DNA of 64,000 bases, taken from assembly GCF_900102525.1 (NCBI RefSeq), contig NZ_FNBZ01000003.1, forward strand, positions 372,001 to 436,000, read 5' to 3'. The position numbers and the translations under genes are program-made. The stretch is from Allobosea robiniae. GTDB taxonomy: Bacteria; Pseudomonadota; Alphaproteobacteria; Rhizobiales; Beijerinckiaceae. Shown here piece by piece: positions 1 through 64,000 of the stretch (positions within the stretch are counted from its first letter, which is position 1; every line of letters begins with the position of its first letter). The notes beneath the pieces are model-generated. The model saw only the letters and a list, made by a program, of their open reading frames with translations. It was not told where the DNA came from and made no database searches.

Positions 1-1116
1 GGAAAGGGGTCCCTTCGGCGCGCGCCAGTCCGGATTGGCCTCCGCGTGCGCCAGCCAGGCTGCGCCGATCGCGTTGCCGTCATCCGCAGGGGCCGAGGGC
101 ACGAAGACGGTCTTGAAGCCGTGGCGGCCGGCGATCTTGCCGTTGAAGGAGGAATTCAGTGCGCAGCCGCCGGCCATGACGAGGTTTTCGCTCGGGACCA
201 GCGCCGCGGCCTCAGCCAGCAGGGCTTCCATCATCTCGGCGAAGACGTCCTGCCCGCAGCGGGCGAGATCGGCCCAGCCCTGGTCGAGGGCGTCCGCCGG
301 ACGCTTGGCCAGGATCTCGGCGGCGACCGCCTGCACCACATCCGCCTTGGCGAAGGAGAGCTTATGGCCCTCGATGCTGTAGAGCTTGCGCAATAGCGCC
401 ATCAGCTCCGGGTCGGTCTTGCCGTAGGGCGCGAGCCCCATGATCTTCCATTCCTCGCCCTTGGCCTGATCGAAGCCGGCGAGATCGGTGACGAGCCCGA
501 AATAGAAGCCGATCGATTCCCGGCCACGATGGCGCTTCACCTCGCGGAGTTTGCCATGCTCCAGGGCGAAGATGGCAGACGCCCCGGTCTCGCCCATGCC
601 GTCGACGACGAGGCAGGCGGCGTTGTCGAAGGGCGAGGACCAGCAGGCATAGGCCGCGTGGCTGAGATGATGGCCGTAGCGCGTGAGGCCGGTGACATTG
701 GCCTTGCCATAGGCGCGGTCGAGCCCGAGCAGGACGCCCATGCCGGCGCGCTGCTGCGCCGCATGAAGCGAGGCGATCAGCGCGCGCTCGGTGCGCTCCG
801 GCACCAGAGAGCGGTTGAGTTCGGGCGAGAGCTTGAGCAGGGCGTCGAGCGTGAAGGAGCCGGCGCGGGCCATCTGGTCGAGGAAGCCGGTGAAATCCTC
901 GCCCCAGCTCGTGGCGATGCGGACCTCGGCATCTTCAGGGATGTAGCGCTTCAGCAGGCCTTCCATGCGCGGCGCCGAATCGGGCTCGCAGTTCGGCGCG
1001 CGCTTGTATTGCAGGTAGCGCTCGGTCGCCTCGGCGAAGAGCACCTCGCCATCGGGGCCGATGATCGCAATGGCGGGATCGTGGAAGGTGGTGGCCAGGC
1101 CGATCGTGTAGCTCAT
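1..1116 (-). CDS. NodU/CmcH-family carbamoyltransferase, 3' end outside window
   Basis: Members transfer a carbamoyl group from carbamoyl phosphate to a hydroxyl of a sugar, antibiotic or Nod factor. The ATG at 1116 opens a frame that is still open at the window edge (372 codons seen). Visible family marks are HHLSHA at about residues 149-154 (the metal-binding HxxxH of the Kae1-like domain), VDGMGE at 171-176 (phosphate-binding strand) and a GGCALN...NGK motif near residue 315. The C-terminal carbamoyltransferase domain lies off the edge. It is divergent from nothing in the window and lies just downstream of tlpA on the same strand. The substrate cannot be told from sequence; no glycan or nod genes are seen on this side. 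Confidence 0.85.
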   Translation of the reverse strand, partial: MSYTIGLATTFHDPAIAIIGPDGEVLFAEATERYLQYKRAPNCEPDSAPRMEGLLKRYIPEDAEVRIATSWGEDFTGFLDQMARAGSFTLDALLKLSPELNRSLVPERTERALIASLHAAQQRAGMGVLLGLDRAYGKANVTGLTRYGHHLSHAAYACWSSPFDNAACLVVDGMGETGASAIFALEHGKLREVKRHRGRESIGFYFGLVTDLAGFDQAKGEEWKIMGLAPYGKTDPELMALLRKLYSIEGHKLSFAKADVVQAVAAEILAKRPADALDQGWADLARCGQDVFAEMMEALLAEAAALVPSENLVMAGGCALNSSFNGKIAGRHGFKTVFVPSAPADDGNAIGAAWLAHAEANPDWRAPKGPLS

Positions 1117-1159
1117 GGCCGAAAGCCAATAACCTCCCGGACCCGGGAAGCCAAATCGC

Positions 1160-1789
1160 TCAGGGCTTGCCGATGGCGGCTTTCATCAGCGCCTTCGAAT
1201 CGGCGCTCGCCCAATCGGCCGGGCCCTGGATGATGCCGAGCTCGCAGCCCGCCTTGTCGACGATGATGCTGACCGGCATGCCCTCGACCTTGTGCGCGGC
1301 GCGCAGCGCCTGGAAGGTTGCGGCCTGCGGATCGCCGTAGAAGGGCAGGGTGGTGACCTTGTTGTCGGCGAGCCAGGCCTTCGGCTTGTCGAGATTGCGG
1401 GTGTCGATATTGATCGCGACCACCGCGAAATCCGGCCCGCCCATCTCCTTCTGGAGCGCGTCGAGCGCCGGCATTTCCTTCAGGCAGGGCGCGCACCAGG
1501 TCGCCCAGAGATTGACCAGCAGCGTCTTGCCTTTGAACGCTGCCAGCGTCATCGGCTGCCCATCCGGCCCGGTGAAGGCGAGTGCAGGCGCCGGCTGCGG
1601 GCGCGCACGCAGCTCGACCGCCGCGACCTCGCCCTTGACCAGCGGCTTCATGCGCTCGGCCGCCGCGCTTGCGGCGCTGCATGATCCGTTGCCGGCATCG
1701 CCCCGGACGGAGTAGAAGGCGGCTACGCCAGCGAGGCCGAGCGCCGCGACGACCCCGAGGGCCAGTCCGATCTTTTTTCCAGACGTCAT
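1160..1789 (-). CDS. tlpA: TlpA-family thiol:disulfide oxidoreductase
   Basis: This is a periplasm-facing, membrane-anchored thioredoxin-fold reductase. The 209-residue protein has a short basic N-terminus, one hydrophobic segment (about residues 7-27) acting as uncleaved anchor, then a thioredoxin domain with WATWCAPC (Cys99 and Cys102) and a later cis-Pro region (GMPVS). TlpA of Bradyrhizobium reduces Cu chaperones and CoxB for cytochrome oxidase assembly; I infer the same role here. It is divergent from argH with a 30-bp gap, a very common arrangement in Hyphomicrobiales. A further Cys near the C-terminus (AGCELG) is seen. Confidence 0.9.
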
Positions 1790-1819
1790 TATGCGTCCTC
1801 AAAAGCAGGAAAGACCGTC

Positions 1820-3205
1820 GTGAGCAATCGCATGTGGGGTGGGCGTTTCGCCACAGGTCCAGGCGTCATCATGGAGGAGATCAATGCCTCCATCGATTTC
1901 GACAAGAAACTCTGGCGCCAGGATATCCGCGGTTCGCTGGCGCATGCGGCCATGCTGGCCGAGACCGGCATCCTGACCAAGGAGGATGTCGCGACGATCA
2001 CCGCCGGCCTGAAAAAGGTCGAGGGCGAGATCGAGAGTGGCGCCTTCACGTTCTCGCGGGCGCTCGAAGACGTCCACATGAACATCGAGTCGAACCTCAA
2101 GGACAAGATCGGCCTTGCTGCCGGCCGCCTGCACACGGCTCGCTCGCGCAACGACCAGGTCGCGACCGACATGCGGCTCTGGGTGCGCGACACGCTCGAC
2201 GAGATCGATGGCCAGATGGCCGACCTCCAGCTTGCGCTGGCCGAGAAGGCCGACACCTATGCCGGCGCGGTGATGCCTGGCTTCACCCATCTGCAGTCGG
2301 CGCAGCCGGTCACTTTCGGCCATCATCTGCTCGCCTATGTCGAGATGCTCGGCCGCGACCGCAGCCGCATCCGCGACGCCCGCGCCCGCCTCAACGAATG
2401 CCCGCTCGGTGCGGCCGCACTCGCCGGCACCTCCTTCCCGATCGACCGGCACATGACGGCGAAGGCGCTCGGCTTCGACCGGCCGACGGCGAACTCGCTC
2501 GATTCGGTCTCGGATCGCGATTTCGTGCTGGAGACGCTTTCGGCCGCCTCGATCTGCGCGATGCATCTCTCGCGCTTCGCCGAGGAGATCGTGCTGTGGT
2601 CGACGCCGCAATTCGGTTTCGTCCGGCTCTCCGACGCTTTCTCGACCGGTTCGTCGATCATGCCGCAGAAGCGCAATCCCGACGCGGCCGAGCTGGTGCG
2701 CGGCAAGGCGGGCCGCGTCTTCGGCGCGCTCCAGGGCTTGCTGACCATGATGAAGGGCCTGCCGCTGACCTATTCGAAGGACATGCAGGAGGACAAGGAA
2801 GGCACCTTCGACGCGCTGCAGACGCTGTCGCTGTGCCTCGCCGCCACCGCCGGCATGGTCCGCGACATGCAGCCCGACCTCAAGGTGATGAAGAAGGCGG
2901 CCGGCCTCGGCTATGCGACGGCGACCGATCTCGCTGACTGGCTGGTGCGGGTCCTCAAGATGCCGTTCCGCGACGCGCATCACGTCACTGGTCGCCTCGT
3001 CGGTATCGCTTCGGAGAAGAAGGTCGGGCTGGAGAAGCTCTCGCTCGCGGAGATGCAAGGCGTGGAGCCTGCCATCACCGAGGCCGTCTTCGCCGTGCTC
3101 GGCGTCGACCAGTCGGTGAAGAGCCGCGTCAGCTACGGCGGCACGGCCCCGGCCAATGTCCGCAAGCAGGCCAGGCGCTGGCTGAAGCAGCTCGCGAAAG
3201 GCTGA
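1820..3205 (+). CDS. argH: Argininosuccinate lyase
   Basis: It catalyses the last step of arginine synthesis, splitting argininosuccinate into arginine and fumarate in the cytosol. The 461-residue length is standard. The N-terminal MWGGRF motif, TARSRNDQ near residue 110 and the superfamily signature [11 protein letters not shown] starting at residue 277 are all present. The start is a GTG; an AGGAAAG purine stretch lies about 10 nt upstream. It is divergent from tlpA and followed by the LptM-like and lysA genes, as in many alphaproteobacteria. A second, divergent argH-like gene starts at 63632. Confidence 0.96.
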
Positions 3206-3212
3206 GGTCGAA

Positions 3213-3239
3213 GCGGCGGAGAGTCTCGCGCTCCGCCGC
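3213..3239 (+). terminator. GC hairpin after argH
   Basis: Nine-base-pair perfect stem (GCGGCGGAG / CTCCGCCGC) with a 9-nt loop, 8 bp after the argH stop. No U-run follows, so it may stabilise the 3' end rather than terminate by itself. Confidence 0.4.
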
Positions 3240-3286
3240 ATCCTCCGCTAAGGTCCCGCCACGTTTCGCCCCGAGGGTTCGTTTTC

Positions 3287-3550
3287 GTGCTTGATTCCCG
3301 CCTGAAACTCGGCCGCACCTTGCTGGTCGTCGGTCTCCTGGCCGTTGCGCTCGGCGCCTGCGGGCGCAAGGGGCCGCTGGAGGCGCCGCCCAATGCGACC
3401 GGCGCCATCGACCTGCCGGACGACCAGATCGGCGCCAAGGAGAACGATCCCGCCTCCCTGGGCTCGGCCTCCGTGCTGGCGAAGCCGGCCAAGACCAACA
3501 AGGCGATCGTCATCCCGAACAAGCCTTTCGTTCTCGATCCGCTGATGTGA
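3287..3550 (+). CDS. LptM (YifL)-like small lipoprotein
   Basis: The 87-residue protein has a signal peptide ending in a lipobox (LGAC, Cys near residue 21) directly followed by GRKGPLE, the hallmark CGxKGPL sequence of the LptM/YifL family. LptM assists maturation of the LptD-LptE outer-membrane LPS translocon. The rest is a low-complexity tail with several Pro and Lys. The GTG start gives a full signal peptide. The position between argH and lysA matches the conserved argH-lptM-lysA order of Proteobacteria, which strengthens the call. Confidence 0.8.
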   Translation: MLDSRLKLGRTLLVVGLLAVALGACGRKGPLEAPPNATGAIDLPDDQIGAKENDPASLGSASVLAKPAKTNKAIVIPNKPFVLDPLM

Positions 3551-3583
3551 CGGCCGACGCCGTCGGGATATCCCACATCACGC

Positions 3584-3658
3584 GTCATGCTCGGGCTTGA
3601 CCCGGGCATCTCCTGAAAAAGGTTCTTTGGGCTCTGCGCATCGCTTCGCCCGGGAACG
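3584..3658. repeat. Degenerate GTCAT-type bipartite intergenic repeat
   Basis: The left half is a hairpin (ATGCTCGGG-CTTGA-CCCGGGCAT); the right half keeps TTCGCCCGGGAA. The GTCAT left end is clear while the right end has decayed. It belongs to the family described at 7848, 8899, 22190, 33626, 36478, 41125, 44779 and 49417. Confidence 0.6.
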
Positions 3659-3690
3659 CCGACCGCCTAGCCTGACTGCGAGCTCATCCC

Positions 3691-4980
3691 ATGCATCATT
3701 TCGCCTATCGCGACGGCTCGCTCCATGCCGAGGGCGTCGATCTCCAGCGGATCGCGGCCGAGGTCGGCACGCCGGTCTATGTCTATTCGAGCGCGACGAT
3801 CGAGCGGCACTACAAGCTGTTCGAGGCGGCGATGAAGACGACCGCGCCGGCCGGCAAGACCCACGTCTTCTACGCCATGAAGGCGAACGGCAATCTTGGC
3901 GTGCTGAAGACGCTGGGCGCGCTCGGCGCCGGCATCGACACGGTTTCCGAAGGCGAGGTGCGCAAGGCGCTCGCCGCCGGCATCCCGCCCGAGAAGATCG
4001 TGTTTTCCGGCGTCGGCAAGAGCGAGCAGGAACTGCGCTTCGCGGTCGAGGCCGGGCTCTATCAGGTCAATATCGAGAGCGAGAGCGAGCTCGACCTGCT
4101 CTCGAAGGTGGCGGCCTCGCTTGGTAAGCGGCAGGAAGCGGTGTTCCGGGTCAACCCGGATATCGGCGCCGGCGGCCATGCCAAGATCACGACCGGTTCG
4201 TCCGAGAACAAGTTCGGCGTCTCCTTCGAAGAGGTCGGCCGGCTCTATGCGCGCGCGGCCAACATGGAAGGCGTCCGGATCATGGGCCTTGCCGTCCATA
4301 TCGGCAGCCAGATCGGCGAGATCGACGCCTTCGAGGCGGCCTATTCCAAGATGGTTGCGCTGGTCGGCGACCTGAAGGGCGAGGGCCACCGGGTCGACCG
4401 GCTCGATCTCGGCGGCGGGCTCGGCATTCCCTACGACATCCCGAGGACGTTCGATTACGGACCGGGACTGATCGAGGCCTATGCCGCGATGGTCGCCAAG
4501 GTGACCAAGGGGCTCGATGTCGAGCTCGGCTTCGAGCCCGGCCGCCTGATCGTCGGCAATGCCGGCGTGCTGCTGACGCGGGTGCTGCATCTCAATCCGC
4601 GCCCGACCAAGCAGTTCCTGGTCGTCGATGCGGCGATGAACGATCTCGTCCGGCCGGCGATGTACGAGGCCTATCACGAGATCTGGCCGGTGACGGAGCC
4701 CGAGATCGGCGGCCCCGAGGTCGCCTATGACGTGGTCGGGCCGATCTGCGAATCGGGCGATACCTTCACCACCGGGCGCAACCTGCCGAAGCTCCGGCAG
4801 AACGACCTGATCGCCTTCATGACTGCCGGCGCCTATGGCGCCTCGATGTCCTCGACCTATAACCAGCGCCTGCTGGTCGCCGAGGTGATGGTCAAGGGCG
4901 ACCAGTACGCCGTCACGCGTCCGCGCCAGAGCTATGAGGAGCTCATCGGCACGGACAAGCTGCCCGGCTGGTTTGCCTGA
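3691..4980 (+). CDS. lysA: Diaminopimelate decarboxylase
   Basis: This PLP enzyme makes L-lysine from meso-diaminopimelate. The 429 residues match the family. YAMKAN places the PLP lysine at residue 64; HIGSQI near residue 201, the glycine-rich GGGLGIPY phosphate-binding loop, EPGR and CESGD (Cys353, active site of the partner subunit) are all visible. It is the third gene of argH-lptM-lysA. The ATG at 3691 follows a weak ribosome site (GAGCTC region), and the start is supported by the family-typical MHHFxYRDG N-terminus. Confidence 0.96.
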   Translation: MHHFAYRDGSLHAEGVDLQRIAAEVGTPVYVYSSATIERHYKLFEAAMKTTAPAGKTHVFYAMKANGNLGVLKTLGALGAGIDTVSEGEVRKALAAGIPPEKIVFSGVGKSEQELRFAVEAGLYQVNIESESELDLLSKVAASLGKRQEAVFRVNPDIGAGGHAKITTGSSENKFGVSFEEVGRLYARAANMEGVRIMGLAVHIGSQIGEIDAFEAAYSKMVALVGDLKGEGHRVDRLDLGGGLGIPYDIPRTFDYGPGLIEAYAAMVAKVTKGLDVELGFEPGRLIVGNAGVLLTRVLHLNPRPTKQFLVVDAAMNDLVRPAMYEAYHEIWPVTEPEIGGPEVAYDVVGPICESGDTFTTGRNLPKLRQNDLIAFMTAGAYGASMSSTYNQRLLVAEVMVKGDQYAVTRPRQSYEELIGTDKLPGWFA

Positions 4981-5115
4981 TCGGTTCCGCTCCGTTCACG
5001 AAAGGCGGAGCGCTGTGCGTTGGCGGGTCTTCGCACTGGCAATGCCACATTCCCATGCTAGCCTGATTTGGTCAGGCGAGTTCAGACAGGAATGGGGGCT
5101 GCCCGGAGCGATGGC

Positions 5116-7833
5116 ATGAGCGAGGCAGAGCGCCGCAAGGCGCCCGACACGATCGACGGCATCCGCCAGCGGCTCTCCCGTCTCGCGCTGGCCTCGCGCG
5201 TCTCGCTCGGCTGGGAGCGGCTATGGCCGCGACTTTGGCTGCCGCTCGGCGTCGTGCTCGCTTTCCTCGCGGTCTCCTGGTTCGGCCTGTGGACGCATCT
5301 GCCCTGGTATGGCCGGATCGTCGGCGTTCTCGCCTTCGCAGGGACTTTCGCCGCCAGCCTCTGGCATGTCGCCCGCCTTGTCCTGCCGACGCATCGCGAT
5401 GCATTGACCCGGCTCGACCGGTCCTTCGTCGATGGCCATCGCCCGGCCTCGTCGCTGGAGGACAGCTTGGCGATCGGCTCGGCCGATCCAGTCTCGCAGG
5501 CCCTGTGGAAACTGCATGTCGAGCGCCAGAGCCGGCAGGTCGCCGCCTTGCGCGTCCAGCCGCCGCAGCCGCGCATGGCAGGCCACGACAGGCGGGCGCT
5601 GCGCGCCGTGCCGCTGCTCGCCGCCATCACCGGCTTCTTCGTCGCCGGGCCCGAACTCACGCAGCGCCTTTCCGCCGCTTTCGACTGGAAGGGCCCCTCC
5701 GCGATCGCTGCCTCGATCCGGATCGACGCCTGGATCGATCCGCCCGCCTATACGCGCCTGCCGCCGATCCTGATCGACTTCGCCAAGCTGGCGAGTCCGA
5801 ATCTGAGCGCGCCGGAGAAATCGGTCATCGTCGTGCGCATCGCCGGCAAGACCAATATGGACGTCGCCACCACCGGCCGGCTCGACCTGATCAAGCCGGA
5901 GGCCAAGGAGGGCGAAGCCAAGGATGCTCAGGCCAAGCCCGCCCAGCCGATCGGGCCGCAGCAGGCGGTCCTGGAGAAGCGCTTCACGCTCGCCGGCAAC
6001 GGCACGCTGAAGCTCACCGGCAGCGGCGCGCCCGGCACGGTGCTCAATATCACCTCGGTCCCGGACCAGCCACCGACCATCGCCTTCACCGATCCGCCGA
6101 AGCCCATCACCGGCGCGCAGTCCGGGGGATTGGGCATCACCTACAAGGCCAAAGACGATTACGGCATCGCCTCGATCGAGGTGAATGTCTCGCGTCCGGA
6201 CGTGGCGAAGGGCGGGCGCTCGCTGGTCGAGCCGCCGAAGCAGAACCTCGCCGTGCCGTCCTCCGCCTCGGGCGAGGAGGAGAACAAGAGCACGGTCGAT
6301 TTCTCCGCCCATCCCTGGGCCGGCGCCAAGGTCAGGATGGTGCTGATCGCCAAGGATGAGGCCGGGCAGGAAGGCCGCAGCGAGCCGCTCGAGGTCGTGC
6401 TGCCGCAGCGCACCTTTACCAAGCCGCTCGCCAAGGCGCTGGTCGAGCAGCGCCGCAAGCTCGTCATGGATGTCGAGGATCGCTCCAAGGTGCAGCTCGC
6501 CATGGACGCGCTGATGATCGAACCCGGCCTCTTCATGAAGGAGCCCGGAATCTATCTCGGCATGCGCATGCTGACCGAGCGCCTGCGCCGGTCCGGCAGC
6601 GACGACGAATTGCGCGAGGTCTCGGAGCTGATGTGGGCGATGGCGCTCCAGCTCGAGGACGGCGACATGTCAGATGCCGAGCGGGCGCTGCGGCAGGCAC
6701 AGGAGAACCTGCAGCAGGCATTGGAACGCGGTGCCTCCGAGGAGGAGATCAAGAAGCTCACCGACGAGATGCGCCGGGCCATGGATAATTTCATGCGCCA
6801 GCTCGCCGAGCAGATGATGCGCCAGCAACAGCAGAACGGCGACCGCGACCAGGCCCGCCTGCCCGAGAATTTCCGCACGGTGACGCCGCGCGACCTGCAG
6901 AACATGCTCGACCGCATCGAGGAACTCTCGAAGCGCGGCGACATGGCCGAGGCGCAGCGCCTAATGGAAGAGCTCAACCGGATGCTCAACAATCTCCAGA
7001 TGGCGCGCCCGGGCCAGCAGGACCCGCGCCAGCGGGAGATGAACCAGGCGCTCGGCGATCTCGACCGGATGACGCGCGATCAGCAGAACCTGCGCGACGA
7101 GACCTATCAGAACGAGCAGCGCCGCCAGCAGGGACAGGGCCAGACCCAGCGCGGCCAGCGCCCCGGCCAGCAGCAGGCGCGTCCGGGCCAGCGCCAGCAG
7201 GGCCAGCAGGGGCAGCGCGGTCAACAGGGCCAGCGCGGCCAGCAGCCGGGGCAGCAGCCCGGCGAGCAGGGTGAGGACGGCGAAGGCGGCGAGGGCATGC
7301 AGGGCCAGAACGGTCAGGGGCAGGGCCTGTCGCAGCGCCAGCAAGCCCTGCGCGAGCGCCTGCAGGACCTCCAGCGCCGGATGCGCGGCATGGGCGCGCC
7401 GCAGAATGGCGAGCTCGACGAGGCCGAGGACGCGATGCGCGAGGCCGAAGGCCAGCTCGGCCAGGGCCAGGGCGAAGGCGCTCTCGACGCGCAGGGCCGC
7501 GCGCTCGAAGCCCTGCGCAAGGGTGGCCAGAATCTCGCCCAGCAGATGCAGGGCCAGCCCGGCGAGGGCGAAGGCGAGGGGCAGGCCTATGGCGAGCCGG
7601 ACGGACGGCAGCAGGGCCGGCCTTCGGCGCAGCAGCGCGGCAGCGAGGATCCGCTCGGCCGGCCGCAGCGCCAGCGCGACTGGGCCGATGGCCGGGTCAA
7701 GGTGCCCGGCGCCGACGAGAGCGCGACCCAGCGGGCACGGCGTATTCTGGAAGAGCTGCGCAAGCGGCTCGGCGATCCTTTGAGGCCAACGGAAGAGCTG
7801 GACTATTTGGAGCGGTTGCTCAGGCGGAACTGA
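5116..7833 (+). CDS. TIGR02302-family (DUF4175-like) membrane protein
   Basis: A 905-residue protein of the TIGR02302 family, found in alphaproteobacteria and of unknown function. Two N-terminal membrane segments (about residues 38-58 and 62-85) and a third near residue 170 precede a large extracytoplasmic region, then helical Gln/Glu-rich segments with repeated LNRML and MMRQQQ patterns. A Gln/Gly tract at about residues 670-740 is built of GQQGQR-like units. The C-terminus (RARRILEELRKRL, about residues 875-890) is well ordered and typical of the family. The ATG at 5116 with GGAGCG upstream is preferred over the in-frame start at 5068. It follows lysA, a frequent neighbour. Confidence 0.85.
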   Translation: MSEAERRKAPDTIDGIRQRLSRLALASRVSLGWERLWPRLWLPLGVVLAFLAVSWFGLWTHLPWYGRIVGVLAFAGTFAASLWHVARLVLPTHRDALTRLDRSFVDGHRPASSLEDSLAIGSADPVSQALWKLHVERQSRQVAALRVQPPQPRMAGHDRRALRAVPLLAAITGFFVAGPELTQRLSAAFDWKGPSAIAASIRIDAWIDPPAYTRLPPILIDFAKLASPNLSAPEKSVIVVRIAGKTNMDVATTGRLDLIKPEAKEGEAKDAQAKPAQPIGPQQAVLEKRFTLAGNGTLKLTGSGAPGTVLNITSVPDQPPTIAFTDPPKPITGAQSGGLGITYKAKDDYGIASIEVNVSRPDVAKGGRSLVEPPKQNLAVPSSASGEEENKSTVDFSAHPWAGAKVRMVLIAKDEAGQEGRSEPLEVVLPQRTFTKPLAKALVEQRRKLVMDVEDRSKVQLAMDALMIEPGLFMKEPGIYLGMRMLTERLRRSGSDDELREVSELMWAMALQLEDGDMSDAERALRQAQENLQQALERGASEEEIKKLTDEMRRAMDNFMRQLAEQMMRQQQQNGDRDQARLPENFRTVTPRDLQNMLDRIEELSKRGDMAEAQRLMEELNRMLNNLQMARPGQQDPRQREMNQALGDLDRMTRDQQNLRDETYQNEQRRQQGQGQTQRGQRPGQQQARPGQRQQGQQGQRGQQGQRGQQPGQQPGEQGEDGEGGEGMQGQNGQGQGLSQRQQALRERLQDLQRRMRGMGAPQNGELDEAEDAMREAEGQLGQGQGEGALDAQGRALEALRKGGQNLAQQMQGQPGEGEGEGQAYGEPDGRQQGRPSAQQRGSEDPLGRPQRQRDWADGRVKVPGADESATQRARRILEELRKRLGDPLRPTEELDYLERLLRRN

Positions 7834-7847
7834 GCGAGCGCAAGGCC

Positions 7848-7938
7848 GTCATGCTCGCCCTCGTGGCGAGCATCCACGTCTTGAACACAGCACTGGATCG
7901 ACGAAGACGTGGATGGTCGGGACAAGCCCGACCATGAC
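7848..7938. repeat. Bipartite GTCAT...ATGAC repeat, ACGTC subtype
   Basis: Left hairpin ATGCTCGCC-CTCGT-GGCGAGCAT, a central stem CCACGTCTT / AAGACGTGG, and a right hairpin ATGGTCGGG-ACAAG-CCCGACCAT. The outer ends GTCAT and ATGAC are inverted. It sits between the convergent TIGR02302 gene and DMT exporter gene and may also serve as a terminator. Confidence 0.75.
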
Positions 7939-7961
7939 GAGACCTGTTCTCGCTTGAGACC

Positions 7962-8819
7962 TTAGCCCTTCCGCCCACCGCCGCTCGCCACCAGTGCCCC
8001 CACGACGATCAGCGCGCAGGATGCCGCGAGCAGCCAGCTCGCCGGGGCATAGCCGAACAGCACGAGGATCAGCGTCGAGAGCACCGGCGCGGCATAGGAG
8101 GCGACGCCGAGCAAGGCGACGTCGCCCTGCTTCATGCCGATATCCCAGACGACGAAGGCGAGCCCGATCGAGCCAAGGCCGAGGCCGAGCACGCCGCCCC
8201 ATTCCACGGCCGTCAGCGACCAGAGCGTGCTCTCGAAGGCGAGATGGCAAGCCAGCGCCGGCACGGCGCAGCCGAGCACGGTGATGCACAAGCTCTCCGA
8301 GGGGACATTAGCAAAGCGGCGCGAGGCGACCGAATAGCTCGCCCAGACGAAGGCGCCGAGCGCCGCGAGTATGTGGCCGAGTGCCAGTCCGCCGCCGGCT
8401 CCGAGGCCGCCCGAGACCAGCAGGCCGGTGGCCACCAGCCCGATCAGCGCGCCGACGAGGTGGCGCGGCTTGAGCACGCCGCCCGGCAGCAGCGCCGCGA
8501 AGAGTACGATCAGCAGCGGCCAGAGGTAGTGGATCAGGTTCGCCTCGGCCGGCGGGGCGGTTTTCACTGCGGCATAATAGAGCGCGGTGTCGCCGAACGG
8601 GCCGTAGAGCCCGAGCGCGAAGGAGGCCGGCGTCGGGCGGATGCGCGAGAGCTGCCCGCGCAAAGCCGTGATCGCGAGGATCAGCAGGCCGCCGATGATG
8701 AAAGTCATGGCGACGAGCTGGAACGGCGGGACACGCCCCGACATCGCCGTGAACAGCGCCAGCGTCGACCAGAGCAGGATGGCGCAGAAGCCGATGAGGG
8801 TCGCGGTGCGGGCGGTCAT
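7962..8819 (-). CDS. EamA/DMT-family exporter, YddG-like
   Basis: The 285-residue protein has about ten hydrophobic helices in two EamA repeats. LWSTLALF in helix 1 and APPAEANLIHYLWPL in the fourth helix resemble the aromatic-amino-acid and metabolite exporter YddG. The start at 8819 (MTARTATLIG) is chosen because the longer frame runs back into the 8899 repeat. It is alone on its strand between two repeats. The exported compound is not known. Confidence 0.8.
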   Translation of the reverse strand: MTARTATLIGFCAILLWSTLALFTAMSGRVPPFQLVAMTFIIGGLLILAITALRGQLSRIRPTPASFALGLYGPFGDTALYYAAVKTAPPAEANLIHYLWPLLIVLFAALLPGGVLKPRHLVGALIGLVATGLLVSGGLGAGGGLALGHILAALGAFVWASYSVASRRFANVPSESLCITVLGCAVPALACHLAFESTLWSLTAVEWGGVLGLGLGSIGLAFVVWDIGMKQGDVALLGVASYAAPVLSTLILVLFGYAPASWLLAASCALIVVGALVASGGGRKG

Positions 8820-8898
8820 GACGGGGCCGGATGTGAAGATCGCGCGGCGATAGCAGGTTTCACTGGGCTTGCCGATGGGGCCTTCGTTTCCGTTTGGC

Positions 8899-8989
8899 GT
8901 CATTCTCGGGCTTGACCCGAGAATCTCCGGTTCATGAGGCGCCGCAGTCTCCTCCGGCATGAGATGCTCGGGTCAAGCCCGAGCATGAC
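8899..8989. repeat. Bipartite GTCAT...ATGAC repeat
   Basis: Left hairpin ATTCTCGGG-CTTGA-CCCGAGAAT and right hairpin ATGCTCGGG-TCAAG-CCCGAGCAT, separated by about 40 bp and bounded by GTCAT and ATGAC. It lies between two divergent transporter genes, so any promoter of either gene lies in or beside it. Confidence 0.75.
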
Positions 8990-9084
8990 GGGTGCATGTT
9001 GCACCGCAACTCAGCCTCGCGGCCATGGGCGTCATGCTTTCTGCCCCGTTGACCGCACGCAAAAGGCGGCTCATTGCCTGTTTT

Positions 9085-10287
9085 ATGACCACGATCCCGC
9101 TGCAATCCGTCGCTCGCCGTCCGCTGATGCCGGTTCTGGCGGCGCTCAGCGTCGCGCATCTGCTGAACGATCTCGTCCAGTCGATGATCCCGGCGCTCTA
9201 TCCGCTGTTCAAGGAGAACTATCAGCTCGATTTCGTGCAGATCGGGCTGATCACGCTCGCCTTCCAGGTCACGTCTTCGCTGCTGCAGCCGATCCTCGGC
9301 TTCGTCACCGACCGCAAGCCCTGGCCCTATGCGATGGTCGCCGGCATGTGCTCGACGCTGGCGGGCCTCCTGATGCTCTCCTTCGCCCATAGCTACGCCA
9401 TGGTTCTGCTCGCGGCGGGCCTGATCGGCCTTGGCTCGGCCGTGTTCCATCCGGAGGCGACGCGGATGGCGCGCCATGCCGCGGCCGGCCGTCAGGGCCT
9501 GGCGCAGGGCGTGTTCCAGGTCGGCGGCCATATCGGTTATTCCGTCGGCCCGCTGCTGGCGGCGGCGGTGGTAATGCCGCGCGGGCAGGAGAGCCTGTCC
9601 TGGTTCTCCGGCGTGGTGCTGGTGGCGATGCTGGTGATGGGCTGGCTCGGCGCGCGCTATTCCGCGATGCGGCGCGAGCAGAAATCGTCCTCGGCGCATG
9701 TCGAGGAAAGCGCCAGCCACGGCCTGCCGCATGGGCGCGTGCTGCTGGCGATGGCGGTGCTGGTCATGCTGCTGATCTCGAAGAACGGCTACACGGCGGC
9801 CTTCACCTCCTATTACACCTTCTACCTGATCGAGCGCTTCGGCATCGAGATCCAGCTCTCGCAGATCATGCTGTTCCTCTATCTCGTCGTCGGCGCCATC
9901 GGCGTGATCGTCGGCGGCATGATCGGCGACCGGATCGGCCGCGACCGGGTGATCTGGCTGTCGATCCTGGGTTCGCTGCCCTTCGCGCTGATGCTGCCCC
10001 ATGCCGACCTGTTCTGGACCGGCGTGCTCAGCATCGTCGTCTCCTTCATCATGTCGAGCGCCTTCTCCGCGATCCTGATCTACGCGATCGACCTCGTGCC
10101 GCACCGGGTCGGCCTCGTCGGCGGGCTGTTCTACGGCCTGTCCTTCGGCCTCGGCGGTGTCGCGGCGGCCGGCATCGGCCTGCTCGCCGACAAGATCGGC
10201 ATCATCGAGGTGTTCAAGATCTGCGCCTGGCTGCCGGCCTTCGGCTTGCTGACCTTCCTGCTGCCGAAGGGCGGCCGGCAGAGCTGA
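9085..10287 (+). CDS. MFS transporter, Fsr (fosmidomycin resistance)-like
   Basis: A 400-residue, 12-helix major facilitator. The N-terminal motif LSVAHLLNDLVQSMIPALYP and the LKENYxLxFxQIGLI-like stretch match the Fsr group of drug exporters. GFVTDRKPWP fills the loop 2-3 MFS signature. The ATG at 9085 (MTTIPLQ) is chosen over 8992 because the extra 31 residues are encoded by the flanking repeat. No regulator is adjacent. Substrate assignment to fosmidomycin or a similar compound is inference from family resemblance. Confidence 0.85.
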   Translation: MTTIPLQSVARRPLMPVLAALSVAHLLNDLVQSMIPALYPLFKENYQLDFVQIGLITLAFQVTSSLLQPILGFVTDRKPWPYAMVAGMCSTLAGLLMLSFAHSYAMVLLAAGLIGLGSAVFHPEATRMARHAAAGRQGLAQGVFQVGGHIGYSVGPLLAAAVVMPRGQESLSWFSGVVLVAMLVMGWLGARYSAMRREQKSSSAHVEESASHGLPHGRVLLAMAVLVMLLISKNGYTAAFTSYYTFYLIERFGIEIQLSQIMLFLYLVVGAIGVIVGGMIGDRIGRDRVIWLSILGSLPFALMLPHADLFWTGVLSIVVSFIMSSAFSAILIYAIDLVPHRVGLVGGLFYGLSFGLGGVAAAGIGLLADKIGIIEVFKICAWLPAFGLLTFLLPKGGRQS

Positions 10288-10312
10288 GCGGGACGGCTTT
10301 TCGTCGCTTATA

Positions 10313-10344
10313 TCAGGGCCGCCGACGACAGCCGGCGGCCCTGA
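10313..10344 (+). terminator. Strong GC hairpin after Fsr-like gene
   Basis: Eleven-base-pair perfect stem TCAGGGCCGCC / GGCGGCCCTGA with a 10-nt loop, 25 bp past the stop codon. Only a weak T-rich tail follows. Confidence 0.55.
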
Positions 10345-10422
10345 CGCATTGAACCCACATTCACGCGCTAGCGCTGGCCACTCCCCGGCCGGGTGCTGAC
10401 CGGCCGCTGCAGAGGTTGGCTG

Positions 10423-11661
10423 ATGCTGGTTCAGATCGGAACGCTGATCGCCGCGACGAGTCTGGTGCAGCTCGCGAACGGCTTCTTCAATACGTTCCTG
10501 TCGTTGCGCCTGACGCTCGAGGATTTCGGCCCGGCTGCGACCGGCATCGTGCTCAGCGCCTATTTCGTCGGCTTCACCATCGGCGCGGTGTCGAGCGGCG
10601 GGGTGATCCAGCGCGTCGGCCATATTCGCGCCTATACGGCCTTCGCCGGGCTGGTCGTGGTCGCGACCGCGTTGATGCCGCTCTGGACGTCGGCACTGGT
10701 CTGGGCCACCTGCCGGATGGTGATCGGCATCGGCTGCGTCGGGCTCTTCGTGACGACGGAGAGCTGGCTCAACGCCAAGGCGATGCCGGACCAACGCGGT
10801 CGCATCTTCTCGACCTATATGGTCGGAACCTTCGTGGCGCTGGCGATCGGCCAGCTTGCGGTGGCCGGGCTCACGATCCAGGCGGCGGGGGCGTTCCAGG
10901 TCGTCATCGCGCTCTTCGCGCTGGCTCTGGTCATGGTCAGCACGACGCGGGCGGAAGCGCCTGGCCTCAAGCCTGAGGCGAAGCTGCGCTACGGCGAGCT
11001 CTCCCTGCAGGCCCCGATCTCGGTCGTCGGCTGCGTGGTCAGCGGCATCGTGACCAGCGCCTTCTACGCGCTGGTGCCGGCCTGGATGCTCAGCAACGGC
11101 GCGCCGCAGCAGACGATCGCACTGTTCATGCTGGTCGCGGTGCTGGGCGGGCTCGCCTTCCAGGTGCCGGTCGGGCGCCTGTCGGACCGGAACGACCGCC
11201 GCCTCGTGCTGGCAGGGTTGGCGGTCGGCTATGCGGTGGCCGTGATCCTGCTGGTGGCGATGCCGCGCTCGCTCCTCGCGGTGCTGCCGGTGGCGGCGCT
11301 GCTCGGCGGCTTCATGTCGACGCTCTATCCGGTCTGCGTCGCCCATGCGCTCGACCGCATGCCGGCCGACCGGGTGGTTGCGGTCAGCGGACGATTGATC
11401 CTGGTCAGCGGCTTCGGCTCGGCGCTCGGGCCTCTGGTCGGTGCGGGCATCATGGCGCGCTTCGACATCGACGGGCTGCTCTATTTCATGGCGGCGATCG
11501 CGCTCGTGCTCGCGGGTTTCGCCGGTCTGCGGATGCGGATGCGCGAGGCTCCGGACAAGGTCGAGCGGCCCTTCGAAGTCATCGACCCGCTCAATCCGGG
11601 GATCACGCAGACGCCCGAGGCGACGGAGCTCGACGGCACGCCCCGTCCCGCCATGGCCTGA
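10423..11661 (+). CDS. MFS transporter, YcaD-like
   Basis: A 412-residue, 12-helix major facilitator. The LANGFFNTFLSLRL start, the GVIQRVGHIRAY loop, ESWLNAKA in helix 4-5 and PVGRLSDRNDRR in the central MFS loop resemble the YcaD subgroup. The ATG at 10423 has AGAGG about 9 nt upstream and is preferred over the GTG at 10393. It follows the Fsr-like gene on the same strand, but a hairpin at 10313 separates the two transcripts. The substrate is unknown. Confidence 0.8.
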   Translation: MLVQIGTLIAATSLVQLANGFFNTFLSLRLTLEDFGPAATGIVLSAYFVGFTIGAVSSGGVIQRVGHIRAYTAFAGLVVVATALMPLWTSALVWATCRMVIGIGCVGLFVTTESWLNAKAMPDQRGRIFSTYMVGTFVALAIGQLAVAGLTIQAAGAFQVVIALFALALVMVSTTRAEAPGLKPEAKLRYGELSLQAPISVVGCVVSGIVTSAFYALVPAWMLSNGAPQQTIALFMLVAVLGGLAFQVPVGRLSDRNDRRLVLAGLAVGYAVAVILLVAMPRSLLAVLPVAALLGGFMSTLYPVCVAHALDRMPADRVVAVSGRLILVSGFGSALGPLVGAGIMARFDIDGLLYFMAAIALVLAGFAGLRMRMREAPDKVERPFEVIDPLNPGITQTPEATELDGTPRPAMA

Positions 11662-11672
11662 CCGAAAAGCAG

Positions 11673-11699
11673 ACCGCCGCCCGTTGCCGGGCGGCGGTC
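11673..11699 (-). terminator. Bidirectional terminator between MFS gene and phbB
   Basis: Perfect 12-bp stem GACCGCCGCCCG / CGGGCGGCGGTC with loop TTG-C sized. Read on the minus strand it is followed by CTGCTTTT, so it mainly ends the phbB transcript. Confidence 0.75.
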
Positions 11700-11730
11700 C
11701 CAAATGCTCGATAGGGTATGACTGGCTCGC

Positions 11731-12456
11731 TCAGGCCATGTATTGGCCGCCATTGGCGGAGAGGGTCGAGCCGGTGATGAAGCCGGCATCGTCACCCGCC
11801 AGGAACACCACGGCCCGTGCGATCTCCTCGGGCTCGCCAAGGCGGCCGACCGGGATATGCGGCAGGATCGACTTCTCGATCACGGCCGGGTCGATCGCCT
11901 TGACCATCTCGGTCGCGATATAGCCGGGGCAGATCGCATTCACCGTGATGCCGGCGCGCGCGCCTTCCTGGGCCAGAGCCTTGACGAAGCCGATATCGCC
12001 GGCCTTGGCGGCGGAGTAGTTGACCTGCCCCATCTGGCCCTTCTGGCCGTTGATCGAGGAGATGCAGATGACGCGGCCGAACTTGCGGGCGCGCATGCCT
12101 TCCCAGACCGGGCGGGTCATGTTGAACAGCGAGTTCAGATTGGTGTTGATCACCGCGTCCCACTGCTCCTTGGTCATCTTGTGGAACATGCCGTCGCGGG
12201 TGATGCCGGCGTTGTTGACCAGGATATCGACCGGCCCGAGATCGGCCTCGACCTTGGCGATGCCGGCGACGCAGGAATCATAGTCCGAGACGTCCCATTT
12301 ATAGGTCTTGATGCCGGTCTCGGCGGTGAATTTGGCCGCGGCCTCGTCATTGCCGGCATAGCTCGCCGCGACGCTGTAGCCGGCCGCCTTCAGACCCTTC
12401 GAGATCGCCGCGCCGATGCCGCGCGAGCCACCCGTAACCAATGCCACCTTCGCCAT
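11731..12456 (-). CDS. phbB: Acetoacetyl-CoA reductase
   Basis: An NADPH-dependent short-chain dehydrogenase that reduces acetoacetyl-CoA to (R)-3-hydroxybutyryl-CoA for polyhydroxybutyrate. The 241 residues show TGGSRGIG (cofactor loop, residues 8-15), NNAG at 81-84, the catalytic Ser133/134, Tyr147 and Lys151 (NYSAAK) and the PhbB-typical VNYSAAKAGDIGF. It is the last gene of a phbA, DUF1737 gene, phbB unit on the minus strand, followed by a strong terminator. Confidence 0.95.
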   Translation of the reverse strand: MAKVALVTGGSRGIGAAISKGLKAAGYSVAASYAGNDEAAAKFTAETGIKTYKWDVSDYDSCVAGIAKVEADLGPVDILVNNAGITRDGMFHKMTKEQWDAVINTNLNSLFNMTRPVWEGMRARKFGRVICISSINGQKGQMGQVNYSAAKAGDIGFVKALAQEGARAGITVNAICPGYIATEMVKAIDPAVIEKSILPHIPVGRLGEPEEIARAVVFLAGDDAGFITGSTLSANGGQYMA

Positions 12457-12498
12457 AGGCCAGTCTCCCTTTCAGATGATCCCTGCGGCGTTTCGCCG

Positions 12499-12714
12499 TT
12501 ATTGTTCAGATAGTTCCAGGGTGGGCGCGTAGGCCGCGTCCACGTCCTTGATGATGGCCTGGCCACAGATGACCCGGCCCTGGACCGCGTCGAAGGTCAG
12601 GGTGGGCTGGCCGTAGAGCGACCAGCCGAGGCTCAGCGCTTCGGAGACCCGATGACAGAAGGAGGCGTCATCGGGGCCGGTGAGATAGCGGTAGAGCGTC
12701 GTGCGCTTCGCCAT
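12499..12714 (-). CDS. DUF1737 small protein in the PHA operon
   Basis: A 71-residue soluble protein with YRYLTGPDDASFCHRV and SLGWSLYGQP, the conserved core of DUF1737. The function of the domain is unknown. It sits 19 nt after phbA and 42 nt before phbB on the same strand, so it is very likely co-transcribed with them. The position suggests a part in PHA metabolism, but this is only context. The short length and ATG at 12714 fit the family. Confidence 0.8.
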   Translation of the reverse strand: MAKRTTLYRYLTGPDDASFCHRVSEALSLGWSLYGQPTLTFDAVQGRVICGQAIIKDVDAAYAPTLELSEQ

Positions 12715-12733
12715 GGGCTGTGAGGCGCTTGTC

Positions 12734-13912
12734 TCAGCGCTCCACGGCCATGGCGACGCCCATGCCGCCGCCGATGCAGAGCGTGGCGAGGCCCTTCTTG
12801 GCGTCGCGCTTGGCCATCTCGTGCAGCAGCGTCACCAGCACGCGGGCGCCCGACGCACCGATCGGATGGCCGATCGCGATCGCACCGCCGTTGACGTTGA
12901 CGATGTCCGGGTTCCAGCCGAGGTCCTTGTTGACCGCCAGCGCCTGCGCCGCAAAGGCCTCGTTGGCCTCGACGAGATCGAGATCGCCGACCTTCCAGCC
13001 GGCCTTCTCAAGCGCCTTGCGGGTCGAGGGGATCGGGCCGGTGCCCATGATCTGCGGGTCGACGCCGGCCGTCGCCCAGGAGGCGATGCGGGCGAGCGGG
13101 GTCAGGCCGCGGCGGGCCGCTTCCTTGGCCGTCATGATGACCAGCGCGGCGGCGCCGTCATTGAGGCCGGACGCGTTGCCGGCGGTCACCGTGCCGTCCT
13201 TCGAGAAGGCGGGCCGGAGCTTGGCCATGGCCTCGACCGTGGCGCCGTGGCGCGGATACTCGTCGCTGTCGACGACGATGTCGCCCTTGCGGGTCGAGAT
13301 GGTGACCGGCGCGATCTCGTCCTTGAACCTGCCGGCCTTCTGGGCGGCCTCGGCCTTGTTCTGCGAGGCGACGGCGAAGCGGTCCTGCTCCTCGCGGCTG
13401 ATCTGGTACTTGGTCGCGACGTTCTCGGCGGTGGTCCCCATGTGATAGCCGTGGAAGGCGTCCCAGAGGCCGTCCTTGATCATCGTGTCGGTGAACTTGA
13501 CGTCGCCCATCTTGGTGCCGGCGCGCATATAGGCGGCGTGCGGGGCGAGCGACATCGACTCCATGCCGCCGGCGACGATGATGTCGGCATCGCCGTTGGC
13601 GATCTGCTGCAGGCCGATGGCGACGGTGCGCAGGCCCGAGCCGCAGAGCTGGTTGAGGCCCCAGGCGGTCTTCTCCTGCGGGATGCCCGCGGCCATCGCG
13701 GCCTGGCGAGCCGGGTTCTGGCCCTGGCCGGCGGCGAGCACCTGGCCGAGCACGACCTCGTCGACCTCGGCCGCTTCGACCTTGGCGCGGCGCAGGGCTT
13801 CCTTGATCGCGACGGCGCCGAGATCATGGGCGGGAGTGTTGGCAAAAGCGCCGCTGAAGGCGCCGACCGCAGTGCGGGCCGCACCGACGATCACGATATC
13901 CGAATCTGCCAT
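12734..13912 (-). CDS. phbA: Acetyl-CoA acetyltransferase (beta-ketothiolase)
   Basis: It condenses two acetyl-CoA to acetoacetyl-CoA, the first step of polyhydroxybutyrate synthesis. The 392-residue biosynthetic thiolase has the nucleophile Cys90 in [26 protein letters not shown] (catalytic His) and the C-terminal CIGGGMG with the second catalytic Cys. The start at 13912 ([14 protein letters not shown]) is family-typical and has AGGATACCTCTC-type purines upstream. It is first in the phbA, DUF1737, phbB unit and divergent from phaR. Confidence 0.95.
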
Positions 13913-14219
13913 GAGAGGTATCCTCGCTTTGTTGTTGCGGCTGCACCGCTCCCGCCGGCCCAACCGTTCCCCGCCACCTTCGAAGCCTGCCGCGACGCCG
14001 TCAAGACAGGCGAGAGGCTAAATCGACCGAGGCATCTTCACCGAGGTGACGCAAGGGAGGGGCTATCGCTGTGGTTGCAGGGCCTTCGGTGGTTTTTTGC
14101 AGCGCCCGCTCAAAGAGCTTGCGGTGCAGCACCGACAGGCTATCGTCGCGTCATGGGAGACCGTTTCGCCGAGCACGCCGGAACCACTGGCGGCCGCGGA
14201 TCAACGTCAAGCAGGACCG
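13913..14219. promoter_or_regulatory. phbA-phaR divergent intergenic region
   Basis: The 307 bp between two divergent PHA genes must hold both promoters. It contains several TGC and GCA half-elements (GGCTGCACC near 13940, GGTTGCAGGG near 14073, TTTTGCAGCG near 14096, GGTGCAGC near 14123). PhaR repressors of the Rhodobacter/Paracoccus type bind TGC-rich DNA with CTGC/GCAG elements, so autoregulation is plausible, but no clear palindrome stands out. No gene is seen in it. Confidence 0.35.
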
Positions 14220-14822
14220 ATGGCCAGCGACAAAGAACCGACCGTCATCAAGAAATACGCCAACCGGCGTCTCTATCATACGGGCACCAGCTCCTATGTG
14301 ACCCTGGAGGATCTCGCCGGGCTCGTGCGCTCGGGCGAGGATTTCGTCGTCTATGACGCCAAGTCAGGCGAGGACATCACCCGCTCGGTGCTGGCGCAGA
14401 TCATCTTCGACGAGGAAGCCAAGGACGGGCAGAACCTGCTGCCGATCGCGTTCCTGCGTCAGCTCATCCGCCTGTACGGCGACAGCATGCAGGCGCTGGT
14501 GCCGCGCTACCTGGAATTCTCGATGGAGAACTTCACGCAGGAGCAGAGCAAGTTCCGCGAGCAGATGACCAAGGCCTTCGGCGGAACGGCCTTCAGCGGC
14601 AACGCGCTCGACGCCATCCAGGCGCAGACGCGGGCGAACATGCAGATCTTCCAGGAAGCCTTCCGGCTGTTCAACCCGTTTACCGCGGTGGCGCAGGCCA
14701 AGCAGGAAGCAGCCGCCGGCGCGAAGCCCGCGGCGGAAGCCGGCAGCGGCGATCTCGGCGATCTCAAGCGCGAGCTCAACGAGATGCGCGAGCGCCTGGA
14801 CAAGCTGTCGCGCTCGCGCTGA
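14220..14822 (+). CDS. phaR: Polyhydroxyalkanoate synthesis repressor PhaR
   Basis: A cytosolic DNA- and PHB-binding repressor that controls phasin and PHA genes. The 200-residue protein opens with IKKYANRRLYHTGTSSYVTL, the PHB accumulation regulatory N-domain, followed by the DUF-type repeat region (QNLLPIAFLRQLI and NFTQEQSKFREQM) and an Ala/Glu-rich C-terminus ending in a coiled coil (residues 180-198). The ATG at 14220 gives the canonical MASDKEPTVIKKYANRRLY start; upstream in-frame codons are not family-like. It is divergent from phbA. Confidence 0.95.
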   Translation: MASDKEPTVIKKYANRRLYHTGTSSYVTLEDLAGLVRSGEDFVVYDAKSGEDITRSVLAQIIFDEEAKDGQNLLPIAFLRQLIRLYGDSMQALVPRYLEFSMENFTQEQSKFREQMTKAFGGTAFSGNALDAIQAQTRANMQIFQEAFRLFNPFTAVAQAKQEAAAGAKPAAEAGSGDLGDLKRELNEMRERLDKLSRSR

Positions 14823-14846
14823 GGCGCTTTTTGACGATCTTGAACC

Positions 14847-14870
14847 CGCGTCCCGCAGAAGCGGGATGCG
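14847..14870. terminator. Hairpin between convergent phaR and autotransporter genes
   Basis: Ten-base-pair stem CGCGTCCCGC / GCGGGATGCG with one G-U pair and an AGAA loop, followed by GTTTCT on the plus strand. It lies between two stop codons and probably acts for both. Confidence 0.6.
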
Positions 14871-14874
14871 GTTT

Positions 14875-17739
14875 CTACCAGCCGATCCTGATCCCGGCCC
14901 GCCCGGTGATGCTGTGGCTGTCGGCGAAATGGGCCAGGCTGGTCTGGGCCTCGACCTCGCCATAGAGCGCATAGCGGCCGGTTTCGTATTTCGCGCCGAG
15001 GCCGAGCCCACCCCAGAGCCGCTCTTCGCGGCTGGTTAGTGGCGTGCCGGCGAGATTTGCCGTCGTCCCGTCAAGGAATTCGTAGCGCAGGTTCGCGATG
15101 CCGTAGAGCGAGGCATTGACCTGCCGCCCCGCATCGTCGCGCCAGCTTCGCCGATAGTCGGCGGACAGGCCGAGCCGCCCGCGCAGGCTGTCGCCGTCGC
15201 CCAGGACTACGCGGGCGCCGAACGGATCGATGAAGCTGTCGGCGTCGATATGCGCGTAAGTCAGCTGGGCCTGCGGCGTCAGCGACCAGCCGTCCGACAG
15301 CGTGATGCGCTGCCCCAGTTCGAGCCCCAGCGCGTAGCCGAAGCCGGCCTTGCCCTTGGCGAGCTGGCGCCCGGCCGTCGTGGAGGACAGGTCGCTGTCG
15401 AACCAGTTGAGCTTCGTCTGCGCGTCGGCATAGAAGCCCGTCGCGCCATACCATGTCAGCGCCCCGCCGAAGCCGCTGCCCGCGGCCTTGATCCTGCCGC
15501 GGCCGAAGACCGAGGCGATATCGGCCAGCGCCTCGTCATGATGCAGCGAGACGCCGCCGACCAGCGTGCCGGCGTCATCAGCGAAAACCTGCCCGTCGGC
15601 GCCAGCCTGCAGGCGCCAGCTATCGATCATGTAGCTCGTGCCGGTCGTCGAGAAGCCCGGCGTGACGCGGCTATGGGCTGCATCGATGCGGGCCCAGATC
15701 GCACGGCCCGCCGCGTTCGACGTGTCGCCTGTCCGGCCGTCGAGGCGCTCGCCGACGCGCTGACGCAGGGTCTGGAGCTCATTCAGGCTCTGCAGGACCT
15801 GGCCATAGGCTTCATAGAGAGGCGTTCCCGGCTGGTAGATCGGGCCGATGACGGTTGGACCTGTCGATGGCGAGGTGGGAGTGGGCGGCGCCATATAGGC
15901 CGAACGCAGGTACCAGTCGCCATCGTTCGGGGTGCTGATGCCGTTCTTCTGCAAGCTGTAGGCATAGGCGCCGGCGACCACGGCCTGCTGCCCCTGGAAG
16001 ACGGTGTTGCCCTGGAGCGTGAAGACGCCGTTCGAGGCTCCGGCGACATCGACGACCTTGATGCCCTCGACGGTCGGCGCCCCGGCGCCGCCCTGGTTCA
16101 GCACCGTCACGAGGGTCGATCCCGCCGTGCTGCCGGTGATGACGAGGCGGTCGGACGGCGAGGCATCGCCGCCGAGCACGGTTTCGATCTCGAGCCTGCC
16201 GCCATTGCCGAGATAGTCGCCGTTGATCGTCAACGTGCCGATCGAATTGCCCGGCGCGATGGTGCCGCCCGGCTGGTTGATCGTGGCGCCGACCGTGCCG
16301 ATGCCCTGCAGGCGGCCGCCGATGACCTCCATCGTCCCGCCGAGAATGCCGTTCACGGCGAGCGTGCCGGCCAGCACGCTGCCGGCCCCGGTGAAGGTCG
16401 AGCCGCTGTCGCCGGTCAGCTCCAGCTTGCCGGCGCCATCCTTGATCAGCGCGCCCGCGCCGGTGAAGCTGGGAGACATGCCGATATCATGGCCATCCGT
16501 GTCGATGACGAGGCCGTTCGCGCCGATGGCAATGGTGCGCGTGTCGAAACCTGCGAAGAAGCCGGAATTGTCGGATGTGGCGCGCAGCAGGCCACCGTCG
16601 AAGGTGACGCTGACCGCGCCATCGCCTCCGAAGATCCCGCCGGTTTCCAGAACGCCGCGATTGCTCGTGGAGCCCTGTAGCAGCAGCGTCCCGCTGGCCC
16701 CCGAGGCGCTGCCGAGCAGGACACCGCCTTCGGCGCGGACGAGCCCGCCATTCTCGACCGTCAGCGAACCGGTTCCGACATTGCCGATGGTGAGGTTGTA
16801 TGGCGACATCGACCATTTCGAGCCCGTGCCCGTGACGGTGACGGTGCCGGTGTTGTTGGCGCCGATATAGCCCTGATTGCTGGTGGCGATTGCGCCATCC
16901 TCGATGCGCAAGGTGCCCACGTCGAAGCTGCCGACAGTCAATTGGCCGGCATTGTTCCAGGCCGTGCCCGCGCCGGTGAGCACGACATTGCCCTGACCGC
17001 TGCTGCCGACGAGGCCGTCCGCGCTCGAAACCGTCGCGCCGCCCTCGGCACGCAGGGTTCCGGCGCCGTACAGGCCGACGGTCAGCCGGCTGCTGTTCTG
17101 CCAGGAGGAGCCCGATCCGCTGACCAGTGCGTTGCCGCCGCCGCTGATGTTGCCGTTGATGCTTGAAACCCGGCCGCCAGCCAGGACGTTCAGCGTTCCC
17201 GCGCCATTGTAGCCGACATGGAGATCACCGGCGTTGGTCCATGTCGAGGCGCTGCCGCCGCTGCCGATCCCCGAAACCGTGACGGTGCCCTGGCTGCCGA
17301 GGTCAGCGGCGATGTAGGCGGTCAGGTTGCTGACCGTGCCGCCACCCAGAATGCTCAGGGAGCCGGTCCCGGACTGCCCGATGACGAGATCACCCGCGTT
17401 GGCCCAGGTGGACGCGTTGCCACTGCCGTCGGTACCCGAGGCCGTGACCGTGCCGTTGCTGCCCGCGCCATAGCCGATGGTACCCAAATCATTCGTCACG
17501 GTTCCGCCGGCCGTGATGTCGAGCTGGCCGAGGCCGGCATCGCCGACCGTGAGGTCGCTGCCGACCGTCCAGTTCGGTGACTGGGCGGGGCCCGGATTCA
17601 GATCGCCGCTGCCCGTGACCGATTGCGCGTGCGCCGGAAAGCTGTTGGCGCAGGCCAGTGCGGCGAGCGCGGTCGAGAGCAGCAGAGCTTGGCGACAATT
17701 GCGAGCGGCAATCGCGCTCTTCGTCACTCGTCTCGTCAA
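14875..17739 (-). CDS. Type Va autotransporter with W-repeat passenger
   Basis: A 954-residue secreted outer-membrane protein. An extended signal peptide ends near residue 38 (FPAHAQ). The passenger starts with about six modules of 46-55 residues, each opening with Trp and containing a (D/Q/R)L-x-(V/I)G and G-(T/S)L pattern, a beta-helix design. The C-terminal 270 residues (from about 685) form the autotransporter barrel, ending in Trp (RAGIRIGW). A linker rich in Pro and Thr (PPTPTSPSTGP) precedes the barrel. The TTG at 17739 has a GGGGGG-type ribosome site; a GTG at 17727 is an alternative. Passenger activity is unknown. Confidence 0.85.
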   Translation of the reverse strand: MTRRVTKSAIAARNCRQALLLSTALAALACANSFPAHAQSVTGSGDLNPGPAQSPNWTVGSDLTVGDAGLGQLDITAGGTVTNDLGTIGYGAGSNGTVTASGTDGSGNASTWANAGDLVIGQSGTGSLSILGGGTVSNLTAYIAADLGSQGTVTVSGIGSGGSASTWTNAGDLHVGYNGAGTLNVLAGGRVSSINGNISGGGNALVSGSGSSWQNSSRLTVGLYGAGTLRAEGGATVSSADGLVGSSGQGNVVLTGAGTAWNNAGQLTVGSFDVGTLRIEDGAIATSNQGYIGANNTGTVTVTGTGSKWSMSPYNLTIGNVGTGSLTVENGGLVRAEGGVLLGSASGASGTLLLQGSTSNRGVLETGGIFGGDGAVSVTFDGGLLRATSDNSGFFAGFDTRTIAIGANGLVIDTDGHDIGMSPSFTGAGALIKDGAGKLELTGDSGSTFTGAGSVLAGTLAVNGILGGTMEVIGGRLQGIGTVGATINQPGGTIAPGNSIGTLTINGDYLGNGGRLEIETVLGGDASPSDRLVITGSTAGSTLVTVLNQGGAGAPTVEGIKVVDVAGASNGVFTLQGNTVFQGQQAVVAGAYAYSLQKNGISTPNDGDWYLRSAYMAPPTPTSPSTGPTVIGPIYQPGTPLYEAYGQVLQSLNELQTLRQRVGERLDGRTGDTSNAAGRAIWARIDAAHSRVTPGFSTTGTSYMIDSWRLQAGADGQVFADDAGTLVGGVSLHHDEALADIASVFGRGRIKAAGSGFGGALTWYGATGFYADAQTKLNWFDSDLSSTTAGRQLAKGKAGFGYALGLELGQRITLSDGWSLTPQAQLTYAHIDADSFIDPFGARVVLGDGDSLRGRLGLSADYRRSWRDDAGRQVNASLYGIANLRYEFLDGTTANLAGTPLTSREERLWGGLGLGAKYETGRYALYGEVEAQTSLAHFADSHSITGRAGIRIGW

Positions 17740-17933
17740 TTTTCAGCCCCCCGGCCGATGGTGTCTCAACGTCGCCTTGCGCGATGGGTCCAGCGCCTAT
17801 TTCACCTGTTCAACGACGAATCAGCCACGGCACGAGCCGATAGATTGCTGTCCGCAGGTTAAGTGACAGTAACGAATTGGGCTCGCGTCGAGGCGGCCGC
17901 TCGGAAACGAGGGAAGGCTCGCGAGCGCCTGCC

Positions 17934-19685
17934 TCAGCCGGCCGCCAGCCGGCGAGGTGCAACCTGCAACGGCTCGGCCACTTCGGCACGGCCGACGAGA
18001 TGGCCCTGCAGATAGGTGACGCCCCAGTCGCGCAGCATGCTAGCCTGCATCTCGTCGTCGACCCATTCGGCCACCGTCTCGACGCCGAGATGGCCGGCGA
18101 GCTCGACCAGCGTGCGGACGTAGAAGCGGTCGTCGGTCGAGCGGCGCAGGTTCTGGGTGAAGGCGCCGTCGATCTTGAGGATGTCGATCGGGAAGGCGCG
18201 CAGATGCCGCAGCGAGGTGTGGCCGGCGCCGAAATCGTCGATGGCGATGCGCGCGCCCTGCTCCTTGATCCGTCGCAGCAGTTTGGCGATGCGGGCAGGA
18301 TTGTCGATCGTCGAGGTTTCCGTGACCTCGACGATCAGGCGCGAAGCCTTGTCCCGGGCGGCGCCGGTGCAGGCGATGAAGGCGTCGAACCATTCGGGGT
18401 CGTTGAGGGAACGCGGCGAGACGTTCACCGAGAGGGTGAGCTTCGGATCGGCGCCGAGCATCTCGATCGCGAGTTCCAGCACGCGCTGGTCGAACAGTCG
18501 CACGAGCCCGCGCCGCTCCAGCATCGGGATGAGCTCGGCCGAGGCGAAGTAGAGGCCGGTATCGCCCTGGCCGACGCGCAGCAGCGCTTCGTGGAAGGCG
18601 ATTTCGCGCGAGGCCGTCCTGACGATCGGCTGCAGCGCCAGGCGCACGCGGCGTTCGTTCAGGGCGGCGATGGCCTGCACGTCGAAGCCGGTCTGCTCGG
18701 TGCCGGGGCTGCGTCGCTGCTGCGGCCTGGCCATCACGGCGGTGTCGACGGCCCCGGCGCGGGCGCTGGCCAGCGCCCCTTCCGCTGCGGCCAGCAGCGC
18801 GCCGCCATGGCTGCCGAGCTCGGGCGCGCTGGCGGCGCCGACGCGCAGCCGCACCAGGGCGATGCCGCGGCTGGTTTCGATCGCCGATTGCGCGACGACC
18901 TTGATGAAGCGGCGGGCGGCGGGCTCGACCTGCTCGGGCGGGCAGCCGACCAGCAGAATCGCGAAGCTGTTGCCGGCATAGCGGACGAGATGGTCGCGCC
19001 GGCGCGTCACCGAGCGCAGGCGCTCATGCACGGTGACGATGATCTCGTCGGTGGCCTCATGGCCGAAATCGTCGTTGAGGCGGGCGAGCTCGTCGATGGC
19101 GGCGACGAGGACGACGACCGGCCGCTCCGCCGGCAGGTGCTCCTGCAGGGCCATGCCGACGCGCTCGACCAGGGCGGGCCGATCGCAGAGCTCGCTGCCG
19201 AACTGCTCGAGTTCGTCGGTCCGGGCGGCGCGTTCGAGTCGGAGCACGCCGCGCGCGCTCGCCGGATAGCCGTCGCTGCCGGCGAACCAGCGGCCGGTAT
19301 CCTCGGCCCACATCTTGCGGCCGGCGAGATCGATCGCGTAGCGGGTGCGATAGATGACGCCGTCGCCGCCGTCGTGCTCGCTGGAGCAGAAGATCGCGTC
19401 GTAGCGGCTGGGCCCGCTGCCGGGTTCGACGAGGCCGGCGAAGGCAAGGCCGCGCGCCATCGCCTGTTCGGGAAGCGCGCCGAGGACTTCGGCTGCATTC
19501 GGCCCCCAGCTCAGGGTGTCGCTCTGGATATCCCAGCCATAGACCACTTCGCCGATCGAGGAGAGGATGCTGCGGGGATCAACCGGGCCGCCGTTCTGGA
19601 AGCTGAAGATCGGCGGGGAGGGCATCGTTCGGCCTCGATCGGACGGCTGCGCGGCTCCGTTCCGGTGCTTCGGCGCGCTGTCCAT
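17934..19685 (-). CDS. EAL-domain protein with PAS-like and degenerate GGDEF domains
   Basis: A 583-residue cytosolic signalling protein. An N-terminal PAS-like region (residues 35-150, GEVVYGWDIQ) is followed by a GGDEF fold whose active loop reads YAGNSF in place of GGDEF, so cyclase activity is unlikely. The EAL domain (from about 325) keeps EALLR, NVSPRS, EVTET, DDFGAG, LKIDGAF, VAEWVDDE and LQG, so c-di-GMP phosphodiesterase activity is likely. There is no membrane helix. The start at 19685 or 19625 (MPSPPIF) is possible. A CtrA box lies 39 bp upstream of the first start. It precedes the autotransporter gene on the same strand. Confidence 0.88.
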   Translation of the reverse strand: MDSAPKHRNGAAQPSDRGRTMPSPPIFSFQNGGPVDPRSILSSIGEVVYGWDIQSDTLSWGPNAAEVLGALPEQAMARGLAFAGLVEPGSGPSRYDAIFCSSEHDGGDGVIYRTRYAIDLAGRKMWAEDTGRWFAGSDGYPASARGVLRLERAARTDELEQFGSELCDRPALVERVGMALQEHLPAERPVVVLVAAIDELARLNDDFGHEATDEIIVTVHERLRSVTRRRDHLVRYAGNSFAILLVGCPPEQVEPAARRFIKVVAQSAIETSRGIALVRLRVGAASAPELGSHGGALLAAAEGALASARAGAVDTAVMARPQQRRSPGTEQTGFDVQAIAALNERRVRLALQPIVRTASREIAFHEALLRVGQGDTGLYFASAELIPMLERRGLVRLFDQRVLELAIEMLGADPKLTLSVNVSPRSLNDPEWFDAFIACTGAARDKASRLIVEVTETSTIDNPARIAKLLRRIKEQGARIAIDDFGAGHTSLRHLRAFPIDILKIDGAFTQNLRRSTDDRFYVRTLVELAGHLGVETVAEWVDDEMQASMLRDWGVTYLQGHLVGRAEVAEPLQVAPRRLAAG

Positions 19686-19723
19686 GTGATGGGAAGTGCT
19701 TCGAAACGATGCGGTATTTTTGC

Positions 19724-19738
19724 TTAACGCAGCGTTAA
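19724..19738. promoter_or_regulatory. CtrA-type box TTAA-N7-TTAA
   Basis: TTAACGCAGCGTTAA is an exact full-length CtrA consensus (TTAA, seven bases, TTAA), and the whole is a palindrome extended to CTTAACG / CGTTAAG. It lies between the EAL gene (minus) and a small plus-strand gene. CtrA is the master cell-cycle and motility regulator of alphaproteobacteria. Binding is inferred from the motif. Confidence 0.55.
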
Positions 19739-19797
19739 GATTGGCCGCCCCCTTGCAACGAGGCTTCCGTCACAACTCGTCTGTGCCGGAGTGATAC

Positions 19798-20010
19798 ATG
19801 ACTGAGGCCGGAAGCCGGACCGATCGGAATGCCACCGATGCCAACGCATCCGCGCTGGTGCTCCTGCAGGCGGCTGCGGCGCGGGCCGAGATCGGCCCCT
19901 TCGCCCGGCGCGGGCGGGCGAGCCCGCAATCGGCGGCGGTCTGCTACCGGGCGGCGGCGCGGCTTGGCGCACCCATCGGAAGCGCCCGCCTGCAGGCGGC
20001 CCGAAGCTAA
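19798..20010 (+). CDS. Small hypothetical protein
   Basis: A 70-residue frame, Ala/Arg-rich, with no recognised domain. Support is an ATG with GGAG 9 nt upstream (CCGGAGTGATAC before ATG), a stop just before a hairpin, and a CtrA box 60 bp upstream. Against it, composition is that of any GC-rich frame. It lies between the EAL gene and rpmF, convergent with the latter. Confidence 0.4.
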   Translation: MTEAGSRTDRNATDANASALVLLQAAAARAEIGPFARRGRASPQSAAVCYRAAARLGAPIGSARLQAARS

Positions 20011-20017
20011 GGCAAAG

Positions 20018-20042
20018 AAAAACCGGCCTCGCGGCCGGTTCT
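20018..20042 (-). terminator. rpmF terminator
   Basis: Stem AACCGGCC / GGCCGGTT with loop TCGC. Read on the minus strand it is followed by TTTTTCTTTG, a clear rho-independent terminator, about 55 bp after the rpmF stop. It also ends the small plus-strand frame. Confidence 0.8.
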
Positions 20043-20095
20043 GAAACGTTCAGCAGCAAGCCGGCATCGCTGCCGGTGCCGGAAAACCGGACGCC

Positions 20096-20281
20096 TCAGG
20101 CGTCGGTCTTGACCTTCAGCACCTGACGGCCGCGATACATGCCGCTCTTCAGGTCGACATGGTGCGGACGGCGCAGTTCACCCGAGTTCTTGTCCTCGAT
20201 ATAGGTGGGCTGCTTCAGGGCGTCGGCCGAGCGGCGCATGCCACGCTTCGACGGCGACGTCTTTCTCTTCGGAACGGCCAT
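20096..20281 (-). CDS. rpmF: 50S ribosomal protein L32
   Basis: A 61-residue basic protein with the L32 start [20 protein letters not shown] and the Hyphomicrobiales C-terminus ([16 protein letters not shown]). It lacks the Cys pairs of zinc-binding L32 forms, as usual in alphaproteobacteria. It follows mtgA on the minus strand with a 151-bp gap and ends at its own terminator. Confidence 0.97.
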
Positions 20282-20432
20282 TGTACTTCTCCATCATGCC
20301 ACCGCCCGGACGCTGGCCCAAGGCCACGCATCCGCCACAGCGACGGATCAATCTCGTGAGGCGTTGGCCTTACACCGTCGGGGCCATGATGGCTAGTGCC
20401 GAATCCGGATTTATTCGCCGGCCCGGCCCGGA

Positions 20433-21101
20433 TCAACCGGGGAGGGCGCAATCGCCCAGCGATCCGAGCTGGCGGAGCTGGCGCAGGCTGCGGCCGGCGG
20501 CCGATTGCAGCGCCCGATTCGGCTTGGCGGGATTGCGCAGGAGCGGATTGGGCAGGGCGCCGGCGAGTCGGGCGGCTTCGGCCGGCGTCAGGCGCGCGGC
20601 GGATTTGCGGAAATAGCGCTGCGCCGCGGCCTCGGCCCCAAACAGGCCGTCGCCCCATTCGGCGATGTTGAGATAGACCTCGATGACACGCGGCTTCGAC
20701 CAGGCGAGATCGATGGCGATCGCGAGCGGGATCTCCATGCCCTTGCGGATATAGGAGCGGCCCGGCCAGAGGAAGACGTTCTTGGCGGTCTGCATGGTCA
20801 GGGTCGAGGCGCCGCGGCTCGGCCCGTCCTCGTTCTCCAGCACCTTGTTGAGCTCGACCCAGTCGACGCCGCCATGGCTGCAGAAGCGCTGGTCCTCCGA
20901 GGCGATGACGGCGCGCACGAGATGCGGCGAGATCTGGTCGAGCGGCACCCAGTCGCGCTCGACCGGCTTCAGCACCAGCCAGCGGCCGAGCATCAGGGTC
21001 GAGGGCACCGGCACGAACCGGTAGAGCAGGATCAACGCCGCAAGGGCGAGGAGCAGCCAGAGGGCGAGCCGGAAGCACAGGCCGAGAATCCTACCCAGCA
21101 C
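20433..21101 (-). CDS. mtgA: Monofunctional biosynthetic peptidoglycan transglycosylase
   Basis: It polymerises lipid II into glycan strands at the inner membrane. The 222 residues have one N-terminal helix (about 8-27) and a GT51 domain with the catalytic Glu in IASEDQRFCSHGG, RGASTLTMQTAKN, RKGMEIPLA and EVYLNIAEWG. The order mtgA-rpmF, with ispA divergent, is typical of Hyphomicrobiales. The C-terminus is slightly shorter than many homologues. Confidence 0.94.
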   Translation of the reverse strand: MLGRILGLCFRLALWLLLALAALILLYRFVPVPSTLMLGRWLVLKPVERDWVPLDQISPHLVRAVIASEDQRFCSHGGVDWVELNKVLENEDGPSRGASTLTMQTAKNVFLWPGRSYIRKGMEIPLAIAIDLAWSKPRVIEVYLNIAEWGDGLFGAEAAAQRYFRKSAARLTPAEAARLAGALPNPLLRNPAKPNRALQSAAGRSLRQLRQLGSLGDCALPG

Positions 21102-21228
21102 CTTGCTTCACCCTCCCACGCCACGCGATCGCCCCGGGCATGACGGCCCGAGCCGAGGCGGCGCAGCTTGACGATGTGGCGAACGTCCGGCAAGGCCCCC
21201 CTTCCGGCAGCGAACGCGAGATCCGCGC

Positions 21229-22176
21229 ATGAGTTCCGTCCCCCCTTCGGTCCATCCCGGCGATCTCGATGCCCGGCTGGCGCAGAATGCAGCCGCCATC
21301 GAGGCGGTGCTGGAGGCGCTCCTGTCCGATGCTCCGGCTGTGGGCGAGATCGCGCGCCCGCCGCGCCTCCTCGCCGCGATGCGGCATGGCGTGCTTGGCG
21401 GCGGCAAGCGGCTTCGGCCTTTCCTGACAGCCGAGACGGCAAGGTTCCTGGGCGTTCCGGTGGAGCAGGCCAGGCGGGCGGGCGCCGCGGTCGAATTGCT
21501 GCATTGCTATTCGCTGGTCCATGACGACCTGCCGGCGATGGATGACGACGACCTGCGCCGCGGCCGGCCGACCGTGCACAAGGCCTTCGACGAGGCGACG
21601 GCGATCCTTGCCGGCGACGCGCTGCTGACGCTCGCCTTCGAGGTGCTGGCCGATGAGGCGACGCATGAATCCGGCGCGGTGCGGGCGGCGCTGGTGACGA
21701 GCCTCGCGCGGGCTTCCGGCTGCGGGGGCATGGTCGGTGGCCAGATGTTCGATCTGGCTGCCGAAGGACGCTTCGAGGCCGTGCGAGGCGCGCTTCCGGA
21801 GGCGGAGATCCGCCGGCTCCAGGCGATGAAGACCGGGGCGCTGCTGGCGGCGAGCGTCGAGATCGGCGCGCGGCTCGGCGGCGCCGATACGGCGGCGCTG
21901 GTGGCGCTCGGGCGCTATGGCCGGGCGCTGGGCGCGACCTTCCAGATCGCCGACGACATCCTCGACGTCGAATCGGACGCCGCGCAGATGGGCAAGGCGA
22001 CGGCCAAGGATGCGGACAAGGGCAAGGGCACGCTGGTCGGCGCGCTCGGCCTCACCGGGGCCAAGCGCGAGCGCGACCGGTTGAGCGCGGAGGCCGTGGA
22101 AGCACTCGCGGGCTTCGGCCCGGATGCGGGTGTGCTCCGGGCTGCGGCGCGGTTTGCGGCCGAGCGGAAGAGCTAG
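21229..22176 (+). CDS. ispA: Farnesyl diphosphate synthase / short-chain polyprenyl synthetase
   Basis: It condenses IPP with DMAPP and GPP to give farnesyl diphosphate for isoprenoids. The 315-residue protein carries the first aspartate-rich motif DDLPAMDDDD at residues 99-108 followed by RRGRPT, the second (DDILD) at about 242-246 and GGGKRLRP near 57-64. The two extra residues within the first motif are typical of the bacterial IspA type. It is divergent from mtgA. Confidence 0.92.
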   Translation: MSSVPPSVHPGDLDARLAQNAAAIEAVLEALLSDAPAVGEIARPPRLLAAMRHGVLGGGKRLRPFLTAETARFLGVPVEQARRAGAAVELLHCYSLVHDDLPAMDDDDLRRGRPTVHKAFDEATAILAGDALLTLAFEVLADEATHESGAVRAALVTSLARASGCGGMVGGQMFDLAAEGRFEAVRGALPEAEIRRLQAMKTGALLAASVEIGARLGGADTAALVALGRYGRALGATFQIADDILDVESDAAQMGKATAKDADKGKGTLVGALGLTGAKRERDRLSAEAVEALAGFGPDAGVLRAAARFAAERKS

Positions 22177-22189
22177 AAAATCGAGCGCC

Positions 22190-22281
22190 GTCATGCTCGG
22201 GCTTGACCCGAGCATCTCGGAGACCAGCGTCTTCTGGTCATGAGATTCCCGGGTCTGCGCTTCGCTTCGCCCGAGAATGAC
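22190..22281. repeat. Bipartite GTCAT...ATGAC repeat
   Basis: Left hairpin ATGCTCGGG-CTTGA-CCCGAGCAT; the right half pairs ATTCCCGGGT with CGAGAAT-type ends around GCGCTTCGCTTCGC. It lies between the convergent ispA and the proline-rich protein gene. Confidence 0.72.
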
Positions 22282-22296
22282 GGCCGGATATCAGCC

Positions 22297-23541
22297 TTAC
22301 CGCCAGCGGCCGAAGGCGTCGGCGAGCGTCTGGCTGCCGGAAACGCCCTTCTCGAAGGTGATGATGCCGCGGCGGCCCGAGGCAAAGCGCACGGGCACGT
22401 CGATCCAGCTGCGGCTCAGGATCAGGTCGGTATTGCGCTCGACCTCGACCGGCACGTTCGACAGCGCCGCCACGAAGAGATTGTCACCCAGCGCCGAGTT
22501 GATCGCCGAGAGCGGCGCGCCGCGCTCGCCTTCCTCGCTCTTGAACTGGGGAACGCCGACTTCCTTGACGGTCTGGGTCGCCGGGTCGCCGGTGCTGGTG
22601 AAGCGCAGGCCGATGATATGCGAGGCCGGAAAAGCCGAATCGGTGTTGCGGCGGATGGTGAAGTCGAGGCTCAGCCCGACATCGGGAATCTCGACGGTCG
22701 CGCGCACGATGGTCTCGATCGGCCGGCCCTGGCCGGCGCTCTCGCTGTCGAGGCGCCAGAACACGCGGCCGCTCGTGGTCTGCGGCTGCTGCGGGGTCTC
22801 GGGCACCTCGACGAAGAGGACGGCGCGCTGTGCGACCGCGACCTCGCCGCCGGGCTGCGGCACGGGGATGCCGGGCGCGTTGTTCGGCTGGCTGCCGGCC
22901 GGGCGGTTCTGCGGCGGGGCGCCGGGCTCGCCGACGCGCTCGGCGATCTTGCCGCCATTGTCGGACTGGGGGGCTTGCGCCGGCTGCGATGCCGTTTCGC
23001 TGTTCGGGCGCGGCGTGTCCTGAGGCCGGAGCTTGTGGACATAGATGGCCGTGGCGGCGATGGCGGCGACCGCAACCGCCACGACGCCGCCGACGACGGC
23101 GGAGCGGATATGGCCGGGCTTCACCCGTCGCTCGCGCGGCGGCAGCACCCGCGGCCGGGCGGCCTGCGGCTCGGCCGGCTCGGGCAGGGGCTCGCCATCG
23201 TCCTGTCCTGCTGCGGGCGGCAGCGGCGCGAATTCCGGCGCCTTCTTCGGCGTCGGCGGGCGGATCGGCAGCGTCGGATTCTCGACAGTGCGGATCACCG
23301 GGCCGCCCGCTGCCGGCGGCGGCGCGGGAGCCTCGTCGTAATCCGCCTCGATCCGGGCGACGGCCTCGTCGAGCGACAGGCGCTCGCGCATGATCTCGGC
23401 TTCGCTCAAGGGCGGGTCGAGGCCACGCAGCTGCGAGACCAGGGCGGCCCGCGCCCGATCGTAGATGGCGCGCCGGGCCTCCGGGGAGGTTTCGGACAGC
23501 CCGGCAACCGCACGTGCCAGGATCGGATAGAAGTCGGCCAT
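22297..23541 (-). CDS. Uncharacterised Pro-rich single-TM protein
   Basis: A 414-residue protein of unknown function. The N-terminal 65 residues are helical (ADFYPILARAVAGL, then LSLDEAVARIEADY), followed by a Pro-rich cytosolic linker, one TM helix at about 147-168 (VVGGVVAVAVAAIAATAIYV) and a second Pro/Gln-rich stretch. The C-terminal 170 residues form a folded periplasmic domain ending QTLADAFGRWR. It lies 31 bp after purA on the same strand, a position seen with similar proteins in Bradyrhizobium-type genomes. The start at 23541 (MADFYP) is preferred over 23550. Confidence 0.75.
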   Translation of the reverse strand: MADFYPILARAVAGLSETSPEARRAIYDRARAALVSQLRGLDPPLSEAEIMRERLSLDEAVARIEADYDEAPAPPPAAGGPVIRTVENPTLPIRPPTPKKAPEFAPLPPAAGQDDGEPLPEPAEPQAARPRVLPPRERRVKPGHIRSAVVGGVVAVAVAAIAATAIYVHKLRPQDTPRPNSETASQPAQAPQSDNGGKIAERVGEPGAPPQNRPAGSQPNNAPGIPVPQPGGEVAVAQRAVLFVEVPETPQQPQTTSGRVFWRLDSESAGQGRPIETIVRATVEIPDVGLSLDFTIRRNTDSAFPASHIIGLRFTSTGDPATQTVKEVGVPQFKSEEGERGAPLSAINSALGDNLFVAALSNVPVEVERNTDLILSRSWIDVPVRFASGRRGIITFEKGVSGSQTLADAFGRWR

Positions 23542-23572
23542 TGGCCTCACTTGTCGCTGTTGGTGCGCCGCG

Positions 23573-24865
<1,293 letters not shown>

Positions 24866-24923
24866 GAGCGAGGTGTCCCTGCTGTTACCGCGTTGCCTTC
24901 ACGCAAGCGGCCCGCGCAAATGC

Positions 24924-24949
24924 AAAACCCCGGCGCAAGGCCGGGGTTT
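24924..24949 (-). terminator. Rho-independent terminator upstream of purA
   Basis: On the minus strand: stem CCCCGGC / GCCGGGG with a 5-nt loop followed by GTTTTGC. It lies about 60 bp before the purA start and reads toward purA. It must end some minus-strand transcript arising between here and about 25170, or attenuate purA. No gene is recognised there. Confidence 0.6.
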
Positions 24950-25170
24950 CGGGGCAGGTCCTTGCAAGCCCTCATGGGCCAACACGGTCCGCAGGTCAAG
25001 TTTTTCGGCAGGCCGGGCCGTGATCCGAGGGGATAAACTGCCTGAGCATGGCGGGTCTGCAGCATCTGCGCAGTGATGCTGCCACAATCGGGCGTAAGGG
25101 CTATGGGCCAGCGGGCGGCGATGGAGGGGCCATGCCGCCGCGGGCCACTGGAGAGGGGATTTCACCGACC

Positions 25171-26379
25171 ATGACGAAGCTCGATGCCTGGCTCGGCCAG
25201 CACCATGCCGCCTTCACCGCGATCCGCCGCGACATCCATGCTCATCCCGAACTCGGCCTCGAAGAGGTCCGCACGGCCAAGCTCGTCGCCGACAAGCTGC
25301 GTGAATGGGGCGTCGAGGTCACCGAGAATGTCGGCAAGACCGGCGTCGTCGGCGTGATCCGCGGCAACAAGCCGGGCCGTGCGGTCGGCCTGCGCGCCGA
25401 CATGGATTGCCTGGCGCTCGATGAGACGACGAACCTGCCCTATTCATCGAAGAACCCGGGCCGGATGCATGCCTGCGGCCATGACGGGCACACCACCATG
25501 CTGCTCGCGGCCGGGCGCTACCTCGCCGAGAACCGGGATTTCGAGGGCACCGTCAACCTGATCTTCCAGCCGGCCGAGGAAGGCCGCGGCGGCGCCAACG
25601 CGATGCTCGCCGACAAGCTGTTCGAGCGCTTCCCCTGCGACGCGATCTACGGCCTGCACAACACGCCTGGCATGGCGCCCGGCACCTTCGGCACCACCGT
25701 CGGCCCGTTCCTGGCGGCGGCGGATAGCTGGAAGGTCACCTTCCACGGCGTCGGCGGCCATGGCGGCTCGCAGCCGCATCGCTCGACCGATATCACCTAC
25801 GCCCAGGCGCATTTCGTGCTCGGCCTGCAGGGCATCATCGGCCGCAACGTCGCCCCGCTCGACACGGCGGTGATCAGCGTCGGCTATATCCATGGCGGCG
25901 ATGTCAACGCCTCGAACGTCATCCCCTCCGAGCTCGTCATCGGCGGCACGGCGCGGACCTATTCCATGGAAGTGCGCGATCTCGTCGAGCGTCGCATCGG
26001 CGAGCTCGCAGCGGCGACGGCGCAGGCCTGGGGTTGCAAGGCCGAAGCCTATTACCATCGCGGCACCAGCCCGCTGGTGAACGAGGCCGAGCAGGTGCGT
26101 GTCGGCGTTGCCGCGGCGTCGGCGGCTGTCGGCGCCGAGAAGGTCAACGGCCAGCTGCGTCCGGGCACGGGCGGCGAGGATTTCGCCGAGATGATGCTGG
26201 TTCGCCCGGGCGCGTTCATGCGCATCGGCAACGGCGTCAACCCGGACGGCTCCTTCGTCGGCCTGCATACGCCGCTCTACGACTTCAACGACGCGATCAT
26301 CCCGGATGGCGTGCGCTACTGGGTCGGCGTCGTCGATCAGGAGCTCGGGCAGGGCCTGCGCGCCGTCGCGGCGGAGTAG
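25171..26379 (+). CDS. M20-family amidohydrolase (hippurate hydrolase-like), copy 1
   Basis: A 402-residue metal-dependent aminoacylase of the M20D/HipO group, removing acyl groups from amino acids. Family marks are RRDIHAHPELG (residues 19-29), GLRADMD (73-79), HACGHDGHT (100-108, metal ligands), PAEEGRGGA (134-142), the dimerisation-domain GGHGGSQPH and a C-terminal GGEDFAEM. The ATG at 25171 is chosen by its match to copy 2. It is followed by a 39-bp palindrome and a tandem copy at 26615. The natural substrate is unknown. Confidence 0.9.
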   Translation: MTKLDAWLGQHHAAFTAIRRDIHAHPELGLEEVRTAKLVADKLREWGVEVTENVGKTGVVGVIRGNKPGRAVGLRADMDCLALDETTNLPYSSKNPGRMHACGHDGHTTMLLAAGRYLAENRDFEGTVNLIFQPAEEGRGGANAMLADKLFERFPCDAIYGLHNTPGMAPGTFGTTVGPFLAAADSWKVTFHGVGGHGGSQPHRSTDITYAQAHFVLGLQGIIGRNVAPLDTAVISVGYIHGGDVNASNVIPSELVIGGTARTYSMEVRDLVERRIGELAAATAQAWGCKAEAYYHRGTSPLVNEAEQVRVGVAAASAAVGAEKVNGQLRPGTGGEDFAEMMLVRPGAFMRIGNGVNPDGSFVGLHTPLYDFNDAIIPDGVRYWVGVVDQELGQGLRAVAAE

Positions 26380-26390
26380 CGCCCGGTCTT

Positions 26391-26429
26391 TCCACGCCTC
26401 CGGTCGCTCCGAGCGACCGGAGGCGTGGA
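26391..26429. repeat. 39-bp perfect palindrome between M20 copies
   Basis: Arms TCCACGCCTCCGGTCGCTC and GAGCGACCGGAGGCGTGGA around a single C, so 19 bp are perfectly paired. It starts 11 bp after the stop of copy 1. It may be its terminator (no T-run) or a mobile repeat. Confidence 0.65.
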
Positions 26430-26614
26430 CGATCCCCGGCCGTTCGACACGGGGGCCGATCCAGGCTTCGCTCTATTCGGATGGCCCGCACTGTTTCGGC
26501 CGGGGCGGCTGGCCGAGCGTTCGACGTATTTCGAAAAATTCTGCGCTATGCAGCGGGTCGGGACATCCTCTGAGCTCACGTTCCCGATGCCGCAGGAGAG
26601 GGAAAGCACCGATC

Positions 26615-27811
26615 ATGACCAAGCTCGACGCCTGGCTCGGCCAGCATCACGCTGCGTTCACCGCGATCCGCCGCGACATCCATGCCCATCCCGAACTCGG
26701 CCTCGAAGAAGTCCGCACGGCCAAGCTCGTCGCCGACAAGCTGCGTGAATGGGGCGTCGAGGTCACCGAGAATGTCGGCAAGACCGGCGTCGTCGGCGTG
26801 ATCCGCGGCAACAAGCCGGGCCGTGCGGTCGGCCTGCGCGCCGACATGGATTGCCTGGCGCTCGATGAGACGACGAACCTGCCCTATTCCTCGAAGAACC
26901 CGGGCCGGATGCATGCCTGCGGCCATGACGGGCACACCACGATGTTGCTCGCGGCGGCGCGCTACCTCGCCGAGAACCGCGACTTCGCCGGCACCGTCAA
27001 CCTTATCTTCCAGCCGGCCGAGGAAGGTCGTGGTGGCGCCAACGCGATGCTCGCCGACAAGCTGTTCGAGCGCTTCCCCTGCGACGCGATCTATGGGCTG
27101 CACAACGTGCCCGGCATGGCGCCCGGCAACTTCGGCACCGCGGTCGGCCCGTTCTTGGCGGCGGCTGATAGCTGGAAGGTCACCTTCCGCGGCGTCGGCG
27201 GCCATGGCGGCTCGCAACCGCATCTTTCCACCGACATCACCTATGCGCAGGCGCATTTCGTGCTCGGCCTGCAAGGCATTGTCGGCCGTAACGTCCCCCC
27301 GCTCGACACGGCGGTGATCAGCGTCGGCTACATCCATGGCGGCGACGTCAACGCCTCGAACGTGATTCCGTCCGAGCTTGTCATCGGCGGCACGGCCCGC
27401 ACCTACTCGCTTGAGGTGCGCGACATCGTCGAGCGCCGCATCGCCGAGCTCGCGGCGGCCACCGCCCAAGCCTGGGGCTGCAAGGCGGAAGCCTTCTACC
27501 GTCGTGGCACCAGCCCGCTGATCAACGCGGCCGAGCAGGTCGCGGTCGGCGTCGCTGCGGCGAGCGCGGCGGCTGGCGCCGAGCGTGTCGAGGACAAGCT
27601 TCCGCCGAGCACGGGCGGCGAGGACTTCGCCGAGATGATGCTGGAGCGACCCGGCGCCTTCATGTTCATCGGCAACGGCGTCGATCCGGATGGCAGCCCT
27701 GCCGGCCTGCATACGCCGCTCTACGACTTCAACGACGAAATCATCCCGGACGGCGTGCGCTACTGGGTCGGCGTCGTCGATCAGGAACTCGGGCAGGCCA
27801 AGGCCGCCTGA
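26615..27811 (+). CDS. M20-family amidohydrolase (hippurate hydrolase-like), copy 2
   Basis: A 398-residue tandem copy of the upstream gene, with the same motifs (RRDIHAHPELG, HACGHDGHT, AEEGRGGA, GGEDFAEM). The first 114 residues are identical to copy 1; later parts differ at scattered sites (for example HNVPGMAPGN against HNTPGMAPGT) and the C-terminus is shorter (GQAKAA). The ATG has GGAGAGGGAAAG about 14 nt upstream. It ends before a GC hairpin at 27826. Differences cluster in the lid and C-terminal halves, so substrate range may have diverged. Confidence 0.9.
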   Translation: MTKLDAWLGQHHAAFTAIRRDIHAHPELGLEEVRTAKLVADKLREWGVEVTENVGKTGVVGVIRGNKPGRAVGLRADMDCLALDETTNLPYSSKNPGRMHACGHDGHTTMLLAAARYLAENRDFAGTVNLIFQPAEEGRGGANAMLADKLFERFPCDAIYGLHNVPGMAPGNFGTAVGPFLAAADSWKVTFRGVGGHGGSQPHLSTDITYAQAHFVLGLQGIVGRNVPPLDTAVISVGYIHGGDVNASNVIPSELVIGGTARTYSLEVRDIVERRIAELAAATAQAWGCKAEAFYRRGTSPLINAAEQVAVGVAAASAAAGAERVEDKLPPSTGGEDFAEMMLERPGAFMFIGNGVDPDGSPAGLHTPLYDFNDEIIPDGVRYWVGVVDQELGQAKAA

Positions 27812-27825
27812 TCACGATCATCGTG

Positions 27826-27845
27826 GCCGGCCCCCAGGGGCCGGC
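27826..27845 (+). terminator. GC hairpin after second M20 gene
   Basis: Nine-base-pair stem GCCGGCCCC / GGGGCCGGC with a 2-nt loop, just past a small CACGAT-CATCGTG-type stem, 14 bp after the stop. Confidence 0.5.
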
Positions 27846-27934
27846 TGCAATCATGCAGGGCAGCCCGTCATCCCCGGTGGTTGTATAGCCGGCGCAAGAG
27901 CGCTACGCGGCGGGCTCCGCAGCGGAGGCGCGCC

Positions 27935-28519
27935 ATGAAGACCCTGTCCATCTCGACCCTGACGATCTGCGGCATCGAGGAACTGCCCGGCAACAGCGCC
28001 CGCGAGGTGACGCATGTGCTCTCGGTGATCGATCCCGACCGGGCCGAGATCGATGCCTTCGGGACCTATGGCGAGCATCATCGCGTCACGCTGCGCTTCC
28101 ACGACATCATCGATCCGCTCCCCGGCCAGATCATGCCGACGCCGGAACATGTCGGCGAGATCCTGAATTTCGGCGAGGGCCTGCGCGGGACCGCGTCCGG
28201 CCGCGTCAAGGGCCATCTGCTGGTGCATTGCCATATGGGCATCTCGCGCTCGACCGCGGCGATGATGACGCTGATGGCGCAGGCCGATGCGGCCGAGGAC
28301 GAGGATGCGTTGTTCGCCCGCCTGCGCGAGATCCGGCCGCAGGCCTGGCCGAACTCGGTGATGATCGGCTTCGCCGACGAGCAGCTCGGCCGCGGCGGCC
28401 GGCTGACGCAGGCGCTGCGGCGGCACTACGCCCACCAGCTCGAGATGCAGCCGAAATACCGGACCTGGATGAACGATCTCGGCCGCAAGCGCGAGATCGA
28501 GATGGGTCTCATCCTCTGA
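27935..28519 (+). CDS. Tyrosine/dual-specificity protein phosphatase
   Basis: A 194-residue cytosolic phosphatase. The P-loop VHCHMGISRS gives Cys99 as nucleophile and Arg105 as phosphate binder (HCx5R); FHDIIDP near residues 56-62 supplies the likely general acid Asp. The family is the small bacterial DSP-like group annotated as tyrosine phosphatase family protein. The ATG at 27935 has GCGGAGG about 9 nt upstream. It is convergent with the MuiA-like gene. The substrate is not known. Confidence 0.85.
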   Translation: MKTLSISTLTICGIEELPGNSAREVTHVLSVIDPDRAEIDAFGTYGEHHRVTLRFHDIIDPLPGQIMPTPEHVGEILNFGEGLRGTASGRVKGHLLVHCHMGISRSTAAMMTLMAQADAAEDEDALFARLREIRPQAWPNSVMIGFADEQLGRGGRLTQALRRHYAHQLEMQPKYRTWMNDLGRKREIEMGLIL

Positions 28520-28534
28520 GCGAAGGCTGCCGGC

Positions 28535-30241
28535 TCACTTCCCCGGCAGCGGCTGCTCTTCGTAGGAGAGTTCGCGGTCGCCGGGCCATTTGATGCGGTA
28601 GGCGAGCTTGATCTCCTTCTCGGCGCCGGGGGCGAGATCGAAGGTCCAGGCGGCGACGCCGCGGCGGTCGCCGACCTGCTTCTCGGTCGGCGGGGTGGTC
28701 TGGGCGGCGATGGTTTCGACCGTGATTCCGCTGCTCTCCGAGAAGGGGATGCGCTCCAGCACGGTGACCTTGACCGGCTTCGCATGCAGGCTCTTCACCA
28801 CCGTGCGGAACTCGCGCAGGTCGGTGCGGGTCTGGCCGAGCCAGCTCGGATCGTTCTCGCGGCGCTTTACCGGCGCGAACGAGACCTTGATGCGATCATC
28901 GGCGCCGAAGCCGAGCTCGACCTTGTCGCCGGGCGCGACCAGATTGAACTGGCCCATGCCGACATAGGTGCCGTCGCGATGCAGCGCGACGCGGCCGGCC
29001 AGAAGCGGCGCCTCCTCGTCATGGACGAAGCCGGCTTCGAGATAGGCCTTCTGCTCAAGCTCGGGGACTGTGCGGGCGGCGAGCGTCGCCTCGGTCTTGC
29101 GCTGGGTCAGCGTCACCGTCTTGGAGGTGCCGTCCTGCGGGATCGAGGCGCGGCCGGGCACCTGGAAATTCGCCTGATAGGCACCGGCCTCGATCGTGGC
29201 GACCTGGATGTCGGCAGGCTTGGCCGTGACGGCGCGCTGTGATTGCTTGGCCAACGCGTCCGCCATGGCCTCGGCTTCCGCCTTGGCACGGCCGGCCATC
29301 GGAGCAGGCGCGGCGCTGACGCGCGGGCGGCTCTCATAGACCACCGGCGGCTCGAAGAAGGCGACCTGCATCGGCGTCAGTTCCGGCGCGCGCGTGCCCC
29401 CAGCGGAGCGCGTCGTCGAGAGGGTCAGCGCGACATCGTCCCAGGCCTCGCCGCTGCGCTGGCGAATCTCGGCGCGGCGCGTCAGGGCGATTTCCGGCTT
29501 CTCGCCGGTCGTCGTCAGTCGCGCCTCGTAGGTCGGAGTCCAGTTCGCGCCGGTAACGCGATAAGTGACGGTGAACTCGGCCGCGACCGGCTGCGGCGCC
29601 TCGACGGCGATGGCGATGTCGCGCTTCGGCGCACCGGGGCGGCCGGCCGGCGGGCGGGCGCGCTCCAGTGCGGCAATCTCGGCCTCGACATCGGAGAGGC
29701 GGTTGCGGGTGCCGCGCAATTCGTCCTGGACCTTGACCAGTGCGGTGCCGATCGCCTCGAACACCGCCGGCCAGTCGCCGACGGGCAGGGCCTTGCCGTC
29801 GGGGCCGAGCTTGTCGGGGCCGACCTGCGCGAAGCGCTCGATCGTGGCGCGCTTCGCTTCGATAGCGCCGATCTGGCCGGAGAGCTTCTCCTTCTCGTCG
29901 CGCAGCGTCTTGAGCTTCTCTTCCATCACCGTGTCGAGCACGGGCTTGGCATCGCCCGGCGTAATGCGGACATCGACCGCGCCGACCGAGAAGGCCCCGT
30001 CACCCAGTCCTTGCGCCAAGCCCTTGCCCTCCACGCGAATGGAAGCGGGGTCGATCGTCGCCGGCAGGCCGCGCAGCACGATCTGCGAGACGCCCTGCAG
30101 CAGGTCGGCCTTGCCGAGCCGCGTCACCACCGCCCCGTCCGGAAAGACCGTGACGCGGTCGATCCGGCTCGACAATTCAGTCTCGGCTGCGACGGCGAGG
30201 CCGGGTGCGAGAAACAGGGCTGCGGCAATATGGCTTCGCAT
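28535..30241 (-). CDS. Mucoidy inhibitor MuiA-like protein (DUF4139/DUF4140)
   Basis: A 568-residue secreted protein. A signal peptide (MRSHIAAALFLAPGLAVAAE) is followed by the DUF4140 N-domain (SSRIDRVTVFPDGAVVTR), a coiled coil at about 90-135 and 185-205, and the DUF4139 domain with VTYRVTGANWTPTYEARL and a beta-rich C-terminus (LAYRIKWPGDRELSYEEQP). Family members are named for mucoidy inhibition but have no settled mechanism. An AGGGG site overlaps two possible starts, 30250 and 30241; the latter gives better spacing and signal peptide. Confidence 0.82.
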   Translation of the reverse strand: MRSHIAAALFLAPGLAVAAETELSSRIDRVTVFPDGAVVTRLGKADLLQGVSQIVLRGLPATIDPASIRVEGKGLAQGLGDGAFSVGAVDVRITPGDAKPVLDTVMEEKLKTLRDEKEKLSGQIGAIEAKRATIERFAQVGPDKLGPDGKALPVGDWPAVFEAIGTALVKVQDELRGTRNRLSDVEAEIAALERARPPAGRPGAPKRDIAIAVEAPQPVAAEFTVTYRVTGANWTPTYEARLTTTGEKPEIALTRRAEIRQRSGEAWDDVALTLSTTRSAGGTRAPELTPMQVAFFEPPVVYESRPRVSAAPAPMAGRAKAEAEAMADALAKQSQRAVTAKPADIQVATIEAGAYQANFQVPGRASIPQDGTSKTVTLTQRKTEATLAARTVPELEQKAYLEAGFVHDEEAPLLAGRVALHRDGTYVGMGQFNLVAPGDKVELGFGADDRIKVSFAPVKRRENDPSWLGQTRTDLREFRTVVKSLHAKPVKVTVLERIPFSESSGITVETIAAQTTPPTEKQVGDRRGVAAWTFDLAPGAEKEIKLAYRIKWPGDRELSYEEQPLPGK

Positions 30242-30385
30242 CGAAATCATCCCCTCCAGGTCGCAATCACGTCGCCGTGATTGGCGCTGCCGAATTCGGC
30301 GTGCCCAAGGCGGAATTGGGCCGGAATGCGGATAGGCGGGGGATGCGCCGGAAGCGTCCTGCATTTGCAGGAGCGATCCGGCAAC

Positions 30386-31132
30386 TCAATGGCCCGGATG
30401 CAGCGCGTCGTTCAGATAGATGCAGGCGAGCACGGTGAAGACATAGGCCTGCAGCACCGCGACCATGAATTCGAACGCCGTGAGCGCGACCGTCATCAGC
30501 AGCGGCAGCGGCGCCAGCAACGAGGTGCTGACGCCAGCCGCGAGCAGCGCCGCGACGAAGCTGCCGAAGACCTTGAGCGCGATATGGCCGCCGAGCAGGT
30601 TGGCGAAGAGGCGCAGGCTCAGCGAGATCGGCCGCGACAGGAAGGAGACGATCTCGATCAGCGTGATGAAGGGCAAAAGCCATTTCGGCACGTCGGAGGG
30701 CACGAAGAGCCTGAGGAAGCCGAAGCCATGGCGCAGCACGCCGTAACCGACGACGGTCGCCATCACCAGCATGGCGAGCGCGAAGGTCACGACGATATGG
30801 CTGGTGACGGTGAAGGCGCCTGGGATCATGCCGAACAGGTTGAGCACCAGCACGAACATGAAAAGCGAGAAGATCAGCGGCAGGAAGCGCATGCCCTCGC
30901 GCCCGGTCGCGTCGGTCAGCGTCTTCGCGACGAATTCGTAGAGCATCTCCGCCAGCGCCTGGGCGCGGCTGGGGACGATGGCGCGCGAGCGCGTCGCCAG
31001 AATCAGCCCGCCGGCGATCGCGGCGGTGGCGAGAACCATCATCAGGGACGCGTTGGTGAAGCCGAGGTCGAGCCCCCCGATGCGCAGTGGAACGAGGGTC
31101 TTGACGATGAACTGGTCGCTGGGATTGGCCAC
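30386..31132 (-). CDS. atpB: F0F1-type ATP synthase subunit a, orphan
   Basis: Subunit a forms the proton half-channels of F0. The 248-residue protein has about six membrane helices and keeps the essential Arg174 in ISLSLRLFANLLGGH, with the helix-4 and helix-6 polar residues (GMIPGAFTVTSH, FEFMVAVLQAYVFTVL). The GTG at 31132 gives the Hyphomicrobiales-like start MANPSDQF; a longer frame to 31210 lacks family residues. No atpI, atpE or atpF gene is next to it: MuiA-like lies downstream and sugE upstream. It may be a second copy or a dispersed F0 gene. Confidence 0.88.
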   Translation of the reverse strand: MANPSDQFIVKTLVPLRIGGLDLGFTNASLMMVLATAAIAGGLILATRSRAIVPSRAQALAEMLYEFVAKTLTDATGREGMRFLPLIFSLFMFVLVLNLFGMIPGAFTVTSHIVVTFALAMLVMATVVGYGVLRHGFGFLRLFVPSDVPKWLLPFITLIEIVSFLSRPISLSLRLFANLLGGHIALKVFGSFVAALLAAGVSTSLLAPLPLLMTVALTAFEFMVAVLQAYVFTVLACIYLNDALHPGH

Positions 31133-31278
31133 GGCGAGGGGCCTCCGCTCACGGGGTTGCGCGACGCCGCGGAGCATTCCGCGTCGTGGGGCCGTCCCCT
31201 GTGAGTTCACGAAGGCCGCGGGTCGTCCCGAGGCGCGGTCTGCCTAGAAGGCGCCGGCCGCTTTGGCAAGAGCGGCTG

Positions 31279-31596
31279 TCAGCTCGCCGAGAGCTTCATC
31301 ATGACGAGGCCCGAGACGATCAGCAGGGCGGCGGCGATGCGCATCGGCGTCAGCGCCTCGCCGAGCACGGTCACGCCGACGACGAAGGCACCAACTGCGC
31401 CGATGCCGGTCCAGATCGTATAGGCCGTCCCGAGCGGCAGCGAACGCATCGCCAGTGAGAGCAGGGCGAAGCTGCCGATCATCGTGACGATGGTGATCAC
31501 GGTGGGCATCGGGCGCGTGAAGCCGTCCGACTGCTTCATGGTGAAAGCCCAGACGATCTCGAGAATGCCGGCGGAAAACAGATAGAGCCACGCCAT
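31279..31596 (-). CDS. sugE: SMR-family guanidinium exporter (Gdx/SugE)
   Basis: A 105-residue, four-helix small multidrug resistance protein working as an antiparallel dimer. Glu13 in AGILEIVWAFTMK is the proton- and substrate-binding residue, and the sequence around it together with SLPLGTAYTIWTGIGA is of the SugE/Gdx type, which exports guanidinium rather than lipophilic cations. The start at 31596 has GGGGGA about 8 nt upstream. A guanidine-II riboswitch-like element precedes it, which supports the guanidinium role independently. Confidence 0.92.
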   Translation of the reverse strand: MAWLYLFSAGILEIVWAFTMKQSDGFTRPMPTVITIVTMIGSFALLSLAMRSLPLGTAYTIWTGIGAVGAFVVGVTVLGEALTPMRIAAALLIVSGLVMMKLSAS

Positions 31597-31615
31597 AGCG
31601 GGTCCCCCATGGTTT

Positions 31616-31663
31616 GCCGGGTCGTCCCGGCACATGTCCCAGGTTGGGGGAGGTCGTGGCCTC
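31616..31663 (-). promoter_or_regulatory. Guanidine-II (mini-ykkC) riboswitch candidate
   Basis: On the minus strand, upstream of sugE, two short hairpins each present an ACGA loop. The second (31616-31631) is GCCGGG-ACGA-CCCGGC, a perfect 6-bp stem carrying the family core GGGACGACCC. The first (31650-31663) is GAGG-CCACGA-CCTC, a weaker version with two extra loop bases. An 18-nt linker separates them and the Shine-Dalgarno sequence GGGGGA follows. The guanidine-II class has exactly this two-hairpin ACGR layout and often controls sugE/gdx. Confidence 0.75.
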
Positions 31664-31710
31664 GCGGGTGCTGATCTAGTGATCGCCCAGCGTCATGGCA
31701 AGGTCACGGC

Positions 31711-32592
31711 TCAGGCGCGCCCGCGCGCGCTGGCGTGCGGCTTGACCCGATGTTCCATGAAGTTGCGGAGCTCGGTGACGCGGCGCTCGGCATCGAGCAC
31801 CTCGCGGTCGAGGCCATGCGCCCAGGCGACATCCTGCCGGTCCGGATCGGCGTCGAGCGTGCGCAGATCGTCGAGCCAGGCCTTTGCCGAAGCTTCGTCC
31901 TTGCGGAAGCCTTCCTCGATCAGCAGCGGCACCATGCGGCCGAGGATTGCGGCCATCTGCTTGAGCGAGAATTCGGGATGGTACTGCACGCCCCAGAAGG
32001 TGCCGCCATTGTGCCGGATCTCGGCGGCCTGGACCTGGCTGTAGGCGTTGGAGGCGAGGATCGTCGTGCCGTGCGCGGGCAGCGCGACGGTGTCGAGATG
32101 GATGGCCGGGGCATCGAAGGCGGCCGGGCGGCTGGCGAGCAGCCTGTGACCACGACCTGCTTCGGTCGGCGTGATCCGGCGGGCGAAGCCGGTCTCGCGG
32201 CCCTTCGGATTGGCGGTGACGGTGCCGCCGGCCGCGACGGAGCCGACCTGGACGCCCCAGCAGGAGCCGAAGCAGGGCGTGCCGCTGGCATAGATCGCCC
32301 GCATCAGTTCGACCTGCCGGGTCACGGGCGGGGTGATGTCGTAGATGTGCAGGGCGGAACCGGTCAGGAAGATGCCGTCATAGGATTCGAGCCCGGCACT
32401 GTCCGGCAGGTTGGCGCCCTCGTCGGCCGGCAGGCAGATATCGGAAACGATGCCCGGCGCGATCGCCGCGATCTCCGCCGCATAGGCCTCGCCATAGGCC
32501 ATGCCGTAAGCCTTGCGCAGCCCTTCGCGTGTCTCGTGCATGTTGCCGTCGACGAAGAGCAGGCGGAGCGGGCGGGCGCTGGTTTCGATCAT
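31711..32592 (-). CDS. Class I glutamine amidotransferase (GATase1) protein
   Basis: A 293-residue protein whose N-terminal 235 residues form a GATase1 domain: nucleophile Cys111 in FGSCWGVQ and the His205-Pro-Glu207 of VQYHPEF complete the triad. It resembles stand-alone GMP-synthase-like amidotransferases that hydrolyse gamma-glutamyl bonds. The C-terminal 50 residues are a charged helical tail (REVLDAERRVTELRNFMEHRV). It is divergent from the EamA gene with an 83-bp gap. The acceptor or real substrate is not known. Confidence 0.85.
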   Translation of the reverse strand: MIETSARPLRLLFVDGNMHETREGLRKAYGMAYGEAYAAEIAAIAPGIVSDICLPADEGANLPDSAGLESYDGIFLTGSALHIYDITPPVTRQVELMRAIYASGTPCFGSCWGVQVGSVAAGGTVTANPKGRETGFARRITPTEAGRGHRLLASRPAAFDAPAIHLDTVALPAHGTTILASNAYSQVQAAEIRHNGGTFWGVQYHPEFSLKQMAAILGRMVPLLIEEGFRKDEASAKAWLDDLRTLDADPDRQDVAWAHGLDREVLDAERRVTELRNFMEHRVKPHASARGRA

Positions 32593-32642
32593 CGGGATAT
32601 TCCGCAGGGATGCGCAGGGCGACGGGCAGGTGTGCGCCCGAT

Positions 32643-32652
32643 CTCATATGAG
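32643..32652. promoter_or_regulatory. Short palindrome in divergent promoter region
   Basis: CTCATATGAG is a perfect 10-bp palindrome between the GATase gene (minus) and EamA gene (plus). It could be an operator for either; no regulator gene is next to it. Confidence 0.25.
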
Positions 32653-32675
32653 CGGGGTACACGCAAGGGTATTGC

Positions 32676-33614
32676 ATGAGCCCTTTCTCGCAACAGGGCC
32701 GAAACGTGCACCCCACCCAGACCTGGCTGCAACGCGCCTGGGGCAATGCTTACCTGCTGATGGTGCTGACCACATTGATGTGGGCCGGCAATGCCGTGGC
32801 GAGCCGGCTCGCCGTCGGCAACATCTCGCCGATGATGCTGACCTCGCTGCGCTGGGTGGCGGTCTGCGCGATCATGCCCTGGCTGCTGCGCGACCAGTTG
32901 CGGACGCATTGGCCGGTGCTGCGGGCGCATTGGCGGCTGATCGCCTTGCTCGGTGCGCTCGGTTTCACCACCTTCAACACGCTGATGTATCTCGCAGCCT
33001 ATTCGACCAGCGCGATCAATATCGGCATCCTGCAAGGCTCGATCCCGGTCTTCGTGCTGATGGGCGCCTTCCTGGTGTTCCGCACGCGGATCACCCTGAT
33101 GCAGGGGATCGGCGTCGCGGTCACGCTGCTCGGCGTCGTGGTCACCGCGAGCCGCGGCGACATCCATACCCTGTTGGCCTTTCGCTTCGTGCCGGGCGAC
33201 GTGCTGATGATCATCGCCTGCGTGCTCTATGCCGGCTTCACCGTCGGCGTCCGCAAGCGGCCGCCGGTGCCGGGCCTCGTCTTCTTCATAGCGATGGCGA
33301 GCTTCGCCTGCGTCGCGTCGCTGCCGCTGCTCGCGACCGAGATCGCGCTGGGACGTTCCTATATCCCGACGACGCAGGGCTGGCTGATCCTCGCCTTCAC
33401 GGTGATCTTCCCCTCAATGGTCTCGCAGCTTTCCTTCATGCGGGCGATCGAACTGATCGGGCCCGGCCGGGCCGGCGTCTTCGTCAATCTCGTGCCGGTC
33501 TTCGCGCCGATCCTGGCCGTGCTGATCATCGGTGAGCCCTTCGGGCTCTATCACGCGCTGGCGCTGGTGCTGGTGCTCGGCGGCATCTTCATCGCAGAGC
33601 GATTGGGGCGGTAG
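32676..33614 (+). CDS. EamA/DMT-family transporter
   Basis: A 312-residue protein with ten predicted helices in two EamA repeats (TTLMWAGNAVASRLAVG in helix 1; TFNTLMYLAAYSTSAINIGI in helix 3-4; second repeat from about 155). It ends with a conserved VFAPILAVLIIGEPFGLYHALAL-like stretch of drug/metabolite exporters. It is divergent from the GATase gene and convergent with the beta-lactamase gene across a repeat. The substrate is unknown. Confidence 0.85.
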   Translation: MSPFSQQGRNVHPTQTWLQRAWGNAYLLMVLTTLMWAGNAVASRLAVGNISPMMLTSLRWVAVCAIMPWLLRDQLRTHWPVLRAHWRLIALLGALGFTTFNTLMYLAAYSTSAINIGILQGSIPVFVLMGAFLVFRTRITLMQGIGVAVTLLGVVVTASRGDIHTLLAFRFVPGDVLMIIACVLYAGFTVGVRKRPPVPGLVFFIAMASFACVASLPLLATEIALGRSYIPTTQGWLILAFTVIFPSMVSQLSFMRAIELIGPGRAGVFVNLVPVFAPILAVLIIGEPFGLYHALALVLVLGGIFIAERLGR

Positions 33615-33625
33615 TACGTCTCGCC

Positions 33626-33720
33626 GTCATTCTCGGGCGAAGCGAAGCGCAGACCCGAGAATCTCTTGCAAGGAAGAGGGGCTTTCGTGCCCAGAGATGC
33701 TCGGGTCAGGCCCGAGCATG
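33626..33720. repeat. Bipartite GTCAT repeat, inverted order
   Basis: Left half ATTCTCGGGC-GAAGCGAAGCGCA-GACCCGAGAAT and right hairpin ATGCTCGGG-TCAGG-CCCGAGCAT. The order of halves is reversed compared with 22190. It lies between convergent genes. Confidence 0.72.
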
Positions 33721-33742
33721 GCGCCGGCTCAGACGACCGCTC

Positions 33743-34744
33743 TCAGCGCAGCGCCGAAACCGCGAGCCGCGCGACATCCGCCAGAGCCGCCTCCCGCTCC
33801 TTGGCATCGGCGCGGGAACCCGCGAGATAGGTCACGATGACGAAGCGCCGGCCGTCCGGCAGCGTCGCGATGCCGATATCGTTGGTGGCGTGGTTGATTC
33901 CATCCGTCGTCAGCCCGGCGCCGGTGCGGTGGGCGAGCCGGGAGCCCGCTGGCAGTCCCGCCTTGATGCGATCGGCGCCGACCTTGGTCTCGGTGATGAT
34001 CTGCGTCAGCAAGGCGGCATGCGCGGGGTCGCGCAGCCAATTGCCCTTGGCGAAGGCCTCCAGGAACTGCGCGCTGGCCTCCGGGGTCGAGGCGTCGCGC
34101 TTGTCCTTGAGCGCGTTCGACAGGGCGGCGATGCGCAGGCGCGGCCGCATCGCCTTGAGCTCGGCGCGGAAGGCCTTCTCGTCGACGACCTGATCCCAGC
34201 CGAAGCCCTTGAGCCCGTAGATCTCCGGCTGGAACTGCCGCTCGTAGCGATCGATCGATAGGCCGGTGACGCCACCATCGCGCAGCATCTTCGTCACCAC
34301 CTGCGGCCCGCCGATCTCGCGCATCAAGAGGTCGGCGGCGGTGTTGTCGCTCTCGCCGGCGGCGAGGCGGATCAATTCGCGCAGCGGATAGTCGTTGCGC
34401 TCGCCCTTGAAGGCCTTGGCGAGCGGGCTGTGGAACAGCGAGAAATCCTTGCGGGTGACCGTGATCGGCTGGTCGAGCCTGAACTTCCCCGCCTCCACCT
34501 GCTGCAGCACGGCGACGGCCAGCGGCAGCTTGAACACGCTCTGCATCGGGAAGGTCTCGGAGCCGCGATGCGACCAGAGCTTGCGGTCGCGCAAGTCCAT
34601 CAGCGCGACGCCGAGGCGGCCCTCGGCCTGCTGCTCGATGCCCTCGATCGCCTTGTCGAGCTTGTCGCGGTCCCAGTCGGCGAGGGCCGGGACGGCCGTC
34701 AGGCAGGCGAGGGCTGTGGCGGCGAGGCGAAGGCGGGCAGACAT
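33743..34744 (-). CDS. bla: Class A beta-lactamase
   Basis: A 333-residue secreted serine beta-lactamase. A signal peptide (ends near ALAD, residue 23) precedes the catalytic Ser69-Val-Phe-Lys72, Ser132-Asp-Asn134 and a third box reading Arg273-Thr-Gly in place of Lys-Thr-Gly, as in the CARB/PSE carbenicillinases. The presumed general-base Glu168 lies in RYERQF, and about 30 extra residues after the omega loop make the protein longer than the usual 290. It follows serA on the minus strand. A perfect hairpin covers its ribosome site. Confidence 0.9.
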   Translation of the reverse strand: MSARLRLAATALACLTAVPALADWDRDKLDKAIEGIEQQAEGRLGVALMDLRDRKLWSHRGSETFPMQSVFKLPLAVAVLQQVEAGKFRLDQPITVTRKDFSLFHSPLAKAFKGERNDYPLRELIRLAAGESDNTAADLLMREIGGPQVVTKMLRDGGVTGLSIDRYERQFQPEIYGLKGFGWDQVVDEKAFRAELKAMRPRLRIAALSNALKDKRDASTPEASAQFLEAFAKGNWLRDPAHAALLTQIITETKVGADRIKAGLPAGSRLAHRTGAGLTTDGINHATNDIGIATLPDGRRFVIVTYLAGSRADAKEREAALADVARLAVSALR

Positions 34745-34749
34745 GGAAA

Positions 34750-34775
34750 TCCCCTGTGGCGCGCACCACAGGGGA
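34750..34775 (-). terminator. Hairpin between serA and bla, covering the bla ribosome site
   Basis: On the minus strand: perfect 10-bp stem TCCCCTGTGG / CCACAGGGGA with a 6-nt loop, then TTTCC and the bla ATG. The AGGGGA of the 3' arm is also the only Shine-Dalgarno sequence of bla. It may end serA transcription, hold bla translation off, or both. Confidence 0.6.
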
Positions 34776-34813
34776 CGAGAATTGCGGCGGCGCTGGGGCG
34801 CCGGACCGGCGGA

Positions 34814-36403
34814 TCAGAACTTGAGGCGCCGGGCGCGCTTGACCATCGGGATCGCGTGGATCTTGTCGAGCAACTCATCCGAGATCGGCTCGTCGACCGC
34901 GACATAGCAGATCGCGTCGCCGCCGGGCTTGTCGCGGCCGAGCGCGAAGGTCGCGACATTGACGCCGGCGCCGCCGAGCAACGAGCCGAACTGGCCGATG
35001 AAGCCCGGCTTGTCGGCATTGCGGACGTAGAGCATGTGCGGCGCGAACTCGGCATCGATGGCGATGTCGCGGACCTCGACGATGCGCGGCTTGCCGTCAT
35101 GGAAGACGGTGCCCGAGGCATGGCGCGGCATATCCTCGGCCTCGACGACGATGCGGATGACGCTTTCGAGATTGCCGGCGACCTCGCGGGTCAATTCCTC
35201 GACGACGATGCCCTTCTCCTTCGCCACCATGGCCGAGTTGACCATGTTGATCTCGGGCAGGAACGGCCTGAGCACGCCGGTGATCGCGGCAGCCGAGATC
35301 GCCTTGAGGTTGAGGCTCGCGACCGCGCCCTCGTACTCGATGCGGATGCCCTTGACCGGCGCTTCCGTGAGCTGGCCGAGGAAGGAGCCGAGCTTTTCGG
35401 CGAGATCGACGAAAGGCTTCACGCGCGGGGCTTCTTCCGCCGTGATCGAGGGGAAGTTGACCGCGTTGGTGATCGCGCCCTTCAGCAGGTAGTCGCTCAT
35501 CTGCTCGGCGACCTGCAGGGCGACATTCTCCTGCGCCTCGTTGGTGGAAGCGCCGAGATGCGGCGTGCAGACCACGTTGTCGAGGCCGAAGAGCGGGTTC
35601 GCCTCGGCCGGCTCCTGCGAGAACACGTCGAAGGCGGCACCGGCGACATGGCCGGACTTGATCAGGTCGGCCAGCGCCTGCTCGTCGACGAGGCCGCCGC
35701 GGGCGCAGTTGATGATCCGCACGCCCTTCTTCGTCTTCGCCAGGTTCTCGGCCGAGAGGATGTTCTTGGTCTTCTCGGTCATCGGCACGTGCAGCGTGAT
35801 GAAGTCGGCGCGCTTCAAAAGGTCTTCCAGCTCGACCTTCTCGACGCCCAGCGCGACGGCGCGTTCCGGCGAGAGATAGGGGTCATAGGCGATGACGCGC
35901 ATCTTCAGGCCGATGGCGCGCTCGGCGACGATCGAGCCGATATTGCCGGCGCCGATCAGGCCCAGCGTCTTGGCCGTGATCTCGACGCCCATGAAGCGGT
36001 TCTTCTCCCACTTCCCGGCCTGGGTCGAGGTATCGGCCGAGGGGATCTGGCGGGCGAGCGCGAACATCATGGCGATGGCGTGCTCGGCGGTGGTGATCGA
36101 GTTGCCGAAGGGCGTGTTCATCACGATCACGCCGCGCGCGGTGGCGGCGGGGATCTCGACATTGTCGACGCCGATGCCGGCGCGGCCGATGACCTTCAGG
36201 TTCGTCGCCTGCTCCAGCAGTTTGGCGGTCGCCTTGGTGGCCGAGCGGATGGCGAGGCCGTCATAATCGCCGATGATCGCGGCGAGCTTGTCCTTGTCCT
36301 TGCCGAGGTTCGGATCGAAGGTCACGTCGATGCCACGGTCCTTGAAGATCTGGACGGCGGCGGGGGAGAGAGCGTCGGAAATCAGGACTTTCGGGGCGGA
36401 CAT
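34814..36403 (-). CDS. serA: D-3-phosphoglycerate dehydrogenase
   Basis: The first enzyme of serine synthesis, oxidising 3-phosphoglycerate with NAD. The 529-residue long form has the Rossmann motif GLIGAGNIGS near residue 148, GRAGIGVDNV near 75, NCARGGLVDE with the catalytic Arg, and the His in CTPHLGASTNEAQ, then the allosteric substrate-binding domain (320-450) and a C-terminal ACT domain (GFIGQFGSLLGGAGVNVATF). It follows serC on the same strand, with a repeat at 36478 between them. Confidence 0.97.
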   Translation of the reverse strand: MSAPKVLISDALSPAAVQIFKDRGIDVTFDPNLGKDKDKLAAIIGDYDGLAIRSATKATAKLLEQATNLKVIGRAGIGVDNVEIPAATARGVIVMNTPFGNSITTAEHAIAMMFALARQIPSADTSTQAGKWEKNRFMGVEITAKTLGLIGAGNIGSIVAERAIGLKMRVIAYDPYLSPERAVALGVEKVELEDLLKRADFITLHVPMTEKTKNILSAENLAKTKKGVRIINCARGGLVDEQALADLIKSGHVAGAAFDVFSQEPAEANPLFGLDNVVCTPHLGASTNEAQENVALQVAEQMSDYLLKGAITNAVNFPSITAEEAPRVKPFVDLAEKLGSFLGQLTEAPVKGIRIEYEGAVASLNLKAISAAAITGVLRPFLPEINMVNSAMVAKEKGIVVEELTREVAGNLESVIRIVVEAEDMPRHASGTVFHDGKPRIVEVRDIAIDAEFAPHMLYVRNADKPGFIGQFGSLLGGAGVNVATFALGRDKPGGDAICYVAVDEPISDELLDKIHAIPMVKRARRLKF

Positions 36404-36477
36404 GGGAAGCTCCGGCTGGCGCCGCGCTGCACGTGGAGCGGTCTGGCGCGTGAACTCGATGAACTTGAAATAAGCGG

Positions 36478-36589
36478 GTCATCCCGGGCGACCGAAGGGA
36501 GACCCGGGATCCATTCCGGAGCGCTTCCTTGGGAAGCTTCAGGCATGGATCCCGGATCTGCGCCACTTGCGTGGCTTGTCCGGGATGAC
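36478..36589. repeat. Bipartite GTCAT...ATGAC repeat, CCCGGG subtype, inside ser operon
   Basis: Ends GTCATCCCGGG and CCGGGATGAC are inverted; inner arms ATCCCGG and GGATCCAT/ATGGATCC pair across a GAAGC / GCTTC centre. The structure is longer (112 bp) than the other copies. It lies between serC and serA. Confidence 0.7.
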
Positions 36590-36609
36590 GGCGCGCGGGT
36601 GGAAAGCGC

Positions 36610-37788
36610 TTACGCCGCCTTCTTACCCAGGCCCGCCTTGGCCTCGGCGAAGGCATAGGCGATCCAGGGCAGCAGCGCCTTCACGTCGCGCGACTGGACG
36701 GTCGCGCCGCACCAGATGCGCAGGCCGGGAGGGGCGTCGCGGTAATGGCCGAGATCGTAGCCGGCGCCGGCCTTCTCGATGATCGAGACGACCTGCTTGG
36801 CGAAGGCCGCCTGCGCGTCCGCCGGCAGGGCGGTGACCGCAGGGTCGGTGAACTTCAGGCACACGCTCGTGTTCGAGCGTGTCTTCGGCTTCACGGCGAG
36901 GAAGTCGATCCAGTCGTTCTCGCGCACGAACTTGGCGATGACGCGGGCATTGCCGTCGGCGCGCTTCACCAGGCCGTCGAACCCGCCGACCTTCTGGGCC
37001 CATTCCAGCGCGTCGATATAGTCCTCGACCGCGAGCATGGAGGGGGTGTTGATGGTCTCGCCGGTGAAGATGCCCTCGATCAGCTTGCCGCCCGAGGTCA
37101 TGCGGAAGATCTTCGGCAGCGGCCAGGCCGGCTTGTAGCTTTCGAGCCGGGCGACGGCGCGCGGCGAGAGCACGATCATGCCATGCGCGGCCTCGCCGCC
37201 GAGCACCTTCTGCCAGGAGAAGGTGACGACATCGAGCTTGGGCCAATCGAGGCGCTGGGCGAAGGCGGCGGAGGTGGCGTCGCAGATGGTCAGCCCCTCG
37301 CGATCGTCAGCGATCCAGCTCGCGTCGACGACGCGCACGCCGGACGTGGTGCCGTTCCAGGTGAAGACGACGTCGCGGTTCTTCGTGTCGACCTTCCTGA
37401 GGTTCGGCAATTCGCCATAGGGCGCGTCGAAAGTGCGGACGTCAGTGAGCTTGAGCTGCTTGACGACATCGGTGACCCAGCCGGCGCCGAAGCTCTCCCA
37501 GCTGACCATGTCGACGCCGCGGGCGCCGAGCAGCGACCAGAGCGCCATCTCGACGGCGCCGGTATCGGAGGCCGGCACGATGCCGATGCGGTAATCGGCC
37601 GGAACCTGCAGCACCTCACGCGTCAGGTCGATCGCGCGCTTGAGCTTGTCCTTGCCGATCTTGGCGCGATGCGAGCGGCCGAGCGGGGCGTCGGAGAGGT
37701 TCTTGAGGGCCCAGCCGGGGCGCTTGGCGCAGGGGCCGGACGAGAAATTAGGCACGCGCGGACGCGTGGCCGGAGCAGTATTCGCCAT
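36610..37788 (-). CDS. serC: Phosphoserine aminotransferase
   Basis: It converts 3-phosphohydroxypyruvate to phosphoserine with PLP. The 392-residue protein is of the long alphaproteobacterial type ([18 protein letters not shown] at the start; PLP lysine in [14 protein letters not shown] near residue 195; SNTSVCLKF near 310). The ATG at 37788 gives this family start. Next upstream is a leader hairpin and then the A+T-rich island. serC and serA act in consecutive steps and share the strand. Confidence 0.95.
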
Positions 37789-37804
37789 CGATGTCTCCAT
37801 CCTT

Positions 37805-37845
37805 ACAGATGGGCGCGCCCCGTTGGGGGGGCGTGTCCCGTCGAT
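37805..37845 (-). promoter_or_regulatory. serC leader-like RNA hairpin
   Basis: On the minus strand between a possible TTGACT -35 box (near 37872) and serC, a stem CGCCCC / GGGGCG (loop CCAAC) is flanked by GGGACA and GCGCCCATCTGTAAGG before the start codon. Rfam lists a serC leader motif upstream of alphaproteobacterial serC genes. I recall the location but not the full consensus, so identity is tentative. Confidence 0.45.
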
Positions 37846-37905
37846 GGGGGTAGGATGGGGAGGGGCGGGAGTCAAGGGATGTGCCAAGACGCCCGCTAAG
37901 CGCAC

Positions 37906-39378
37906 CTATCGATTTAAATCGTCAATGTCTTTCCAAAGTGGATCAACGGAAGAACGAAGTTGCTCAAGAATAAGCCGTATTCGCGCCGTTTGGCTGCGTT
38001 GCGGAGCGTAAATCCAGCCTTCATCACCTTTGTGCCTATCAAGTATGCCTTCTCTCATCAATATGCTTATTATGGAATTCGACAATTTCCTTGAAGTTCC
38101 GCTGCCAAATCCTCTGATTAACGCTTCCTCTTTGCGGCCGGCGCCTTTTTGATTGAAGGTTTTCTTAAGTATGGCGAGCAATATTTCATGGGCCGGTGAC
38201 AGCCCAGCTCTTCTAATTTGCGATACGGTTTGTATCGCATCAAATTCGTCGACAATATCCAATTGTATCCATGCCGGTAATCCCGAGTAGGATGCCGCGC
38301 CAGAAACTTTACTGCAAAGAGAGGATCTTATTGTTAATTTATTAGGAGGAGAATTTGGTAGTATTATCCTTTCAAATGTTGAATCCGTAATATATAAATC
38401 ACTCAGAGGGGTTTCATTCAAGACAAATTCAGTAAACGTTCCTCCGTTTATCGTAATTCCTGACAAGCTGATTCCGTCAATTTCGACGCGACTCATGCTT
38501 GAGACGATATCGGAGGCTAAGGTTTTATTTGGCGAATTTGCCGCTCTATTTGCTAATTGTCGATATGTATCAATACGCCCCTTTATATCAGCTGCTAGGA
38601 TCGACTGTCCTAAGGGGGCGAGGGGATTCGACCACTGTTCCAAAAGAATGGATTTTCGGTGTGCCTCGTCTCGCTCGGACAGGGCTGACACATCTTTTGC
38701 TCTCAATCCATCCAAGATAAACATGTCTACAAACTGCCTATCTTGCGATTCTGCTCCAATTCGCCCCAGGCTTGGTAGGCGCTGCAGCATAACGGATGCT
38801 TCTTCAACGGGCAGCTGTCCGACAACTGCTTCGAATGCTTCCTGAAGATCTCGTTGAGAAATCGGGCCTACATTCGCTGGGCGAGTTCTCGTAATTCGGC
38901 TCAATGCAACAAATACTCTGTATATTGTTTCTTCATCGAAAAAAGTATTTATTCGAGAGTCTCTTTTGCAAACAACTTTTATAAAATGATTCCAGAATCC
39001 GACGCCATTATTCGTCGCGCCAAACATGCTTCCAAGTTCGTCGTCTGATAAAAGGGCGATTGTTTGGCATATCAGTGGTTTGCGCGGAAGCCACGATGGA
39101 AGTTCTGTATCTATTCCTGCAGCCTCAAAGTATGAATCCAATTCTTCGTTCGTAAATTCTTCTTTCACTTTGATAATAATCGAATTGGCTTTTGTGATAC
39201 CAATCGCCGACATCATCTCTTCATTCGATGAAAAGTAGTGCTCTCTGCCCGCAATTAAGCACCCTGATTTTGTCCGCAGCACTAAATCTTTCACGCCAGC
39301 CATTGCCTTGGCTCGCAACTGCCGCAGGCGACCCTCATCCGAGCTCCAAGATTGGCCCTCCAAGTTCATCGAAGCCAT
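37906..39378 (-). CDS. C-terminal part of NACHT STAND NTPase, separated by frameshift
   Basis: A 490-codon frame that continues the NACHT protein begun at 40144. Its first 60 residues (WSSDEGRLRQLRA, then CLIAGREHYFSSNEEM) match the segment that follows Walker B in intact NACHT proteins, including the sensor-like GREHYF. Then come helical domains, a short beta-helix-like stretch (SGITINGGTF, about 285-330) and a C-terminal winged-helix-like region. Removing one base in the overlap (39335-39378) fuses it to the upstream frame as FDELGGQSWSSDEG. Codon use is A+T-rich, unlike the neighbours. It is probably not translated alone. Confidence 0.6.
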   Translation of the reverse strand: MASMNLEGQSWSSDEGRLRQLRAKAMAGVKDLVLRTKSGCLIAGREHYFSSNEEMMSAIGITKANSIIIKVKEEFTNEELDSYFEAAGIDTELPSWLPRKPLICQTIALLSDDELGSMFGATNNGVGFWNHFIKVVCKRDSRINTFFDEETIYRVFVALSRITRTRPANVGPISQRDLQEAFEAVVGQLPVEEASVMLQRLPSLGRIGAESQDRQFVDMFILDGLRAKDVSALSERDEAHRKSILLEQWSNPLAPLGQSILAADIKGRIDTYRQLANRAANSPNKTLASDIVSSMSRVEIDGISLSGITINGGTFTEFVLNETPLSDLYITDSTFERIILPNSPPNKLTIRSSLCSKVSGAASYSGLPAWIQLDIVDEFDAIQTVSQIRRAGLSPAHEILLAILKKTFNQKGAGRKEEALIRGFGSGTSRKLSNSIISILMREGILDRHKGDEGWIYAPQRSQTARIRLILEQLRSSVDPLWKDIDDLNR

Positions 39379-40144
39379 CCAGCAGAAGCACGAGGCTGTC
39401 CCTGTTGAGTGCCTTGACGCATGATCCGGCTAATTCGTCGAGCCCCAGCACATAGGCGCCTCGGCGGACTATCTCATCTCCGCGATCAAGGCCCCAGCAT
39501 TCGCGGAGGTTTACAGCGAATGGAAATTGGAAGGTAAGGTCCCACGTTTCCGCAAGTTTTGAAAACGATTCCCTGACGCATCTGCTTTTTCCAGATCCGT
39601 ATTCTCCGAGCAGAACAATGTTTTTCCCTGACAGTAGTAATTCGCAGATATCTGCTATTTCTATATCTTTTCCATTATCGATGCGCTGATACGATACCGG
39701 AACATATCGTACGGTATCGCTTTCGCCGGTCAACGGATTGACGGAGCTTCCAAACGAGGCTGAGAGACGCGCATTCTTGTATTTAGGGAACTGAAAGAAT
39801 AAGGCTGCAAATTGGCCTGCTGATGCTACGGTTATCTTTGCGGCGGCGGCTGCGTCAATCATTGCTTGGGTTGGTTTTTTGCTAAGTACTATGTATCCTC
39901 TAAGAAGTACCCCATCTGCCATAAGAGTTTGTTTAGCTAAAATTAGTCGACCTATTCCCTGGCGGACCTTGTCTAAATCATTTTGTTGGCTTATTTCTAT
40001 CGCAATTGTCTCTTGATCATTTCGTTCGATTACGCCATCAAAATTTACGCCAGCTATACGTCCTTGCGTGCAATTCTGCCCGAATATCAACGTTGCGATA
40101 CCGCGAATCTGATCCTCAAAATTCTGCCACTTCGGTTGAATCAT
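39335..40144 (-). CDS. N-terminal part of NACHT STAND NTPase with nuclease-like domain
   Basis: A 269-codon frame with a strong ribosome site (GAGGAGG, 6 nt before the ATG at 40144). Residues 1-125 look like a PD-(D/E)xK fold (NFDGVIERNDQ, then IAIEIS). Walker A is GEYGSGKSR near residue 175 and Walker B LVLLLDGFDEL near 255, the NACHT form. The frame stops 8 residues after Walker B because of a frameshift. Homologous architectures are bacterial anti-phage STAND proteins that sense a phage product and trigger nuclease activity; that role is inferred. The A+T-rich composition marks horizontal transfer. Confidence 0.7.
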   Translation of the reverse strand: MIQPKWQNFEDQIRGIATLIFGQNCTQGRIAGVNFDGVIERNDQETIAIEISQQNDLDKVRQGIGRLILAKQTLMADGVLLRGYIVLSKKPTQAMIDAAAAAKITVASAGQFAALFFQFPKYKNARLSASFGSSVNPLTGESDTVRYVPVSYQRIDNGKDIEIADICELLLSGKNIVLLGEYGSGKSRCVRESFSKLAETWDLTFQFPFAVNLRECWGLDRGDEIVRRGAYVLGLDELAGSCVKALNRDSLVLLLDGFDELGGPILELG

Positions 40145-40412
40145 TATTTCCTCCTCGGTTCCATCAAAGGACGAGCAAGAAGGGCGATTGGCAAGGCCAA
40201 ATTTCATAGAACTTTATGGTTGGCTCGCTGTGTCGCTCCTAATCGGAGGTAGGCAGCATAGGAGGAGCGCTGCTTTTCTAGCTAGTAGGGAATGTCTGTA
40301 GCGACTGTGGTTTGACGCTCTACCTCGACAAAGGAGGGAATTCTGCCGCGCCTCTAACTCGATTGTTCAAAGTTCTGCACCTCAACGCGACTGACGGAGC
40401 TCGCGCACGTCC

Positions 40413-40521
40413 CGTAAAGTTCCCGAACAATTCGCCCGAGAATTTGAAGGCCGCTAGGCCAAGTGCTGACCAAGAGCTGGCGGCGTTCTGGTCCGACATC
40501 TACGCCAATGTCGTTTTGAAG
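40413..40521 (+). pseudogene. Decayed copy of the gene at 41651
   Basis: This 109-bp stretch matches codons 3-40 of the small gene at 41651 at about 80 percent identity. PEQFAREFEGR is followed by a stop (TAG) where the intact gene has Lys, then another stop, a 2-bp deletion, and then FWSDIYANVVLK against FWPNIIANAVLK in the intact copy. It has no further coding extension. Confidence 0.6.
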
Positions 40522-41124
40522 CCGATGGGGCACCGGGAACCCCTCTCCCGTTGATCGCTGTCGCGAAGTTTTATCCCCGCCCTCCCACACCGCTCCTATC
40601 CTCACCGCACCTCGTCCCCGAGGGGCAGCCATCCGGAGGTATGCCGTTGGCGGGGCGGGGGCTGCGCCTGCGGGTGGGGTTGCGACCCACTCCCGGGAGG
40701 CTTCGGGGCACCGCCCTGGGGGTACTACGGCCCCTGTGCGAGGAGCTCGCTGGAAGGCATGGCGGCACCGCATCTGCGGGGCCAGGACGCGACAAGGCCG
40801 GCATCGGACCGAAAATGGCTTGGCCCGTTTCGGGATCATCCGCTGCACGAGACAAAGGAGATCGCGCAAGCGTCTCTGCCGAACTGGCGTCGAGGCCCGC
40901 AGGTCAGCGAAACGCCCTGCCGTATAAGCGCGGCCCGGAGACTGAAGAACGCCGGCAAGCGGAGCGCCACGGGGCGTGCGGATGGTGGCTCAATCCATCC
41001 GCGCCGCATCCTGGCTCAATGGAAGCGGCCGATACCCCCCCGCGCCTCGCGGCGCTCCGCTGCCCCTCATCGATCAACGAACGCGGCAACGCGGGCGGCG
41101 AAGATGCATGCACGCAGACCGGCC
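40522..41124. other. Gene-poor stretch right of the island
   Basis: About 600 bp of GC-rich sequence (with A+T-rich patches near 40560 and 40820) without a frame that looks coding on either strand. Open frames exist but have no ribosome sites, recognisable domains or consistent codon use. It may be remnant mobile DNA; nothing specific was identified. Confidence 0.4.
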
Positions 41125-41214
41125 GTCATGCTCGGGCTTGTCCCGAGCACCCACGTCTTGAACACGACCTGCATCGGCGAAGACGTGGATGGTCGCCGCA
41201 AGGGCGACCATGAC
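41125..41214. repeat. Bipartite GTCAT...ATGAC repeat, ACGTC subtype
   Basis: Left hairpin ATGCTCGGG-CTTGT-CCCGAGCAC, central stem CCACGTCTT / AAGACGTGG, right hairpin ATGGTCGCC-GCAAG-GGCGACCAT. Same design as 7848. Confidence 0.75.
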
Positions 41215-41234
41215 GGGGAGCGTAACGTTTCCGC

Positions 41235-41459
41235 TCAATCCCCCGTCATCGTCATTTCGGCGTCGATCGCCTTCATCTTCGGATTGGCGGCGCAGAAGGC
41301 CCTGATTTTGTTCGCGACGGGGGCTGAGTATTCGCTCTTGCGGTGGGCGCCGGATTTCAGCCAGTCGGCGCAGCTCTGCTCCCGGTCGGTGATCCGGGCG
41401 GCGGCGGGCGCGGCGAGGAAAAGGCCGGCGAGAGCGGCGAGCAAGGCGAGGCGGGTCAT
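41235..41459 (-). CDS. Small secreted hypothetical protein
   Basis: A 74-residue protein with a clear signal peptide (MTRLALLAALAGLFLAAPAAA, cut near residue 21) and a mature part of about 53 residues containing two Cys (EQSCADWL and AFCAANP) that could form one disulfide. The family is not recognised. The start at 41459 is chosen for the signal peptide. Confidence 0.6.
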   Translation of the reverse strand: MTRLALLAALAGLFLAAPAAARITDREQSCADWLKSGAHRKSEYSAPVANKIRAFCAANPKMKAIDAEMTMTGD

Positions 41460-41650
41460 GGTCTGGTCCTGAACGGGCGGCCGCATCACAGGCTTCGCCT
41501 CGGGCGCCGCTCCTGCCTTGCGTCGCGCCTGCTTGCAAATGCGATTGTCGCAGGCCCGATGCGCGGGCAGGGCAGTGCGGTCGAAGAGGGCAGGCAGGGC
41601 TGCGCATTTCGTGATAGGCAGCGGCTCGATCCGAAACAGGTGAAGAGACC

Positions 41651-41911
41651 ATGGCCAAGAAGACCCCCGAACAGCTCGCCCAGGAATTCGAGGGCCGCAA
41701 GGCCAAGGGGCTGGCCAAGGGCGGGGCGGCGTTCTGGCCGAACATCATCGCCAATGCCGTGCTGAAGCTCACCCAGCAGCGGGCCGAGATCACGCCCGAG
41801 ACGCTGATCGAGATGATCGAGCGCGAGGCGCCGACGCTGGAGATCACGGTTCGGTCTGGCGCGGCGGAGGCTGTCGCGCGCCTGAAGCAGGCCGTCGCCA
41901 AAGGTTCGTGA
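41651..41911 (+). CDS. Small hypothetical protein, intact parent of the 40413 remnant
   Basis: An 86-residue cytosolic protein, Lys/Glu-rich at the N-terminus (KKTPEQLAQEFEGRKAKGLA) with a helical middle (FWPNIIANAVLKLTQQRAEI) and a regular ETLIEMIEREAPTLEI stretch. Function not recognised. The presence of a decayed second copy 1.2 kb away shows that it is a real gene family. AGGTGAAGAG precedes the ATG. It ends 1 bp before the fucU stop on the other strand. Confidence 0.6.
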   Translation: MAKKTPEQLAQEFEGRKAKGLAKGGAAFWPNIIANAVLKLTQQRAEITPETLIEMIEREAPTLEITVRSGAAEAVARLKQAVAKGS

Positions 41912-41912
41912 G

Positions 41913-42368
41913 CTAGCCCGGCTCGCCGGCGATGACGCCCTTGCGCAGCAGGAAGCAGCCATAGGGCCGGGGATCGCCGACCTGCACGACCGCGAAAGCC
42001 CGCCGCGCCTGATCGTAGAAGGCGAAGCGCTCGAGGCGAGCGAGCGGCGAGGAGCGGCCGAGCGCCTTGTCGATTTCGGACTGGACCGCGCGCTGGACAT
42101 CGGGGATCGCGGCGGCATCGCCGACCACTTCCATGCGCCGGAGCGGTGCGGGCTCGAAATCGTCGATCGGCAGCACCGAGAGGATGGCGCGGGCGGCGCG
42201 CTGCATCGTCAGGCCGGGCAGGCGGATCAGGCGCCCGCTGGTGGTCGCGCTGGCGATGGTCTCCGCCGGGTGGTTGGCATCGACCAGCGCGAGGTCGTCG
42301 CCATGGCCCATCGCGGCGAGCACCCAGAGCAGGTCGGCGGAGAGGACAGGGTCGAGATTTTTCAGCAT
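41913..42368 (-). CDS. fucU: L-fucose mutarotase (FucU/RbsD family)
   Basis: It interconverts sugar anomers before catabolism. The 151-residue protein has MGHGDDLALVDANHP (His22, Asp30 at the active site), a central PDVQRAV segment and the FYDQARRAFAVVQVGDPRPYGCFLLRKGV-type C-terminus of FucU proteins. It overlaps the upstream amidohydrolase gene by 7 bp, so the two are translated together. Confidence 0.88.
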   Translation of the reverse strand: MLKNLDPVLSADLLWVLAAMGHGDDLALVDANHPAETIASATTSGRLIRLPGLTMQRAARAILSVLPIDDFEPAPLRRMEVVGDAAAIPDVQRAVQSEIDKALGRSSPLARLERFAFYDQARRAFAVVQVGDPRPYGCFLLRKGVIAGEPG

Positions 42369-43222
42369 GACGGGCGGCGGCCCCTCTTCGTCAGGTAGAT
42401 GCGGGCGGCGTTGCCGCCGAAGATCGCGGCGCGCTCGGGTTCAGTGAGCGTCGCGGTGAGGCGCTCAGTGGCGGCAAGCCATTGGTCGTAGCTGGCGGCG
42501 AGCGTCGCGACCGGCCAGTCGCTGCCCCAGAGCAGGCGCTCCGGCCCGAAACAGGCCAGCAGCTGCGCGACGGCCGGCGCCAGTGTCGCCTCGCGCCAGC
42601 CGGGCGCAGCCTCGGTGACGAGGCCGGAGAGTTTGCAGGTCGTGTTCGGCCTCGCCGCCAGCGCCGCGATGCCGCCGCGCCAGGCGGAGAGGTCGGCGCC
42701 GGCGAGGTCGGGTTTGGCGCCGTGGTCGATGACGACGGGCAATTCCGTCTCGCGCTCCAGCAGCGTGAGGAGGGCGGGGATCTGCGGCGGCTTCACCAGC
42801 GCGTCGAAGACGAGGCCGTGCTCTCTGAGCGCGGCGAAGGCGGGGGCGAGGGCGGGCTTCGCGAGCCAGCCGGGATCGGGGATGTCCTGCACCATGGGCC
42901 TCAAGCCGACAAGCAGCGGATCGGCGGCGAGGGCTGCGATGCGGGCAGGGGCGTCGGGCGCGTCGAAATCCGTCCAGCCGACGACGCCTGCGACGAAGGG
43001 CGTGGCGGCGGCGATGGCGAGCAGGTGATGCGTCTCGGCCTCGGTCGGCGCGGCCTGGACGAGGATGGTCGATGCGATGTCGTGCTGTGCCAGCAGCGGG
43101 GCGAGGTCGGCAGGTTCGAAATCGCGATGGATGGGGCCGAGCGCCGGCGTCAGCCAGCCATAGTCGCCGCGGGCGAGGCGCCAGAAATGCTGGTGGGAAT
43201 CGATGCGGGGCGGGCTCGTCAC
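42362..43222 (-). CDS. Amidohydrolase, L-fuconolactonase-like
   Basis: A 286-residue TIM-barrel lactonase of the amidohydrolase-2 family. DSHQHFW (His10, His12), GWTDFDAPDA, VIDHGAKPD and LLWGSDWPV (catalytic Asp) are the marks of L-fuconolactone/rhamnonolactone hydrolases. Its coupling to fucU and nearness to a sugar importer and an aldolase support action on a sugar lactone. The exact sugar (fucose, rhamnose, galactose or arabinose series) is not resolved. Confidence 0.85.
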   Translation of the reverse strand: MTSPPRIDSHQHFWRLARGDYGWLTPALGPIHRDFEPADLAPLLAQHDIASTILVQAAPTEAETHHLLAIAAATPFVAGVVGWTDFDAPDAPARIAALAADPLLVGLRPMVQDIPDPGWLAKPALAPAFAALREHGLVFDALVKPPQIPALLTLLERETELPVVIDHGAKPDLAGADLSAWRGGIAALAARPNTTCKLSGLVTEAAPGWREATLAPAVAQLLACFGPERLLWGSDWPVATLAASYDQWLAATERLTATLTEPERAAIFGGNAARIYLTKRGRRPSC

Positions 43223-43281
43223 GGGCGGCTCTCGCGGCGGTTCGGCGGCGGCAGGGGAGATGTGACACTACTATGTGCACG

Positions 43282-43293
43282 CCAACATGTTAG
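43282..43293. promoter_or_regulatory. Palindromic operator candidate, site 1
   Basis: CCAACATGTTAG differs by one base from the palindrome CTAACATGTTAG. It lies in the 201-bp gap between the divergent amidohydrolase and solute-binding protein genes. A near-identical site is at 46687, and a GntR regulator gene is at 47648. The 43223-43423 gap holds no gene. Confidence 0.5.
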
Positions 43294-43423
43294 CTTGCAA
43301 CCGGCCCGAAAGGAGATTAGCGTCCAGCCCGATCGCGGAAGCGGGAGGTGGCGTTCCGCCTCGTGATCCGCGCGCCATCAAAGGCCCGAAACGGGCCGTG
43401 TTCAAGTCCTGGGGAGGACGCCG

Positions 43424-44761
43424 ATGACCGACCATCTTCTCAAGCCGACCCGTCGTGTCCTGCTGGCCGGCGGCGCCGCCGCGATCGCCTCGCCCTTCGT
43501 GCTGCGCAAGGCGCAGGCGCAAGGGGCGTTCGACTGGAAGAAGTTCTCCGGCCAGACGATCGACGTGCTGCTGGTCAAGAACCCGCGCTCCGACCTGATG
43601 CAGGCGGCGGAGAAGGAGTTCACCGAGCTCACCGGCATCAAGGTCTCGGCCGAGCAGGTGCCGGAGCAGCAGCAGCGCCAGAAGGCGGTGATCGAATTCG
43701 CCTCGGGCAAGCCGAGCTTCGATGTCAGCGGCATCTCGCTGCATGTGCAGAAGCGCATGGCGGCCAAGGGCAAGTGGTTCGAGAACCTCGATCCCTACAT
43801 CAAGAACGCGTCGCTGACCGCGCCGGATTTCGACTTCGCCGATTTCGGTGCCGGCCCGGTCGCCTATGCGCGCCAGGCCGACGGGGCGCTCGATACGATC
43901 CCGTTCTTCGTCGACTACTGGATGATCTACTACAACAAGGAGCTCTTCGACGCGAAGAAGGTCGCCTATCCCAAGACGATGGACGAGATGTTCACCGCCG
44001 CGCAGAAGCTGCATGACCCCGCGAAGGGCGTCGCCGGCTTCGTCTCGCGCGGCCTGAAGAACGCCAACGTCCCCGTCTGGACCTCGCTGATGCTCGGCCA
44101 GGGCATGGAGACGGTTTCGCCCGAGGGCAAGCTGCTCACCGATACGCCGGAAGCGATCTGGGCGGCGGAACTCTATCGCAAGCTCAACAAGGAGACCGGC
44201 CCGGTCGGGCAGGTCGGCTTCAACTGGAACGAGTGCCAGACCAGCTTCATGCAGGGCCGCGCCGCGATGTGGCTCGACGGCATCGGCTTCGCCACACCGC
44301 TGGAGGACCCGTCCAAGTCACGCATTGTCGGCAAGGTCGGCTACGGCGTGACGCCGCCGGGGCCGAAGGCGCATCACGCCGGCATGTTCGCCGACGGCAT
44401 GGGCATTTCGCGCGGCTCCTCGAAGAAGGAGGCGGCCTGGCTCTATCTCCAGTTCATGACCAACAAGAAGAACCAGATCGCCATGCTCAAGGCCGGCGCC
44501 GGCGCGCCTGGCCGTTCCTCGGCCTATCTGGACACCGAGACGATCGCGAGTTCCAAGTTCGGCAAGCAGTATTTCGAGTGCCTGCTGGCCTCGGCCAAGA
44601 TCGCGCGGGCCGGCCTGCCGCAGATCGTGCCGGTGACCGAGTTCCGCGACGTGTTCGGCGTGGGGCTCACCAACATGATCGGCGGGGCGGATGTCGCGGC
44701 CGAGCTCAAGAAAGCGACCGAAACCTTCGCGCCGGTTCTCGCCAAGAGCGAGCAGGGCTGA
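43424..44761 (+). CDS. ABC sugar-importer solute-binding protein
   Basis: A 445-residue family-1 extracellular binding protein. A Tat-like signal (PTRRVLLAGGAAAIASPFV, Arg pair at 10-11) ends near residue 30 (RKAQAQ). Typical segments are TGIKVSAEQVPEQQQRQK, WMIYYNKELFDAKKV and GAPGRSSAY near the C-terminus. GGGGAGGAC lies just before the ATG. It is first in an importer operon with two permeases. The substrate is probably a sugar or sugar acid handled by the neighbouring lactonase and aldolase. Confidence 0.9.
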   Translation: MTDHLLKPTRRVLLAGGAAAIASPFVLRKAQAQGAFDWKKFSGQTIDVLLVKNPRSDLMQAAEKEFTELTGIKVSAEQVPEQQQRQKAVIEFASGKPSFDVSGISLHVQKRMAAKGKWFENLDPYIKNASLTAPDFDFADFGAGPVAYARQADGALDTIPFFVDYWMIYYNKELFDAKKVAYPKTMDEMFTAAQKLHDPAKGVAGFVSRGLKNANVPVWTSLMLGQGMETVSPEGKLLTDTPEAIWAAELYRKLNKETGPVGQVGFNWNECQTSFMQGRAAMWLDGIGFATPLEDPSKSRIVGKVGYGVTPPGPKAHHAGMFADGMGISRGSSKKEAAWLYLQFMTNKKNQIAMLKAGAGAPGRSSAYLDTETIASSKFGKQYFECLLASAKIARAGLPQIVPVTEFRDVFGVGLTNMIGGADVAAELKKATETFAPVLAKSEQG

Positions 44762-44778
44762 GGGCGCGAAGCGGGATC

Positions 44779-44869
44779 GTCATGGTCGGGCTTGTCCCGA
44801 CCATCCGCGTCCTCCCGCGTCGCAGGCTGTGTTCAAGACGTGGATGCTCGCCACAAGGGCGAGCATGAC
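44779..44869. repeat. Bipartite GTCAT...ATGAC repeat inside importer operon
   Basis: Left hairpin ATGGTCGGG-CTTGT-CCCGACCAT and right hairpin ATGCTCGCC-ACAAG-GGCGAGCAT, with a centre carrying AAGACGTGG only on the right. It lies between the binding-protein gene and the first permease gene and could reduce downstream expression. Confidence 0.75.
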
Positions 44870-44895
44870 GATGGGTTTCCAGTGAAGCAGACCGC

Positions 44896-45825
44896 ATGAC
44901 CAGCACGTCCCTGCCAGCCAGCATGCCGAGTACGACACAAGCGAGCGTGGCCGCGGCATCGGCGGATTTCACGCCGCGCTACTGGCTGTTCTCGCTGCCG
45001 GCGGTGCTGGTGATCGCGGCGGTGATCGTCTTCCCCTGGCTGTTCACGCTCTACATGTCCGGGCAGGACTGGAAGATCGGCGGCGGGGTGGAGTTCGTCG
45101 GCCTCGGCAACTTCGCCGAGCTGATGAAGGACCAGCGCTTCATCGAGTCGATGGGGCATACGCTCTACTTCACGGTGCTGGCGGTGGTCCTGCCGATCGT
45201 CTTCGGCACGGCGGCGGCGCTGGTCTTCCATCGCGAGTTTCCGATGCGGGGCGTGCTGCGCACGATCTTCGTCATGCCGATGATGGCGACACCGGTCGCG
45301 GTCGCGCTGGTCTGGACGATGATGTTCCACCCGCAGCTCGGCGTGCTCAACTACCTGCTCTCGCTCGTCGGCATCGGGCCTTCCGGCTGGGTCTACGAGT
45401 CGTCGACGGTGATTCCGACGCTGGTCCTGGTCGAGGTCTGGCACTGGACGCCGCTGGTCATGCTGATCGTGCTCGGCGGATTGGCCGGGCTGCCGCGAGA
45501 ACCTTACGAGTCCGCGCTGATCGACGGCGCCAATGACTGGCATATGTTCCGGCACATCACGCTGCCGCTGGTCTGGCCCTTCATCATGGTCGCGATCGTG
45601 ATCCGCACCATCGATGCGCTGAAGGCCTTCGATACGATCTTCGTGATCACGCAGGGCGGGCCGGGCACGGCGTCGGAGACGCTGAACATCTTCCTCTATC
45701 TGCAGGCCTTCCAGTTCTACAAGATCGGCTACGCCTCGGCCGTCGTGGTGATCTTCTTCGTCATCATCATCATGCTCTCGCTGCTGCTGCTCTATGCGCG
45801 GCAGAAGTCGAAGTGGAACGCGTGA
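44896..45825 (+). CDS. ABC sugar-importer permease, MalF type
   Basis: A 309-residue inner-membrane protein with six helices and the EAA loop ESALIDGANDWHMFRHITLPL near residue 205. The first helix starts at about residue 30. It has the composition of MalF/UgpA-type sugar permeases. Its stop shares one base with the start of the next permease gene, so translation is coupled. Confidence 0.9.
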   Translation: MTSTSLPASMPSTTQASVAAASADFTPRYWLFSLPAVLVIAAVIVFPWLFTLYMSGQDWKIGGGVEFVGLGNFAELMKDQRFIESMGHTLYFTVLAVVLPIVFGTAAALVFHREFPMRGVLRTIFVMPMMATPVAVALVWTMMFHPQLGVLNYLLSLVGIGPSGWVYESSTVIPTLVLVEVWHWTPLVMLIVLGGLAGLPREPYESALIDGANDWHMFRHITLPLVWPFIMVAIVIRTIDALKAFDTIFVITQGGPGTASETLNIFLYLQAFQFYKIGYASAVVVIFFVIIIMLSLLLLYARQKSKWNA

Positions 45826-46643
45826 TGAACCGCGCGCTCAAGAAATTCGGCTTCTGGGCCTCGGTCTTCGTGCTGGTCTCGCCGGCGGTGCTGGTCTTCC
45901 TCTGGATGATCTCGCTGTCGCTGAAGAACGAGCTCGACAACACCGCCTTCCCGCCGGTCTTCATCCCCGATCCGCCGACGCTGAAGAACTATGTCGACGT
46001 CTTCGCGCAGAACAATTTCGGGCTCTACCTCTGGAATTCGATCCTGGTCACCGGCGGGGCGGTTCTGCTCGGCTTGCTGGTCGGCGTGCCCGCCGGCTAC
46101 GGCATCGCGCGCGGCAAGGCGCATAAATTCGCGGTGCTGATCCTGGTCGCACGGATGACGCCAGCGCTTTCCTACCTGATCCCGCTCTTCCTGCTCTTTC
46201 AGATCACGGGATTGGTGGGTTCCATTACGGCGCTGGTCATCACCCATCTCGTCATCACCATCCCGATCATCGTCTGGATCATGATCGGGTATTTCGAGAA
46301 CGTGCCGATGGAGCTGGAGGATGCCTCGCGCATCGACGGCGCCACGACCTGGCAGGCCTTCCGCCATGTCGCACTGCCGCTGGCGAAACCGGGCATCGTC
46401 GTCGGCGGCATCCTCGCCTTCATCTTCTCCTGGAACAACTTCATCTTCTCGGTGGTGCTCGGCGGCAAGGCGAGCCGGACGCTGCCCTCGGCCGTCTACA
46501 ATTCCCTGACCTTCGAGCAGATCTCCTGGGGGCCGCTCGCTGCCGCGGCGCTGCTGGTGACGCTGCCCGTGCTGCTCGTCACCGTCATTGCCCAGCGCCA
46601 GATCGTTGCCGGGCTCTCTGCCGGAGGCCTCAAGGACGGCTAG
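45825..46643 (+). CDS. ABC sugar-importer permease, MalG type
   Basis: A 272-residue permease with six helices and an EAA loop (EDASRIDGATTWQAFRHVALPL near 165-186). It is the second half of the importer channel. No ATP-binding protein follows: next is a DapA-family gene. The importer must borrow an MsmX/UgpC-type ATPase encoded elsewhere. Confidence 0.9.
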   Translation: MNRALKKFGFWASVFVLVSPAVLVFLWMISLSLKNELDNTAFPPVFIPDPPTLKNYVDVFAQNNFGLYLWNSILVTGGAVLLGLLVGVPAGYGIARGKAHKFAVLILVARMTPALSYLIPLFLLFQITGLVGSITALVITHLVITIPIIVWIMIGYFENVPMELEDASRIDGATTWQAFRHVALPLAKPGIVVGGILAFIFSWNNFIFSVVLGGKASRTLPSAVYNSLTFEQISWGPLAAAALLVTLPVLLVTVIAQRQIVAGLSAGGLKDG

Positions 46644-46686
46644 AGACAAGTCCGCCGGACCGCTTGCGGGCGGCTCTGTCTTCATT

Positions 46687-46698
46687 CTAACATGTCAG
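46687..46698. promoter_or_regulatory. Palindromic operator candidate, site 2
   Basis: CTAACATGTCAG, one base off CTAACATGTTAG, 29 bp upstream of the DapA-family start. It matches site 1 at 43282 in ten of twelve positions. The location fits control by the GntR protein encoded downstream. Confidence 0.5.
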
Positions 46699-46727
46699 TC
46701 AACATTCAGCCCTGAAAGCCCTCTCAA

Positions 46728-47624
46728 ATGGCCACCCAAAAGACCCGCTTCGGCCTCTCCTGCGCGATCACCACCCCGATGCGGGAGGGCGGCAGCGTCG
46801 ACCTCCCGCGTCTCGTCCATCACGCCCGCCATGTGCTGGCCGAGGGCTGCGATTCCGTCACGCTGTTCGGTACGACGGGCGAGGGCGCGGCGCTGGGCCT
46901 GCCGGCGCGGACCGCGATGATGGGCGCGCTGATCGGAGCGGGAATCGACCCGGCCAGGCAGATCTATGCGGGCATCGCGGCGGCCTCAATGAACGAGGCG
47001 GTGGAGCAGGCCCGCATCGCGCTCGATGCCGGGGCGAAGGGGTTGCTGGTCGCGCCGCCCTTCTACTTCAAGGGCGTCAGCGACGAGGGGCTCTATGTCT
47101 GGTTCTCGCAGTTCTTCGAGAAGCTCGGCGCCTCCGCCCGCAATGTCGTGGTCTATCACATCCCCTCGGTGACGGCGGTCGATATCAGCGTCGGGCTGGT
47201 GCAGCGGCTCAAGACCGCGTTCCCCGGCCTCGTCATCGGCGTGAAGGACTCCTCGGGCAGCTATGCCAATACCGAGGCGCTGCTGAAGGCGCATGGCGAA
47301 CTCGCCATCCTCGTCGGCGACGAGCGCCAGCTCGCCAAGGCGGTCCGCAACGGGGCCGAGGGCTCGATCTGCGGCCTCGCCAATCTGGTTCCCGGCCTGC
47401 TGCGCCCGATGGTCTATGAGGGCAAGGACAGCCCGGTGGTGAATGCGCTGGTCGACGAGATCTGCTCGCATCCGGTGCTGGCGGCGGTGAAGGCGCTGGT
47501 CGGCCATATCCATGGCGATGAGGGCTATGGCGCGATGCGCCCGCCGCTGGAAGCGCTGGACGCAGGCACCCGCAAGCGGCTCTTTGCCGCCTTCGATTCG
47601 ATCAAGCAGGCCAAGGCTGCCTGA
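46728..47624 (+). CDS. DapA-family lyase/aldolase
   Basis: A 298-residue class I aldolase of the dihydrodipicolinate synthase family. The Schiff-base Lys173 (VIGVKDSSGS), Tyr143 in VYHIPSVT and the GTTGEG loop (48-53) are intact. Context with a mutarotase and lactonase suggests cleavage of a 2-keto-3-deoxy sugar acid to pyruvate plus an aldehyde rather than lysine synthesis; the fucose cluster of Campylobacter jejuni has the same trio. It is likely in one unit with the GntR gene that follows. Confidence 0.88.
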   Translation: MATQKTRFGLSCAITTPMREGGSVDLPRLVHHARHVLAEGCDSVTLFGTTGEGAALGLPARTAMMGALIGAGIDPARQIYAGIAAASMNEAVEQARIALDAGAKGLLVAPPFYFKGVSDEGLYVWFSQFFEKLGASARNVVVYHIPSVTAVDISVGLVQRLKTAFPGLVIGVKDSSGSYANTEALLKAHGELAILVGDERQLAKAVRNGAEGSICGLANLVPGLLRPMVYEGKDSPVVNALVDEICSHPVLAAVKALVGHIHGDEGYGAMRPPLEALDAGTRKRLFAAFDSIKQAKAA

Positions 47625-47647
47625 CAGGGATGCCGGAAGGAGGGATC

Positions 47648-48325
47648 GTGAGCGAGCCGGAGCAGGAACCGCGTGAAGGCGAACCGCTGAAGCTGAGGGA
47701 GCGCGCCTATGCCTCCTTCACCGAGCGATTGCTGGCGCGCGAGATCAAGCCCGGCCAGTTCGTGACCCAGCGCGAGCTCGTCGCGATGACCGGGTTTCCG
47801 CTCGGCGCCATCCGCGAGCTGGTGCCGCGACTGGAGGCTGAGGGGCTGATCAAGACCGTGCCGCAGCGCGGCATGCAGGTCGCCCATGTCGATCTCAACC
47901 TGATCCGCAACGCCTTCCAGTTCCGGCTCTTCCTGGAAAGGGAGGCGACGGCGCTCTACACGCAGAACGCGACGGATGAGGAGATCGCCGAGCAGCGCGC
48001 CCGCCACGAGGCGATCATCGCGCGGGCGGAAGCCGGCGGCGACGAGCGGCTGATCGAGGATGCCGAGGATGTCGACCGCCTGATGCACGAGGCGATCATC
48101 GACCATCTCGACAACGACATCGTCAGCCAGGCCTTCCGCGTGACCTGGCTCAAGATCAGGCTGATCCGCCAATACGAGACGCGCATCCAGAACCACATCC
48201 TGGTGCCGGTGATGCAGGACCATCTCAAGATCATCGCCGCGATCGAGAGTCGCGACCCGGAACGGGCATCGGACGAAATGAGCATCCATATCGGCAACGC
48301 TCGCGCCAGGGCGATGCAGTACTGA
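47648..48325 (+). CDS. GntR-family (FCD/VanR-type) regulator
   Basis: A 225-residue repressor with an N-terminal winged helix (residues 14-75: ERLLAREIKPGQFVTQRELVAMTGFPL split over the recognition helix) and an all-helical FCD effector domain (EDVDRLMHEAIIDH supplies metal/effector ligands). The GTG at 47648 has GGAGG 6 nt upstream, better than the ATG at 47630. Its probable operators are the CTAACATGTTAG-like sites at 43282 and 46687. It likely senses the imported compound or a breakdown product. Confidence 0.87.
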   Translation: MSEPEQEPREGEPLKLRERAYASFTERLLAREIKPGQFVTQRELVAMTGFPLGAIRELVPRLEAEGLIKTVPQRGMQVAHVDLNLIRNAFQFRLFLEREATALYTQNATDEEIAEQRARHEAIIARAEAGGDERLIEDAEDVDRLMHEAIIDHLDNDIVSQAFRVTWLKIRLIRQYETRIQNHILVPVMQDHLKIIAAIESRDPERASDEMSIHIGNARARAMQY

Positions 48326-48394
48326 CGACTTAAGGACGACCACGCAGCACAGCATGACGACGAGCCGGAAAACCGGCCGCATGGGAGGGAAGCG

Positions 48395-49390
48395 ATGATG
48401 ACCAGACTGACGAAACGCAGCTTGCTCCAGGGTTCCGCCGCTGTCGGCGCGACGGTGTTCATGCCGGCGGTCGCAAGGGCACAGGCGACGGTGCTGCGCT
48501 GGGGCGAGATGCTGCCGGCGACGCATCCGCAGGTGCAGATGGTCGAGCGCATCGCCAAGCAGGTGAAGGAGAAGACCTCGGGCCGCGTCGATATCCAGTC
48601 CTTCCCGGCCGGCCAGCTCGGCTCCGGCAAGGACATGATGGAATCGGTTTCCTCGGGCGCGCTGACCATGACGACCGATGGCGCGGCGGCGCTGGGCTCC
48701 TTCCTGCCGCAGCTCTCGGTGGTGGAAGCGCCCTATCTCTGGCGCGACGCGGCCCATATGTCGAAGGTCGCCAAGGCGCCGGTGTTCACGCAGATGAATG
48801 CCGAGCTCGAGAAGAAGCGCGGCATGCGCATGATGGCGGTGACCTATTACGGCAAGCGCCACCTGACGACCGGATCGAAGGCGGTGAAGAGCGCGGCTGA
48901 TGTCGCGGGACTGAAGCTGCGCGTGCCGCCGGTCGACACCTTCCGCGCCATGGTCGAAGCCTGGGGCGCCAAGGCGACGCCGGTCAATTTCAACGAGCTC
49001 TATCTCGCGCTCAGCCAGGGCGCCGTCGACGGGCAGGAGAACCCGCTGCCGACGATCCACAGCGCCAAGCTGCAGGAGGTTCAGAAGCACCTGATCCTGA
49101 CCGGACACATCATCACGCCACGGCTCGTCATCGTGAACAGCGATTTCTGGAAGGGGCTGAAGGACGCCGACCGGACCGAGGTGGAAGCCGCGATCGCCGA
49201 TGGCGTCGCCTGGCAGGACGCGGAGCTGACCAGCCAGGAAAACAGCCTCGTCGCGACGCTGAAGGCGGGCGGCATGACCGTGACCGAGCCCGATCTGGAA
49301 AGCTTCTCCAAGCCTGTGCTGGCGAGCCTGCCTAAGCAGTTCGAGAGCAAATGGGGCAAGGGCACCTGGGACGCGCTGGCGGCGCTGTAA
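48395..49390 (+). CDS. TRAP transporter substrate-binding protein (DctP family)
   Basis: A 331-residue periplasmic protein. The signal has TKRSLLQGSAAVGATVFMP (Tat-like KR) and cuts after ARAQA. GRVDIQSFPAGQLGSGKDM, GLKLRVPP (the conserved Arg binds the carboxylate of ligands) and GAVDGQENPLPTI are DctP signatures. A carboxylated ligand such as a sugar acid is expected. It is the first of three TRAP genes, after the GntR gene. Confidence 0.92.
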   Translation: MMTRLTKRSLLQGSAAVGATVFMPAVARAQATVLRWGEMLPATHPQVQMVERIAKQVKEKTSGRVDIQSFPAGQLGSGKDMMESVSSGALTMTTDGAAALGSFLPQLSVVEAPYLWRDAAHMSKVAKAPVFTQMNAELEKKRGMRMMAVTYYGKRHLTTGSKAVKSAADVAGLKLRVPPVDTFRAMVEAWGAKATPVNFNELYLALSQGAVDGQENPLPTIHSAKLQEVQKHLILTGHIITPRLVIVNSDFWKGLKDADRTEVEAAIADGVAWQDAELTSQENSLVATLKAGGMTVTEPDLESFSKPVLASLPKQFESKWGKGTWDALAAL

Positions 49391-49416
49391 GGCACTGCCA
49401 GTGGCGGAACCGCTTC

Positions 49417-49507
49417 GTCATGGTCGGGCTCGTCCCGACCATCCACGTCTTCATTCCCGACGGGTTGCGCTCGAGACGTGGATGCTCGCCACAAGGGCGA
49501 ACATGAC
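49417..49507. repeat. Bipartite GTCAT...ATGAC repeat inside TRAP operon
   Basis: Left hairpin ATGGTCGGG-CTCGT-CCCGACCAT, central CCACGTCT / AGACGTGG, right hairpin ATGCTCGCC-ACAAG-GGCGAACAT with one mismatch. It lies between the binding-protein and small-permease genes. Confidence 0.75.
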
Positions 49508-49555
49508 GGCGCGAGCCGCACATATGTGCCCTCCCGTTCATCCGAGCATCAGGAC

Positions 49556-50068
49556 ATGGCTGGTCATCCGATGAAATCCCTCGCCGCATTGGCGGACCGG
49601 CTGGTCTACTGGGCCGCGGTCGTGCTCCTGCTGACGCTGCTCGCCGTCGTGGTGCTCGGCGTGTTCTTCCGCCAGATCAACCAGCCGCTGGCCTGGTCGG
49701 ACGAGCTGGCGCAGTACCTGTTGGTCTGGACCGGCTTCGTCGGCTGGATCATCGCGGCGCGGCGGCGTTCGCATATCCGCATCATGGTCTTCGCTCAGCG
49801 CCTGCCGCGCCCGGTGCAGGCGGCACTGGAGATCGCGACGCAAGCCTCGGTGATCGTCTTCGCTGCCGTGCTGCTACGTTACTCCTGGGGCCTGATCGAG
49901 CGGACCTGGGACGTGGAATCGATCGCGCTGCCGGTCAGCTCGGCGGCGCTCTACATCGTCATGCCCTTCGCCGCGCTGGCGCTGATCCTGCAGGCGCTGG
50001 CCGAGATCGGCGACGTGCTGGCCGGGCGCAAGGTCGAGGTCGCGGAACCAGGAGCGCAGGCGCTATGA
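49556..50068 (+). CDS. TRAP transporter small permease (DctQ)
   Basis: A 170-residue protein with four membrane helices and the DctQ marks VFFRQINQPLAWSDELAQYLLVW and RRRSHIRI after helix 2. It pairs with DctM in the membrane. AGGAC lies just before the ATG at 49556. Its end overlaps the dctM start by 4 bp (ATGA). Confidence 0.9.
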   Translation: MAGHPMKSLAALADRLVYWAAVVLLLTLLAVVVLGVFFRQINQPLAWSDELAQYLLVWTGFVGWIIAARRRSHIRIMVFAQRLPRPVQAALEIATQASVIVFAAVLLRYSWGLIERTWDVESIALPVSSAALYIVMPFAALALILQALAEIGDVLAGRKVEVAEPGAQAL

Positions 50069-51351
50069 CCACGCTGATGCTGCAGATCCTGCCGGTCTGG
50101 TTCCTGGCCCTGATGATCGGCGTGCCGCTCTTCGTCTCGATGGGGCTCGCGGCCGTCGCCTTCGTCTTCCTCGGCGGCTTCCCGCTCGGCATCGTGCCGC
50201 AGAAGATCGCGCAATCCGCCAATTCCTTCCCGCTGCTGGCGGCGCCGCTGTTCATCCTGATGGGCAACATCATGAACTCGGCGGGGATCACCGACCGGAT
50301 CTTCGGCTTCGCCACGGCCTGCGTCGGCTTCATGCGCGGCGGGCTCTGCCATGCCAATATCCTCGCCAGCGTGATCTTTGCGGGCATGTCGGGCTCGGCC
50401 GTGGCGGATGCCGGCGGCGTCGGCACGCTCGAGATCAAGGCGATGCGGGACGAGGGCTACGATGCCGAGACGGCGGCCGCGATCACGGCGGCTTCCGCGA
50501 CGATCGGGCCGATCATCCCGCCCTCGCTGCCGATGGTGATCTATGGCGTCACCGCCGATGTCTCGATCGGCGGGCTGTTCATCGCCGGCATCATTCCCGG
50601 CCTGCTGATGGCGGGCGCGCTGATGGCGATGGTCGTCTACATCGCCCGGAAGCGTGACCTGCCGCGCCATCCGTTCCCCGGGTTCCGCCAGCTCTGGGTC
50701 GCCTACAGGGAGGCGCACTGGGCGCTGATGACGCCGGTCATCCTGTTCGGCGGCATGATGGGCGGCATCTTCACGCCGACCGAGGCGGCGGCGGTGGCGA
50801 CCGCCTATGCCCTCGTGCTCGGCCTCTTCGTCTATCGCAGCTTCTCGCTGAAGACCCTGCCGGAGCTCGTGGTCCAGACCGTCGAAACCACCGGTGTCGT
50901 GCTGGCGCTGGTGATGGCGGCGGCGGCGCTCGGCTGGTGCCTGTCGATCTCGCGGATTCCGCAGGTGGTCGGGCCGGCGCTGGTCGAGCTTGCCGGCAGC
51001 CCGATCGTCTACCTCTTGATCGTCAACCTGCTGCTGCTCTTCGTCGGCTGCTTCATGGAGGCGCTGGCGGCGATGCTGATCCTGATCCCGATCCTGACGC
51101 CAGCGGCGGCACAGTTCGGCATCGATCCGATCCAGTTCGGGCTGATCTTCGTGCTCAACCTGATGATCGGCACGATCACGCCGCCCGTTGGCGTGGTGCT
51201 GTTCGTGACCTCGAAGGTGGCGAACATCTCCTTCGAGGCGATGTCGCGGGCGATCGTGCCCTGGCTGGCGCCGCTGATCGCGGTCCTGATCGCGATCACG
51301 CTCTGGCCGCCGCTGACGACCTGGCTGCCGCAATTGATCATGGGGCGCTGA
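50065..51351 (+). CDS. TRAP transporter large permease (DctM)
   Basis: A 428-residue membrane protein of about 12-13 helices. Family stretches such as APLFILMGNIMNSAGITDRI, SGSAVADAGGVGTLEIKAM, ATIGPIIPPSLPMVIYG and TPPVGVVLFVTSKVA are all present, so it looks functional. It completes a full TRAP importer (binding protein, DctQ, DctM). Confidence 0.94.
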   Translation: MTTLMLQILPVWFLALMIGVPLFVSMGLAAVAFVFLGGFPLGIVPQKIAQSANSFPLLAAPLFILMGNIMNSAGITDRIFGFATACVGFMRGGLCHANILASVIFAGMSGSAVADAGGVGTLEIKAMRDEGYDAETAAAITAASATIGPIIPPSLPMVIYGVTADVSIGGLFIAGIIPGLLMAGALMAMVVYIARKRDLPRHPFPGFRQLWVAYREAHWALMTPVILFGGMMGGIFTPTEAAAVATAYALVLGLFVYRSFSLKTLPELVVQTVETTGVVLALVMAAAALGWCLSISRIPQVVGPALVELAGSPIVYLLIVNLLLLFVGCFMEALAAMLILIPILTPAAAQFGIDPIQFGLIFVLNLMIGTITPPVGVVLFVTSKVANISFEAMSRAIVPWLAPLIAVLIAITLWPPLTTWLPQLIMGR

Positions 51352-51437
51352 CGGGGAGGCTTGTTCCTGGCAGGGCGTGTCAGCAATGCGCCCGGGCCGG
51401 GTTCGCCATCCGGGAGCGATCGCCTAGACTGGCGCCG

Positions 51438-52736
51438 ATGCGCGAGATCGGCGACCTCACCCGGCAATTCATCCATCTGTGGCGCTTCGGCTGGCCGATG
51501 CTCCTTTGCGTCGCTGCCGGCGGGGCGCTGGTCACGGACCTCCTGATGCCGCTGGCGGTGAAGGCGGGCTTTGCTAACGCGCTCGCCGGCTTCGTCGTGC
51601 TCTCGGCGATCGTGCTGGTGAGGCTCATCACGGTCGTCGCCATGTTCCTGTCGCTGCGCCCGGCGATGCCGGCGGTGGCCGCGCTGTTTCCGGTGAAGCC
51701 GCGCGCAGGAGCTGCCGACATCGCGGCGAAGGACCCGGACTGGCTCGGCGTGGTCGCGATCGCGATCATTCCCTTCTTCGCCTATTACGCGGCCTGGGGT
51801 TTTCTCGGCGACACGGTGCGGGATTACTCGCTGCTGGCGCTGGAGATGGCCGATCTCGGCCAGAAAGTGTCGCTGTTCGACGTCCCGGCGACGCTCTGGC
51901 TCGGCATCGCGGTCGCGCTCGCCTTCGCGGTGCGCAGGCTGGCGAAATTGATGCAGACGCGCAGCTCGCGCCCGGCCTGGCAATTCGTCATCGTGCTCTG
52001 CGACGCCAACTGGATCTTCGTCGGCCTCTATGCGCTCGCGGGGTGGAAGAATGCGGCTTGGGCCTGGATCGGCACAGGTGGGCCGCTGCCCTATCTGATC
52101 CGGGCGCGCGACCTTCTTCTCGGGCTGATCGGCAAGGCGCAGGCGGCGACGCCCGTCGCGGTCGATCTCGCGCCGCCTTCCTTGCAGAGCAGCGCGCAGG
52201 GGCTTTTCCTCTATGCCCTGCTGCCGCTGGTCTGGCTCCTGATGGCGGCGGTGATCTACGGCTTCGACATGAAGGACGCGGCGGCGCTGAGTGGCCACCG
52301 GCGCACCGCGGCGGCCTTGTCGCGCTATGGGCGACTGCCGAAATTCCTGCGCGAGTTCCTCGACCATTTCGTCGCCGGCTACCGCTCCCGCTACCTGCCG
52401 ATCGCCAACAGTGTGCGGCTCGCCTTCGGGGCAGGGCTCGCGGTGCTGATCGGCTTCGTCCTGCTCTATCGCGTCATCGGCTGGGCGGCGGCCTGGGGCT
52501 GGATCGGCCTCGCGCATCTGATCGGGCCGCAGGAGCTGCCGGCCTGGCAGGCGCTGGCCAGCATCATCGCCTTCTTCCTGGGCGGTCCCAGCGACATCCG
52601 CGGCGGTATCCTCGTCGAGGCGCTGCGCATCTGCCTTATCGCGGCCGTGGTGGAGCAGGCATCGGCAAAGCGGGTCGAGGCGCTCAGTGCGTCCGCGCAA
52701 AGCGAAGGTAGCGCGGCCGCGACGCCGGCAGGCTGA
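51438..52736 (+). CDS. Uncharacterised multi-pass membrane protein
   Basis: A 432-residue protein with about eight hydrophobic helices (first at residues 19-37, last near 385-405) and short charged loops (KRVEAL near the C-terminus). Not recognised. ATG at 51438 with a weak AGACTGG upstream. Its last 53 bp overlap the 3' end of a minus-strand gene. It stands between the TRAP operon and three small unknown genes and may act with the latter. Confidence 0.7.
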   Translation: MREIGDLTRQFIHLWRFGWPMLLCVAAGGALVTDLLMPLAVKAGFANALAGFVVLSAIVLVRLITVVAMFLSLRPAMPAVAALFPVKPRAGAADIAAKDPDWLGVVAIAIIPFFAYYAAWGFLGDTVRDYSLLALEMADLGQKVSLFDVPATLWLGIAVALAFAVRRLAKLMQTRSSRPAWQFVIVLCDANWIFVGLYALAGWKNAAWAWIGTGGPLPYLIRARDLLLGLIGKAQAATPVAVDLAPPSLQSSAQGLFLYALLPLVWLLMAAVIYGFDMKDAAALSGHRRTAAALSRYGRLPKFLREFLDHFVAGYRSRYLPIANSVRLAFGAGLAVLIGFVLLYRVIGWAAAWGWIGLAHLIGPQELPAWQALASIIAFFLGGPSDIRGGILVEALRICLIAAVVEQASAKRVEALSASAQSEGSAAATPAG

Positions 52737-53259
52737 TCGTGACATCGGCCGTCGCGAAGGCCGATGTCGGCAGGATGAAGCTCTCGGTGATCGCGACGGT
52801 CGAGCCGGTAACCGGCTTGCCGAGGAAGGCGGGACCGCAGGTCTTGCCCTCGTCCTTCTCGCGGCTGAGAACGCGCCTCGCCTCGCTCGGCGCCAGGAAG
52901 GCGGGCTGCCAGCGCCGGCCGTCCGGGGCGAGCAAGGCGATGCGACAGGGCGGCTGCGCAACGCTCTCCGCATCCAGCACCTTCGCCTCGAGGCGCAGCA
53001 GCGCGACGGTAGAGCCATTCGGCCGTTCGGCGATGCGCTGGAGGCTGACGATGCGCCATTCGGCGCCGGCGAAGGGAGCTGGCCGGTCGAACGGCGAGGT
53101 CTGCGCGACGAGATCGCTGGCTCCGGCCCAGGCCGAGACGGTCTTGCGCGCCTGCACGAACAAGGCCAGGGGCAGGACGATCGGCAGTGCCCAGAGGCAG
53201 CGCCTGCGCCAGTTCGGCGGCGGCTTCGCCGCGGGTTCGGCTACGGTCGCGTCCGTCAT
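52684..53259 (-). CDS. Uncharacterised single-TM protein C of a three-gene set
   Basis: A 191-residue protein with a cytosolic N-terminus, one TM helix at about 19-38 (RRRCLWALPIVLPLALFVQ) and an extracytoplasmic beta-rich domain (AEWRIVSLQRI, LLRLEAKVLD). Two Cys (PPCRIAL and KTCGPAF) could pair. It is last of three genes joined by 4-bp overlaps on the minus strand and convergent with the multi-pass protein. Function unknown. Confidence 0.65.
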   Translation of the reverse strand: MTDATVAEPAAKPPPNWRRRCLWALPIVLPLALFVQARKTVSAWAGASDLVAQTSPFDRPAPFAGAEWRIVSLQRIAERPNGSTVALLRLEAKVLDAESVAQPPCRIALLAPDGRRWQPAFLAPSEARRVLSREKDEGKTCGPAFLGKPVTGSTVAITESFILPTSAFATADVTISLPASRPRYLRFARTH

Positions 53260-53816
53260 GTCAGCGTTTCCAGGTCGAGGGTTTCGGCCTGCTCGATACG
53301 CTCGTCGGGGATCGTGATGCGCAATTGCGTGTCGAGGCGCGGCCAGCGCGACATCGAGACGAGCAGGGCGCCATTGCGCGCCGCGTCGCGGCCGATCTCG
53401 AAGATCAGCAGGCCCCGCTGTGGCAGGCCGGGTTCGAGGCGCCTGCCGCGCAGGAAGCCACGGAACGACTCGGCCCGCTCGCTTGCCTCGAAGCGCAGGC
53501 CGGACGCCGCCAGCCAGGTTGCGCCGCTGAGTGCCGTGGTGGCGGGGGTGCCCTCGACCTCCACGACGGCCACGGCCCAGAGCCCGCCGGTGTCACGGTC
53601 GTAGCTGCGGCCGAAGGCTTGCCAGCGCAGGCGCTCCGCCAGGACGACCTTTTCGACGCGCAGGGTGAAGCCGCGGGCATTTGTGGTCGTGCCGGCGACG
53701 CCGTGCTGCGTGATCGGGCCGGTGATCTCGCTATAGCCCGGCGTGGTCTGCTGCAGGGCGAAGAGGAGCAGCGCCGCGACGGCGAGCGCGGTGACGCGGG
53801 CGAGGGCGCGGATCAT
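53256..53816 (-). CDS. Uncharacterised single-TM protein B of a three-gene set
   Basis: A 186-residue protein with an N-terminal helix (residues 7-22, signal or anchor) and a beta-rich domain: GFTLRVEKVVLAERLRW, WAVAVVEVEGT, then EPGLPQRGLLIFEIG. The pattern recalls DUF4352-type beta sandwiches. It shares the sequence (Q/E)PGLP(E/Q)R with protein A. It overlaps the genes on both sides by 4 bp. Function unknown. Confidence 0.65.
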   Translation of the reverse strand: MIRALARVTALAVAALLLFALQQTTPGYSEITGPITQHGVAGTTTNARGFTLRVEKVVLAERLRWQAFGRSYDRDTGGLWAVAVVEVEGTPATTALSGATWLAASGLRFEASERAESFRGFLRGRRLEPGLPQRGLLIFEIGRDAARNGALLVSMSRWPRLDTQLRITIPDERIEQAETLDLETLT

Positions 53817-54409
53817 GAGCCGCCGCCTTCCGTTCGCAGCGGCAAGGTGATCGCGGCGACGGGCTTCCGATTGAACCAGCCTGGCGCGGCGAGGAGATTG
53901 TCGCGCGGCTTGAAGGTCTCGCCGGTGACGACGACGCGGATGGCTTCAGGCGCCGGGGCAGCTTCCGGCAGGTCCCAGACCATGCGGATGCGCTCCGGCA
54001 GGCCAGGCTGCAGGGCGCCGAGGATGGCGCCGTCGCGCAGCAGATAAGCAGTCGGCAAAGGCGAAAGGCCAGCGATCGGCGGATCGAAGCTCAGGATGCG
54101 GGCAATCGCGTTGCTGCTCTCCGAACTTCGGTTCATCAGGTCGAGATCAACGCTGAGCGCCTTCGTGCCGGGCCGTCCGCGATAGCCGTCGGGGCGCGGG
54201 GCGCTGCTCAATCCGGCCTCGCGAATGACGAGTTGCCAGCGCCCGGCCTCGATGGGCTGCCCGGCCTGCGCAGCCGGAAGATTGGCGGGTGGCATCGCCT
54301 CGCGCAGGGTCTGGGCGGTGGTCAGCCCAAGCGCCAGCAAGCCGCCGATGCCGATCGTCAGCTTCGACGCGAAGGATCGCCGCAGGCTTGCGAAAGCCGT
54401 GGTCGCCAT
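53813..54409 (-). CDS. Uncharacterised single-TM protein A of a three-gene set
   Basis: A 198-residue protein with one TM helix at about 15-33 (LTIGIGGLLALGLTTAQ) and a beta-rich domain (GRWQLVIREAGL, ALSVDLDLMNRS, QPGLPERIRMVWDLP). It is first of the three-gene minus-strand set. The ATG at 54409 is preferred over a longer frame to 54523, which would run past the ppk2 stop. Function unknown. Confidence 0.65.
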   Translation of the reverse strand: MATTAFASLRRSFASKLTIGIGGLLALGLTTAQTLREAMPPANLPAAQAGQPIEAGRWQLVIREAGLSSAPRPDGYRGRPGTKALSVDLDLMNRSSESSNAIARILSFDPPIAGLSPLPTAYLLRDGAILGALQPGLPERIRMVWDLPEAAPAPEAIRVVVTGETFKPRDNLLAAPGWFNRKPVAAITLPLRTEGGGS

Positions 54410-54500
54410 GGGCCGGTTGCTCGTCTCCGCTCCGGTCGGAGCGGGAAGATCACCCGATTCTGTGACCGGAATCCGGCAGGAGCGGTTCGGTGGGCCGGAA

Positions 54501-55454
54501 TCAGTGGCTTTCGGGTTCGCCACCGTTGTCGAGATAGCGGCTCACGGGGATGACGATCTCCTCGTCGAGCGTGCCGATCGCGGCCTCGTCCTTGTCCTTG
54601 TAGGGGATCGCACGCAGGACGTGCCGGATGGCGTTCAGTCGGGCGCGGAGCTTGTCGTTGCTGCGCACGACATGCCAGGGCGCGGCTTTGGTCGAGGTCC
54701 GGGAGAGCATCTCGTCGAAGGCGCGGGAATAGTCGTCGAAGCGCGGGACCGACTCGAAATCGATCGGCGAGAGCTTCCAGCGCTTGAGCGGGTCGTGCCA
54801 ACGGGCGTGCAGGCGAGTCATCTGCATCTCGCGGCCGATGGTCAGGAAAAGCTTGATCAGGCGGATGCCGTCACGGGCGAGCATGCCCTCGAAGGCGGGG
54901 GCCTCATCGAGGAAATGCTCGGTCTCCTCCGGCTTGCAGAAACCCATGACGCGCTCGACGCCGGCGCGGTTGTACCAGGAGCGGTCGAAGAACACGATCT
55001 CGCCGGCTGTCGGCATCTGCGCGGCATAGCGCTGGAAATACCACTGGCCCTTCTCCGTATCGGAGGGCTTGGACAGGGCGACGATGCGGGCCTGGCGCGG
55101 ATTGAGATGCTGGGTGAAGCGGGCGATGGTGCCACCCTTGCCGGCGCCGTCGCGGCCCTCGAAGACGATGACGATGCGCTCGCCATGCTTGCTCGCCCAG
55201 CGCGTCAGCTTCTGCAATTCGATCTGCAGCGGTTCCATCTCGCGGTTGTAGCGCTTGCGCTTCATCCGCTTGCCATAGGGGTAATTGCCGCTGTGATAGG
55301 CGGCGTCGATGATGGCTTCCGGCAGGCTGTCGGCCTCGATGTCGAAGCCCTTCGGCTTTTTGGATCTGGTGCGGGTTTTGGCTGGTTTGCCGTGCTCCTC
55401 CGACGGAGCGACGACAGATTCCTTCGCGCCCGGATCCGAGATTTTCTTGGCCAT
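54501..55454 (-). CDS. ppk2: Polyphosphate kinase 2
   Basis: It transfers phosphate between polyphosphate and nucleotides. The 317-residue protein has a charged N-terminal tail (to about 45), Walker A GRDGAGKGG at 100-108, ALSKPSDTEKGQWYFQRY, and the lid and Walker B module FFDRSWYNRAGVERVMGFC. It is a single-domain PPK2; class (ADP or AMP directed) is not resolved. It is divergent from phoR, next to the Pst genes, linking polyphosphate to phosphate control. No Pho box is seen in its own upstream 120 bp. Confidence 0.93.
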   Translation of the reverse strand: MAKKISDPGAKESVVAPSEEHGKPAKTRTRSKKPKGFDIEADSLPEAIIDAAYHSGNYPYGKRMKRKRYNREMEPLQIELQKLTRWASKHGERIVIVFEGRDGAGKGGTIARFTQHLNPRQARIVALSKPSDTEKGQWYFQRYAAQMPTAGEIVFFDRSWYNRAGVERVMGFCKPEETEHFLDEAPAFEGMLARDGIRLIKLFLTIGREMQMTRLHARWHDPLKRWKLSPIDFESVPRFDDYSRAFDEMLSRTSTKAAPWHVVRSNDKLRARLNAIRHVLRAIPYKDKDEAAIGTLDEEIVIPVSRYLDNGGEPESH

Positions 55455-55575
55455 CGTCCTGTTCTCCGCTTTGGATCAGCCTAGCCGGCTAGCTCGCGGA
55501 AGGGAATTGACGCCCGCCGCTGTTCCGCTCAGGAAGAGGCCCCGTCGGCATCCGCCGTCTGTCTCCGGGCTTTGC

Positions 55576-56634
55576 ATGGTCAATCTTTCCGCTTCCAATG
55601 CCGCGCTGGTGCGGGACGTGGTCGAGGCGCTCGGCGCGCCGGCCGTGCTGCTCGACGGGCAGGGTGTGGCGCAGGCGCTGAGCCCGGCCATGCAGGCGCT
55701 GATCCCGGGGCTGGCGGCCGGCAAGCTCCTGGCGCTGGTGCTGCGCGATCCCGACCTCAACGACGCGATCGAGCAGGTCGCGATCGAGGGGGGCGCCAAG
55801 ACCATCGAGCTCATCGAGCGCGTGCCGGTGGAGCGGACCTTCCGCATCCATATCGCCGCGCTGCGCGACAGCGGTCTGCGCCATGCGACGCTGCTCACCT
55901 TCCAGGATTTGAGCGAACAGCGCGTGATCGAGCGCATGCGCGTCGATTTCGTCGCCAATGCCAGCCATGAACTGCGCACGCCGCTGGCTTCGCTGCTCGG
56001 CTTCGTCGAGACCTTGCAAGGCCCGGCGCGCAACGATGAGCGGGCGCGCGAGCGCTTTCTCGGGATCATGCGCGAGCAGGGTCTGCGCATGGCCAGGCTG
56101 GTCGACGACCTGCTCTCGCTGTCGCGGATCGAGCAGCGCGCCCATGTCGCGCCGGATACCCCGGTCGATCTGGCGGGTATCGCCCGCGAGATCGTGGATT
56201 CGCTGACGCTGATGGCCCGCGAGCGACAGGTCGCCTTGGTGCTGAAGACGCCGCGCGAGGCGTTGCAGGTGCCGGGCGATCGCGACGAATTGCTGCGCCT
56301 GATGGAAAACCTCGTCGAGAACGCCATCAAATACGGCAAGCCGGGCGGGGAGGTCGCGGTCACCGTCGACGCCGGCGAGAGCGAGGCGAGTTTCAGCGTG
56401 CGCGACGACGGGCCGGGTATCGCGCCGGAGCACCTGCCGCGCCTGACCGAGCGCTTCTATCGGGTCGACACCGCGGCCAGCCGCGAAGCGGGCGGCACCG
56501 GGCTGGGGCTTGCGATCGTCAAGCACATCGTGCTGCGCCATCGCGGCCGGCTGACGATCGAGAGCAAGTCGGGTGAGGGGGCGACCTTCCGGGCGATCCT
56601 GCCGCGCTTCGAGGCGGGGCGCACCAACGGCTGA
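55576..56634 (+). CDS. phoR: Phosphate regulon sensor histidine kinase PhoR, apparently without TM
   Basis: A 352-residue kinase: PAS-like domain (residues 15-115), HisKA with phospho-acceptor His131 in NASHELRTPL, and HATPase (ENLVENAIKYG, DDGPGI, GTGLGLAIVK). PhoR of relatives has one or two TM helices at the N-terminus; here neither the protein from 55576 nor the in-frame codons upstream show one. It probably contacts the membrane through PhoU and the Pst transporter. It is first of phoR-pstSCAB-phoU-phoB. Confidence 0.9.
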   Translation: MVNLSASNAALVRDVVEALGAPAVLLDGQGVAQALSPAMQALIPGLAAGKLLALVLRDPDLNDAIEQVAIEGGAKTIELIERVPVERTFRIHIAALRDSGLRHATLLTFQDLSEQRVIERMRVDFVANASHELRTPLASLLGFVETLQGPARNDERARERFLGIMREQGLRMARLVDDLLSLSRIEQRAHVAPDTPVDLAGIAREIVDSLTLMARERQVALVLKTPREALQVPGDRDELLRLMENLVENAIKYGKPGGEVAVTVDAGESEASFSVRDDGPGIAPEHLPRLTERFYRVDTAASREAGGTGLGLAIVKHIVLRHRGRLTIESKSGEGATFRAILPRFEAGRTNG

Positions 56635-56641
56635 TCCGTGC

Positions 56642-56692
56642 ATGACAGCCATTCATGACAGCTTTCATGACGAACTGTCATTTGGCTGTCAT
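56642..56692 (+). promoter_or_regulatory. Pho box and flanking half-sites before pstS
   Basis: CTGTCAT-TTGG-CTGTCAT at 56675-56692 has two exact 7-bp direct repeats with 4-bp spacing, the PhoB consensus layout. Upstream, ATGACAG at 56642 and 56655 and ATGAC at 56667 are the same heptamer in reverse orientation, at about 12-13 bp steps. The pstS start lies 56 bp beyond the box. Confidence 0.85.
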
Positions 56693-56748
56693 ACAGAGGG
56701 TGTTCTGACAGGGTCGCTGCAAACAGCGATCAGATGAGGACTTCTCAC

Positions 56749-57774
56749 ATGCGCAAGATTCTTGTTCTCGCGGCCGTTGCCGTCGGGATCGCCGGTTCCG
56801 CCCAGGCCGCCGACATCACCGGTGCCGGCGCGACCTTCCCCTTCCCGATCTATGCGAAGTGGGCCGAGGCCTACAAGAAAGAGACGGGTATCGGCCTGAA
56901 CTACCAGTCGATCGGCTCGGGTGGCGGTATCCGCCAGATCAAGGCCAAGACCGTCGCCTTCGGCGCCACCGACGCCCCGCTGAAGGGCGCAGACCTGACC
57001 AAGGACGGCCTGATCCAGTTCCCGACCGTGATGGGCGGCGTCGTGCCGGCCGTGAACATCGCCGGCGTCGAGCCCGGCAAGCTCAAGCTCTCGGGCGAGA
57101 TCATCGCCCAGATCTATCTGGGCGACATCAAGAAGTGGAACGACCCGAAGATCGTCGCGCTCAATGCCGGCGTCACCCTGCCGGACGCGAACATCAACCC
57201 GGTCTACCGCTCGGACGGCTCGGGCACGACCTTCGTGTTCACCGACTACCTCTCCAAGGCCTCGGCTGAGTGGAAGTCGAAGATCGGCGCCAACCAGTCG
57301 GTCCAGTGGCCGGTCGGCATCGGCGGCAAGGGCAACGAGGGCGTCTCGGCCTCGGTCAAGCAGGTCGCCAACTCGATCGGCTATGTCGAGTATGCCTATG
57401 CCAAGCAGAACAAGCTCTCCCACGCCCTGGTGAAGAATGCCGACGGCAACTTCCCGGCGCCGGAAGAGAAGGCCTTCCAGGCCGCCGCCGCCAATGCCAA
57501 CTGGAACGAGCAGCCGGGCTTCGGCATCTCGCTCAACAACCAGAAGGGCGCGGATGCCTGGCCGATCACCTCGGCGACCTTCATCCTGGTCTATGCCAAG
57601 CCGGAGAAGCCGGAAGAGACGCAGGCCGCTCTGAAATTCTTCGACTGGGTCTACAAGAACGGCGACAAGCTCGCGAGCGAGCTCGACTACGTCGCCCTGC
57701 CGACGAACGTGAAGGACCAAGTCCGCAACGCCTGGAAGGGCGTGACCGACACGGCCGGCAAGCCGATCTTCTGA
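56749..57774 (+). CDS. pstS: Phosphate ABC transporter substrate-binding protein
   Basis: A 341-residue periplasmic phosphate binder. Signal peptide MRKILVLAAVAVGIAGSAQA cut before ADITGAGATFPFP. The phosphate loops GAGATFPFP, SGGGIRQI, TDAPL and RSDGSGTTFVF are intact. The ATG at 56749 has AGGA 9 nt upstream; an earlier ATG at 56734 is less likely. It is directly after the Pho box and ahead of pstC. Confidence 0.96.
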   Translation: MRKILVLAAVAVGIAGSAQAADITGAGATFPFPIYAKWAEAYKKETGIGLNYQSIGSGGGIRQIKAKTVAFGATDAPLKGADLTKDGLIQFPTVMGGVVPAVNIAGVEPGKLKLSGEIIAQIYLGDIKKWNDPKIVALNAGVTLPDANINPVYRSDGSGTTFVFTDYLSKASAEWKSKIGANQSVQWPVGIGGKGNEGVSASVKQVANSIGYVEYAYAKQNKLSHALVKNADGNFPAPEEKAFQAAAANANWNEQPGFGISLNNQKGADAWPITSATFILVYAKPEKPEETQAALKFFDWVYKNGDKLASELDYVALPTNVKDQVRNAWKGVTDTAGKPIF

Positions 57775-57789
57775 TCGCTGCCATCGACA

Positions 57790-57815
57790 AGGCGAGGCGG
57801 GGTTCGACCCGCCTT
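57790..57815 (+). terminator. Hairpin after pstS
   Basis: CAAGGCGAGGCGGG-GTTCGA-CCCGCCTTGCC folds into a strong stem 16 bp past the pstS stop without a long T-run. Such hairpins often protect or attenuate between abundant binding-protein and permease genes. Confidence 0.5.
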
Positions 57816-57829
57816 GCCGCACTCTTCAA

Positions 57830-57876
57830 GCCCTCATCCTGAGGAGTCCTGTTCGGGCGCTCCTCAGGATGAGGGC
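57830..57876. repeat. CCTCATCCTGAGGAG-type inverted repeat
   Basis: Perfect 17-bp arms GCCCTCATCCTGAGGAG and CTCCTCAGGATGAGGGC around a 13-bp loop. Each arm itself holds CTCATCCTGAG. This differs in sequence from the GTCAT family. It lies between pstS and pstC. Confidence 0.7.
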
Positions 57877-57930
57877 TGGGATCGGGCGGACCCTCCGACG
57901 ATCCCGGCCATGCCACCGGAGCCTTCGCGG

Positions 57931-58905
57931 ATGACCGCAGCAACCGACATGACGAGCATTCCCGGCGCGACGCCGATCGTGCGGAAGACGCCGAAGGCGA
58001 CCTTCGATGCCATCTTCCGCAATGCCAGCTTCGGTGCGGCGCTGCTGGTGCTGGTGCTGCTCGCCGGCATCATGGTCTCGATGGTCATCGGCGGCTGGCC
58101 GGCCTTCCGCGAATTCGGTCTCGGTTTCATCACCTCCAGCGTCTGGGATACCCAGAACGAACAATACGGCGCCTGGCCGGCGATCGTCGGCACGCTCTCG
58201 ACGGCGCTGATCGCGCTGGTGATCGGCGTGCCGCTCTCGCTGGGCATCGCGGTCTACCTGACCCAGCTCGCCCCGGCCTGGTTCAAGAAGCCGGTCGCGA
58301 CCGCGATCGAGCTGCTCGCGGCCGTGCCCTCGATCATCTACGGCATGTGGGGCCTGTTCGTCTTCGTGCCGCTCTTCGCGGCTTATGTGCAGATCCCGCT
58401 CTCGAACATCGTCGAGGGCCTTCCGATCGTCGGCACCGTGCTCTACTCGCGCTCGCCTTCGGGATTGGGCATCTTCACGGCGGGCATCATCCTCGCCTTC
58501 ATGATCATCCCCTTCATCGCCTCGATCACCCGCGACATGCTGGAGCAGATCCCCTCGGTGCTGCGCGAGAGCGCCTATGGCATCGGGGCGACGACCTGGG
58601 AGGTCGTGCGCCATGTGCTGGTGCCGCAGGCCGGCGTCTCGATCATCGGCGCGGTCATGCTCGGCCTCGGCCGCGCCCTCGGCGAGACGATGGCGGTGAC
58701 CTTCGTCGTCGGTAACGCCAACCGGCTTTCGGCCTCGATGTTCGACCCGGGTTCCACCATCGCCTCGCGCATCGCCAACGAGTTCAACGAGGCGCTGGGG
58801 CTGCAGCTCAACGCGCTGATCGCGCTGGGCTGCATCCTGTTCTTCGTCACCTTCGTCGTCCTCGTCATCGCGCGGCTGCTGGTCGCCCGCGTCAAGCGCT
58901 ACTGA
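57931..58905 (+). CDS. pstC: Phosphate ABC transporter permease PstC
   Basis: A 324-residue inner-membrane protein with six helices; [31 protein letters not shown] and the EAA-like [21 protein letters not shown] are PstC marks. Several starts are possible (57910, 57931, 57949); 57931 has GGAG at a good distance and avoids the repeat. It couples to pstA 8 bp downstream. Confidence 0.93.
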
Positions 58906-58913
58906 GGCCCCCC

Positions 58914-59798
58914 ATGACCATGACGACCACGCCTCGCGAACTGCCGCATCAGCCCTGGGGCCGCGTGCGCCAGTCCCGTCGCACCGCCGATCGGCTGATG
59001 AAGATCATCGCCACCGGCTTCACCTTCATCGCCATCTTCGTGCTGTTCTGGATCCTCGGCATGCTCGTGGTGAAGGGCATCGGCGGGCTTTCGCTCGCCA
59101 CCTTCACCGCGGTCACGCCCGGCCCCGGCACGGAAGGCGGCGGCCTCGCCAATGCCATCGTCGGCTCCTTCGTGCTGACCTTCCTCGGCATCGCCATCGC
59201 CACGCCGATCGGCGTGCTCGCCGGGACCTGGCTCGCGGAATACGGCCGCGGCTCGCAGCTCGCCAACCTGATCCGCTTCATCAACGACATCCTGCTCTCG
59301 GCGCCGTCGATCCTGATCGGCCTGTTCGTCTACGTCATCCTGGTGGAGCCGTTCCGCGGCTATTCCGGCTGGGCCGGCGGCGTCGCGCTCGGCATCATCG
59401 CGATCCCGGTCATCGTGCGCACCACCGAGGACATGCTGAACCTCGTGCCCGGCCCCTTGCGCGAGGCTGGCGCCGCGCTCGGCGCGCCGCCTTCCGTCGT
59501 GATCACCTCGGTGACCTGGCGCGCGGCCAAGGCCGGCATGGTCACCGGCATCTTGCTGGCGCTCGCCCGCATCGCCGGCGAGACGGCGCCGCTGCTCTTC
59601 ACCGCGCTCAACAACAATTTCTGGTTCTCGCCGACGCTCACCGGCGGCGTCTCCAACCTGCCGGTAACGATCTACCAGTTCGCCTCCGCCCCTTACGAGA
59701 ACTGGCAGCAGCTCGCCTGGGCCGGCTCGCTCATCATCACCGTCTCGATCCTCGTGCTCTCGATCGTTGCCCGGCGCATCGTCGCCGGCAGCAAGTGA
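58914..59798 (+). CDS. pstA: Phosphate ABC transporter permease PstA
   Basis: A 294-residue permease with six helices; [50 protein letters not shown] and [13 protein letters not shown] are typical. CCCCC-ATG at the start lacks a clear ribosome site, consistent with coupling to pstC. Confidence 0.95.
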
Positions 59799-59843
59799 GC
59801 CTGAAACCAACCCGGTCGCGACCGACCTTGAGGACCTAAGTCG

Positions 59844-60644
59844 ATGCTTTCGACCCTTGAACTCTCCCCCCAGTCGCTCGATGCCGAGGCGCCCGTCCGG
59901 ATCGCGGTGAAGAACCTCGATTTCTACTACGGCGAGCACAAGGTGCTGAAGAACATCAATCTCGACTTCCGTGATCGCCACGTCACGGCGCTGATCGGCC
60001 CGTCCGGCTGCGGCAAGTCGACCCTGCTGCGCATCTTCAACCGCATCTACTCGCTCTATCCGGAGCAGCGCGCGGAAGGGCAGATCATGCTCGACGGCCG
60101 CAACATCATCTCGAACGACGTCGATGTGAACGAATTGCGCTCGCGCGTCGGCATGGTCTTCCAGAAGCCGACGCCGTTCCCGATGTCGATCTACGACAAC
60201 GTCGCCTTCGGCATCCGCCTCTACGAGAAGCCGCCGAAATCCGAGCTCGACGACCGTGTCGAGGGCGCGCTGCGCCGCGCCGCGCTCTGGGACGAGGTCA
60301 AGGACAAGCTGAAGAGCTCCGGCATGGGCCTCTCCGGCGGCCAGCAGCAGCGCCTCTGCATCGCGCGCACCATCGCGCAGAAGCCTGAGGTGATCCTGTT
60401 CGACGAGCCGACCTCGGCGCTCGACCCGATCTCGACCGGCAAGATCGAGGACCTGCTGGAGCAGCTCAAGAGCGATTTCACCATCGCCATCGTCACGCAC
60501 AACATGCAGCAGGCGGCGCGCATCTCGCAGTACACGGCGTTCATGTATCTCGGCGAGGTCATCGAGTTCGCGCCGACCAACACGATCTTCATGAACCCGG
60601 CCAAGAAGCAGACCCAGGACTACGTCACCGGCCGTTTCGGCTAA
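59844..60644 (+). CDS. pstB: Phosphate ABC transporter ATPase PstB
   Basis: A 266-residue ATPase. Walker [10 protein letters not shown] near 52-60, [19 protein letters not shown] signature, Walker [12 protein letters not shown] and the switch His in VTHNMQQA are intact; [14 protein letters not shown] is PstB-specific. TTGAGGACC precedes the ATG. Confidence 0.97.
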
Positions 60645-60660
60645 GCGGCATTTTTGTTTC

Positions 60661-60705
60661 GCATCGGCTTGCCCGAAAACCGGTTTCCACTTTTCGGGCC
60701 GATGC
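60661..60705. repeat. GCATCGG...CCGATGC inverted repeat
   Basis: Arms GCATCGG-CTT-GCCCGAAAA and TTTTCGGGC-CGATGC around CCGGTTTCCAC. This element with AAAACCGGTTTCCACTTTTC is common in Hyphomicrobiales. It lies between pstB and phoU. Confidence 0.75.
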
Positions 60706-60721
60706 GCCTGAGGAACACGCA

Positions 60722-61441
60722 ATGACCGACCACATCGTCCGCTCCTACGACACCGATCTCGAAGGCATCCGCCGCAGCCTCGCTGAAATGGGCGGCATGG
60801 CCGAGCGCATGCTGGGCGACTCGACCGTCGCGCTCGTTCGTCGCGACACCGCGCTCGCTCAGAAGATCATCTCAGCCGACCAGCGCCTCGACAATCTCCA
60901 GCGCGAGGTCGAGGAAAAGGCCGTGCTCACCATCGCCCGGCGCCAGCCCCTGGCGCAGGACCTGCGCGAGCTGATCTCGGCGATCCGCCTCGCCTCCGAC
61001 ATTGAGCGCGTCGGCGATCTCGCCAAGAACATCGCCAAGCGCGCCGTCGCCATCGCCGGGCAGTTCCAGCCGCCGCATCGTGCGGTCGTCGGTCTCGAGC
61101 ATATCAGCCGCCTCGTGCAGGCCCAGCTCAAGGACGTGCTCGACGCCTATGCCGCGACCAACGAGCAGAAGGCGCTCGAGGTCTGGAAGCGTGACGACGA
61201 GATCGACGCGCTCTACACCTCGCTGTTCCGCGAACTCCTGACCTATATGATGGAGGACCCGCGCAATATCACCTTCTGCACGCATCTGCTGTTCTGCGCC
61301 AAGAATATCGAGCGCATCGGCGACCACACCACCAATATCGCCGAGACGATCCATTACCTCGTCACCGGCGATTCCCTCGACGTGAACCGGCCGAAGCTCG
61401 ACACGACCAATATCGAGGTCGAAGCGGTGACGGGAAACTGA
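60722..61441 (+). CDS. phoU: Phosphate signalling regulator PhoU
   Basis: A 239-residue helical protein of two PhoU repeats with the metal-binding (E/D)xxxD motifs (ASDIERVGDLAKNIA and AKNIERIGDHTTNIA). It links Pst transport to PhoR kinase state and damps the regulon when phosphate is plentiful. It lies between pstB and phoB, as usual in the order. Confidence 0.96.
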   Translation: MTDHIVRSYDTDLEGIRRSLAEMGGMAERMLGDSTVALVRRDTALAQKIISADQRLDNLQREVEEKAVLTIARRQPLAQDLRELISAIRLASDIERVGDLAKNIAKRAVAIAGQFQPPHRAVVGLEHISRLVQAQLKDVLDAYAATNEQKALEVWKRDDEIDALYTSLFRELLTYMMEDPRNITFCTHLLFCAKNIERIGDHTTNIAETIHYLVTGDSLDVNRPKLDTTNIEVEAVTGN

Positions 61442-61454
61442 GGTCAAAGCCATC

Positions 61455-62162
61455 ATGGCCGCACGTATCCTGATCGTCGAGGACGAGGAGCCGCTCACCC
61501 TGCTGCTGCGCTACAACCTCGAAGCCGAGGGCTTCGAGGTCGACAGCGTCGCGCGCGGGGATGACGCCGAGCTGCATCTGCGCGATTCCACGCCCGATCT
61601 GGTCCTGCTCGACTGGATGCTGCCGGGTCTCTCCGGCATCGAGCTCTGCCGGCGCCTGCGCTCGCGCCGCGACACCGAGCGCGTGCCGATCATCATGCTG
61701 ACGGCGCGCGGCGAGGAGACCGAGCGCGTGCGCGGGCTTGCGACCGGCGCCGACGACTATGTCGTGAAGCCGTTCTCGCTGCCGGAGCTGATCGCCCGCA
61801 TCCAGGCGCTTCTTCGCAGAGCGAAGCCTGGCCATGTCGCAGGGTTGCTCGCGGCCGGCGATCTCGAACTCGACCGCACGACGCGCCGCGTCCGGCGCGC
61901 CGGGAGCGAACTGCATCTCGGCCCGACCGAGTTCCGCCTGCTCGAGTTCCTGATGCAGGCGCCGGGCCGGGTCTATTCGCGCGCCCAGCTCCTCGACGCC
62001 GTCTGGGGCCGCGACGTCTATATCGACGAGCGCACGGTCGACGTCCATGTCGGGCGGCTGCGCAAGGCGATCACGCCGGGCGACGCCAAGGACCCGCTGC
62101 GCACCGTGCGCGGCGCGGGTTACGCCTTCGACGAGACCTTCGCGCGCAGCGGAGCCGCGTAA
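61455..62162 (+). CDS. phoB: Phosphate response regulator PhoB
   Basis: A 235-residue OmpR-family regulator: receiver domain with phospho-acceptor Asp53 (LLDWMLP), Lys in VVKPFS, and a C-terminal winged helix (GPTEFRLLEFLMQAPGRVYSR; RTVDVHVGRLRKAI). It should bind the Pho box before pstS. GGTCAAAGCC precedes the ATG. It ends the phosphate cluster. Confidence 0.96.
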   Translation: MAARILIVEDEEPLTLLLRYNLEAEGFEVDSVARGDDAELHLRDSTPDLVLLDWMLPGLSGIELCRRLRSRRDTERVPIIMLTARGEETERVRGLATGADDYVVKPFSLPELIARIQALLRRAKPGHVAGLLAAGDLELDRTTRRVRRAGSELHLGPTEFRLLEFLMQAPGRVYSRAQLLDAVWGRDVYIDERTVDVHVGRLRKAITPGDAKDPLRTVRGAGYAFDETFARSGAA

Positions 62163-62165
62163 GCC

Positions 62166-62552
62166 TCAGGCGTTCGGGCCGCCCTCGATATCGCCGGCCC
62201 AGGTCAGGGCCTTGTCATAGTCCTCGGGCTTGAAGGCGCGGACCTTGACGAAGGGGATCGCCGGGTCGAGCAGATCGACGAAGCCGGCGAGCCAGCCCTT
62301 GTCGGTGATCACGGCCTCCTTGGGGAAGCGCCTGAGCTCCCAGAGCTTGCCGAGGCTGTAGCGCGCGTCCTTCCAGGCCGCGGCCAGCGTCATGTCGGTG
62401 AAATCGGTCATGTCGGCGAGGATGCCGAGCTTCTCGTGACGTTCGAGCCGGGCGTCGATATCGGCCATGATGGCGTCGAGATCGTCAGCCGTGAGCGTCT
62501 GCGACAGCCGATAGGCTGCGACATGGTCCGGGGCGGGCAGAATGGTGAGCAT
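62166..62552 (-). CDS. SpoIIAA-like (STAS/CRAL-TRIO type) protein
   Basis: A 128-residue cytosolic protein with the SpoIIAA-like fold: LTADDLDAIMADIDARL, KLGILADMTDFTDMT, and a KVRAFKPEDYDKALTWA C-terminus. The Ser of true anti-anti-sigma factors is absent. Function unknown. It is convergent with phoB, with 3 bp between the stops. Confidence 0.78.
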   Translation of the reverse strand: MLTILPAPDHVAAYRLSQTLTADDLDAIMADIDARLERHEKLGILADMTDFTDMTLAAAWKDARYSLGKLWELRRFPKEAVITDKGWLAGFVDLLDPAIPFVKVRAFKPEDYDKALTWAGDIEGGPNA

Positions 62553-62609
62553 GGCTCCTCCTCCTCGGGTGACAACGCGCAGGCGAGGGGGAGGTTTCGC
62601 CGGGTCCGG

Positions 62610-63536
62610 TCAGGCCGAAGGGGGCGGCGCGCGCGTCGCTGCGTCGAAGCTCTCGGCCTCGGCCCGCAGCCAGGCGATGAAGGCATCCAGCCCCGGCCGC
62701 GGCGGCTGGTCGAGCGGTCGCGTCAGCCAGCAGCCGATGGCGCTGGTGAAGCCGAGCCCCAGCGGATTGACGAGCGCGCCGGAGGCAAGCTCGTCGGCGA
62801 CGTAGCAGCGTGGCGCCAGCGCAAGGCCTAGACCGGCGACGGCGGCGCTGGTGATCACGGAATAATAGCCGTAGCGCACGGTATGCTCCGGCACTGCGCC
62901 GCGCAGATCATGCGCTTCGGTGAACTCGGCCCAGAAGGTCGGCATCTGATAGTGCTGCAGCAGGGTCATCTTCTGGATATCGGCCGCGCGGCGGAAACCG
63001 CCCATCCGCTCGATCAGGCTGGGCGCCGCGACGAGCGCGACATCGCGGCCGAAGAGGAAATGCGCCTCCTTTCCAGGCCAGGGCGGGACGCCATGGGCGA
63101 TCTCGATATCCGGCTCTTCCGTCTCGCTCTCGCTGACGTAATTGGTGAACTGCACGTCGACGCCGGGATGAGCCTCGGCGAAGGCCGGAAAGCGCGCCAT
63201 CAGCCAGCGCTCGCCGGCGATCGCGACCATGTGCAGGCGGATCGGCCGGGCGATGGCGTTGCGCTCGGCGAGACGCCGCGCGCCGCGTTCCATCTGCTCC
63301 AGCGCGGCTTCCGCATAGGGCAGGTAGATCGCGCCGGCTTCGGTGAGCTTGAGGCCGAGCGGGCTGCGGTCGAACAGCACCGTGCCGAGATGATGCTCCA
63401 GCGAGAGGATCTGCTTGGACACCGCGCTCTGGGTCAGGTTGACCGCGAGAGCGGCGCGGGCCGTCGAGCCCAGCCTTGCGACGGTCGCGAACGCCCTCAG
63501 CGCCGCGGCTGACGGGGGTGGCCGGCTGGCCGCCAT
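62610..63536 (-). CDS. LysR-family transcriptional regulator
   Basis: A 308-residue regulator with an N-terminal winged helix (ALRAFATVARLGSTARAALAV, then NLTQSAVSKQILSLEHHLG as recognition helix) and a periplasmic-binding-like effector domain. It resembles GcvA-type LysR proteins. It is divergent from the second argH-like gene, 95 bp apart, so it most likely controls that gene. Confidence 0.9.
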   Translation of the reverse strand: MAASRPPPSAAALRAFATVARLGSTARAALAVNLTQSAVSKQILSLEHHLGTVLFDRSPLGLKLTEAGAIYLPYAEAALEQMERGARRLAERNAIARPIRLHMVAIAGERWLMARFPAFAEAHPGVDVQFTNYVSESETEEPDIEIAHGVPPWPGKEAHFLFGRDVALVAAPSLIERMGGFRRAADIQKMTLLQHYQMPTFWAEFTEAHDLRGAVPEHTVRYGYYSVITSAAVAGLGLALAPRCYVADELASGALVNPLGLGFTSAIGCWLTRPLDQPPRPGLDAFIAWLRAEAESFDAATRAPPPSA

Positions 63537-63631
63537 GGGGTATTCCTTTTTGGACTATCTCGGCGGAGATCGTTTCGTTTGCCGGCCTCTCGGTCAAGAG
63601 GCCATTCTTCCCTGACGGGAGGAACGAGATC

Positions 63632-64000
63632 ATGAACCAGACGACCCGACTCTGGGGCGGGCGCTTCCGCAAGCCGCCGGACCCGCGGCTGATGAAGCTG
63701 TCGAGCGCCGCCGGCGAGCACGCAAGGCTGGTGCCGCAGGATGTCGCGGGCGGCAAGGCGCATGCGGCCGAACTCGGTCGCGCCGGCCTGCTGACTGCCG
63801 AGGAACTCCAGGCCATCCTGACCGCGCTCGACGGGATCGCCCGCGACACGGTCGCGGGGCGGATCGCGCCCGGTCCCGATGACGAGGACGTCCATACCTT
63901 CATCGAGCGCATCCTGACCGAGCGCGTCGGCTCGACCGGCGCCAAGCTCCGCGCCGGACGCTCGCGCAACGACCAGGCGGCGAACAACCTGAAGCTCTAC
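63632..64000 (+). CDS. Second argininosuccinate lyase-like protein, 3' part outside window
   Basis: The first 123 codons of an argininosuccinase/fumarase-superfamily lyase. LWGGRF opens it as in ArgH, and DEDVHTFIE and AGRSRNDQAANN match the ArgH substrate loops (LEDVHMNIE and [12 protein letters not shown] in the copy at 1820). GGGAGG lies 10 nt before the ATG. Divergence from true ArgH and a LysR neighbour suggest a catabolic or accessory role. Confidence 0.85.
   Translation, partial: MNQTTRLWGGRFRKPPDPRLMKLSSAAGEHARLVPQDVAGGKAHAAELGRAGLLTAEELQAILTALDGIARDTVAGRIAPGPDDEDVHTFIERILTERVGSTGAKLRAGRSRNDQAANNLKLY

What the first reader, a model, noticed from the sequence alone, without database searches (positions are those of the whole stretch)
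37906..40144. A+T-rich island with a frameshifted nuclease-NACHT candidate defence gene
The gene has a PD-(D/E)xK-like N-terminus, NACHT ATPase motifs, and a sensor-like GREHYF on the far side of a frameshift. Its base composition differs sharply from the flanks. A single extra base near 39359 (GGGCC on the minus strand) splits it; removing one C restores FDELGGQSWSSDEG. The organism may have lost the system, or carry a phase-variable or mis-sequenced copy. The nuclease plus NACHT layout is that of bacterial STAND anti-phage proteins.
Basis: partly seen in the sequence, partly recalled or inferred. Interest (0 to 1): 0.7.

Follow-up and report, generated by a model that had tools for sequence, protein, structure and literature searches.

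The report
Broken nuclease-NACHT gene in defence hotspot
In a bacterium that is likely a Bosea, a gene whose intact relatives are predicted to be phage-sensing DNA cutters (a nuclease joined to a NACHT switch) is split by a frameshift, and it sits in a chromosomal slot that holds other A+T-richer DNA, often likely phage-defence genes, in 32 of 32 related genomes where both edges of the slot could be placed, beside a repeated, predicted RNA element of unknown function.

Summary
On the minus strand, 40144-37906 reads as one gene in two frames that change once, at about 39350-39362. Of 120 listed relatives 93 are 740-755 aa long; the nearest full-length one is 72% identical. The N-terminal part folds (pLDDT 91) as a PD-(D/E)xK nuclease with D36, E50 and a displaced K59 nearly invariant; an intact relative models as nuclease, NACHT/NLR core, small beta-solenoid and a helix-and-strand end. 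'Broken nuclease-NACHT STAND defence gene' is supported; whether the break is real or a sequencing error is undecided.

The larger finding is the place. One slot edge is a serC -35-like sequence. In 32 of 32 same-genus genomes with both edges found, the slot holds other A+T-richer DNA; 16 of 27 slots scanned carry defence-type families (DRT9, SIR2-STAND, OLD-like, GmrSD, Mrr, ApeA and others). The other edge is a multi-copy, covarying, Rfam-negative predicted RNA (about 40571-41110). At 40 copies elsewhere, A+T-rich DNA lies on the 5' side in 20 and on the 3' side in 0; cargo there includes DRT8 and SIR2-STAND. This looks like a defence hotspot marked by an undescribed RNA element; whether the RNA helps move cargo is unknown.

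The parts
39335..40144 (-). N-part of the split gene: nuclease domain, linker, P-loop and Walker B, then out of frame
   Evidence: ORF; ATG 40144 with Shine-Dalgarno-like GAGGAGG; aligned to relatives; AF2 model pLDDT 91.2
39794..40144 (-). PD-(D/E)xK nuclease domain, residues 1-117; D36 near 40038, E50 near 39996, K59 near 39969
39584..39607 (-). NACHT P-loop GEYGSGKS
   Evidence: G180, G183, K186, S187 83 of 83
39365..39385 (-). NACHT Walker B LLDGFDE
   Evidence: D256, D259, E260 83 of 83
39350..39362 (-). place of the frame change
   Evidence: switch of homology between the two frames against 16 relatives; gene length 3n+1
37906..39378 (-). C-part frame: rest of the NACHT core, helical region, beta-solenoid, C-terminal helix-and-strand end
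   Evidence: ORF; nearest full-length relative 72% identical; architecture from the P0002 model
39232..39249 (-). GREHYF motif inside the NACHT core
   Evidence: nearly invariant
37877..40570 (.). variable cassette slot, here filled by the split gene
   Evidence: in 32 relatives homology stops at 37875-37903 and resumes at 40555-40608
37870..37876 (-). serC -35-like sequence (CTTGACT), one edge of the slot
   Evidence: GAGTCAAG conserved up to the edge in 31 of 32 relatives shown, GAGTCAAT in L055
37792..37843 (-). serC leader RF00517
   Evidence: E 1.4e-12
36610..37788 (-). serC, conserved core gene beside the slot
   Evidence: 56 of 61 genus genomes, own included
40571..40612 (+). conserved promoter-like stretch at the outer edge: CTTATCCCC, then a TATAMT-like box
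   Evidence: in other families CTTATCCCCGC with TTACAAT, or TTGACA. The consensus promoter scan did not list it
40614..41110 (+). predicted structured RNA element, multi-copy; terminal arms GAGGGGCAGC / GCTGCCCCTC lie within 40614-41072, then a 3' hairpin-like stretch
   Evidence: three copies in this genome; no Rfam match at the element

Best explanation
It is a frameshifted copy of a PD-(D/E)xK-NACHT gene of the STAND type, likely an anti-phage gene, filling a chromosomal slot that holds other A+T-richer DNA in the related genomes compared, between serC and a repeated, predicted RNA element. In intact relatives the C-terminal half (helices, a small beta-solenoid and a helix-and-strand end) would sense infection, the NACHT ATPase would assemble, and the N-terminal nuclease would then cut DNA and stop the infected cell; these steps are inferred from architecture and from bNACHT25/32. 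In this copy the frame changes just after Walker B, so the nuclease and half of the ATPase are cut off from the rest and the system is probably dead, unless the break is a sequencing error. Shown: the split, the domain folds as models, conserved active-site residues, and the slot with its changing cargo. Inferred: defence function, and turnover of cargo by recombination in the conserved flanks or between copies of the repeated element.
Against: No member of this family has been shown here, or in a paper I saw, to defend against phage. No PADLOC model names the family: 0 hits for the two halves at E<=1, only weak hits for 5 relatives, best E 0.005. 11 of 27 slots scanned gave no clear defence family (for example HAD, DUF2971, DUF488, DUF3800 or none), and which families count as defence-type is partly my judgement. 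The break could be a read error. Foldseek alone gave the nuclease part no match at E<=0.001. 5 of 16 serC loci without the RNA element also have A+T-rich DNA upstream of serC, so the element is not required for the slot. In another family's genome (G200), 0 of 4 copies whose 5' side was held have A+T-rich DNA there.
Confidence: 0.72

Rival explanations
1. The frame change is a sequencing or assembly error and the organism has an intact, working gene.
For: Only one lesion was seen in 2.2 kb, and both parts align along their length with the relatives; the N-part is up to 76% identical to a relative; the genome is a 21-contig draft.
Against: Estimated completeness 99.99% argues against many indel errors. 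Against five relatives, 251 of 306 ORFs are covered in one frame and 8 show apparent frame changes, which I did not resolve one by one; some may be antisense or fused ORFs. Inconclusive.
Confidence: 0.4
2. The split is used: phase variation, programmed frameshifting, or two cooperating polypeptides.
For: The C-part frame has its own ATGs (39378, 39369) and stays open for 490 codons.
Against: No repeat tract; the split falls inside the ATPase core between Walker B and the GREHYF motif; the 16 relatives aligned are contiguous there.
Confidence: 0.04
3. The gene family is not for phage defence but for another conflict, such as plasmid exclusion or prophage maintenance.
For: A relative lies in a phage genome about 1.7 kb from an excisionase gene and another on a plasmid.
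Against: Phage- and plasmid-borne defence genes are common (established knowledge); the nuclease-NACHT layout is that of bNACHT25/32; the slot's other cargo is rich in anti-phage families.
Confidence: 0.2
4. The RNA element plays no part: it is a repeat or RNA gene whose promoter side merely tolerates insertions, and cargo comes and goes by ordinary homologous recombination in core flanks.
For: The far edges of slots fall at functional limits (the serC -35-like sequence; at two other loci at or by a neighbour's stop codon), not at a common attachment sequence; 5 of 16 serC loci lack the element yet have A+T-rich DNA.
Against: A+T-rich DNA is only on the 5' side: 20 of 40 against 0 of 40 non-serC copies, base rate 0 of 121 tiles; 34 of 34 serC loci of relatives with the element have it, 5 of 16 without.
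Confidence: 0.5

Closest known systems
bNACHT25 / bNACHT32 (clade 6 bacterial NACHT proteins; PMC12169576, passages read)
   Same: N-terminal PD-(D/E)XK nuclease, central NACHT, C-terminal sensing half
   Different: They carry an NCH1 domain, for which no Pfam hit was seen in 5 relatives here; the C-terminal half here models with a small beta-solenoid and a helix-and-strand end; the active-site K lies nine residues after E, in a helix; no direct sequence comparison was made, as I had no bNACHT25 sequence
AVAST (Avs) STAND proteins
   Same: STAND ATPase protein; Avs4 is the best Foldseek match of the model
   Different: TM-scores are low (0.30 by query), so a shared ATPase-type core at most; about half the size of the 1534-residue Avs4 chain. 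That Avs proteins carry nuclease-type effectors and a TPR-like sensor is recalled
NLRC4, NAIP5, NLRP3, NOD2 (animal NLRs)
   Different: Nuclease in place of a death-fold domain; no leucine-rich repeats in the model (repeats and death folds recalled)
Core defence hotspots cDHS1/cDHS2 of Pseudomonas aeruginosa (PMC10250203, abstract and outline read)
   Same: Fixed core-gene flanks with changing defence cargo
   Different: Here the slot is small (390-3645 bp), holds one or a few genes, ends at a serC promoter-like edge and is bordered by a repeated predicted RNA element

Membership tests
PD-(D/E)xK nuclease superfamily | alpha-beta-beta-beta-alpha-beta core fold | tested here: met
PD-(D/E)xK nuclease superfamily | acidic pair and lysine of the active site | tested here: met
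   D36 83 of 83, E50 80 of 83, K59 81 of 83; E-x-[ST] in place of E-x-K, lysine displaced into the next helix
PD-(D/E)xK nuclease superfamily | cuts nucleic acid | not testable with these tools
   -
NACHT / STAND proteins | NACHT NTPase with Walker A and B | tested here: met
   Pfam above cut-off in 4 of 5 relatives, below it for P0002 and the window's N-part; G180, G183, K186, S187, D256, D259, E260 in 83 of 83 rows
NACHT / STAND proteins | effector - NTPase - sensor architecture in one chain | tested here: met
   model of relative P0002, the sensor part by position only; broken in the window's own copy
bNACHT clade 6 (bNACHT25/32) | NCH1 domain after NACHT | tested here: inconclusive
   no such Pfam hit in 5 relatives at E<=1; I did not confirm that the model is in the library
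bNACHT clade 6 (bNACHT25/32) | phage defence needing the nuclease | not testable with these tools
   -
Defence hotspot between core genes | conserved flanks, cargo that differs between genomes | tested here: met
   33 slots with both edges, window included; four groups of slots share cargo at blastp E<1e-5
Defence hotspot between core genes | cargo enriched in defence genes | tested here: met
   16 of 27 scanned relatives' slots by Pfam or PADLOC, defence-type partly by my judgement; PADLOC was run on 17 of these slots, 10 positive. No scan of random genes as a control
Any Rfam 15 family (for the RNA element) | covariance-model match | tested here: not met
   no match at the element at E<=0.1 in 36500-42500 (the two matches there are the serC leader and a sub-threshold mir-598 match at 41192-41267), nor at the element at E<=1 in 7 loci that include diverged copies

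The most novel reading that the evidence does not exclude
Bosea and some relatives carry an undescribed, dispersed structured RNA that marks, and perhaps builds, exchangeable slots for anti-phage genes: each copy keeps its cargo on its promoter side, and cargo is swapped between species and perhaps between copies. The split nuclease-NACHT gene would be one spent cartridge in such an RNA-bordered defence magazine.
Probability: 0.25. Interest if true: 0.9.

Novelty: new variant of a known kind. Interest (0 to 1): 0.68.

Why it matters
The gene adds a large family (409 and 625 proteins in two searches), which none of the protein libraries scanned names, to the nuclease-NACHT proteins, with conserved residues that can be tested at once. 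The slot matters more: scanning the 5' side of one RNA element could list new defence genes across a genus, since the unknown cargo lies in the same place as DRT, SIR2-STAND, GmrSD and Mrr genes. If the RNA takes part in moving cargo, it would help to answer how single defence genes are exchanged where no integrase is seen at the site.

Tried and rejected
Promoter and terminator scan of the slot region: no more than shuffles. tRNA as an integration target: none in the window. PADLOC and NCBIfam for the two halves: nothing. PDB by sequence with P0002: one chance-level hit, E 0.54. The protein in 100 relatives' genomes: one distant copy, in another family, so no sign of vertical history in the genus. 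One-ended (IS91-like) transposition was considered because the serC edge reads CAAG (target preference recalled), but edges at other loci do not. Genus-only spread of the element (0 of 40 genomes of other genera by DNA) was corrected by the RNA model, which found 3 of 248 other genomes of the order. A first covariance model on an automatic fold of the truncated element (R1) was dropped for one with the helices of the full-length fold (R2). Paper searches whose listings showed nothing on a serC hotspot, a Bosea defence locus or such an RNA. For DefensePredictor (PMC13092281) I saw six passages; the NACHT system described there is metallophosphatase-linked, a different effector.

Full report
WHAT IS THERE. 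On the minus strand of 37906-40144 lie two overlapping frames that are parts of one gene. The N-part most likely starts at ATG 40144, behind GAGGAGG, and runs through a P-loop and Walker B; the C-part continues in another frame to 37906. Against 16 relatives the homology switches from one frame to the other once, at about 39350-39362, and the span is 3n+1 long. The gene is 45.6% G+C, the flanks 66.4% and 69.9%. There is one copy in the genome. The genus is likely Bosea: the neighbouring SerA is 98% identical over 83% of its length to one from an uncultured Bosea.

RELATIVES. A search with the C-part alone gave 409 proteins at E<=0.001 among 7999 scored, the window's own included; 120 are listed, 93 of them 740-755 aa long, the nearest full-length one 72% identical. 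An alignment search gave 625. Named sources include Methylocella, Sphingopyxis, Novosphingobium, Bradyrhizobium, Rhizobium and Shinella. Of 100 genomes related to this one, 1 has a copy, distant (24%) and in another family, so the gene probably came by horizontal transfer. One relative lies on an Erwinia persicina plasmid, 38% identical, one in Pseudomonas phage Haddon, 28% identical over 90%.

MECHANISM. bNACHT25 and bNACHT32 join a PD-(D/E)XK nuclease to NACHT, degrade DNA on phage MS2 infection, and lose defence with D48A (PMC12169576, passages). By analogy the C-terminal half here would sense, NACHT would assemble, and the nuclease would fire. In this copy the break lies between Walker B and GREHYF, inside the ATPase core, so the pieces are unlikely to work. 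I cannot tell a real mutation from a read error: completeness is 99.99%, and the test against five relatives was not clean (251 of 306 ORFs in one frame, 8 apparent changes, unresolved).

THE SLOT. serC was found in 56 of 61 genus genomes, own included. I fetched serC-upstream stretches of 53 genomes. In 32 of them homology with the window ends at 37875-37903 and resumes at 40555-40608, leaving 390-3645 bp between. The DNA between is 38-57% G+C in all 33 slots, window included; 31 of the 32 relatives' slots hold a 250-bp stretch of at most 50%. The serC edge is ...GAGTCAAG, a -35-like sequence of serC read backwards, in 31 of the 32 relatives printed (GAGTCAAT in L055). Over the whole window, five relatives break at this place in 5 of 5, and it is the one break below 50% G+C in the window; a second place, 14826-17926, also breaks in 5 of 5 but is G+C-rich in the window.

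CARGO. Of the 32 relatives' slots I scanned 27 (30 proteins) with Pfam, and 17 of these (20 proteins) with PADLOC too. Families that I count as defence-type came up in 16: AriA- or OLD-like ATPases (L036, L037, L057, L060), DRT9 (L039, E 1.8e-154), a PD-T4-6-like kinase (L040), AlbA (L043), PD-Lambda-2 (L045), PDC-M34 (L046), PDC-S20 (L047), PD-Lambda-5 (L053), SIR2-nSTAND (L055), another NACHT protein (L056), GmrSD (L063), ApeA (L065) and Mrr (L069). The other 11 gave no clear one: L038, L041, L042 (DUF3800), L044, L050, L051, L054, L058 (HAD), L059 (DUF2971), L061, L076 (DUF488). Five slots were not scanned: L048 and L068 share DUF3800 with L042, L075 shares PD-Lambda-2 with L045, L067 is 27% identical to L063, and L073 has no ORF kept. 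These groups and one weak ATPase pair (L057, L060) are the only cargo shared at blastp E<1e-5.

THE RNA ELEMENT. The outer edge of the slot is a conserved block with a promoter-like start and long terminal complementary arms. RNAalifold gives 85 pairs, 11 with changes on both sides. On 25 copies of its 5' domain, 37 pairs are formed in 95.0% of cells; cells with changes on both sides number 38, against 17.4 +/- 3.0 in shuffles (0 of 500 reach it) and at most 16 in slid versions; the measures that count pairs and pair types did not exceed shuffles (5 against 5.1, 21 against 21.9). The structure was derived partly from the same sequences. No Rfam family matches at the element. By DNA it occurs in 45 of 61 genus genomes, mostly in several copies (at most 8 candidates per genome were scored as a rule), and in 0 of 40 others. 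An RNA model finds three copies in this genome and, in 249 genomes of the order, this one and three others (E 1.8e-5 to 6.2e-4), with compensating changes in helices.

LINK OF ELEMENT AND CARGO. At 20 copies away from serC, a 250-bp window of at most 50% G+C lies within 2.5 kb on the 5' side in 13 and on the 3' side in 0; base rate 0 of 121 tiles of five relatives, serC slot left out. A second set of 20, chosen from the list before looking and tested with the same rule, gave 7 and 0 (Fisher P 0.008 between sides). Copies at one locus in several species are not independent. Cargo scanned at nine of the first 13 (10 proteins) includes DRT8 (E 2.9e-158), PDC-S21, a methyltransferase with a DndB-like protein, SIR2-nSTAND and a RES-domain protein; L125 and L134 had none, L127 and L130 only weak hits; L116, L117, L121 and L129 and the second set were not scanned. 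At serC, 34 of 34 relatives with the element have A+T-rich DNA in the slot (two of them, L052 and L062, are not among the 32; this cut differs slightly from that), against 5 of 16 without it; three more were too short to judge. The groups differ in kinship, which I did not correct for. In this genome all three copies have A+T-rich cargo on the 5' side. Outside the genus the link is weak: by 250-bp tiles G296 1 of 1, G200 0 of 4, G288 0 of 1, two further copies lacking a 5' side to judge.

NOVELTY. Nuclease-NACHT proteins and core-gene defence hotspots are known (PMC12169576, passages; PMC10250203, abstract and outline). A hotspot bordered by a repeated structured RNA was in none of my paper listings, which cover only open-licence papers. 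I rate it a new variant; whether the RNA acts is open.

Noticed in passing
40571-41110, and copies in L115-L134, L152, L154-L173: Multi-copy, covarying, Rfam-negative predicted RNA; A+T-rich DNA lies on its 5' side at half of 40 copies examined away from serC and on its 3' side at none; three copies in this genome.
   Followed up: partly
14826-17926: Second place that breaks synteny in 5 of 5 relatives; the window holds a 954-aa minus-strand ORF there (14875-17739).
   Followed up: no
41124-41215: Dispersed inverted-repeat (REP-like) sequence with copies elsewhere in relatives' stretches.
   Followed up: no
40422-40522: About 100 bp resembling the start of the small gene at 41651-41911; it looks like a decayed copy or an old cargo remnant.
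   Followed up: no
L152 3239-5968: 909-aa A+T-rich gene between a UvrA-like gene (by eye) and the third copy of the element; contains a GHKL-like ATPase motif (recalled, no family scan run): a defence candidate.
   Followed up: no
L150, 5' side of the element: In another family, a ParA-like ATPase (by eye, no family scan run) and a 235-aa partner in A+T-rich DNA lie 5' of a diverged copy.
   Followed up: no
L174 3983-6283: Phage Haddon encodes a relative annotated 'hypothetical protein', about 1.7 kb downstream of an excisionase gene.
   Followed up: partly
P0006: A relative whose N-terminal part is other sequence, with a precomputed PF01609 (transposase, recalled) hit, apparently an insertion junction.
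   Followed up: no
G288 contigs C40 and C41: Both copies of the element listed for this genome lie at contig ends, as repeats do.
   Followed up: no
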